Shown: positions 1 through 33,755 of the stretch, in pieces
Layout: each line of letters starts with the position of its first letter
Numbering within the stretch: the stretch's first letter is position 1
NCBI RefSeq assembly: GCF_013388945.1
Contig: NZ_JACAEH010000011.1
Span: 1-33,755, forward strand
DNA from: Nitrososphaera sp.
Lineage (GTDB): Archaea; Thermoproteota; Nitrososphaeria; Nitrososphaerales; Nitrososphaeraceae
Length of the DNA stretch: 33,755 nucleotides
Reading direction: 5' to 3'
Program-made: the position numbers and the translations under genes
The notes under the pieces: model-generated
The model's database searches: none
What the model was told of the DNA's origin: nothing
The model's input: only the letters and a program-made list of their open reading frames with translations

Positions 1-8
1 AAATCATT

Positions 9-563
9 CTAAACGCGCACGAAATTGGAGATGATGTCCATGCCGTCTGCGCCGCTCTTTTCCGGGTGGAACTGCGTGCCAAAAATCTTTTTGCTCTTGT
101 GGGCAAACATCTCGTACTGGCAGTCCTGAGAGCTTGCAAGCGGCTCAAATCCCGGCGGAATGCGCGCCACGCAGTAGCCGTGGCTTTCATAGACTGTTAT
201 CTGGCTCTTGCCGTCTGTGAGCGGGTTTTTCCTCGGCTGTATGGTTATAGGGCCCTGCACGTGCCGGGCCATCTTTTTGAGCGAGCCTCCAAGCGTAAGG
301 GCGATTATCTCCGAGCCGTAGCATATCCCGAGAAGCGGCTGGCCCGTGTCGTGGCAGCTCTTTATTATTTTCGAGTTTGCCGCGTTTATGACAGGGTCGT
401 TCTTGCGCCTGCCAGACAGAATCACCCTGTCGTACCTGGCAAGGTCTGCCGGCGACACCTGCGAGTATTCCAGGCGCTCGTGGCTTATTCCGAGCCTGCC
501 GAGGCACGCCACGATGTCTGGCGTAAAGGGCGAGAGGTTGTCCACCACAAGTACCGGCCGCAT
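9..563 (-). CDS. Class I glutamine amidotransferase (GMP synthase subunit A-like)
   Basis: This 184-residue protein is a stand-alone class I (triad) glutamine amidotransferase, which releases ammonia from glutamine for a partner synthetase. The nucleophile is Cys81 in GICYGSE, and His166 and Glu168 lie in QFHPEK, so the triad is complete. Length and layout fit the separate GATase subunit of archaeal GMP synthase. However, the N-terminus (VVDNLSPFTPDIV) also resembles TrpG/PabA, so the partner is uncertain. The ATG at 563 overlaps the stop of the upstream UPF0182 gene by one base (TGATG), suggesting coupled translation at the end of the priL-priS-UPF0182 block. An in-frame extension upstream to 653 lies inside the UPF0182 gene and is not needed. 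I am sure of the family but not of the substrate. Confidence 0.82.
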   Translation of the reverse strand: MRPVLVVDNLSPFTPDIVACLGRLGISHERLEYSQVSPADLARYDRVILSGRRKNDPVINAANSKIIKSCHDTGQPLLGICYGSEIIALTLGGSLKKMARHVQGPITIQPRKNPLTDGKSQITVYESHGYCVARIPPGFEPLASSQDCQYEMFAHKSKKIFGTQFHPEKSGADGMDIISNFVRV

Positions 564-3457
564 CAACTTACCTCTATGGATATGTAGTGGTTCTCCACTA
601 TGCCGCCTTCGGCACGGAGCACGCCAAAGTTCACCCTGTCGTCTGCCTTCCATTCGTAGACCCTGTCAGTCTGGAAGTCTGAAATGAACTGCAGGACCGC
701 CTGCTCGGCTGCGGCATAGTCTGTTTCTGTTATGTAGCTTGCCTGGGATTCCTGGAACTCTATGGGTGCAGATATCGAGGTGGGCCTGAGCACCTGTATG
801 CCTGCGTCTGCAAATATCTGCTCAAGCGCCTCTATCCTGTCCTGCACGTCGAGGTCCGGCGCCGGCGTATCCGGCTGCCCGTCAGGCGTGGGCTGTGTGG
901 GCTGCCTGCCTGCTGCCTGAAGCAAATAGTTCTGGAACGCCTCTGCAGAGTCGTCTCCGAGCCCGACGTAGAATGTGCCTGTCACCGACGCGCCGACGGC
1001 TGCAACAGTCCCAAGCTGCGAGACGACGCCTCCTGTGGTTGCGGCGGTGTAGACCGGGATAAAGTAGACCTCCTGCTCGCCTATCTTGTACAGGATGTTC
1101 TCGCCTACCTTGGGCGTCCCCTGCAAGAGCGTCTTGAAGTTCTTGTACTTTTCGTCCTTTTCAAGCGCCTCCCTCGCAGCGCTTGGGCCTATCAGCTTTG
1201 TGGGCGAGTCGAGCGGGACTGAATAGAACGACATGTTGCCGAGGCCCTGCAGGTCGTTTTCGACTATCATGTACCCGACCAGGTTCTTTGTCTGCGAGCC
1301 ATCAAGTTCAAGCGACTGGAAGCCCACAAACGCGGGTTCTTCAAAGCCCTGCGGCTTGGTGATGATGTAGTAGGGCGCCGGAGCCTCCTGCGGCACGTTG
1401 TAGAACTGCCTTGCCTCTATGAACGTCTTGGGGTCAGTCACGTGGTAGCGGTTGAACTTGGCAATCTTCCAGATGAACATCTCCTCGGGGTAGCGGATCT
1501 GGTTTTCAAGCCATCCCGGCACTTCCCTTGTGGCTCCAAGGTCGCGGTACTGGCTGTAGAACATCTCGGAGAACGGGTCGTCGCCTGTCACGATTATCTG
1601 CATGTCGCCGTTGTACGAGTCTATCAGGGCGTAGCCCACCAGCTTCAACATGAAAGGCGCGCCCCACGGGACGTGCGAGGTGTCAAGCGCGGCTATGAGC
1701 GGCATCATCCAGTAGGTGTTCGTGCCGTCTGTGACCGGGAAAACTTCGAGCTTTTGCAGCGCGACGCCTCCGGTGTTGGAAAAGCCAAAGTCATAAGTGA
1801 AATACGGGTAGATTAGCCCCATCCTGTCGTGTATGTCCTTGTACCGCATGACGTGGATGGGCGTGTCGGGATAGGAGAGCATGAAGTTTGGCTCAAACAT
1901 CCAGCTCAAAGGTGGCGGGACGTCGACTCCTCCTGTGCCGTTGTAGTACACGCCTTCGAGCTCGTCGCTTGTGGTCCTGCCTGTAGGAAAAGCCGCCCAC
2001 GAGCTTGAAAACAGGCCGCCGTCGCCGCTCTCTCCGTAATAGATGCGGTTCTGGTTGAAAAAGTTGTTCGAGTTTGCAAGGTTGCCGGTGTCTGCCTGCA
2101 GCATCTTGAAGCCTGCGTTAGAGTGCGTGTAGACAAGGTGCTGGTTGAACCACTCGTTTCCGCGTGCAAGAGTGTCAGGGAGCTTGGGCGTAGTCGTGCT
2201 TGTCCAGTACATGGTGCCTCCAAACCGGAGTATGTCCGTGTCTGCAAACAGTATGTCGTTTCTCTGGCCCAGCTCGGGCTTTAGTTTCTGCGTGGCCGCT
2301 TCCTGGTCCCAGAGCCTGATGCTCCCAAGCGTCTCGCGGTTTTCGTTCACGATTCCCTGTATTGCAGAGGCAGATATGGTCGGAGGCGCCACGTTATAGT
2401 TTACGACGTTGATGTCGCCAAGCTCGGCTATGTGGCGGTTCACCGCTATTTCCTGGGCGATGTATGGGCCCCTGTACTCTAGCTTTTTTGCCTCGGCGAT
2501 GCTTGTGTTTATCACCACAATCGAGCCGACGATGGCTATGACTGCCACGACTGTGAGTATGCGCGAGTACAGGTGCCTCCTTGAAGGGTATATCATTACC
2601 TTTGCGCGCCTTCGGTCCCATGCGCCAAACCCCAGGAACGCGGCGCCAAGAGCAAGCGAACCTCCTATCAGGTACTTTGTATTAAAGTCGATTGCGGGGC
2701 TGAAGAAGATGGTAAAGCCTGCCCAGAATATCGCGGCACCCACTATGAACTCGACTGTGGCAATGTAGCTCAAAAACTTGGGCTTGCGTTCCGACGCGTC
2801 GAGGACATAGTTTGAGACGATGTTGACTGCCCCTGAAATGCCGACGTACAGGAGCAGCCTGACGCCGACTGCGCCGATGAGCGCAGGGACTACAAACGTG
2901 AGCGCGGGTATGGCAGGCACCACCCTTTCCTGCGCAAAGGCGCCGTCGAAGGGCACCTCCGCAAAGGGCAGGCCGAACACTGTCACAAGCGAGCCAAGTC
3001 CAATGTCGTTTCCTTCCGCCATGTACGAGACTGCCATGCCAAACGTAAGGCTGGCAAAGAGGGGCGCCATGAGCGCGACTTTTGTTAACTGCCAGAGCCC
3101 GAAACTGACAGGGCCCATCTTGAAATCGGTATAACGCATGGGCTTTGCCGCGGCCTCAAAGTCAGACCTGCGCACAAAGTTGACGATCGTGTGAAGGCCG
3201 TACCAGACTATCGAGTGGCGCGAGACAAAGTTCACCCTGACAAGGGCTATTGCCGCAAGGACCACGCCTGAGATTATCGAATATGCTATAGTCTTTGTGA
3301 ACACGTCGCCAAACTCGGCCAGGTTTATCAGCAGGTTGACCGATTGGTTGCTGACGACGGTAAATATGACAATTGCCATGGCCGCAAGTATGGCTATCCT
3401 TATCAGCCGCCCGACGTTGGTGGCAGGCGTCCTGTCCTCGCTATAGGTGTCCCACAA
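563..3457 (-). CDS. UPF0182 family membrane protein
   Basis: This 964-residue protein matches the UPF0182 (COG1615) family in length and architecture. Seven hydrophobic segments lie at about residues 20-42, 56-76, 121-143, 185-210, 229-252, 261-280 and 299-320. A large, probably extracytoplasmic domain of about 640 residues follows, with the family-like aromatic and glycine-rich blocks and a Pro/Gln/Asp-rich linker near residue 860 before a C-terminal helical part. The family's function is unknown. The start is a TTG at 3457, just before the first hydrophobic segment. The gap to priS upstream is only 36 bases, so it is probably co-transcribed with the primase genes. No catalytic residues can be assigned. 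Confidence 0.85.
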   Translation of the reverse strand: MWDTYSEDRTPATNVGRLIRIAILAAMAIVIFTVVSNQSVNLLINLAEFGDVFTKTIAYSIISGVVLAAIALVRVNFVSRHSIVWYGLHTIVNFVRRSDFEAAAKPMRYTDFKMGPVSFGLWQLTKVALMAPLFASLTFGMAVSYMAEGNDIGLGSLVTVFGLPFAEVPFDGAFAQERVVPAIPALTFVVPALIGAVGVRLLLYVGISGAVNIVSNYVLDASERKPKFLSYIATVEFIVGAAIFWAGFTIFFSPAIDFNTKYLIGGSLALGAAFLGFGAWDRRRAKVMIYPSRRHLYSRILTVVAVIAIVGSIVVINTSIAEAKKLEYRGPYIAQEIAVNRHIAELGDINVVNYNVAPPTISASAIQGIVNENRETLGSIRLWDQEAATQKLKPELGQRNDILFADTDILRFGGTMYWTSTTTPKLPDTLARGNEWFNQHLVYTHSNAGFKMLQADTGNLANSNNFFNQNRIYYGESGDGGLFSSSWAAFPTGRTTSDELEGVYYNGTGGVDVPPPLSWMFEPNFMLSYPDTPIHVMRYKDIHDRMGLIYPYFTYDFGFSNTGGVALQKLEVFPVTDGTNTYWMMPLIAALDTSHVPWGAPFMLKLVGYALIDSYNGDMQIIVTGDDPFSEMFYSQYRDLGATREVPGWLENQIRYPEEMFIWKIAKFNRYHVTDPKTFIEARQFYNVPQEAPAPYYIITKPQGFEEPAFVGFQSLELDGSQTKNLVGYMIVENDLQGLGNMSFYSVPLDSPTKLIGPSAAREALEKDEKYKNFKTLLQGTPKVGENILYKIGEQEVYFIPVYTAATTGGVVSQLGTVAAVGASVTGTFYVGLGDDSAEAFQNYLLQAAGRQPTQPTPDGQPDTPAPDLDVQDRIEALEQIFADAGIQVLRPTSISAPIEFQESQASYITETDYAAAEQAVLQFISDFQTDRVYEWKADDRVNFGVLRAEGGIVENHYISIEVS

Positions 3458-3493
3458 ACACCGGCAGTATGGCTAAAGGTCCTTTAATGTCTT

Positions 3494-4636
3494 TCATGCG
3501 GCCTCGGCAAGGCCCTTGCAGATAAAGTAGACGGCCGCAAAAGCAGGGAGCTCTGCCTCCTCCTTTGAGATGCTAAAGGTTTGGCCCTTCAGCTTGACTT
3601 TGGCGTGCGTCTTCATCCTCACTTGCACTTTTGTCGAGCCAAGGACGCAGGCGTCGACAAATGGGTCAAACGAGTCGAGCCTGTCCAGGCTGCAGCGGAA
3701 CTTTGCCAGACCGCTCTTGCTGTTGAGCGTGCCGGGCATCCTGAAAACCCTGTGGACGTCGGTTGTAACCTGCGGGTCTATCCTGACGCCAAGCTGCCGG
3801 GTGATCCTGTCAAGCTCTGCCTTGAAAGCCGAGTATCCTCCCTTTTCCTTTACAATGTTTGTCAACCTTATCGTTGAAGACGCGCTTATGTCAAGCTCTT
3901 CTGCTATCCTCTTGCGCCACCCGTAGTCGAGGCCGCTTTTTGGAAACTTGACAAACGCAAGGTCGCTCCCGGGCGACCTTCTCACGCCGATGCTCTCTGC
4001 TATCAGCCCCACACCTGCAAGGTACCCTACGAGGTCTGAGCGGGCCTGCGAGTCAAGCGGCCTGTACGAGCCGTCGCTTATGTGGAAGTGAAACCCGTTG
4101 TTGCCTGAGAAAAAGACATGGATGTTTTCTTTGGCTATGCCAAGGTCACCTGTCAAAAACTCGACGAGCCTTGCGGCCTCCTTCTTTGACCCGTCGATGC
4201 ACTTGCCGCACGGTATCGATACATACTCGGCCTTTTTGTTTCCGCAGGCAGGGCACGCGTATTCCTTTTCGACTGGGGGTGAGGCCTGCCCGCAGTTTGA
4301 GCACACAGGGTACGAGTGCGACGGAACGCATGGCAGGTGCAGGTCCTTGCCGTCGATGTCAAATATCAGGTCCGCGCCCTGCCACTGCTTTTCCTGCATT
4401 GGAAGGGTTGGGAACCTATACAGCGCGTTTGAGCAGTAGACGTCAGAGGGCACTTCCCTCACAAGCGCGGCCGTCAGCTCGCCTGGATTCTTGAACGACA
4501 GGTGCCGGACCATGCCGGGTATCCCAAAAAGCGAGTAGCCAAACTCGCGCTGGTCCATATTGTCCGGCGCCTCGACCAGCTTTTGCTTGAAATAGTACTC
4601 TCGAAACGCCGCCTTCACAGCTTCGCTTTTTATCAT
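3494..4636 (-). CDS. priS: DNA primase small (catalytic) subunit PriS
   Basis: This is the catalytic subunit of the archaeal/eukaryotic-type primase, which makes primers at the replication fork. The 380-residue protein shows the acidic pair Asp93/Asp95 in IFDIDG and the SGNNGFHFH motif at 177-185 (family consensus SGxxGxHxH). It also has the late VTTDVHRVFRMPGTLNSKSGL-type block near residue 300 that contacts nucleotides in the family. A zinc-binding insertion uses Cys112, Cys115, Cys128 and Cys131, with a further CGKC just after. I chose the ATG at 4636 because it overlaps the priL stop as ATGA. A longer frame to 4726 would run into priL. It is translationally coupled to the large subunit. 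Confidence 0.95.
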   Translation of the reverse strand: MIKSEAVKAAFREYYFKQKLVEAPDNMDQREFGYSLFGIPGMVRHLSFKNPGELTAALVREVPSDVYCSNALYRFPTLPMQEKQWQGADLIFDIDGKDLHLPCVPSHSYPVCSNCGQASPPVEKEYACPACGNKKAEYVSIPCGKCIDGSKKEAARLVEFLTGDLGIAKENIHVFFSGNNGFHFHISDGSYRPLDSQARSDLVGYLAGVGLIAESIGVRRSPGSDLAFVKFPKSGLDYGWRKRIAEELDISASSTIRLTNIVKEKGGYSAFKAELDRITRQLGVRIDPQVTTDVHRVFRMPGTLNSKSGLAKFRCSLDRLDSFDPFVDACVLGSTKVQVRMKTHAKVKLKGQTFSISKEEAELPAFAAVYFICKGLAEAA

Positions 4637-5676
4637 TTCCTGCGCCTGCCAAACTGGATTGGGTTTATTATGCTGTCGCAGTCCTTTGTCGCAAAGCAGA
4701 GGTTCTCCGTGCGGAGCTTGTCGCATGACGGGACCGAATACTTTGTCCTGCTCCCTTTGGAGCCTGCAAGGTGCTCCACCTGGTACCGGGTTATGCGCTC
4801 GTTAAAGTCCGGCGCGTTCTTGAACATCTCTACTATCTCGTCAACGGGCTTGTCTATTGCAAGCATGTAGGTGGCAAGCATCAGCCTTGCAGAGTGAGGC
4901 AGGTTCTCTCCCCTGTTCATCACCTCGATGGCGTGCTTGACGCAAGGCGGGTACTCTGTCACCGAGTGCGCCCTGTATTCATAGCGCGGTGCAAGCTCGG
5001 CGCGCAGCGTGTCCGATCTTTCCTTTATCGCCTTTGGGAGGGCAGGCAGGCTCATCGCGTGCACCCTGCCGTTTATCATGACAGCAAGCTCGTTTCTCAC
5101 AAGCCTCACCGTCTCGTCGGGCCCGAGGTAAACATTGCCGTTGCTCACAAGCCTGTTTATCATCTTCCATTCCTGCTCGTGAAAGTGCGACGAGCGCGCA
5201 AGGTAGTCTGTCACCTTTACCTTGAACAGCCTGCCGTCTTCGGTTGTGTCTATGGCAAGCCCGAAAAGGTCGCCAAAGATCTTTGACAAAAGCGCCTGTC
5301 TCTGCGCGTCGTTCTGCCTCCTCAGGTCTTCTGTCAGGAACTTTTCCGCTCTGCGTGCCTCTGCAAGCGCGTACTTTTTCAGGACCGGCTCCATGCCGAT
5401 TGACTTGACCATGATGAGTGTCACAAGGAACGTCAGTATCTCAGTCTCGTACCTGTCTAGTTTTTCGTAGACCTTGCCTGAAACGCCTGCCTCTATCCTT
5501 TCTGCGGCCCTCTGTATGATGTCTGCCATGTCGGGCCTGTCAAGCTCCTCCCAGCCAAACCCTGACTGGCGCAGGTACTCGCCTGCCTCGTTGAGGAACG
5601 GGTACCGGGCCAGGTCTCCGGTCCCAAGGCGTATGGACAACAGGTGTTGTTCTGCGCAACTGCCATAAAACGACAT
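4633..5676 (-). CDS. priL: DNA primase large subunit PriL
   Basis: This 347-residue protein is the regulatory subunit of archaeal primase, which binds PriS and carries a 4Fe-4S domain. The four candidate cluster ligands are Cys245 (PPCVKH), Cys318, Cys327 and Cys333 (SCDKL, LCFAT, KDCD), with the family-like INPIQF block near the C-terminus. The N-terminal part is helical, as in other PriL proteins. The ATG at 5676 gives the normal length. Its stop overlaps the priS start by ATGA. It is divergent from endonuclease IV with only 39 bases between the two start codons, so the two promoters must lie back to back. Confidence 0.94.
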   Translation of the reverse strand: MSFYGSCAEQHLLSIRLGTGDLARYPFLNEAGEYLRQSGFGWEELDRPDMADIIQRAAERIEAGVSGKVYEKLDRYETEILTFLVTLIMVKSIGMEPVLKKYALAEARRAEKFLTEDLRRQNDAQRQALLSKIFGDLFGLAIDTTEDGRLFKVKVTDYLARSSHFHEQEWKMINRLVSNGNVYLGPDETVRLVRNELAVMINGRVHAMSLPALPKAIKERSDTLRAELAPRYEYRAHSVTEYPPCVKHAIEVMNRGENLPHSARLMLATYMLAIDKPVDEIVEMFKNAPDFNERITRYQVEHLAGSKGSRTKYSVPSCDKLRTENLCFATKDCDSIINPIQFGRRRK

Positions 5677-5685
5677 CGCAATAGA

Positions 5686-5692
5686 TTTACAA
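5686..5692 (+). promoter_or_regulatory. TATA-like box of endonuclease IV
   Basis: TTTACAA lies about 27 bases before the GTG start at 5716, in the 39-base gap shared with priL. The spacing fits a leaderless archaeal transcript. The minus-strand box for priL is weaker (a GCGTTAGG-like stretch near 5700). Confidence 0.45.
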
Positions 5693-5715
5693 ACGGCCTA
5701 ACGCAATCCTGCACC

Positions 5716-6573
5716 GTGAACGCAGGCTACAGGGTGGGTTTTCACGTTTCAATAGCAGGCGGGATAAACAACGCAGTCGACAACGCAAAGGCAATAGGCT
5801 GTTCTGCGTTTCAGATATTCAGCAGAAACCCGCGCGGCTGGCAGGCAAAGCCGCTTGCGGCAGACGACGCGTCTTTGTTCAAGGAAAAGCTGGCGGCAAG
5901 CGGAATCGACAGGGCTGCTACGCTTGTCCACATGCCTTACCTGCCAAACCTTTCGGGGCAGGGCGAGCTTTACAAGAAATCCGTCGAAACGCTTGCAGGA
6001 GAGCTCGTGCGCGCAGGCGAGCTTGGCATACCCTACCTTGTGATACACCTTGGCAGCCACCTTGGAAAGGGCATTGACGGAGGCATGAGGCAGGTCGCAG
6101 GCGCCATTTTGACTGCCCGTGATAAAGCGAAAAAGAAGGGCGAGCATGTTGCGGTGCTTCTTGAGAACAACGCCGGCCAGAAGAACAGCGTAGGCGGCAA
6201 TTTCGAGGAGCTGCGCAAGATCCTTGACATGGTGGGCGCAAATTCTGGAGTCTGCCTTGATACCTGCCACGCTTTTGCCTCCGGCTACGACATGCGCACG
6301 GCAAAGGACGTGGACGGGATGCTAGACAAATTTGAAAGCGCAATAGGGCTCAAAGAGCTAAAGTTTGTGCACCTGAACGACTCCAAGGGCGAGCTTGGTT
6401 CAAACCTTGACCGGCACGAACATCTGGGGCTTGGAAACATCGGAAAAGCGGGGCTGTCTGCGTTTGTGCGGCACAAGGCGATAGCAAAACTGCCAATAGT
6501 CATGGAGACACCTATAGACGAAAGGCGGGACGACAGGGGAAACATGAAGGCTTTTCTGGGCCTAGTCGGCTAG
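5716..6573 (+). CDS. nfo: Endonuclease IV (AP endonuclease)
   Basis: This 285-residue TIM-barrel enzyme cleaves 5' to abasic sites in base excision repair. Family signatures appear in order: GFHVSIAGG near the N-terminus, RNPRGW, VIHLGSH, VLLENNAGQ, GVCLDTCHAFASGYD, FVHLNDSKGELGSNLDRHEHLGLGNIG-type zinc-binding block, and METPIDERRDD. The His, Glu and Asp ligands of the three-zinc centre are therefore present. I use the GTG at 5716, which begins just before the conserved GFHVS block and sits about 27 bases after a TATA-like box. The open frame extends to an ATG at 5644, but that codon lies inside priL. The last 12 bases overlap the end of the convergent small membrane protein gene. Confidence 0.95.
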   Translation: MNAGYRVGFHVSIAGGINNAVDNAKAIGCSAFQIFSRNPRGWQAKPLAADDASLFKEKLAASGIDRAATLVHMPYLPNLSGQGELYKKSVETLAGELVRAGELGIPYLVIHLGSHLGKGIDGGMRQVAGAILTARDKAKKKGEHVAVLLENNAGQKNSVGGNFEELRKILDMVGANSGVCLDTCHAFASGYDMRTAKDVDGMLDKFESAIGLKELKFVHLNDSKGELGSNLDRHEHLGLGNIGKAGLSAFVRHKAIAKLPIVMETPIDERRDDRGNMKAFLGLVG

Positions 6574-6885
6574 CCTGTGGGACTCGATGCCGGCGTTGTT
6601 CTTGTTGTACGTTATCACGACATGGTCGCCCTCGTCGTAGGGGCAGTTCTCTATCTCCCTCGGGTGGTCTGTCGCGTCAACAACACAGGTGCCGTCGGCC
6701 TGCTTGACTACGACTGGCACCTCTTCTGTGATTGACTCTTTGATGAAGATGTCCTTTATCGGAAAGCCGGTTATCATCTGCACGCCCATAAAGCCGCCAA
6801 AGAATATGAGGCCAAAAAGTATCGCCAGTTTCTTGCCCGACATCTTGGCGATGCTTCCGCCGTCAGAGTCCGGCTCGTATCCCAT
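6562..6885 (-). CDS. Small single-span membrane protein, unknown function
   Basis: This 107-residue protein is not one I recognise. A short acidic N-terminus is followed by one hydrophobic segment at about residues 19-41 and a polar C-terminal domain of about 65 residues with two cysteines (GTCVV and ENCPY). These could form a disulfide if the domain faces outward. The ATG at 6885 is supported by a TTTTTTAGA-type box on the minus strand near 6905-6914, at leaderless distance. The gene overlaps the end of endonuclease IV by 12 bases tail to tail. It is probably a lineage-specific thaumarchaeal protein. Confidence 0.7.
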   Translation of the reverse strand: MGYEPDSDGGSIAKMSGKKLAILFGLIFFGGFMGVQMITGFPIKDIFIKESITEEVPVVVKQADGTCVVDATDHPREIENCPYDEGDHVVITYNKNNAGIESHRLAD

Positions 6886-6942
6886 GCAAGACCTATTGCG
6901 GCGCTTCTAAAAAAGCTGCGCATTTTGGCACGGGCATATCAC

Positions 6943-6950
6943 TTTTAAGT
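6943..6950 (+). promoter_or_regulatory. TATA-like box of the ADH synthase gene
   Basis: TTTTAAGT is centred about 30 bases before the ATG at 6977. Transcription would begin near 6971-6973, giving a leader of only a few bases. Confidence 0.55.
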
Positions 6951-6976
6951 AGGGTAGCAAGATTCAATCCCTACCA

Positions 6977-7759
6977 ATGGTGTTTGGCAGGGACATAAGG
7001 CTCGGCAGGATTATGAAGGACGGCAAGATGCTGTGCATACCGATGGACCACGGCATCAGCAACGGCCCAATAAGGGGGCTTGAGGACCCGCACGGCATGA
7101 TATACCAGTGCGAGAACGCCGGTCTCACCTGCGTCCTTGTGAACAAGGGCATAATCAAGACCATGCCGAGGCCGACTAGCATAGGCCTCATTGCACACTT
7201 TTCTGGAAGCACCTCTTTGGGACCTGCACCAAACCGCAAGATGCTCATGGGAAGCGTCGAGGAGGCTCTGAGGCTCGGGGCCGACGCCGTCTCGCTCCAC
7301 ATAAACATCGGCGCAAAGGAGGAGCCTGAAATGCTTCAGAAACTTGGAATGATAGCCGACAAGTGCGACGAGTGGAGCGTGCCCCTTGTCGCCATGATGT
7401 ACCCGAGGGGCGAGGGGATAAAGAACCCGCACGACCCAGAGATAGTCGCACACGCGGCAAGGGTGGGCGCAGAAGCAGGCGCAGACATTGTCAAGGCTGT
7501 CTACACCGGCGACGTTGCGTCGTTTAGAAAGGTGGTAAAAAGCGTCCCGGTACCGCTCGTTATAGCAGGCGGCCCAAAGGCCACCACCGACCTTGAGATA
7601 CTGGAGATGTGCGCCGGCGCGATGAAGGCCGGCGCAAAGGGCGTCACTTTTGGGCGCAACATATTCCAGCACAAGAACCCTCCTGCGATGGTGCGCGCCC
7701 TGCACAGGGTGATATTTGAGGACAAGAGCGCCAAGGAGGCTGCAAAAGAGCTTGGCTGA
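6977..7759 (+). CDS. 2-amino-3,7-dideoxy-D-threo-hept-6-ulosonate (ADH) synthase
   Basis: This 260-residue class I aldolase of the FbaB/DeoC-like family is best read as ADH synthase, the first step of the archaeal route to 3-dehydroquinate. It resembles the Methanocaldococcus MJ0400 enzyme as I remember it: [11 protein letters not shown] (Asp24, His25), LLVNKGI-like and LIAHFSG blocks, MMYPRG, the Schiff-base Lys173 in [18 protein letters not shown] and GRNIFQH. Sequence alone does not separate it cleanly from fructose-bisphosphate aldolase. The next gene is DHQ synthase II, overlapping by 8 bases, which decides for ADH synthase. The start is an ATG behind a TATA-like box. Confidence 0.88.
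7735..7739 (+). promoter_or_regulatory. Ribosome binding site for DHQ synthase II
   Basis: GGAGG lies 12 bases before the TTG at 7752, inside the end of the ADH synthase gene. It is one of few clear Shine-Dalgarno sites in the window and fits an internal operon gene, unlike the leaderless first genes. Confidence 0.5.
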
Positions 7760-8810
7760 GTCAAAGGACCTGATAGTCAGGCCGACGGTGCCAAAGGCAG
7801 GCCTTGACAAGTTTTTGTCAAAGCTGAAAAACGTCAGCATGCTCAACATCGATCCAAAGAGCGTGGCCGGCAAAAAGTTCCAGACCATATTCGAGTCGCA
7901 GGACGCCGACATGGTAATCTGCAAGACCTTTGACCAGATGAAGTCTGCCAAGCAGGCGGGCAAGCCGTTTGGATACTTCAAGAAGGTGCTTGGAAACGCC
8001 GACGTGAACGAGATAGAGAAGGCGTCACAGGCAGGCGCGTCGTTTGTCATAGTCGACGCAAGCGACTGGAAAATAATCCCGCTTGAAAACATCATCGCAA
8101 AGCTGCACAAGTCAAAGACAAAGGTCTATGCGATGGCTGCAAGTGCAAAGGAAGTCGCGACCATGTTTTCAGTGCTCGAGCTTGGAGTCGACGGCGTGAT
8201 ACTTGCAACAGACAGCGCGGAAGAGGTTGAAAAGGCAAGTCAGCAGCTGTCGACGGTAAGGTTCCCGATAAAAGTAGCCAAGATAACCGAAGTCAAAGAC
8301 GTCGGGACAGGCGAGCGCGTCTGCGTCGACACGGCGTCAATGATGGGCATGGGCGAGGGCATGCTTGTCGGCAGCAGGTCCAACTTTATGCTCCTTGTGC
8401 ACAACGAGTCAGTCGGATCGTCGTTCACGTCGCCCAGACCGTTTCGGGTGAACGCCGGCGCCGTCTACTGCTACACGATAACGCCTGACGGCAACACGCG
8501 CTACCTTTCGGAGGTAGAGTCAGGCACCGAGGTGTGGATAGTGAACAAAGAAGGGCAGTCAAGAAAGGCCGTGGTTGGCAGGTCCAAGATAGAGACCCGC
8601 CCGCTTTTGCTCATAAGGGCAGAGATAGAAGGGGAGACCGGGACTGTCATCCTGCAGAACGCCGAGACGATACGCCTGATAAAACCCGACGGCAAGCTCC
8701 TCTCTGTGACTGAGGTAAAGGTGGGCGACCAGGTGCTGGGGTTTGCAAAACCGCCTACGGGCCGGCACTTTGGCATGGAAGTGCCAGACGAGTACATCGT
8801 AGAAAAATAG
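7752..8810 (+). CDS. aroB': 3-dehydroquinate synthase II
   Basis: This 352-residue enzyme oxidatively deaminates and cyclises the ADH synthase product to 3-dehydroquinate, replacing bacterial AroB. The family's conserved half is clear: VCVDTASMMGMGEGMLVGS, ESVGSSFTSPRPFRVNAG, YCYTITPDGNTRYLSE and the C-terminal GRHFG. I choose the TTG at 7752 because it gives the usual length, overlaps the previous stop by 8 bases, and follows a GGAGG at 7735-7739. The open frame runs on to an ATG at 7716 inside the preceding gene. It ends flush against the stop of a convergent gene, with the two stop codons adjacent. Confidence 0.94.
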   Translation: MAESKDLIVRPTVPKAGLDKFLSKLKNVSMLNIDPKSVAGKKFQTIFESQDADMVICKTFDQMKSAKQAGKPFGYFKKVLGNADVNEIEKASQAGASFVIVDASDWKIIPLENIIAKLHKSKTKVYAMAASAKEVATMFSVLELGVDGVILATDSAEEVEKASQQLSTVRFPIKVAKITEVKDVGTGERVCVDTASMMGMGEGMLVGSRSNFMLLVHNESVGSSFTSPRPFRVNAGAVYCYTITPDGNTRYLSEVESGTEVWIVNKEGQSRKAVVGRSKIETRPLLLIRAEIEGETGTVILQNAETIRLIKPDGKLLSVTEVKVGDQVLGFAKPPTGRHFGMEVPDEYIVEK

Positions 8811-9068
8811 TCAGACTGCCGACTCGATCTCTTTTTCCTGAACTAGGTTCAGGTCGCCGTCTTTCACTTCTTCGACGCGTGAAATGCGCAGTTTCATCGA
8901 GGAGGTGGTCTTCTCGTAAAGCGTGGCAATTAGCGAGCCTTTCTGCAGCTTGGCCTCGTCGTAGCTCTCGATGTCGCTCTCTTTTACGCCGTTTTCCACG
9001 AGGGTCTTTTTCACGAGTTCCGCGAGCTGTCCATCAGCTTTTATGAACACGCCCTTTGAGGAATCCAT
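8811..9068 (-). CDS. Small charged protein, unknown function
   Basis: This 85-residue protein is not recognised. It is soluble and highly charged, with no cysteines and no membrane segment. The pattern is an N-terminal helix-rich part (ADGQLAELVKKTLVENG) and a possible beta-rich end. The ATG at 9068 is preferred to an upstream in-frame start at 9158 because a TATATC-type box on the minus strand near 9093-9098 lies about 27 bases upstream. It is tail to tail with DHQ synthase II without a single base between the stops. Confidence 0.62.
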   Translation of the reverse strand: MDSSKGVFIKADGQLAELVKKTLVENGVKESDIESYDEAKLQKGSLIATLYEKTTSSMKLRISRVEEVKDGDLNLVQEKEIESAV

Positions 9069-9125
9069 GAGTCTTTGCTTGCGGCATCTGATATATCGCA
9101 TGCGGATTTTCTTTCTGGAGGAAAA

Positions 9126-9186
9126 CACTGTAATCTCATTCAAGAGCCGCAGAAACAAGCTCGAAAAAGCGAGCTGGCCGTACAGT
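9126..9186. other. Nested inverted repeats in a divergent intergenic region
   Basis: A hairpin at 9158-9175 has a perfect 6-base stem (AGCTCG / CGAGCT) and an A-rich 6-base loop. It is enclosed by a second pair, ACTGTA at 9127-9132 with TACAGT at 9181-9186. It lies between the divergent starts of the 85-residue protein and the DNA methyltransferase. It could be a structured RNA, a regulator site or chance. The 180-base gap 9069-9248 otherwise holds only the two promoters. Confidence 0.35.
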
Positions 9187-9257
9187 AATTTTTCACTGCG
9201 TGGTCTAGGACTCTAAAGTATCTTGGATATTGACAAACTAGGCAAGCGGTGCTCATC

Positions 9258-10133
9258 ATGCTTGCTCAGGAAGAACAGATGGCAGACCGGGTCATCCTCG
9301 GCAACTGCAAGAGCGTGCTGCAGAGGCTTCCTGAGAATTCTGTCCAGCTCACGATAACCTCTCCGCCATACCGGAACGCGATAAACTACGACATGCACGC
9401 GTCGGGAAACGGCGGCTACTACCGGGGAAACGCCGGCGTAGAGACTGCCGAGTACCTTGACGAGATGACCGAGATATTCGGCGAAAAAGTCTACAGGGTG
9501 ACAAAGGACGGCGGCTACTGCTGCATAGTCATAGCCAATGAAGTCGTGAACGGCACGATACTGCCCCTTCCGCACATGCTCCTTTCGCGCCTTGTGCAGC
9601 CGTTTGGCAGGTGGCAGATGCACGAGGAGATAATATGGCACAAGGTGACCGGTGGCACGAACCGCTACGGCTCGTTTGTCATAAACCCGTACCCGAAATA
9701 CTATCGTGCAAACATCATGCACGAGTTCATACTCGTTCTCAGAAAGGGCGACGTGGCAAGCGGGCGCAAGCGCAAGGAAGCACTGCCTGCTACGCACGAA
9801 GAATGGACAAAAGAGATAGCAAACTCGGTGTGGCACATAGCGCCGGTCCCGCCCGGCTACATAGACCACCCCTGCCCCTATCCAGAAGAGATACCTTACA
9901 GGCTGATGCAGGTCTACTCGTACAAGGGCGACGTCGTGCTGGACCCTTTCAACGGCAGCGGCCAGACCACTAAAGTCGCGCACAACATTGGAAGGCGCTA
10001 CATAGGGATAGACATGGTAAAAGAATACGTCGAGCTTGCCCGGTCGCGCATTGCCGGCGAGGCGCTGCACATAAGGGAAGAGACGCTTATTGCAAGCTGG
10101 AAAAAGATAAGGTCGCATTATCGGCGCAGATAG
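9258..10133 (+). CDS. Orphan DNA methyltransferase, beta class, probably N4-cytosine
   Basis: This protein of about 290 residues methylates an exocyclic amino group of a DNA base, using S-adenosylmethionine. The catalytic motif TSPPY comes early (about residue 35) and the SAM-binding DPFNGSGQT late (about residue 230), which is the order of the beta class. TSPPY rather than DPPY favours N4-cytosine over N6-adenine. Between them lies a target-recognition region including EIIWHKVTGGTNRYGSF. There is no restriction endonuclease beside it; the neighbours are a small hypothetical and a PPOX protein, so it looks like a solitary, possibly housekeeping, methylase. The start could be the GTG at 9249 or the ATG at 9258. 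The latter lies about 28 bases after a GATATTG box. Confidence 0.88.
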   Translation: MLAQEEQMADRVILGNCKSVLQRLPENSVQLTITSPPYRNAINYDMHASGNGGYYRGNAGVETAEYLDEMTEIFGEKVYRVTKDGGYCCIVIANEVVNGTILPLPHMLLSRLVQPFGRWQMHEEIIWHKVTGGTNRYGSFVINPYPKYYRANIMHEFILVLRKGDVASGRKRKEALPATHEEWTKEIANSVWHIAPVPPGYIDHPCPYPEEIPYRLMQVYSYKGDVVLDPFNGSGQTTKVAHNIGRRYIGIDMVKEYVELARSRIAGEALHIREETLIASWKKIRSHYRRR

Positions 10134-10158
10134 TCTTATTTCCGCGTCCTTGACATAA

Positions 10159-10578
10159 ATGGGCATGCCAAACTCGCAGTCAATCCCCGAGCAGGCGCGC
10201 AGCCTGTTTCAGGGCAAGAACTTTGCATACCTTTCGACGCTGATGAATGACGGCTCGCCGCAGGTGTCTCCGGTCTGGATTGACATCGAAGGCGACGAGA
10301 TAATCGTCAACACGGCACAGGGGCGTATAAAACAAAAGAACGTATCCCGCGACCCGCGCGTGGCGATTTCGGTTGCCGACAGCACCAACCCCTACACCAT
10401 GATTGCCGTGCAGGGCAGGGTCGTCAAGCAGACTACCGAAGGCGCCGAGGAGCACATAGACCAGATGGCAAAAAAGTACCTGGGCGTGGACAAGTATCCC
10501 GGCAGGGCGCCGGGTGAAAAGCGGATACTCTTGCGGATAAAGCCGGAAAAAGTGCATTACCAGTCGTTCCGGGGCTGA
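10159..10578 (+). CDS. PPOX-class (pyridoxamine oxidase-like) F420/FMN-binding protein
   Basis: This 139-residue split-barrel protein fits the pyridoxamine-phosphate-oxidase-like superfamily. Small members like this usually bind F420 or FMN and reduce or oxidise small substrates. The recognisable run is FAYLSTLMNDGSPQVSPVWIDIEGDEI, then NTAQGRIKQKNVSRDPRVAISV and MIAVQGRVV, typical of the deazaflavin-dependent group. The KxKNVxRDPR part contacts the cofactor phosphate in the family. A TTATTT box about 22 bases before the ATG suggests its own leaderless transcript. The substrate cannot be told. It ends with its stop codon directly against that of the convergent zinc protein. Confidence 0.85.
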   Translation: MGMPNSQSIPEQARSLFQGKNFAYLSTLMNDGSPQVSPVWIDIEGDEIIVNTAQGRIKQKNVSRDPRVAISVADSTNPYTMIAVQGRVVKQTTEGAEEHIDQMAKKYLGVDKYPGRAPGEKRILLRIKPEKVHYQSFRG

Positions 10579-10920
10579 TCAGCCAGGCCGTGTGTTCCTT
10601 TCTTTGAGCAGGCGCCCCAGTGCCTTCTGCCTTATTGCCACGTCGACGTACTCGGCGTCGCAGCTGGTGCAAACCGTGTATACTGCGGCGCTGTCCTGGC
10701 TTGGCGTGATGACCTTTTCCCACCTGAGCGGGAACGACCTCTTGGAGCACACGACACAGGCAGCCTTGCCCTCGAGCGCCGAGCCGTCGGCCCCGGTGTA
10801 CATCGCGTACATCTCGTAGCCGTCGTCCTGCAGGGGCTTCCAGATGGAGGCAAACGACTCGATGGAACCGGCGTCAAACCCAAGCGCCTGCAGTCGCGAG
10901 GAATGCTCGTCTAGCGACAT
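10579..10920 (-). CDS. Small protein with two CxxC pairs, probable zinc ribbon
   Basis: This 113-residue protein is of unknown function. The C-terminal half holds Cys55-x2-Cys58 (CVVC) and Cys84-x2-Cys87 (CTSC) separated by 25 residues, the spacing of a zinc ribbon, ahead of a basic tail. The N-terminal 45 residues look helical and acidic. The ATG at 10920 is backed by a minus-strand TTAATATTT box at about 10942-10950, 26 bases upstream. It is one of three small probable zinc proteins scattered around the aromatic gene cluster. A DNA, RNA or protein contact role is plausible but not shown. Confidence 0.68.
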   Translation of the reverse strand: MSLDEHSSRLQALGFDAGSIESFASIWKPLQDDGYEMYAMYTGADGSALEGKAACVVCSKRSFPLRWEKVITPSQDSAAVYTVCTSCDAEYVDVAIRQKALGRLLKERNTRPG

Positions 10921-10971
10921 CTCGAAATCTGAACCGGCAAGGAAATATTAACCATGCACAGGCCGGCGACC

Positions 10972-10978
10972 TTTAATA
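10972..10978 (+). promoter_or_regulatory. TATA-like box of the C2H2 zinc finger gene
   Basis: TTTAATA is centred 25 bases before the GTG at 11000, the standard distance for a leaderless archaeal start. It decides the start of an otherwise easily missed 48-codon gene. Confidence 0.55.
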
Positions 10979-10999
10979 GCTGCGCATCGAATATACCCT

Positions 11000-11146
11000 G
11001 TGTCAGCCGCTACGTCGTCCGGGAAACGGCCTGCGGGTCACCGGTGTAACCTTTGCGGCAGGGTTTTCGAGAGCGCGGACCTGCTTGAGGCGCACAAGAA
11101 AATGGAGCACGGCGAGTCGGTCCATCCGCCTGCCGGCGTAGGCTAA
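11000..11146 (+). CDS. Single C2H2 zinc finger microprotein
   Basis: A 48-residue open frame reads from GTG to TAA with one classical C2H2 finger. Cys16-x2-Cys19 and His32-x4-His37 are separated by 12 residues, with Phe23 and Leu29 at the hydrophobic core positions (core RCNLCGRVFESADLLEAHKK). Flanking residues are short and polar. Such one-finger proteins are common in archaea and may bind DNA or protein partners, but the target is unknown. It was found by codon reading and is supported by a TATA-like box 25 bases before the start. It sits directly upstream of aroD, whose own box (TAATAAGTA) overlaps its stop. Confidence 0.72.
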   Translation: MSAATSSGKRPAGHRCNLCGRVFESADLLEAHKKMEHGESVHPPAGVG

Positions 11147-11172
11147 TAAGTACCTCTTGCTACCTGATTGCG

Positions 11173-11856
11173 TTGGCAAAGATCTGCGTAACAATTGCCG
11201 AAGAAAGCGTTGGAAAGGTAAAAGAACAGATGAAGAAGGCCTTTGAGGCCGGCGCAGACTTTGTCGAGGTCCGCTTTGATTTCTTGAAACCCGGCGAGGT
11301 TATGGCCGCAGTTGACATCATAGGCGAGGACAGGGGCAGGTGCGTGTTCACGCTCCGCTCGGTGGCGCAGGGCGGCAAGTTCTCCGGGACCGAAGAAGAA
11401 AGGATGCGCCTGTTGAGAAAGCTGGCAGAGGCCAAACCCATGCTGGTCGACGTCGAGCTCGATACGCTAAAAGTCAACGACAACCTTGCCGACTATCTGG
11501 AGCTTGCAAGCATCCCGACGCTTGTCTCGTGGCACGACTTTGAAAAGACGCCGCCAAACGAAGAGCTGTCGTCGATTCTCACTGAAATGAGGATCTTTAG
11601 CACCTACGTCAAGGTGGTCACGACTGCCAAGAGCGTAGACGACTCGCTGAGGCTGATGGCGCTCTACGAGGGCGCGCTTGGATTGCACCCGATAATATTT
11701 GCGATGGGGGAAGCAGGCGTGCTTACAAGGGTCATGTCTGCCCTGTACGGCGCGCCCTACACCTACGCCGCGCTTGACAGGGCAGTTGCGCCGGGGCAGC
11801 TGACTCTTGCGCAGATGAGAAAGCTATATGACGGGATAAAGGGCAATCGCTCTTGA
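11173..11856 (+). CDS. aroD: 3-dehydroquinate dehydratase, type I
   Basis: This 227-residue type I enzyme dehydrates 3-dehydroquinate to 3-dehydroshikimate through a Schiff base. The expected catalytic residues are present: Lys147 (TYVKVVTTAK) forms the imine, and His121 (SWHDFE) and Glu95 (VDVELD) are the acid/base pair. EVRFDF and the C-terminal APYTYAAL-type block are family features. The start is TTG at 11173, about 27 bases after TAATAAGTA, so it is leaderless and probably heads a seven-gene operon. Its stop overlaps the possible aroE start (TTGA). Confidence 0.95.
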   Translation: MAKICVTIAEESVGKVKEQMKKAFEAGADFVEVRFDFLKPGEVMAAVDIIGEDRGRCVFTLRSVAQGGKFSGTEEERMRLLRKLAEAKPMLVDVELDTLKVNDNLADYLELASIPTLVSWHDFEKTPPNEELSSILTEMRIFSTYVKVVTTAKSVDDSLRLMALYEGALGLHPIIFAMGEAGVLTRVMSALYGAPYTYAALDRAVAPGQLTLAQMRKLYDGIKGNRS

Positions 11857-12707
11857 CGATGGAAAGGGCCCCCGTCAAGACCTACTGCATTATAGGCGAC
11901 CCTGTACATCACTCGCTGTCGCCCGGGATGCAGAACGCGGCTTTTAACGCCCTTGGCCTGAACTGCACGTACATTGCATTTCGAGTGCCCACTTCCGAAC
12001 TGGAGGCGTCCATCCAGTCGCTCCGGTCGATAAAAATAGCGGGATTTAACGTCACCATCCCGCACAAGGTGGCTGTCATGAAGTATCTTGACGAGCTGGA
12101 CGCAACTGCAAAAAAGGCCGGCGCGGTCAACACGGTCAACAACATCGAAGGCGTGTTCAAAGGCTACAACACTGACATGCACGGGTTCATCGAGCCCTTG
12201 AGGAGGCGCAAGGTTGACTTTGAGGGGATGTCTGTGCTATTGCTTGGAGCCGGCGGCGCCGCGCGGGCAATAGTTGCAGCCCTGTCTGAAGAAAAAGGCA
12301 TTGCAAAGGTGGTGATCGCAAACCGCGACCAGAAAAAGGCCGGCGAGCTTGCAAGGGCAGGCGAAAAGATGGGCTTAAAGTGCGAGCCTCTGCCGTTTGA
12401 CAAAGTCACGACAGCGTCGCCTGACGCGGACTTGGTAGTGAACGCGACTTCGATTGGGCTTTCAAACGAGCCGTCGCCGGTGGACTCTGATCACATTAAA
12501 AAGGGAAGCATCGTTTACGACATCGTGTACAGGCCGGTGGTCACCGACTTGATAGAGCAGGCCAAGATGGCGCAGGCAAGCGTCGTCTATGGCTACGAGA
12601 TGCTTATTGAGCAGGGGGCCCGGGCGTTTGAGATATGGACAGGGCTTGAGGCTCCAAGGGAAGTCATGAAAAAGAACCTGCTTGGGATATTCGGGGAGCC
12701 GACATGA
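11853..12707 (+). CDS. aroE: Shikimate dehydrogenase
   Basis: This protein of about 284 residues reduces 3-dehydroshikimate to shikimate with NADPH. The substrate half shows GDPVHHSLSPGMQNAAF, NVTIPHK with catalytic Lys72, GAVNTV and YNTDMHGF. The dinucleotide-binding half shows LLGAGGAARAI, then NATSIGLS and the late YDIVYRP and GYEMLIEQGA. The start is either TTG at 11853, overlapping the aroD stop by four bases, or ATG at 11859. Both keep the SDH N-terminus intact. Its own stop overlaps the next start as ATGA, so translation is coupled on both sides. Confidence 0.95.
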   Translation: MTMERAPVKTYCIIGDPVHHSLSPGMQNAAFNALGLNCTYIAFRVPTSELEASIQSLRSIKIAGFNVTIPHKVAVMKYLDELDATAKKAGAVNTVNNIEGVFKGYNTDMHGFIEPLRRRKVDFEGMSVLLLGAGGAARAIVAALSEEKGIAKVVIANRDQKKAGELARAGEKMGLKCEPLPFDKVTTASPDADLVVNATSIGLSNEPSPVDSDHIKKGSIVYDIVYRPVVTDLIEQAKMAQASVVYGYEMLIEQGARAFEIWTGLEAPREVMKKNLLGIFGEPT

Positions 12708-13549
12708 AGGTAAGGGCAACCATGCACGGCGCAGTGTCCATAGTAAACGCGATAGCGACGGGCAACGGCTCGGCGCTTGGGATATCGCTTGCAGTCACTG
12801 CAGAAGCGGAAATGGGCAAGGGCAGGGGCCTGCGCTTTCTTACAGGAAGAAGCGACGACAGGCTCGTCGCCAACATTGCCAAGAACGTGCTTCCTGCAGG
12901 CACGCTTGAAAAGAACCAGGTGTCAGTCAGAGTTCGCTCGGAGGTCCCGATAGGCTTTGGTCTGAAAAGTTCCAGCGCCGTTTCAAACGCAATAGCGCTT
13001 GCACTGAGCAGGCTCGTGAAGGACAAGATAGACGACATGGCGGTGCTCGACGCCGCAGTCAGGGCTTCCCTTGACGCCAAGGTGACCATAACAGGAGCGT
13101 TTGACGACGCGACTGCCTGCTACTTTGGCGGGTTTGTGGTCACCGACAATTATGCAAGAAAGCTGGTAAGGCGGGAAAAGGCGCCGGACAACCTTTATGC
13201 TGTCATATTCCTTCCGCGGAACACGCCCAGAGGCGACGTGAGCAAGCTGCGCGACCTGTCGGACCTCTTCATGGACGCCTACCAGCTTGCAGAGGCAGGC
13301 GAGTACTGGAAGGCCATGAAGATGAACGGCGTCCTTGCGTCTGCGGCGCTCTCGTCAAGCTACAAGCCTGTCCTTGCTGCCCTGGAAAAGGGTGCGCTTG
13401 CAGCCGGCACGTCGGGCAACGGGCCATCGATTGCGGCAGTCGCGTATGAGGACGAGGTCGAGGACATCAAGTACGCCTTTTCCAAGTTCAACGGAAAGGT
13501 GATAGTGTCTAAAGTTAATAACCAGAAGGCGTCGGTGGAGGTGCTGTAG
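12704..13549 (+). CDS. Archaeal shikimate kinase (GHMP family)
   Basis: This 281-residue kinase phosphorylates shikimate at the 3-hydroxyl. It belongs to the GHMP kinase superfamily (homoserine/mevalonate kinase fold) and is unrelated to bacterial AroK. The ATP-binding motif is PIGFGLKSSSAVSNA at about residues 85-99. The C-terminal GTSGNGPSIAA is the third GHMP motif. DAKVTITGAFDDATACYFGG is characteristic of archaeal shikimate kinase. The ATG overlaps the aroE stop (ATGA), and the stop TAG is followed directly by the aroA ATG. The position between aroE and aroA confirms the role. Confidence 0.93.
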   Translation: MKVRATMHGAVSIVNAIATGNGSALGISLAVTAEAEMGKGRGLRFLTGRSDDRLVANIAKNVLPAGTLEKNQVSVRVRSEVPIGFGLKSSSAVSNAIALALSRLVKDKIDDMAVLDAAVRASLDAKVTITGAFDDATACYFGGFVVTDNYARKLVRREKAPDNLYAVIFLPRNTPRGDVSKLRDLSDLFMDAYQLAEAGEYWKAMKMNGVLASAALSSSYKPVLAALEKGALAAGTSGNGPSIAAVAYEDEVEDIKYAFSKFNGKVIVSKVNNQKASVEVL

Positions 13550-14857
13550 ATGGCAAGCATTGTTGTCCGCAGGTCAAAGATAGCCGGGAGCGTCAGGTGC
13601 CCTTCAAGCAAGAGCTACACCCACAGGGCGCTTGCAGTGGCGTCGCTTGCGCCCGGCCAGTCGACAATAACAAACGCGCTTCTGGCGCGGGATACGCTTG
13701 CCACGCTTGCCTGCTGCAGGGCATTTGGCGCAGAGATAGAAAGCAGGCGGGAAGGCAGGGCGGTGCAGGTAAGGGGCAGGCGCAACTTTGACCCGCCCGG
13801 CAACGTGCTCAACTGCGAAAATTCCGGAACTACCATCAGGATAATGACTGCCCTGTCGGGCCTTGCGAGCAAGGGCTATGTGGTATTGACAGGCGACGAG
13901 AGCCTGCGCCGGCGGCCGATGCAGCCGATACTGGACGCGCTCTCGCAGCTCGGGGTCGAGGCGCATTCGGCAAGGGAGAACGGTACGCCCCCGCTCATTG
14001 TCAAGGGAGGCGGCATAAAGGGAGGCTCGGCACTCATCGACGGAAGCATTTCAAGCCAGTTCATATCAGGACTTCTCATCGCAGGCGTCTATGCAAACAC
14101 CGAGATACTGCTCAAGATAAAGGGCGATCTCGTGTCAAAGCCGTACGTCAAGGCTACGCTTGCCACCATGGAGAACTTTGGAGTCAAGGTAGACCACGAC
14201 GAGAACATGCTTGAATACCGGATTAGAAACGCCGAGTACCGCCCTGCCAGTTTTGACGTGCCAAGCGACTTTTCAACAGCCGCGCTGATTCTTGCCGCCG
14301 GCGCGCTTGCAGGCGAGAAACTGAAAGTCAAAGGGCTGAACTTTGGCCTGCCGCAGGGCGACTCGCAGATAGTCGAGATAATGTCTGCCATGGGCTGCGC
14401 TATAAAGGCAGACAGGCAAAAGGGCGAGGTGGTGGTGCAGGGTGCAGAGCGCCTTGAAGGCGGCGAGTTCAACCTCGGCGACACGCCTGACCTTCTTCCT
14501 GTCGTTTCAATACTTGCGCTGAAATCCACGTCACCGGTCAAGATAACCGGGGTCGCGCACGCCCGGGTCAAGGAGACTGACAGGGTTGCAAACATTGCCA
14601 AGGAAATTTCAAAGCTTGGCGCAAAGGTCGAGGAGTTTCACGACGGGCTTCTCATAAACGCGCCTAAGAAGCTGAAAAATGCGTCGCTTGAGGCATACGA
14701 GGACCACAGGCTGTTCATGGCTTTTTCGATAGCGGCCATGATGACTGACAAGTCAGTGGTCGCAGGCGCCGAGTCTGTCGACGTCTCGTATCCAAATTTC
14801 GTGCAGGACATGAAGTCGCTTGGTGCAAGGCTTGCCCCGATGCCGAGCCGGGAATAG
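13550..14857 (+). CDS. aroA: 3-phosphoshikimate 1-carboxyvinyltransferase (EPSP synthase)
   Basis: This 435-residue enzyme transfers the enolpyruvyl group of PEP to shikimate 3-phosphate. Typical blocks are CPSSKSYTHRALAVASLA (substrate-binding Lys, Ser, Arg), NCENSGTTIRIM near the PEP site, RRRPMQPILDAL, SSQFISGLL, PSDFSTAAL, GDTPDLLPV, RVKETDR and YEDHRLFMAF. All usual catalytic residues (Lys, Arg, Asp, Glu in these motifs) can be seen. The ATG follows the preceding TAG without a gap. A 44-base space with a TATA box follows before aroC, so transcription may be boosted there. Confidence 0.96.
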   Translation: MASIVVRRSKIAGSVRCPSSKSYTHRALAVASLAPGQSTITNALLARDTLATLACCRAFGAEIESRREGRAVQVRGRRNFDPPGNVLNCENSGTTIRIMTALSGLASKGYVVLTGDESLRRRPMQPILDALSQLGVEAHSARENGTPPLIVKGGGIKGGSALIDGSISSQFISGLLIAGVYANTEILLKIKGDLVSKPYVKATLATMENFGVKVDHDENMLEYRIRNAEYRPASFDVPSDFSTAALILAAGALAGEKLKVKGLNFGLPQGDSQIVEIMSAMGCAIKADRQKGEVVVQGAERLEGGEFNLGDTPDLLPVVSILALKSTSPVKITGVAHARVKETDRVANIAKEISKLGAKVEEFHDGLLINAPKKLKNASLEAYEDHRLFMAFSIAAMMTDKSVVAGAESVDVSYPNFVQDMKSLGARLAPMPSRE

Positions 14858-14869
14858 CCCAAAAAGACA

Positions 14870-14876
14870 ATATATA
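14870..14876 (+). promoter_or_regulatory. TATA box of aroC
   Basis: TATATAG is centred 29 bases before the ATG at 14902. It is an internal promoter in the aro cluster that could let aroC and the downstream genes be made without the upstream ones. Confidence 0.6.
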
Positions 14877-14901
14877 GAACCGCGCCAAGTGTGCTCTGTC
14901 A

Positions 14902-16008
14902 ATGGGCGGAAACATTCTTGGCGAGCGCTTTGCCGCCATGAGCTTCGGAGAGAGCCACGGCCGCTGCGTCGGAATAGTGGTGGACGGCTGCCCGGCCGGC
15001 CTGCCGCTTGCTGAATCCGACATCCAGGGCCAGCTGGACCTGAGAAAGCCCGGCCAGTCGGCGGTAACCACCCAGCGAAAGGAGGAGGACAGGGTTGAGA
15101 TACTTTCCGGCACTTTCAACGGCCTCACCACAGGCGCGCCCATCTGCATGCTCATCTGGAACAAGGACGCAGACTCGCGCGCGTACGAGGCGATAAAGAA
15201 CATCCCCCGCCCAGGTCACGCCGACTACCCTGCGATGGTAAAGTACGGCGGCTTTGCCGATTACCGCGGAAGCGGCAGGTTCTCAGGCAGGCTGACAGCC
15301 ACGCTTGTGATGGCAGGCGCAGTGGCGCAAAAGCTGCTGAAGACAACGCTTGGCATAGAGACTGTCGCATACACGTCAGAGATAGGCGGAATCAAGGCCG
15401 GCAACATCACAAAGGCAAACATCGCCACCCGCTACTCAAACGACGTCAGGTGCCCGGACCCCGACGCGGCAGAAAAAATGAGGGACGCAATACTCAAGGC
15501 ACGCAAGGACGGCGACTCGCTTGGAGGCGTCGTCGAGTGCACGAGCACCGGGTTACCTGTGGGCCTTGGCGAGCCGATATTCGGGTCTTTAGAATCTGAC
15601 CTGAGCAAGGCGCTTTTCAGCATACCTGCAGTCAAGGCCATAGAGTTTGGCTCGGGCTTTGAAGGCTCCAAGAGGCGGGGCTCGCAGAACAACGACGTCT
15701 ATTACCTTGAAAAGGGCAAGGTGGTCACAAAGACAAACAACGCCGGCGGAATTCTCGGCGGGCTTTCAACCGGCATGCCGCTTGTGCTCCGCGTCGGGTT
15801 CAAGCCGGCCGCGTCGATAGCAAAGGAGCAGGAGACTTTGGACGTTTCCAAAAACGAGCAGACCAAGCTTGCGGTGCCGGGCAGGCACGACCCTTGCGTG
15901 GTCCCAAGGGCTCCACCGATTGTCGAGTGCGTCGTGTCAATGGTGCTTGCAGACCACGCGCTGAGGGCGGGCCTGATACCTCCCGTCCTGAAGGTGGGCG
16001 GAAAGTGA
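14902..16008 (+). CDS. aroC: Chorismate synthase
   Basis: This 368-residue FMN-dependent enzyme converts EPSP to chorismate. The N-terminal GESHGRCVGIVVDGCPAG, the GRFSGRLTA block, the LGGVVE strand and the late NNAGGILGGLSTG and RHDPCVVPRA signatures are all present. The conserved His of GESHG and of GRHDPC are in place. Length is normal for the family. An ATG start follows a TATA box at leaderless distance. The stop TGA overlaps the next gene's GTG as GTGA, linking it to the chorismate mutase fusion. Confidence 0.96.
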   Translation: MGGNILGERFAAMSFGESHGRCVGIVVDGCPAGLPLAESDIQGQLDLRKPGQSAVTTQRKEEDRVEILSGTFNGLTTGAPICMLIWNKDADSRAYEAIKNIPRPGHADYPAMVKYGGFADYRGSGRFSGRLTATLVMAGAVAQKLLKTTLGIETVAYTSEIGGIKAGNITKANIATRYSNDVRCPDPDAAEKMRDAILKARKDGDSLGGVVECTSTGLPVGLGEPIFGSLESDLSKALFSIPAVKAIEFGSGFEGSKRRGSQNNDVYYLEKGKVVTKTNNAGGILGGLSTGMPLVLRVGFKPAASIAKEQETLDVSKNEQTKLAVPGRHDPCVVPRAPPIVECVVSMVLADHALRAGLIPPVLKVGGK

Positions 16009-17381
16009 CTGTCGAAAAGAACGAGGAGCTAGAGTCGCTAAGGCAAAAGATACGCACGCTCACGTCGGAGATAATGGCAAAGGTGCAGGAGCGCACCGAG
16101 CTTGCAAGGCAGGTGGGCGAGGTGAAGGGCCGGCTAGGAATCGACGTCAAGGACGAGCGCGTCGAGCAGGAGATCCGCCTGATGGTTGCAAGGCAGGCAG
16201 AAAAATCCGGCATGGACAAAGAGTTTGCGCTAAGGCTGCTCAACATCTTGTTGCAAGAGTCCGAGCTTGTGCAGAAAAAGGGCCGGCCGCAAAAGGCGCG
16301 GCAGACACACCTTGGGATATTCCGCAAGGCAAAGCAGATGGAGGCGGAAGGAAAAAGGATAATCCACCTCGAGGTGGGCGAGCCGGACTACCCTGCACCC
16401 GCGCAGGTCGGAAAGGCACTATCTGAGTCGTTTGCAAAAAAGCAGTACCACTATACCGACACTCGGGGCATCCCTGCGCTGCTTGAAGCCCTCTCAAAGC
16501 AGGCCGGCGTAAAAGATGACCAGGTGATGGTAACGCCCGGCGGCAGGTTTGCCGTGTTTAGCGCAATAGCGGCGCTTGTCAAGCCCGGCGAGGAGATAAT
16601 CACGATAGAGCCGGCGTGGCCGGCGTACAGGGAATGCGCCGAATTTGTAGGCGCGCGAACAAGGGTGCTCAAGACCACGATGGAGCAGGGCTGGACTCCG
16701 AACCTGTCAGAGCTTGCATCGATGATAAACGAAAACACCCGGATGATAGCGATAAACTACCCGAACAACCCTACCGGCAAGGTTATAGACAAAAAGACGA
16801 TGGCCGGCATCGTCGCGCTTGCCCGAGACCACAACTTGCACCTTTTAAGCGACGAGGTGTACTCGGACTACTCTTTCGTCCCGTTTGAGGGCGCGCTTTC
16901 GCACAACTATGACAGGAGCATCGTCGTGTCGTCGTTTTCAAAGACCTACGCGATGACAGGATTTAGGATAGGCTACGCGGTGGCATCGGCAGACGCCATC
17001 CAAAAGATGGCAAAGGTGCAGGCTGTCGGGATAACAAGCGTTGCAGAGCCGGTACAGCGCGCGGCTCTGGCGGCGCTTGGGCAGGACGCGTCAGGAAACG
17101 TCGACCTTGTAAAGAAGAGGCTTGCGTTTCTGTCGTCGAAGGTGAAGGAGATGTCGCTCAGGTTCGTCGAGCCGGACGGCGCGATGTACGTCTACCCGCA
17201 GCTGCCTACAGGGGAGGACATGGAGCTTGTGGAAAAGTTGCTTGAAAAAGGCGTGGCTATAGCGCCGGGGAGCGGCTTTGGGGACTCGTACAGGCAGTTT
17301 GTGAGGATATCTGCCTGCAGGTCGGAAGAGGAGATGGCAGAGGGGCTTGCAATAATGGCCCGGGCGCTCCAGGGGAACTGA
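16005..17381 (+). CDS. Chorismate mutase (AroQ) fused to class I aminotransferase
   Basis: This 458-residue fusion has two parts. Residues 5-88 are an AroQ helical chorismate mutase with the active-site equivalents Arg13, Arg30, Lys41 and Glu54 and a final Gln near 89. From about residue 95 a fold-type I aminotransferase begins (KTHLGIFRKAKQM-like start, EVGEPDYPAP, YPNNPTGKV, DEVYSDY). Its PLP lysine is Lys313 in SSFSKTYAMTGFRIGY. The fusion makes prephenate and probably transaminates either prephenate or hydroxyphenylpyruvate. The start is GTG at 16005, overlapping the aroC stop. A longer frame back to 15894 lies inside aroC. TyrA follows after one base. Confidence 0.92.
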   Translation: MTVEKNEELESLRQKIRTLTSEIMAKVQERTELARQVGEVKGRLGIDVKDERVEQEIRLMVARQAEKSGMDKEFALRLLNILLQESELVQKKGRPQKARQTHLGIFRKAKQMEAEGKRIIHLEVGEPDYPAPAQVGKALSESFAKKQYHYTDTRGIPALLEALSKQAGVKDDQVMVTPGGRFAVFSAIAALVKPGEEIITIEPAWPAYRECAEFVGARTRVLKTTMEQGWTPNLSELASMINENTRMIAINYPNNPTGKVIDKKTMAGIVALARDHNLHLLSDEVYSDYSFVPFEGALSHNYDRSIVVSSFSKTYAMTGFRIGYAVASADAIQKMAKVQAVGITSVAEPVQRAALAALGQDASGNVDLVKKRLAFLSSKVKEMSLRFVEPDGAMYVYPQLPTGEDMELVEKLLEKGVAIAPGSGFGDSYRQFVRISACRSEEEMAEGLAIMARALQGN

Positions 17382-17382
17382 C

Positions 17383-18216
17383 ATGCAGGTGGCAGTAGTC
17401 GGCGCTGCCGGCAAGATGGGCTCGTGGTTTTCAGCATATTTTGCGCGCAAGGGCTTTTCTGTCAGCGCTTTTGACGTCAGGCCGTTTGCAGTTGAAGGCG
17501 TCAAGGTCGCGCCGACCCTGCGCGATTGCGTTCGCGATGCAGACCTGGTGCTCGTATGCGTTCCTGTGCAAAAGACAGCGGAACTTGTAAAGAAGTGCGA
17601 AAAGGAGATGAAGAAGGGGTCGCGCCTTGCAGAGATCTCGTCGGTAAAGAGCAAGGCGTTTGCCGCTCTAAAGGGCGTGCGCAAGGACCTGTCGGTTCTG
17701 TGCCTTCACCCGATGTTTGGGCCCGGCGCCGACATGGCAAAGAGCCAAAAGATGCTCCTCGTTCCAGTCCGCGACAGGGCCGGCGAGCAGGCCGCGGCCG
17801 AGCAGGCGTTTTCCGGGATGTCGATAAACATTATCGCTGATGCAAAGACGCACGACAGGTCGATAGCGGCTGTCCTTGGGCTGACGTACTTTGTCAACAC
17901 GGCCTTTGCCGGCGTCATCGCAAAGGAGGACTTGAAGGCGCTCAAAAGGATCGGCGGAACCACGTTTGGCGTCCAGTCGATTCTTGCAGAAAGCGTCATG
18001 ACAGACGAGCCCGAGCTTGCAGCAGCTCTTCTTCGCGACAACCCGTACGTGCGCGCGTACATGGCAAGGTACCTGAAAAGCGCGCGGGAAATAGCACGGA
18101 CGGGCAGGCTGGAGCCACTTCTGAGAAAGATAAAGCAGGACCTGCAAAAGCAGCAGGACCTGCAAGAGTCTTACAGGCGCCTGTACGGCATGCTCAGGGA
18201 CGGAAATAATACATAA
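17383..18216 (+). CDS. tyrA: Prephenate (or arogenate) dehydrogenase
   Basis: This 277-residue NAD(P)-dependent enzyme is the last tyrosine-specific dehydrogenase. The N-terminal dinucleotide-binding loop is VVGAAGKMGSWF. SSVKS and the conserved LHPMFGPG hold the catalytic Ser/His region of the TyrA family. The C-terminal half is helical, as expected for the dimerisation domain, and ends in a Gln/Lys-rich stretch. There is no ACT domain, so feedback inhibition through one is not expected. The ATG begins one base after the aminotransferase stop, so it uses prephenate from the fused mutase or arogenate from the fused aminotransferase. Confidence 0.92.
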   Translation: MQVAVVGAAGKMGSWFSAYFARKGFSVSAFDVRPFAVEGVKVAPTLRDCVRDADLVLVCVPVQKTAELVKKCEKEMKKGSRLAEISSVKSKAFAALKGVRKDLSVLCLHPMFGPGADMAKSQKMLLVPVRDRAGEQAAAEQAFSGMSINIIADAKTHDRSIAAVLGLTYFVNTAFAGVIAKEDLKALKRIGGTTFGVQSILAESVMTDEPELAAALLRDNPYVRAYMARYLKSAREIARTGRLEPLLRKIKQDLQKQQDLQESYRRLYGMLRDGNNT

Positions 18217-18237
18217 GCGCCCTTCCATTGTACTGGC

Positions 18238-18480
18238 ATGACGCTTCTCTGGCGCGACCAGTGGCTCAAGCCCCTCACCGACGGCGACGCCGGGACAGAC
18301 AGGTGCGCCCTCTGCGGCAAAAAGTTTGGCAGGATAGAGTTTGTGACTGCGTGCGACTTTTGCGGGATAGGGGTCATGCACGACCAGTGCGCCAACAGGC
18401 ACATCCTTGCAAAGCACCGAAAGGAGGTTGATGCCAAGATAGCCTCCCACCGCGACAAGCCGCTCCACGACTTCCAGTAA
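18238..18480 (+). CDS. Small cysteine/histidine-rich zinc protein
   Basis: This 80-residue protein is probably built round a two-zinc cross-brace or treble-clef fold. The ligands visible are Cys23-x2-Cys26, Cys39-x2-Cys42, His48-x2-Cys51 and His55 or His60. This series resembles FYVE/RING/PHD-like binuclear zinc domains, but the family is not certain. A basic helix (AKHRKEVDAK) follows. A leaderless ATG lies about 27 bases after an AATACATAA box that overlaps the tyrA stop. Function is unknown; a nucleic acid or protein interaction is plausible. Confidence 0.7.
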   Translation: MTLLWRDQWLKPLTDGDAGTDRCALCGKKFGRIEFVTACDFCGIGVMHDQCANRHILAKHRKEVDAKIASHRDKPLHDFQ

Positions 18481-18539
18481 AAATGTCAACAAAGTTTGCG
18501 CTGCCCTCTTTTTAGATACCTGCGCCAACAAGGCTTGGA

Positions 18540-19115
18540 TTGTCTGGGAAACTGTTCACGTTCAACGCCAGCTCGTTCACGCTTGACGCCGCGGTAGAAA
18601 GCCTCCTCCGGTCGAGGGGCGCCATAACACTCGATTTCGGCCAGTCTGCCTACATCAATTCCGACCTCGTACCCCTCATAATGGCAGAACTTGTAGAGAA
18701 GTCGTCATCTGCCGCAAGCGAGGAGCTTGTAGCGCAGCTAAAGGCAGAGATTGCGCGCTCTCAGGCCCAGAGCCAAAAGATGGCCGAAGACGGCGCCAGG
18801 CTTGTACAGCAGCTGAAATCTGCGGGCGCAGAAGTGGCGTCCCTCAAGGAGCAGCTTGCAGGCGCAAACAGGACAATCGAGTCGCTAAAAGCTGAAAGCG
18901 CGCGGCTCCAAGTCGCGCAGAAAAGCGCGCCGGCACCGGCAATCGACAGGGCGCAGTACGACAAGGTGGTCCGCGAGCTGCAGCAGCTAAAGGCGCAAAA
19001 CGCGGAGGCGATAACGTCGCTCAAGGTGCTCGAAGACGAGAACGAGGAGCTCCGGGAAGAGCTGGACTCGCTCAAGGGCCAGACAAAGCCCGCGCCGGCG
19101 CCAAAAGCCGGCTGA
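18540..19115 (+). CDS. Coiled-coil protein, unknown function
   Basis: This 191-residue protein has a globular N-terminus of about 55 residues (strand-rich, ending LVPLIMAELVEK). A long heptad-rich coiled coil runs from about residue 58 to 180, broken near residue 130 by an Ala/Pro stretch, and a Pro/Ala/Lys tail (KPAPAPKAG) closes it. It has no cysteines and no membrane segment. The start TTG at 18540 sits about 27 bases after TTTTTAGATA. It could be a structural or scaffolding protein. The globular head, rather than the coil, would be the part to search with. Confidence 0.68.
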   Translation: MSGKLFTFNASSFTLDAAVESLLRSRGAITLDFGQSAYINSDLVPLIMAELVEKSSSAASEELVAQLKAEIARSQAQSQKMAEDGARLVQQLKSAGAEVASLKEQLAGANRTIESLKAESARLQVAQKSAPAPAIDRAQYDKVVRELQQLKAQNAEAITSLKVLEDENEELREELDSLKGQTKPAPAPKAG

Positions 19116-19130
19116 TCCCGTTTTTAAGAC

Positions 19131-19138
19131 TTATATAA
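19131..19138 (+). promoter_or_regulatory. TATA box of the 54-residue membrane protein
   Basis: TTATATAA is centred 27 bases before the ATG at 19162 and is the best TATA match in this part of the window. It strongly suggests that the small frame behind it is expressed. Confidence 0.65.
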
Positions 19139-19161
19139 CCAAGACAGGCGAAATCCCCTCG

Positions 19162-19326
19162 ATGGTTGAAAAGATGACTGCCGTGTGGCTGATTATACTG
19201 ACTTTGATCGTATGCGCAGCCGTTCCGGGCATCCTGATTTACGTCACCACTGTGCCTGCTGCAAAACTGCTCGCAGGCTTCCAGATGGCTGACGCCGTCG
19301 CCCACGTGATTGCCATCAGGCAGTAA
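19162..19326 (+). CDS. 54-residue single-span membrane protein
   Basis: A short open frame reads ATG to TAA, with one clear transmembrane segment at about residues 8-29 (VWLIILTLIVCAAVPGILIY). A short amphipathic, Ala-rich tail (about residues 34-54) follows it. The N-terminus is short and charged (MVEKM). It has a near-perfect TATA box at leaderless distance, which is the main reason to call it. The next gene has its own box immediately after the stop. The family is not recognised. Possible roles are a small subunit or regulator of a membrane complex, with no direct evidence for either. Confidence 0.62.
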   Translation: MVEKMTAVWLIILTLIVCAAVPGILIYVTTVPAAKLLAGFQMADAVAHVIAIRQ

Positions 19327-19363
19327 CCCAAGTCTTTTTAACTTTTTACAGGCAGGTATCTCC

Positions 19364-19840
19364 ATGGGTTTTGGGCCGTCAGAGGGCGCGGAGAAAAAGA
19401 GGCGCCTTGTCTGGTCGATGGTTCTTCTTGCAGTCGTGGTAGTGGGCGCAGGCGCGGCCACGATGGCAGTGACTGGCTATTTCAGAGAGCGCGACCCCAT
19501 CTACCAGTGCATAGGCGACCCACGCTCGCAGCCATTCCAGCTTTCGGTGCCGATAACAGTAACAGAAGACGGCGTTCCTGTCAGGGTGGCAAGCGGGATT
19601 GGCATGACGCAGGATTGCACGCTTCCCGTCCACACGCTTGAAGAAGGCGTCATTCACGTGGCATACAAAGAACAGTATCCATTTACGCTCGGGCACTTCC
19701 TCTACAACTGGAAGATAGACCTGACAAAGTACGACACGACGGTGTACGTCAACGGCCAGAGGCACACAGACGGCTCGTTTCTGGACATCGTGCTCCGCGA
19801 CGGCGACCAGATACGCGTCGAGTTTGTGAGCAGAAGCTAA
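19364..19840 (+). CDS. Membrane-anchored extracytoplasmic protein (IGM...HT...IHV...FTLG type)
   Basis: This 158-residue protein has a basic N-terminus, one hydrophobic anchor at about residues 15-37 and an outward domain. The pattern GIGMTQDC-HTLEEGVIHVAYKEQ-FTLGHFLYNW is like a widespread but uncharacterised family. In that family I remember HTHDxxGxIHIE and FTLGxFFxxW. Here one of the usual histidines is replaced, leaving His90 and His98. Cys49 and Cys85 could form a disulfide. I use the ATG at 19364, behind a TTTTTAA box at about 19335-19341. An in-frame ATG at 19310 lies within the preceding small gene. The function is unknown; metal binding is possible. Confidence 0.68.
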   Translation: MGFGPSEGAEKKRRLVWSMVLLAVVVVGAGAATMAVTGYFRERDPIYQCIGDPRSQPFQLSVPITVTEDGVPVRVASGIGMTQDCTLPVHTLEEGVIHVAYKEQYPFTLGHFLYNWKIDLTKYDTTVYVNGQRHTDGSFLDIVLRDGDQIRVEFVSRS

Positions 19841-19868
19841 AATAACATGCCTGCACAAAGGCAGGTAA

Positions 19869-20294
19869 TTGAAGGAGATCCGGACCGAGATAGACATCGG
19901 CGCAAGCCCGTCCAGAGTCTGGCAGGTGCTGACGGACTTTTCAAGCTACCCGCAGTGGAACCCGTTCATACGCAGGATAGAAGGCGAGCTGGTGGAAGGG
20001 GCCAAGCTCCACATCCACATCACCACGCCGGCAGGCGCAAACCGCGAGTACTCGCCAAAGGTCACGCGGGTGGCGCCGGAGCAGGAGCTGCGCTGGCTCG
20101 GCAAGATGCCCGGGCTACTTTCTGGCGAGCACATCTTTGTGATAGAGCGCGTAAGCGAAAAAAGCGTGCGCCTTGTGCACAGGGAGGTGTTTGGCGGCCT
20201 GCTCACCTCGTTTTTCGGCTCCAGCCTTGACAACGACGTCAAGAAGGGCTTTGAGGAGATGAACGCCGCCCTCAAAAAGAGGGCCGAAGGCTAG
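19869..20294 (+). CDS. SRPBCC (START/Bet v1-like) family protein
   Basis: This 141-residue single-domain protein belongs to the SRPBCC hydrophobic-pocket superfamily. The diagnostic start is IDIGASPSRVWQVLTDFSSYPQWNPFIRRIEG, followed by strands with LRWLGKMPGLLSGEHIF and a long C-terminal helix with DVKKGFEEMNAALKKR. This arrangement closes a ligand cavity. Members bind or process lipids, polyketides or other hydrophobic small molecules; the ligand cannot be told here. The start is a TTG at 19869. Its neighbours are a membrane protein and a J-protein, with no obvious pathway link. Confidence 0.85.
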   Translation: MKEIRTEIDIGASPSRVWQVLTDFSSYPQWNPFIRRIEGELVEGAKLHIHITTPAGANREYSPKVTRVAPEQELRWLGKMPGLLSGEHIFVIERVSEKSVRLVHREVFGGLLTSFFGSSLDNDVKKGFEEMNAALKKRAEG

Positions 20295-20333
20295 CAGCGA
20301 CAGTTTATTTACGACTTTGACGCGCAGGTACCT

Positions 20334-20744
20334 GTGCCAGACTATTACCGCGAGCTTGGGCTGGCGCCGGGAGCCTCACAGGAAGAGATAAAAAAGTCGT
20401 TTCGCGCCCTTGCGCTGAAATACCACCCAGACAAGAACAGAAACTCTGAAGAATCCCGGCAAAAGTTCATGAAAGTAGTCGAGGCTTACGAGGTGCTGTC
20501 AAACGAGCAGGCGCGCAGAAAATACGACGAAAACCCGTCGCATGCGCCGGGCCACGCGTGGACGCCGCCGGCAGACTTTGGGACCGTCTACAGCTATGAC
20601 GAGATAAAGAGGCAGTACAGGCAGACGTTCCGCGGCGGCATGTGGGACATCAGCGACGCGGCAAGCCGCGGGATGTGGAAGTTTACGGTCGCGCTGTTTT
20701 GCGGGCTGGCAGCGCTTGTAGCCCTTATCCTTCTTGCAAGCTAG
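20334..20744 (+). CDS. Membrane-anchored J-domain protein
   Basis: This 136-residue protein opens with a complete J domain (about residues 3-65: [20 protein letters not shown], the HPD motif at 31-33, [14 protein letters not shown]). It ends with one transmembrane helix at about 116-135. A linker with [16 protein letters not shown] lies between. It has no Gly/Phe region or zinc domain, so it is not a full DnaJ. J domains stimulate the ATPase of DnaK/Hsp70, and the C-terminal anchor would recruit the chaperone to the membrane. The start is GTG at 20334, about 27 bases after a TTTATTTAC box. It overlaps the convergent small gene by 4 bases. Confidence 0.88.
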
Positions 20745-20959
20745 TGCCTGTGCCTCTTGCGCCGGTGCTCTTCTTCCTTCTCCTTGTTCCTGTCGTAGGA
20801 GAAATACTTGTATGCAAAGAATGCTCCTATGATAAAGCCCGGAGCAGAGATCAACAGAAGGGACGAGTCACCGACTCCGAGGGTCATGACAATCGCAAGC
20901 CCTGCGGAAGCAAAAGATGCCAGCATGAACATGAGCGGAATCTGCTTTCCTACAGCCAA
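20741..20959 (-). CDS. Small two-span membrane protein
   Basis: This gene encodes 72 residues if the TTG at 20959 is used. There are two hydrophobic segments ([20 protein letters not shown] and [20 protein letters not shown]) and a very basic tail with [16 protein letters not shown]. The TTG is chosen because a CTTATA box on the minus strand (20984-20989) lies 27 bases upstream. A longer frame to 21052 would add 31 residues of low-complexity leader upstream of the box. The family is not recognised. The charged tail suggests a cytoplasmic contact with nucleic acid or ribosomes, but this is only a guess. Confidence 0.6.
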
Positions 20960-20983
20960 ATCACCTACCCTTGCAGAGGACGG

Positions 20984-20989
20984 TATAAG
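20984..20989 (-). promoter_or_regulatory. TATA-like box of the 72-residue membrane protein
   Basis: CTTATA on the minus strand is 27 bases before the TTG at 20959. It sets the short start rather than the longer open frame. Confidence 0.5.
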
Positions 20990-21027
20990 TCGTTTTCTGT
21001 CTTCTCGGCTTTGTAAAAAAAAGTCTA

Positions 21028-21134
21028 CCTTAAAAGAACTAATTCTGCGCACGAGATTGTTTTTTGCCTCTTGCCATCCTGCAAAATTGTATCATTTTTT
21101 CGTGCTCAAAATGTTACACAATGTAACATTTTTT
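21028..21134 (+). ncRNA. Candidate small RNA with a terminator-like hairpin
   Basis: In the AT-rich gap between two divergent genes, a TTAAAAG box at about 21030-21036 would start a plus-strand transcript near 21057. The stretch ends in a perfect 11-base inverted repeat at 21108-21132 followed by a run of T. No coding frame is convincing here. The class of RNA is unknown, and the hairpin may instead be a regulator site. The coordinates include the box. Confidence 0.3.
21108..21132. repeat. Perfect 11-base inverted repeat with 3-base loop
   Basis: AAAATGTTACA at 21108-21118 is the exact reverse complement of TGTAACATTTT at 21122-21132, with CAA between. On the plus strand a T-run continues to 21134. 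It is either a hairpin terminator or a two-fold symmetric operator site. It lies 98 bases upstream of the ATP synthase subunit gene. Confidence 0.75.
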
Positions 21135-21230
21135 CTGCAGGTAGAAAAGGGGTCAGGACCTGTCCGGATTGGGTACAAAGCCTGTCTTCTCAAAAAGAAT
21201 AAAAAGGGAAGCAGGACAAGCGCCACCAAG

Positions 21231-21527
21231 ATGCGAATCATTGCCATCGGAAGTCGCGTGTTCGTGACCAGCTTCCAGCTCGCCGGCGTCAAGGGCGTCA
21301 AGGTCGAGTCGCCGGCAGAGGCGCTTGCAGAGATAAACAAGATGGGCGACGCAAGCGACGTGGGGCTCGTCCTTCTGAGCGACGACATCGGCAAGGAGAT
21401 CCGCGTCCCGCTGACAAACCTTCGCGCAAAGAGGCCCATTCCGCTCATATTCGAGCTGCCGTCGCCGGGTAGCAAGAAGGAAAAGGTGGACTATCGCGCG
21501 CTGCTCAAGCAGATTCTAGGCGTTTAA
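21231..21527 (+). CDS. atpF: A-type ATP synthase subunit F
   Basis: This 98-residue protein matches the small F subunit of the archaeal A1Ao ATP synthase, part of the central stalk. The family pattern is MRIIAIGSRVFVTSFQLAGVKGV, an alternating alpha/beta domain with DVGLVLLSDDIGKEI, then PLIFELPSPGS and a C-terminal helix YRALLKQIL. The ATG at 21231 gives the normal length of about 100 residues. The open frame extends far upstream but that part is intergenic in character. ATAAAAA at about 21198-21204 gives a nearly leaderless start. No other ATP synthase subunit gene is in the window, so this one is transcribed alone. Confidence 0.85.
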   Translation: MRIIAIGSRVFVTSFQLAGVKGVKVESPAEALAEINKMGDASDVGLVLLSDDIGKEIRVPLTNLRAKRPIPLIFELPSPGSKKEKVDYRALLKQILGV

Positions 21528-21570
21528 GTCTTTTTCAATACATAATAGCGAGAAACGCCTATTTTGAGCA

Positions 21571-22845
21571 TTGAAGAGGGGTCTCGTCGCGGTTATAGCC
21601 GGCATTATCATCGCGGCGGCCGTTGCAGCGGGTGTTGCGGCATGGCAGCCGGGCAGTGGGCCCGCAGGAATAGGCGACGGCTTGGGAACAAACGACACCA
21701 TTTCTGCAGACAAGAGCCCTGCCGATCCGTTCACGCCAATACCTGACTCGAACCTGCCCAGGCTGAGCGATCCTTCTCTGAAAGTCGAAAAGGTAGTGGA
21801 AGGACTGTCGGCGCCAACCAGCATGGTCTTTGTCGGCGACGACATGATAATCACGCAAAAGAACGACGGCAACGTCCGGCTGGTCGTCGACGGCACGCTT
21901 CAGAGGCAGCCTGCGCTGACGTTTGACGTGGAGAATGCAAGCGAGCGTGGGCTGCTCGGCGTCGCATACAGTGAGAACAGGGTGTTCTTTTACCTCACAG
22001 AATCCACTGGCCTTGACACGCGCCAGCGCGTCTACAGGTACGACCTGCAGGACGGGACGCTTGCCAACAGGGCCATGATACTTGACCTGCCGGGGACTCC
22101 TGGACCAAACCACGACGGCGGCAAGATCCTGGTAGGCCCTGACGGCTACCTGTACGCGGTGATAGGCGACCTGAACAGAAACGGCATGCTGCAGAACTAT
22201 CCCGACGGGCCTGCACCTGACGACACTTCTGTCATTTTAAAAGTCGACTTTGACGGCAGGCCTGTCGCAGACGTGCTTTCGGGAAGGGACGGCCTTGCAA
22301 GCTATTACGCCTACGGCATCCGCAACGGCTTTGGGCTTGACTTTGATCCGCTTACAGATGTTCTGTGGATGACTGAAAACGGGCCGAATATCTACGACGA
22401 GATAAACATAGTCGAGCCGGGTTTTAACAGCGGTTGGGAGCGCGTCATGGGGCCCATATCAAGGACGTCTGCAGACGAGGGCGACCTTGTGATGTTTGAG
22501 GGCGCCCATTACGACGACCCGCTGTTCAGCTGGAGACAGCCTGTGGGAGTGACTGACATCGAGTTTCTCAACTCGACTAGGCTTGGCGAGAAATACGAGA
22601 ACAACATCTTTGCCGGCGACATCAACAACGGCAACCTCTACTACTTTGAGGTGAACGAGGAGCGGGACGGCCTGGTGCTTGGAGGCGCCCTCTCAGACCT
22701 CGTCGCCGACAGCGACAGCGAGCTTGAGGCGGTAACCATCGGCACGGGATTTAGGGGCATAACCGACGTCGAGACAGGGCCTGACGTCTACCTCTACGTC
22801 CTCTCGTACAGCGGAAGCGTGTACCGCATAGTGCCGGCCCGGTAA
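21571..22845 (+). CDS. PQQ-type soluble aldose/glucose-sorbosone dehydrogenase
   Basis: This 424-residue protein is a six-bladed beta-propeller of the glucose/sorbosone dehydrogenase family. Its members oxidise sugars with pyrroloquinoline quinone outside the cytoplasm. It starts with a signal or anchor segment (residues 4-25, rich in Ala/Val/Ile) and a low-complexity linker. It then shows GLSAPTSMVFVGDD, ASERGLLGVAY, PGPNHDGGKILVGPDGYLYAVIGD (with the catalytic His), YAYGIRNGFGLDFDP, WMTENGPNIYDEINIVEPGFNSGWE and a final YSGSVYRIV. The start is a TTG at 21571, behind a CATAAT box near 21540. Whether the organism makes PQQ cannot be seen, so the cofactor is inferred from family. Confidence 0.87.
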   Translation: MKRGLVAVIAGIIIAAAVAAGVAAWQPGSGPAGIGDGLGTNDTISADKSPADPFTPIPDSNLPRLSDPSLKVEKVVEGLSAPTSMVFVGDDMIITQKNDGNVRLVVDGTLQRQPALTFDVENASERGLLGVAYSENRVFFYLTESTGLDTRQRVYRYDLQDGTLANRAMILDLPGTPGPNHDGGKILVGPDGYLYAVIGDLNRNGMLQNYPDGPAPDDTSVILKVDFDGRPVADVLSGRDGLASYYAYGIRNGFGLDFDPLTDVLWMTENGPNIYDEINIVEPGFNSGWERVMGPISRTSADEGDLVMFEGAHYDDPLFSWRQPVGVTDIEFLNSTRLGEKYENNIFAGDINNGNLYYFEVNEERDGLVLGGALSDLVADSDSELEAVTIGTGFRGITDVETGPDVYLYVLSYSGSVYRIVPAR

Positions 22846-22879
22846 ACTATTATGCTGGCAGGCTCTACTGCAGACAGCC

Positions 22880-23488
22880 TTGCTGAACAATCTGCGGGAC
22901 TCGATTCAGCCTGCCATGCAAAAGCTGGGCTCGGGCTTTGCTTCCACCGGCCTTTCCGCCAACTTTTGGACAGGAGTCGGCCTTGCGCTTGCGTTTATTG
23001 CTGCCGGCGCGTACGCCTCTACGCTATTTGGCATACCTGGCTGGATTGCCGCAATAGCAGGAGGCATCATGCTTCTTGTGTCCGGGTTTTTCGACATGGT
23101 AGACGGCGCGGTTGCACGGGTCACAAAGCAGGCGTCAAAAAAAGGCGCGTTCTTGGACTCGACGTTTGACAAGATAGCAGAAGTAGCGATTTTTGTCGGC
23201 ATCGCAGTCGGCGGCCTTGCAAACCCTGTCTGGTCTATGATAGCGTTAGGATTGTCGCTTCTTGTAAGTTACACGCGCGCCCGGGCAGAGTCGCTTGGAG
23301 TCGAGCTCAAGGGCATTGGAATCGGAGAACGCGCCGAACGCATGCTGATCCTGGCAATAATCGGCATGATTCCTTTCGCAGGCGACATCTCGCTTGGCGC
23401 ACAGATGAACTGGGCAGTCATCATAGTCTCGATAGTCGCAGGGATAACGCTAATCCAGAGAATAGTTGCCACTGCAAGCAAGCTGTAA
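22880..23488 (+). CDS. CDP-alcohol phosphatidyltransferase family protein
   Basis: This 202-residue integral membrane enzyme joins a CDP-activated lipid to an alcohol. The family motif is complete: Asp72-x2-Asp75-Gly-x2-Ala-Arg80-x8-Gly89-x3-Asp93-x3-Asp97. The hydrophobic segments fit the expected six helices (about residues 31-48, 52-71, 100-112, 114-128, 152-165 and 177-191). In archaea such proteins make archaetidylinositol phosphate, archaetidylglycerol phosphate or archaetidylserine. Size and C-terminal region fit the inositol-phosphate/glycerol-phosphate group, but the acceptor is not certain. The start is TTG at 22880, about 28 bases after a CTATTAT box. It is convergent with the eS26 gene, 14 bases apart. 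Confidence 0.88.
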   Translation: MLNNLRDSIQPAMQKLGSGFASTGLSANFWTGVGLALAFIAAGAYASTLFGIPGWIAAIAGGIMLLVSGFFDMVDGAVARVTKQASKKGAFLDSTFDKIAEVAIFVGIAVGGLANPVWSMIALGLSLLVSYTRARAESLGVELKGIGIGERAERMLILAIIGMIPFAGDISLGAQMNWAVIIVSIVAGITLIQRIVATASKL

Positions 23489-23502
23489 AAAAGGATGTGG
23501 GA

Positions 23503-23790
23503 TTACCAGAGCCTTCCGCCGGTTCTGCGCTCTGCTTCCGACCTTACTTTGACTATTCCGCGGTGCACAGCGCACGAGACGCAGTAGAACTTGACGTCTG
23601 TAGACAGGGGTATGTACGCGCCCTGGGCCTTCAGCTCCTTTGCAAGCGCCGGCTCGACAAGCGTTATTCTCCCGGTGACCTTTTTCGCCTTGTCGCGAGG
23701 CACAAGCGCGCCGCACTGGCTGCAGTGGACTACGCCTGAGCTGCCCTTGCCGCCCTTGGAACGGCCTCGACTCGCTCTTTTCTTCGGCAT
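23503..23790 (-). CDS. rps26e: Ribosomal protein eS26
   Basis: This 95-residue small-subunit protein has the N-terminal PKKRASRGRSKGGKG basic stretch and a zinc site. The zinc ligands are Cys23-x2-Cys26 (HCSQC) and Cys70-x2-Cys73 (YCVSC), the latter in VKFYCVSCAVHRGIVKVRSEAER, which is diagnostic for eS26. The ATG at 23790 is used; an in-frame extension to 23856 reads through the promoter. An ATTTAAAG box on the minus strand (23814-23821) is 27 bases upstream. eS26 is known from TACK archaea and eukaryotes and not Euryarchaeota, which supports the assignment of the window. Confidence 0.93.
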   Translation of the reverse strand: MPKKRASRGRSKGGKGSSGVVHCSQCGALVPRDKAKKVTGRITLVEPALAKELKAQGAYIPLSTDVKFYCVSCAVHRGIVKVRSEAERRTGGRLW

Positions 23791-23813
23791 GCAGGTCGTT
23801 GGACTTCGCCATA

Positions 23814-23821
23814 CTTTAAAT
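23814..23821 (-). promoter_or_regulatory. TATA box of eS26
   Basis: ATTTAAAG on the minus strand is 27 bases before the ATG at 23790. It shares the 119-base divergent gap with the promoter of the 87-residue membrane protein (TTATGATA, 23881-23888). Confidence 0.6.
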
Positions 23822-23909
23822 CTTGTGTTAAGGCCGGCCGTCATGCCGCATTGCACAGGATGGCAATGTACACCCGGTGCTTATGATATTCTGCTGGATT
23901 TGAGCAGAT

Positions 23910-24173
23910 ATGGGAGAAATGCCGATGTCAAAGCCGGTCCCTGAAGGCATGGGCTGGAGGATAGCTGTTACCATCCTCGCATTTTTCGGTGCCCTGATAG
24001 GCGTGGTCGTGTGGCTGTTCTTTTACGCGCAGGACTTTAGCGTCTACCAGAATATCGCTGTCGTCGCCGTGATAATCCTGGGCTTTGTCGGAGCCATGGG
24101 CGCTACTTGGGCAGCCTGGGGGATGAAGTACGGCGCAAAATGGAGCGGCAAAGGCGACACTTGCGCGGAATAA
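23910..24173 (+). CDS. Small two-span membrane protein, unknown function
   Basis: This 87-residue protein has two hydrophobic helices at about residues 17-40 and 48-71, a short polar loop (YAQDFSVYQ) and a polar tail with one cysteine. Glycine and tryptophan are frequent (MGWR, WAAWGMKYG). The ATG at 23910 is 25 bases after a TTATGATA box. Further ATGs at 23919 and 23925 are possible starts, behind a GGGAGA. The family is not recognised. A structured 184-base gap with a strong hairpin follows. Confidence 0.65.
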   Translation: MGEMPMSKPVPEGMGWRIAVTILAFFGALIGVVVWLFFYAQDFSVYQNIAVVAVIILGFVGAMGATWAAWGMKYGAKWSGKGDTCAE

Positions 24174-24250
24174 GCTCGCGATCTGCAGGACAACATTTGC
24201 GGGCGTGCTTGTCAGCAAAATTTGCCCCAAACGCTTTTAGCTGCGAGCCG

Positions 24251-24282
24251 GGCAGCGATACCTAGAAGGGTACGGCGCTGCC
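24251..24282. repeat. Strong intergenic hairpin
   Basis: GGCAGCG (24251-24257) pairs exactly with CGCTGCC (24276-24282). After an asymmetric internal loop, TACC pairs with GGTA round a 6-base loop. The hairpin lies in a 184-base gap (24174-24357) between the small membrane protein and the PfkB gene. It may be the 3' end of the first gene's transcript or part of an unrecognised RNA. It does not fit a tRNA, and no T-run follows. The rest of the gap holds the PfkB promoter only. Confidence 0.5.
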
Positions 24283-24324
24283 TCCTGACCGCCATCCCAA
24301 AGGTTTTGAGGCGCGCAACAAGCC

Positions 24325-24334
24325 CTTTTATTAT
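24325..24334 (+). promoter_or_regulatory. TATA box of the PfkB kinase gene
   Basis: CTTTTATTAT lies about 28 bases before the TTG at 24358 and fixes that TTG as a leaderless start. Confidence 0.55.
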
Positions 24335-24357
24335 CCGGCGCAAAACACACCTCTTGC

Positions 24358-25260
24358 TTGAAAATAGGCATCGCCTCGCACATTGTGCTTGACACGATAA
24401 AGAGCGGAGGCAGCACGGTACAAAGCCTGGGCGGGCCGGCGTGCTACTGCGGGATAACTGCGAGGCGATTTGGTTTTGACGTCGAATTGGCGACAAGGGT
24501 GGGAAGCGATTTTCCCGACGACGCCCGGAACATCCTGCGCGACAACAACATCCCTCTTAAAGAGCGCAGCATTGCAGACGGCCCGACGACGCGGTTCATG
24601 CTTGAAGACAGCGAGCCGCGAAAGCTGGTCTTGCAGTCAAAGTGCAGGCCCATTTCAGAGCAGGACATTGCAGACATGAAGGTCGACTGCTGGATTGCAA
24701 GCCCCGTTATCGACGAAATACCGGCGTCGGTGCTTGAAGCTATAAAGAAAAACCGCGGCAAAAAGGACTTTGTGATGCTCGACCCTCAAGGGTACATGAG
24801 AGAGGTGGATGCCGCAGGCGGGATTACCTTGAAGGACAAAATAGACATCGACCTGGCAGGGATAACTGCAATCAAGGCAGACAGCCAGGAACTGGCCGCG
24901 CTCACGGACGGCCTGCAGGGCGTGGAAGGTATGAAGGCCCTGCAGGCAAGGGGCGTCGACTTTGTCGTGACAACCGAGCACAGGGTAATCCACATGCTGC
25001 ACAAGGACATGCACTACTGGATAAAGCTGCGCGACATCGACACGCCGGACGCAACGGGGGCCGGCGACATCATCGCTTCTGCGTTTACGTGCGCGTGGGT
25101 GAAGGAGAAGGACGCGCTGTGGGCGCTCTGCTTTGGCGCAGGGGCCCTTCGCGCCGCGCTCGAGACAGGCAAGGCAGGCCTTGCCAAGATACCTCCGATG
25201 TCAAAGATAGAGTCTAGCGCCTCGTACTTTTACAACACGGTGAGCTTCAAGGACGTCTAG
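24358..25260 (+). CDS. PfkB (ribokinase) family carbohydrate kinase
   Basis: This 300-residue protein has the family layout. The N-terminal substrate lobe shows GGSTVQSLGGPACYCGITARRFG and VGSDFPDDA, and the ATP/anion-hole motif is DTPDATGAGDIIASAF with the catalytic Asp of GAGD. Between them are TTEHRV and LDPQGYMRE, the latter where other members carry the DxN-type strand. Substrates in the family include ribose, adenosine, cytidine, fructose phosphates and tagatose phosphate. No feature fixes the one here. The first residues MKIGIASHIVLDTI are compact, as in archaeal nucleoside or sugar kinases of about 300 residues. A TTG start lies behind a TATA box. Confidence 0.88.
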   Translation: MKIGIASHIVLDTIKSGGSTVQSLGGPACYCGITARRFGFDVELATRVGSDFPDDARNILRDNNIPLKERSIADGPTTRFMLEDSEPRKLVLQSKCRPISEQDIADMKVDCWIASPVIDEIPASVLEAIKKNRGKKDFVMLDPQGYMREVDAAGGITLKDKIDIDLAGITAIKADSQELAALTDGLQGVEGMKALQARGVDFVVTTEHRVIHMLHKDMHYWIKLRDIDTPDATGAGDIIASAFTCAWVKEKDALWALCFGAGALRAALETGKAGLAKIPPMSKIESSASYFYNTVSFKDV

Positions 25261-25323
25261 TTTTCTCTAGAAAAATCCTCTATATGCCTTAATTATCCCA
25301 GAAAGGATAACAAACAGCAAATC

Positions 25324-27606
25324 TTGGAGCGACTTTTCAGGTCTGGCTTTTCCATTGCCTTGGCATCTCTTGTGCTTGTAGGCATCTTTGCCCCATTTAC
25401 CCAAATCAAAGCCCAGACTCCTGCCCAGTCCCTTGGAGTAAAGATCGAGATCGCAGTTAACGCGGACACGAATACGGTCTATGTAATGAATCCTTCCAAG
25501 AACACCCTGAAAATAATAGATGGTACGTCGGGTTTTGAAAAAGCCGTGGTCCGATTGGGCTTCATTCCAGGGGGACTTGCCGTCAACAGCAACACGAACA
25601 CCGTTTATGTCACTGACCCTCTGGGCAACGAGCTGGTAATCTTTGATGGCAGTACCGGCCATGTTCTAGCAGACATTGCTGTCAAGAGCAGGCCGCACGG
25701 AGTGGCGGTTGATCCTGCGACAAACAGGATTTTTGTCGCAAATGTCGGAAATCGCAGCATTTCGGTTATTGATGGCTTTACTAAACAGTCTTACCGAGTC
25801 GCGCTTGACGCCGACCCGCGCGACCTTGCTTTCGACGAAGGGACGAAGACTCTCTATGTCACGAGTCCTGCGGCCAACAAGGTCTTCGTGCTTCCAAATA
25901 ACGCTGTCTATCTCATCCCTTCCGTCGCTGTGGGGACGTTTCCTGACGCGATAGCGGCAAATCCAATTACGGGCAAGGTGTATGTGGTCCACCGTTTGGA
26001 AAACTTTTTCTATGCAATAGACGGAGACCGCAATCTGTCGCCCAAGGTCACTGGTGAATGTCTGAGAGGAGGACCCAAAGATGTCACAGTTGACCCTGTT
26101 ACTAACAGAGTCTACATGGTGTCCTCCTATAGCCGGTACATCTGCGCGGTAGACGGAGTGACCCACACAGCTACCGAATTTCTGTTTTCAAAGGAAGCGG
26201 GCACTGGTCCTTTTGCCATAGCGGTAAACGTAAAGACCGGAGTCCTCTACGTGGCTGACGAGTCGCGCGACACGGTCTTTATTGTAGACGGCAACGCACA
26301 CGTGGTCTCTACCCGGCTCGCCGTGGGCGCAAATCCTGTAGCGGTAACAGTCAATCCGGCCACTAACAAGGTTTACGTTGCCAACAAGGCGGACAACACC
26401 ATCCACGTGATAAACGGCACGACAAACGGCAGGATAAGCTCGATATCACTCGACAGCAGCCCAGTTGCTCTGGCCGTGTTTCCCGCGGCAAACAGGATAT
26501 ATGCAGTCACAACGGGAGTCGGCTCCCTGACGCTGATAGAAGGCGAAAGCGACACAGTGGTGAGAAGACTGGAAATCGGCTCAGACCTTGTCGACCTTGC
26601 AGTCAACCAGATAACGGGGCAAGTCTATGCTATTGACAGGGCCGATTCTACTTTGTTCATAGTGCCTTCCGACGCCAGCCAGACGTTGGCTGCGCTACCT
26701 CTGTCTGCGGCCCCGACTGCAATCGGAGTAGATTCGGCGAGGCATCTTGTCTACATTGCAAGCGAGACTGCAAACAATCTTACCGTGATGTCTGAAGATG
26801 GTGCCGTCTTGTCCAGCATGTCTTTGAGCTCGCCAACTGACATAGCTGTAGACTATGCCACATATTCGGCATACGTTGGTAGCCGGCTTAACACCAAGCC
26901 CAGCGTAAACGTAATAGATGAAAGTAGGCTCAAGGACACCATTTCACTTGGCCGCGGGGCAACCGACCTTGCCATCAACCCCTCATCCGGGATGTTGTAT
27001 TCTGCTCACTCTAACGGCTTTGTCTCCGTAACGAGCCTTGCAGACGGGGAGCTACGCGCCAGAATTCAGATAGGCGCCACCGCTGCGGACATGGCCGCAA
27101 ACCCGACCTCCAACAAAGTCTATGCGGTTCTGCCAAATTCCAACAGCGTAGCCATAATAGAAGAAAGAGTCCGGCAGTTCAGAGGAATCCAGGAATCGCT
27201 GAACCTGCAGGATGCCCGACAGGTGTTACAAAACGGCAAGCCTGCAGACTCGCTTTCTCGCCTTGAGGGCCACCCGGAAAGACGTTTTGAGATTAGAAGC
27301 ATAAACATCGGCACAACGGGCCAGCCAGCGGTGGGTCAGGAATACAACATCGAGATATCCGTAAAGGATAACGCGGGGTCATCAGTCGCTCACGTTTACA
27401 TAGTGCAGGTCGTCGGGCCGGAAGGAGACACCGTACTGGTTGACCTTATTTCTGCCAACACCGCAGCCTACGGCGCGATACTTTCTTCCTGGGTTCCACA
27501 GATGCCCGGCTCGTATACAGTCAAGGTGCTTATCTGGGATACCGTAACTCGCACCCCAACGCCTCTATCTCTGGGGGCCGAGATGCAGGTGCAGGTTGCG
27601 ACCTAG
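25324..27606 (+). CDS. Secreted YVTN-repeat protein, 14 blades plus C-terminal beta domain
   Basis: This 760-residue protein starts with a signal peptide (residues 1-31, cleavage probably after IKAQ). It continues with 14 repeats of about 42 residues of the YVTN type (consensus VNPxTNxVYVxNxxxNTxxVIDG) up to about residue 635. A non-repeat domain of about 120 residues that looks Ig-like and beta-rich closes it. Seven repeats make one propeller, so 14 suggests two tandem seven-bladed propellers. Such archaeal proteins are usually surface or extracellular binding proteins. The start is TTG at 25324, behind TTAATTAT (25289-25296). Codons are visibly more AT-rich than in neighbours (many TCT, GTT, AAT), hinting at a different history. 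Confidence 0.85.
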   Translation: MERLFRSGFSIALASLVLVGIFAPFTQIKAQTPAQSLGVKIEIAVNADTNTVYVMNPSKNTLKIIDGTSGFEKAVVRLGFIPGGLAVNSNTNTVYVTDPLGNELVIFDGSTGHVLADIAVKSRPHGVAVDPATNRIFVANVGNRSISVIDGFTKQSYRVALDADPRDLAFDEGTKTLYVTSPAANKVFVLPNNAVYLIPSVAVGTFPDAIAANPITGKVYVVHRLENFFYAIDGDRNLSPKVTGECLRGGPKDVTVDPVTNRVYMVSSYSRYICAVDGVTHTATEFLFSKEAGTGPFAIAVNVKTGVLYVADESRDTVFIVDGNAHVVSTRLAVGANPVAVTVNPATNKVYVANKADNTIHVINGTTNGRISSISLDSSPVALAVFPAANRIYAVTTGVGSLTLIEGESDTVVRRLEIGSDLVDLAVNQITGQVYAIDRADSTLFIVPSDASQTLAALPLSAAPTAIGVDSARHLVYIASETANNLTVMSEDGAVLSSMSLSSPTDIAVDYATYSAYVGSRLNTKPSVNVIDESRLKDTISLGRGATDLAINPSSGMLYSAHSNGFVSVTSLADGELRARIQIGATAADMAANPTSNKVYAVLPNSNSVAIIEERVRQFRGIQESLNLQDARQVLQNGKPADSLSRLEGHPERRFEIRSINIGTTGQPAVGQEYNIEISVKDNAGSSVAHVYIVQVVGPEGDTVLVDLISANTAAYGAILSSWVPQMPGSYTVKVLIWDTVTRTPTPLSLGAEMQVQVAT

Positions 27607-27614
27607 CTTTAAAT
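27607..27614 (+). promoter_or_regulatory. TATA box of the NAD kinase gene
   Basis: CTTTAAAT overlaps nothing but the end of the previous gene's stop region and is about 31 bases before the ATG at 27642, leaving a leader of only a few bases. Confidence 0.55.
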
Positions 27615-27641
27615 CAGGCATTGCGTCTACAAAGTCGTTCA

Positions 27642-28640
27642 ATGAGGGTAGCGCTCTGGGGCGTTGACTCGAGGGACGGCGCTCTTTTGTCAAAGATGAA
27701 AAAGACGCTCGAGTCTCTGGGCGTCCGGTCGCAGATAATGAAAGACGACTACAAGGCGGCAGCAGAAGTTGACATGGTGCTTGTGGCCGGTGGCGACAAG
27801 GGAATACTGAACTACTTCCACAAGGTACAAGCCGCGTCTGCGCCAGTGCTCGGCATCTACGAGACTGACTCGACCGGCTTTCTTGCCCAGCTTGAAGTGC
27901 GCGACTTGGAACCTGCCACCCGCAGGCTAAAGCGTGGCGAGTACGAGGTAGACGAGGTGACGCGGCTCAAAGTAACAGTCGACGGCAGAGAAGTCGAACC
28001 TGCGCTAAATGACGTTGCAGTGTTTCCCGGCAAGAGCGCGACTTTGATGGAGCACGTCTTGAAAATAGACGGCAAGGACATCTGGCACGATCAGAGCGAC
28101 GGCGTCATCATCTCCACGCCGACAGGGTCGACTGCGTATACCATGTCAGCAGGCGGACCCATGGTCCTGCAAAAGTCGCAGGTGTTCTTGATAGTTTCTG
28201 TAAACTCGCTTGACAACACCAGGAGGCCACTCGTCGTTCCAAGCAGCGCCAGGATAGAGATTGCCGACATCACAAGTCGATATCATTGCGAAGTCGTGCT
28301 TGACGGCGGAAGGCGCGTCAGGGTAAAGAACCTGCTTGAATGCGTCAGGCACGAGCACCCTGCAAGGCTCGTGCGGATGGCAGGCGACCCAGCTGCGTCT
28401 CTCATGGCAAAGAAGGTTCACCTTGCTGAAGACATGCTCAAGATGCCGCCAAGCGCGAAACTGATACTAAAGACGCTCGAGTATGAAGGTGCTCTGAGCC
28501 AGAAAGAGCTTGCGTCAAGGACCATGCTTCCCGAGCGCACAGTGCGGCTTTCATTGTCGCATCTTTTGGACGGCGGCTATGTCAAGAAAAAGACGTCGCT
28601 TCGCGACGCCCGGCAGAGGATCTACGAGCTCAAGATTTAG
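27642..28640 (+). CDS. NAD kinase fused to a C-terminal winged helix
   Basis: This 332-residue protein is an NAD kinase. It shows the GGD motif at 50-52 (here GGDKG, where GGDG is usual), an Asn-Asp at 123-124 before VFPGKSATLMEHVLKIDG, the nucleotide loop DGVIISTPTGSTAYTMSAGGP at about 153-173 and RRPLVVP at 194-200. About 67 residues from 266 follow that are not part of an NAD kinase. They read as a winged helix-turn-helix (ILKTLEYEGALSQKELASRT, then a recognition helix LPERTVRLSLSHLLDGGYVKKK). NAD kinase makes NADP. The extra domain could bind DNA or mediate assembly. The ATG at 27642 is chosen over an in-frame ATG at 27621 because of the TATA spacing. Confidence 0.88.
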   Translation: MRVALWGVDSRDGALLSKMKKTLESLGVRSQIMKDDYKAAAEVDMVLVAGGDKGILNYFHKVQAASAPVLGIYETDSTGFLAQLEVRDLEPATRRLKRGEYEVDEVTRLKVTVDGREVEPALNDVAVFPGKSATLMEHVLKIDGKDIWHDQSDGVIISTPTGSTAYTMSAGGPMVLQKSQVFLIVSVNSLDNTRRPLVVPSSARIEIADITSRYHCEVVLDGGRRVRVKNLLECVRHEHPARLVRMAGDPAASLMAKKVHLAEDMLKMPPSAKLILKTLEYEGALSQKELASRTMLPERTVRLSLSHLLDGGYVKKKTSLRDARQRIYELKI

Positions 28641-30240
28641 CTGCAGCCCTTACAAAGCCTTCAAAGGCCTGCTCGGGTTTTCCCGGCCTGCTTGAAAACT
28701 CGGCGTGGTACTGCACTGCAAAGTAGAACGGGTGTTTTGGTATCTCTAGTACCTCCATGCGCTTGCCCGAATCAGAGTGGGCCGACAGCACAAGCCCTGC
28801 CTTTCTTACCGCGCCGAGGTAATTCTGGTTGAACTCGTAGCGGTGGCGGTGGCGCCTCCTTATCTTGTCGGCGCCATAAAGGCTGTGCGCAAATGTGCCC
28901 TGCTCGACCACGATGTCGTGGCCTCCAAGGCGCATCGTGCCTCCCATGTCGTGAATGTTTCTCTGCTCGGGCATGAAATCAACGACAGGGTTCTTTGTGT
29001 GCGGGTCAAGCTCTGTCGAGTTGGCGCCCTGCATGCCGCACACATGGCGCGCAAACGCGACGATTGCAAGCTGGAACCCAAAGCAGATGCCAAGGTAAGG
29101 AATATCGTTTTCACGCGCAAAGTTTGCAGCCGCTATTATGCCTTCACTGCCGCGCTTGCCAAAGCCGCCTGGCGCAAGTATCCCGTCGTAGTCGCCAAGC
29201 GACGCAACCTTTCTCTGCGCGCCGTTCTCGAACTTTTCAGAGTCTATCCAGTCGATGTCGACCTTTCTGCCTATCTTGGCGCCTGCATGAGAGAGGGCGT
29301 GGTAGACGCTGACATAGCTGTCAGGAAGCGTTACGTACTTGCCCACGACTGCTATCCTGACGTTTCCCTTGTAGTTTGAAAACGAGTTTGCAATCTTTTT
29401 CCAGTCGCCCCAGCGCGGCTTGCTCCTTTTGAGCGCCAGGCTCTTTGCAACCACCTTTAGCATCTTCTGGCTTTCAAGGACCTCTGGGACTTTGTAAATC
29501 GAAGGAGCGTCGTGGCACGAAATTACGTCCTCTTCGTTGACGCTTGCAAAAAGCGATATCTTGCGCCTTGCGTCTGAAGTGAGCGGAGTCTTGCACCTTA
29601 CTGCCAAAATGTCTGGCTGGATGCCTATCCTGCGCAGCTCCTGCACGCTGTGCTGGGTCGGCTTTGTCTTTTGCTCGCCCACGACGTCAAGCACTGGCGC
29701 AAGCGTCACGTGGATGAAAAGCGTATTTGACTTGCCTGCCTCAAGGGCCATTTGCCTGAAAGCCTCGAGGAACGGAAGGCTCTCGATGTCGCCCACGGTG
29801 CCTCCGCACTCGACTACCATGATGTCCAGTTTCTCTTTTTCAGCAGTCTTTTTCAGGTTCTCCTTTATGGCGTCAGTCACGTGTGGGATTATCTGGACGC
29901 ACTGGCCCAGGTACTTGCCTTCCCGCTCGGCCTCTATCACGTCGCGGTATATCCTGCCGGTCGTGATGTTGTGGTCCTTTGTCATGGAAATATCGATGAA
30001 GCGCTCGTAGTTGCCGATGTCCATGTCGCACTCGCCCCCGTCGTCTGTAACGAACACCTCGCCGTGCGCCACGGGGTTCATGGTGCCGGCGTCGTAGTTG
30101 ACGTAGGGGTCTATCTTGACGCAGGACACCTTGTATCCTGCAAGCTGCAACAGTTTGGCAGTTGACGACGTCGTGACTCCCTTGCCGAGGCCCGACATGA
30201 CTCCGCCGGTTACGAAAATGAACTTTGGCCTCGACTGCAC
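28630..30240 (-). CDS. pyrG: CTP synthase
   Basis: This 536-residue enzyme aminates UTP to CTP. The synthetase half has GGVMSGLGKG at 12-21 (ATP binding), KIDPYVNYDAGTMNP, HGEVFVTDDGGECDMDIGNYERF and ECGGTVGDIESLPF. The GATase half has the nucleophile Cys386 in LGICFGFQ. Its His/Glu pair is in QYHAEF, where most members have HPE, so only the middle proline is changed and the triad remains. The start is GTG at 30240, 26 bases after GAATAAAAAG on the minus strand. It overlaps the NAD kinase gene by 11 bases tail to tail. Ammonia probably comes from its own domain. Confidence 0.97.
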   Translation of the reverse strand: MQSRPKFIFVTGGVMSGLGKGVTTSSTAKLLQLAGYKVSCVKIDPYVNYDAGTMNPVAHGEVFVTDDGGECDMDIGNYERFIDISMTKDHNITTGRIYRDVIEAEREGKYLGQCVQIIPHVTDAIKENLKKTAEKEKLDIMVVECGGTVGDIESLPFLEAFRQMALEAGKSNTLFIHVTLAPVLDVVGEQKTKPTQHSVQELRRIGIQPDILAVRCKTPLTSDARRKISLFASVNEEDVISCHDAPSIYKVPEVLESQKMLKVVAKSLALKRSKPRWGDWKKIANSFSNYKGNVRIAVVGKYVTLPDSYVSVYHALSHAGAKIGRKVDIDWIDSEKFENGAQRKVASLGDYDGILAPGGFGKRGSEGIIAAANFARENDIPYLGICFGFQLAIVAFARHVCGMQGANSTELDPHTKNPVVDFMPEQRNIHDMGGTMRLGGHDIVVEQGTFAHSLYGADKIRRRHRHRYEFNQNYLGAVRKAGLVLSAHSDSGKRMEVLEIPKHPFYFAVQYHAEFSSRPGKPEQAFEGFVRAAAKS

Positions 30241-30260
30241 ATTAGACTTTTGAAACGCGC

Positions 30261-30270
30261 CTTTTTATTC
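30261..30270 (-). promoter_or_regulatory. TATA box of CTP synthase
   Basis: GAATAAAAAG on the minus strand is 26 bases before the GTG at 30240. In the same 87-base gap TTAATAAG (30287-30294) serves the plus-strand gene at 30328. Confidence 0.6.
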
Positions 30271-30327
30271 CTTTTTGCGCGCTAGCTTAATAAGAACATC
30301 TTGAGAAGTATCCACGTTTTCTGGTAA

Positions 30328-30702
30328 ATGAGCGAGGACAGGCAGCGCGGCAAGTCGGCAATCGACGCCGTGCACACCGACGTATCAAAAGAAGACGAGG
30401 CCAAGATAGGCGCCAAGATCTCTGAAATCTACCGCGTCGACAGCGAGGAGGCGACTGAAATACATGCAAACTACCATGCCCAGAGGATACTTGCCGGCCT
30501 TGAAAGGCGCGCAAGGCAAAATGGCATGACGAAAAAGGCGCTTGAGGAAAAGATGGAGCACCTTGCCGTCCAGGAGGCAGCGTACCAGGTGGCGACAGGC
30601 CAGCTCGCAGAGCCTGCAGCAATCGATATCCTGTTTCGGAACCTCTACATCATGGAAAGCAAGGGCGGCGACAACGACAGGTACGTCAACTTTTACGGCT
30701 GA
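30328..30702 (+). CDS. Small charged protein, unknown function
   Basis: This 124-residue protein is not recognised. It is soluble, rich in Glu, Lys and Ala, and mostly helical, with no cysteine and no membrane segment. The N-terminus is polar (MSEDRQRGKSA), and the later part has ALEEKMEHLAVQEAAYQVATGQ and LFRNLYIMES. An ATG start sits behind TTAATAAG (30287-30294), with a leader of about 10 bases. It is divergent from CTP synthase and overlaps the end of the convergent winged-helix gene by 10 bases. A thaumarchaeal-specific family is likely. Confidence 0.65.
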   Translation: MSEDRQRGKSAIDAVHTDVSKEDEAKIGAKISEIYRVDSEEATEIHANYHAQRILAGLERRARQNGMTKKALEEKMEHLAVQEAAYQVATGQLAEPAAIDILFRNLYIMESKGGDNDRYVNFYG

Positions 30703-30977
30703 CCGATATAGCCTACGTCTCTGAAAAACTGCACAAGCCTTGCCACGTACTCGTTTTCGCGGTCAAGACCATAGACTGCGTTTGCGTATTTTGCCTCCCT
30801 GACCCAGCCTATCTTTACCAGGTCGTCCAGGTTGCCCTTGATGTCGTCCCGCTTTAGGCCCGTCTTTTTGTGAAGCGTGTATATCGTTGCCATCTTGCTT
30901 TCCTCTGCAAGCGCCTTGAGTATCTTTACCTTGCCGATGCTCCCAAGGCCCGCCTCTATCGCTTCCCTCGGGCTCAT
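30693..30977 (-). CDS. Winged-helix DNA-binding protein downstream of orc1/cdc6
   Basis: This 94-residue protein is a single winged helix-turn-helix domain. The sequence GSIGKVKILKALAEESKMATIYTLHKKTGLKRDDIKGNLDDLVKIGWVRE is typical, with the second helix of the HTH at DDIKGNLDDLVKIG and a short wing (YGLDREN). The ATG overlaps the orc1/cdc6 stop as ATGA, so the two are co-translated. It could be a transcription regulator or a DNA-binding partner at the origin. It resembles ArsR/MarR-like archaeal regulators but has no clear subgroup. The 3' end overlaps the convergent gene by 10 bases. Confidence 0.75.
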   Translation of the reverse strand: MSPREAIEAGLGSIGKVKILKALAEESKMATIYTLHKKTGLKRDDIKGNLDDLVKIGWVREAKYANAVYGLDRENEYVARLVQFFRDVGYIGQP

Positions 30978-32128
30978 TGCTTTATCCTTCCAAGGAGCAC
31001 GGGCTCGAGCTCTGCAAGCGACGCGCCGTGCAGGCCTATCTCCTTCAGGGAGCGCATCTCCACCAGCTTGCGGACCTTCAGGTCGTCTAGGTAGTCTTCC
31101 ACTTCCATTTTCTTGATGCCAAGCTGCTCGGCAAGCTCGTCAGCGTGCAGGCGCACGTCCTTTAATTCCACATATTGTTTCTTCCTGCTCTTGAGCGCCC
31201 TCACGACGGCGACGAGGCTGATTACGTGGTTCTTTGACAGCTGCTCTATCTCTTCTGTCGTTATGGTGGGGTGGGTCTGGCCGTGCACCTTGCGCACGTG
31301 CTCCAGCGTGACATGGTCCTGCCCCTGTGACTCTGCCAGGTTGCCTGCGTAAAGCAACAGATCAAGGGCGTAGCGCACGTCGCCGTTTACCTCTGCAGAA
31401 GTGGTTATCCTGGCTACCTGGTCGATGATGTCAGAGCCCATCGCCCTCGGGTTGAACGCCTGCTCGCACCGGCTTGCAAGTATGTCGCTTGCCTCTTCAA
31501 GCGAGTACTGGGAAAACTCCATTGGCACCCGTCCAAGCGTGCTCAGCTCTGCAGGGTCAAGCCTAGAGTAAAAGTCGGTGCTCCTTGCGATAAACACCAC
31601 ACCTTTGACGTTGCACGGCTTTTCCGGCTCAAACTCGTTCAGGCGCGTCAGGTCGTAGACGATGCTTGTGTCCTTGCTTGTCTTTATCAAATAGTCTATC
31701 TCGTCCATCACGACGAGCGCGTACTGGCTGTTGTCGCGGAGGTATCTCAAGAGATAGCGCAGCATCTCCTCGGCGCTCAGGCCCTGCGCAGGCAGCTCCG
31801 GCGCCAGCCTTTCAAGAAGCAGGCGGTAGATGGCAAACTTGTTGCCGCCTTGCAGCTTCAGGTTGATGTAGGCAGTCTTTAGCTTGCGCCTGTTCTTTGC
31901 AAACTCGTCTTCGATTATCTTTGTGGAGCGGATGACAGTCGTGGTCTTGCCGATGCCTGCGACTCCGACCACCTGCAGGATTGTGAGCGGAAACCTGTCG
32001 GGGTCGCCGGCTGCGCCTGAAAAAACGTGCAGTATCTGCTTTATCTGCTTCTCCCTGTGCGGGAGCTCCTCGGGGATGAACCGGGGCGACAGCTTGGACC
32101 TGTCAAGGAATATCGCGCTCTCGGACAT
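30974..32128 (-). CDS. cdc6: Orc1/Cdc6 replication initiator
   Basis: This 384-residue AAA+ protein binds replication origins and loads MCM. Walker A is GVAGIGKTT at 55-63 and Walker B is VVMDEIDYL at 139-147. Sensor 1 (VVFIARSTDF) and the sensor 2 region (NGDVRYALDLLLYAG) follow. The C-terminal winged helix from about residue 290 (SLVAVVRALKSRKKQYVELKDV, LGIKKMEVEDYLDDLKVRKLVE) is the DNA-binding domain. Start is ATG at 32128, and the TATA-like palindrome at 32150-32163 is 28 bases upstream, so the message is leaderless. A winged-helix gene overlaps its end. Many archaeal origins lie next to this gene, but no origin boxes were seen. Confidence 0.95.
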   Translation of the reverse strand: MSESAIFLDRSKLSPRFIPEELPHREKQIKQILHVFSGAAGDPDRFPLTILQVVGVAGIGKTTTVIRSTKIIEDEFAKNRRKLKTAYINLKLQGGNKFAIYRLLLERLAPELPAQGLSAEEMLRYLLRYLRDNSQYALVVMDEIDYLIKTSKDTSIVYDLTRLNEFEPEKPCNVKGVVFIARSTDFYSRLDPAELSTLGRVPMEFSQYSLEEASDILASRCEQAFNPRAMGSDIIDQVARITTSAEVNGDVRYALDLLLYAGNLAESQGQDHVTLEHVRKVHGQTHPTITTEEIEQLSKNHVISLVAVVRALKSRKKQYVELKDVRLHADELAEQLGIKKMEVEDYLDDLKVRKLVEMRSLKEIGLHGASLAELEPVLLGRIKQ

Positions 32129-32149
32129 CGCTACTATTTGGCGGACGCG

Positions 32150-32163
32150 TCGATATATATCGA
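32150..32163. promoter_or_regulatory. Palindromic TATA element between orc1/cdc6 and trpC
   Basis: TCGATATATATCGA is a perfect 14-base palindrome centred 28 bases before the orc1/cdc6 ATG. It can serve as its TATA box on the minus strand. Being symmetric, it might also bind a dimeric regulator. It stands in the 73-base divergent gap. Confidence 0.6.
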
Positions 32164-32170
32164 TATAGAA

Positions 32171-32177
32171 TTAATAG
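32171..32177 (+). promoter_or_regulatory. TATA box of trpC
   Basis: TTAATAG is centred 28 bases before the trpC ATG at 32202, giving a leaderless trpC message next to the palindrome. Confidence 0.55.
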
Positions 32178-32201
32178 CAGCAATCACGTGCACAGTTTTG
32201 C

Positions 32202-32999
32202 ATGAGCAGGTTTGCCAAGGCCGGCGACACCGTAGAAAAGCTGGTCGAAAACTCGTACAAGGCCATAGACGAGGGCGCCTACGACTTAAAGCGCGAGGTG
32301 TCGCACGACGCCATCAGCCTGAAAAAGGCGATCCTTTCATGCCCGCATGCCCCGCTCATAACAGAGGTCAAGTTCTCGTCGCCTTCGCGGGGCCAGATCC
32401 GCAACTTTGGCACGCCGGCAGAAATAGCGCTTGCGATGGAAGAAGCAGGCGCCACCGCGCTGTCTGTTCTGACGCAGCCGTATTTGTTTGACGGCTCGGT
32501 GCAGAACCTGATTGCAATACGAAAGGCAGTCGCGATACCGCTTCTCATGAAGGACATCGTTGTAAGCGACGTGCAGATAGACGCCGCAAAAAAAGCCGGT
32601 GCCGACTGCATACTCCTCATAAAGGCAGTTTTTGACCGCAACCTTGCCGAGTCGAGCATGGAGTCGCTTTACGACCGCGCCGCAAAAAAAGGCCTTCAGG
32701 TGCTTGTGGAGGCGCACAGCAGCCAGGAATACGCCGACTGCATCAAGTCGCGCTACGAGCTTGTCGGCATCAACAACCGCAACCTGTCAGACCTTGCAGT
32801 GGACATCAAGAACACCGAGCGCCTGATAAAAGAACACGGCAAGGGCTCTAGCATCATCATAAGCGAGAGCGGAATTTCCAAGCCCGCAGATATTCAATAT
32901 CTGAAAAAAGCCGGTGCCGACGCGTTTCTTGTGGGAACTTCCATCATGGAGACAGGCGACATTGGCGCCAAAGTCGCAGAACTCTACAACGCCCTGTGA
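32202..32999 (+). CDS. trpC: Indole-3-glycerol-phosphate synthase
   Basis: This 265-residue TIM barrel closes the indole ring in tryptophan synthesis. The active-site residues are present: Lys in ITEVKFSSPSRG, Lys in LLMKDIVVSD (the general acid), Glu in QVLVEAHS, Asn in VGINNRNL and the phosphate-binding SESGIS and LVGTSIM. The Glu-Val-Lys and Met-Lys-Asp signature fits the family well. The ATG at 32202 follows a TATA box at leaderless distance. trpB follows after 34 bases with its own box, so the two may be separately started yet both draw on anthranilate-derived intermediates. Confidence 0.96.
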   Translation: MSRFAKAGDTVEKLVENSYKAIDEGAYDLKREVSHDAISLKKAILSCPHAPLITEVKFSSPSRGQIRNFGTPAEIALAMEEAGATALSVLTQPYLFDGSVQNLIAIRKAVAIPLLMKDIVVSDVQIDAAKKAGADCILLIKAVFDRNLAESSMESLYDRAAKKGLQVLVEAHSSQEYADCIKSRYELVGINNRNLSDLAVDIKNTERLIKEHGKGSSIIISESGISKPADIQYLKKAGADAFLVGTSIMETGDIGAKVAELYNAL

Positions 33000-33000
33000 A

Positions 33001-33009
33001 TATTAATAA
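33001..33009 (+). promoter_or_regulatory. TATA box of trpB
   Basis: TATTAATAA is about 29 bases before the ATG at 33034 and follows the trpC stop by one base. Confidence 0.55.
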
Positions 33010-33033
33010 CCCTTGGGCGTATCGATTCTGGCG

Positions 33034-33755
33034 ATGCTTGGCAGTTACCCCGTCCACGGCAAGTTCGGCAGGTACGGCGGCAAGTACATACCAGAGACCC
33101 TTGCGCCTGCAGTGAGCGAGCTTGAGGCGGCCTATGAAAAGTTCAAGAACGACCCCGAGTTCCAGCAGGAACTGCATTACTACCTGACAAAGTACGCCGG
33201 CAGGCCGACCCCGCTCTACTTTGCAAAGAACCTGACCGCGCACGCAGGCGGTGCGAAAATACTGCTAAAGCGCGAGGACCTCCTGCACGGCGGCGCGCAC
33301 AAGACAAACAACACACTCGGGCAGGCGCTTCTTGCAAAAAAGATGGGCAAAAAGCGTGTGATAGCAGAGACCGGCGCAGGGCAGCACGGCGTCGGGACAG
33401 CACTGGCGTGCGCGATGCTGGGGCTTCCTGCAGAAGTCTACATGGGCTCCAAAGACGTCGAGCGGCAAAAGCTGAACGTGTTTAGGATGGAATTGCTTGG
33501 AGCAAAGGTGCATCCGGTCGACTCGGGGAGCAAGACCCTGAAAGACGCCATAAACGAGGCGATACGCGATTGGATCTCAAACGTGCATGACACTTACTAC
33601 CTAATAGGCTCAGTCGTCGGGCCGCACCCCTACCCGATGATGGTCCGCGACTTTCAGAGCATAATCGGCAGGGAGGTGCGCCAGCAGATGCAGCAGGATT
33701 ACGGCAGGCTCCCTTCAGCAATAGTCGCCTGCGTCGGCGGCGGAAGCAACGCCAT
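33034..33755 (+). CDS. trpB: Tryptophan synthase beta subunit (start; cut by window end)
   Basis: The first 240 residues are visible. It is the PLP enzyme that joins indole and serine. The N-terminal [12 protein letters not shown] and the block [17 protein letters not shown] with the PLP lysine at residue 90 are diagnostic of the standard TrpB1 type. [45 protein letters not shown] and the phosphate-binding loop CVGGGSNA follow. The gene runs past the right edge. TrpA is expected beyond the edge but cannot be seen. ATG start behind TATTAATAA. Confidence 0.96.

Follow-up and report, generated by a model that had tools for sequence, protein, structure and literature searches.

A NAD kinase joined to a winged helix: a candidate regulator of de novo NAD synthesis in archaea

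How might archaea adjust de novo NAD synthesis? One study lists regulators of NAD synthesis of three kinds, NadR, NiaR and NrtR, all of them bacterial (PMC6800001), and some NrtR proteins have lost their enzyme activity (PMC6800001, PMC10311068). Archaea do have RbkR, which, as cited in PMC8305020, is a bifunctional vitamin-cofactor kinase carrying an HTH domain. In the literature that we searched we found no description of a NAD kinase (NADK) fused to a winged helix. Such a fusion is encoded in the window, the whole 33,755-nucleotide stretch of Nitrososphaera DNA analysed here. It differs from RbkR, in which the HTH domain is N-terminal, the kinase is unrelated and the genes concerned are those of riboflavin. 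From its sequence and genomic context, we consider it likely that the protein is a NAD-kinase-derived transcription regulator, which would act as a sensor-regulator of de novo NAD synthesis.

Domain layout and the altered kinase motif

The fusion gene (27642–28640, + strand) begins with ATG at 27642 and encodes 332 amino acids plus a stop. About 30 bp before the ATG lies a TATA-like box, CTTTAAAT (27607–27614, +), which is conserved in the genus and is a putative promoter element. Pfam, AlphaFold2 and Foldseek assign residues 1–246 (27642–28379, +) to a NAD-kinase-like domain. The NADK fold and the family profile (PF01513/PF20143) are both present: Pfam matches NAD_kinase_C at 3e-24 (residues 122–229) and NAD_kinase at 6e-6 (residues 38–101), and in Foldseek the full-length model finds NAD kinases (best E 1.1e-25). 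A linker helix follows in the AlphaFold2 model (residues 251–266; 28392–28439, +), and then a winged-helix domain (residues 268–332; 28443–28637, +), assigned by Pfam, profile, AlphaFold2 and Foldseek. With the single sequence as query, Pfam matches residues 268–325 to MarR_2 (1e-4) and HTH_24 (3.5e-4), both under the Pfam cut-offs, and a search with a 47-sequence profile extends to HTH regulators of solved structure (7e-6). The AlphaFold2 model, built on the 47-sequence alignment (pLDDT 87), places helices at residues 270–282, 287–294 and 298–310 and strands at 314–318 and 326–330. This is the H1-H2-H3-wing order of the MarR-type winged helix, with the recognition helix at 298–310 and the wing, including DAR, at 322–324. 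The isolated domain matches MarR-family structures in Foldseek, several of them DNA-bound; the matches include MepR-DNA, MftR-DNA and the 6-hydroxynicotinate regulator BpsR. The earlier note had read the protein as a NAD kinase with a C-terminal winged helix and had proposed MarR/ArsR winged helices for comparison, and the Pfam match to NADK, the AlphaFold2 order and the Foldseek matches to MarR confirm that reading. A likeness to RPC34 (Pfam 0.018) was dropped as weaker than the MarR match.

The domain shares with the MarR family the winged-helix fold and the D-x-R wing; unlike MarR proteins, however, it lacks N- and C-terminal dimerisation helices in the AlphaFold2 model, which has a single linker helix ahead of the domain and nothing beyond the wing. 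Presumably the kinase domain would dimerise in their place. Mean pairwise identity in the fused clade is 58% for the winged helix, 57% for the kinase C-domain core and 33% for the kinase N-domain. The recognition helix, on whose conservation the earlier note had staked its reading, is indeed widely conserved in the 47-sequence comparison, together with the wing. Some winged helices bind proteins, and the domain could accordingly serve only protein contact or oligomerisation, with no binding of DNA. We give this explanation very little credence, since R299, T300 and R302 of the recognition helix and D322 and R324 of the wing are near invariant, and the closest folds are DNA-binding MarR proteins.

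The kinase domain has the fold and the NAD-pocket motifs of canonical NAD kinases (COG0061), which in turn have no winged helix and an intact GGDG(T). GGDGT is present in 124/127 archaeal NADKs (PMC8553519). The fusion protein reads GGDKG instead (residues 50–54; 27789–27803, +) and lacks the GGDG motif of NAD kinases: Asp52 is kept and the fourth residue, Gly, is Lys. This variant had been picked out beforehand as odd, and it proves to be both real and clade-wide. Position 53 is Arg in 25, Lys in 14, Ser in five and Gly in only three of the 47 fused sequences (Lys or Arg in 39/47), while Asp52 is kept in 47/47; position 51 is not constant either (T, D, S, E). The canonical NADK copies retain GGDG, the loss of its glycines being confined to the fused clade. 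Sequence comparison places the NE/D motif, here N-D, at residues 123–124 (28008–28013, +) and the NAD-pocket motif TPTGSTAY, which is kept, at residues 159–166 (28116–28139, +). The NAD-pocket residues D52, N123, D/E124, T/S164 and Y166 are retained; they correspond to Ppnk Asp85, Asn159, Glu160, Thr200 and Tyr202, and in M. tuberculosis NADK these equivalents are either essential to activity or bind NAD (PMC8553519). The kinase body had been called normal, which holds for the fold and for the NAD-pocket residues but not for GGDG, whose change is systematic across the clade.

These features fit a protein that would still bind NAD(P) and be poor or changed in phosphoryl transfer. On balance we expect that kinase activity has been lost or has become minor; residual catalysis is possible because Asp52, Asn123 and Tyr166 are invariant in the fused clade. 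Could the protein instead be a NAD kinase that uses another phosphoryl donor, Lys or Arg at GGD[KR] excluding ATP in favour of pyrophosphate or polyphosphate, with the winged helix secondary? In pyrophosphate-dependent phosphofructokinases GGDD favours pyrophosphate, and the systematic Lys or Arg, with the catalytic Asp kept, agrees with such a change. This explanation is nevertheless quite improbable, because it leaves the conserved winged helix, the nadA neighbourhood and the palindrome described below unexplained, and because position 51 is variable too.

Distribution and the separate NAD kinase

Of 300 sampled genomes, 113 carry the fusion; the carriers include 17/17 sampled congeners, all sampled members of the family and members of many other families of the phylum. 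Genomes without the fusion were identified by the winged-helix profile. Conservation among thaumarchaea, proposed beforehand as a check, is thus borne out, and the fusion occurs well beyond them. The named contigs among the close matches to the fusion are those of Nitrososphaera and relatives, and we take families f1, f2, f3 and f9 to be ammonia oxidisers, f9 being Nitrosopumilaceae. In the kinase-domain tree 45/45 fused sequences lie on one side of one branch (support 100/99), with the canonical sequences as the other group. The fusion is a single old, conserved clade and no local oddity.

At least two PF20143 NADK genes are found in 110/113 fusion carriers by hand count, and the three carriers without a second one (G113, G142 and G297) are incomplete assemblies with completeness of 89, 70 and 91%. 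The present genome has its own second, canonical NADK of 270 amino acids with GGDGT (L001:1033-1845, − strand). We note that the motif of this NADK, the canonical one of ammonia oxidisers, is TPTGSTGH; it departs from the STAY of other NADKs at the nicotinamide-stacking Tyr.

These counts bear on the proposal, made in the earlier note, that a trigger enzyme links NAD(P) to gene expression. Such a protein would be truly bifunctional, phosphorylating NAD and also binding the nadA operator according to its occupancy by substrate or product. The catalytic Asp, the NE/D motif and TPxGS[TS]AY are conserved, and archaea offer a precedent in RbkR, whose riboflavin kinase is joined to an HTH domain; set against this, hardly any carrier lacks a separate canonical NADK, and it is only the fused clade that has lost the GGDG glycines. 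We regard a true trigger enzyme as possible but doubtful. The link to gene expression gains support from the operator and gene context given below, whereas a role in supplying NADP is improbable, since almost all carriers encode a canonical NADK separately. We favour a paralogue that has become a sensor-regulator of NAD synthesis.

Finally, related winged helices occur in other settings. Two phosphosulfolactate synthase proteins (ComA, PF02679, 1e-65) of the same genome have a related C-terminal MarR-type winged helix (L121:1803-2855, −, and L122:904-1908, +; contigs C15 and C14 of G000), and further sampled genomes of the family have similar fusions. Small standalone winged-helix proteins of the same type (about 79–107 amino acids) occur in f4, f35 and f20 genomes (L125, L126; G086:C2:63956, G183:C1:1252700, G343:C1:2543373).

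Gene neighbourhood and the palindrome upstream of nadA

Outside the ammonia oxidisers the fusion gene often adjoins nadA-nadC, mostly divergently (f22, f43, f19, f60 and one f26 genome), and in some f26 genomes nadA adjoins it on the same strand. A 13-bp palindrome, GGCAA-N3-TTGCC, recurs in the divergent intergenic regions between the fusion gene and nadA-nadC; f22, f19 and some of the f43 genomes have a palindrome so placed between regulator gene and nad operon, as NrtR does, a likeness of mechanism and not a mark of family membership. In the ammonia oxidisers the fusion gene follows a PfkB kinase gene and faces pyrG, and the same palindrome lies upstream of nadA even though nadA is unlinked to the fusion gene and far from it. 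The PfkB-family kinase gene (24358–25260, +), a conserved upstream neighbour in ammonia oxidisers, is at most a candidate member of the system; it was rejected as a target, the one-mismatch site at 24214 being common only to the nearest relatives. A 760-amino-acid beta-propeller gene (25324–27606) separates it from the fusion gene here, the two being adjacent in most relatives. In five further loci the gene divergent from the fusion gene encodes an MFS protein of the aromatic-acid/H+ symporter family, which might, at a guess, be a nicotinate transporter.

This genome holds nine exact copies of the palindrome (reversed control, zero). Eight are inside long ORFs and were rejected as operators; the sole intergenic copy lies between divergent nadX (aspartate dehydrogenase) and nadA (quinolinate synthase), at G000:C21:36925-36937, both gene names being confirmed by NCBIfam. 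The promoter of the fusion gene itself has no palindrome in this genome, only the conserved TATA-like box, and autoregulation here was rejected. Separately, the window has nine one-mismatch matches to the palindrome against 1.9 expected in shuffles, most of them inside genes, an excess that perhaps reflects codon usage.

In an initial scan for the palindrome near the fusion gene, scores were mixed by family, and the test was therefore moved to nadA. A site scoring at least 9/10 precedes nadA in 48/68 carriers but in 0/41 non-carriers (Fisher p 4e-15); since genomes within a family are not independent, the fairer count is by family, 8/13 carrier against 0/20 non-carrier families (p 9e-5). Shuffled upstream regions reach at least 9/10 in about 1%. 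Since the palindrome was read from some of these carriers, f22, f43 and f19 do not test it independently; f38 and the ammonia oxidisers, to which we turned once the palindrome had been defined, do. Upstream of nadA, no site of at least 9/10 was found in carrier families f3, f4, f6, f25 and f60 or in G217; results for f26 and f43 are mixed. A weak 8/10 site is present in G137, where no fusion was detected.

TTTAAA lies 51 bp from the centre of the site in 10 f1 genomes and 50 bp from it in six f9 genomes, and a site at this 50–51 bp spacing is found just once in each of five ammonia-oxidiser genomes (G000, G020, G044, G087 and G208), in every case at nadA. By eye, f1 genomes show a second, weaker half-palindrome that is closer to the nadA promoter by about 31 bp, with similar pairs in f22 and f43/f19. 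Palindrome pairs about 30–33 bp apart (three helix turns), likewise seen by eye, lie between fusion gene and nadA in L085, L086 and L133–L137 (f22) and L090, L138 and L139 (f19/f43). Such pairing suggests a tetramer or two dimers.

The palindrome might instead be the site of a different regulator shared by the same lineages. Its absence from some carrier families would suit that explanation, and the pairing of palindrome with fusion protein is drawn from sequence. We think it unlikely, because the palindrome also stands beside the fusion gene where the genes are linked and is absent in the 41 non-carriers with nadA, and because the fused protein has a conserved MarR-type recognition helix and wing. 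The fusion protein itself very probably binds the palindrome.

Proposed mechanism and comparison with known regulators

We propose that the degenerate kinase domain keeps its NAD(P)-binding pocket and would sense the NAD(H)/NADP(H) pool, and that the C-terminal MarR-type winged helices, in a dimer or tetramer, would bind GGCAA-N3-TTGCC. Occupancy of the kinase fold by NAD(P) would alter the grip of the paired winged helices on the palindrome, and occupancy of the palindrome would in turn adjust expression of nadA and perhaps nadX. As the site lies between nadX and nadA, the fusion protein would thereby govern how fast NAD is made de novo. We think it quite likely that NAD(P)(H) is the effector. 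As to sign, we lean slightly toward an activator of nadA that works when NAD(P) is low, given the constant distance of 50–51 bp by which the site precedes the TATA element; alternatively, the protein may be a repressor acting via the weaker site nearer the promoter.

It is fairly likely that these proteins form a regulator family that evolved from NAD kinase, its paralogous fold serving as a sensor of the NAD(P) pool and its 13-bp operator conserved, across ammonia-oxidising archaea and many other families; it may be the first archaeal regulator of NAD synthesis to be described. The literature searched suggests that control of NAD synthesis by a NADK-derived regulator has not been described previously for archaea. 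If the proposal is correct, archaea gain a NAD-pool sensor, a gene automatically annotated as NAD kinase is a regulator, and the fusion gene should not be counted as a second source of NADP. There would then also be a defined operator and target open to direct test.

Among the known regulators, NrtR likewise joins an enzyme-derived ligand domain to a C-terminal HTH-type DNA-binding domain, and its gene adjoins a nadA-nadB-nadC operon with a palindrome between them (PMC6800001, PMC10311068). NrtR is bacterial, however, its ligand domain is Nudix and not NAD kinase, and its mycobacterial operator is GTTTTCGA-N7-TCGAAAAC; Pfam finds no Nudix match in the fusion protein, only the NADK domain in its place. 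Similarly, NadR of enterobacteria is a regulator of NAD genes that is fused to NAD-pathway enzyme domains and liganded by NAD (PMC6800001), but those domains are NMN adenylyltransferase and ribosylnicotinamide kinase, and its repressor domain is N-terminal. In the simplest model, the archaeal fusion protein would work like NrtR and NadR while being a member of neither family.
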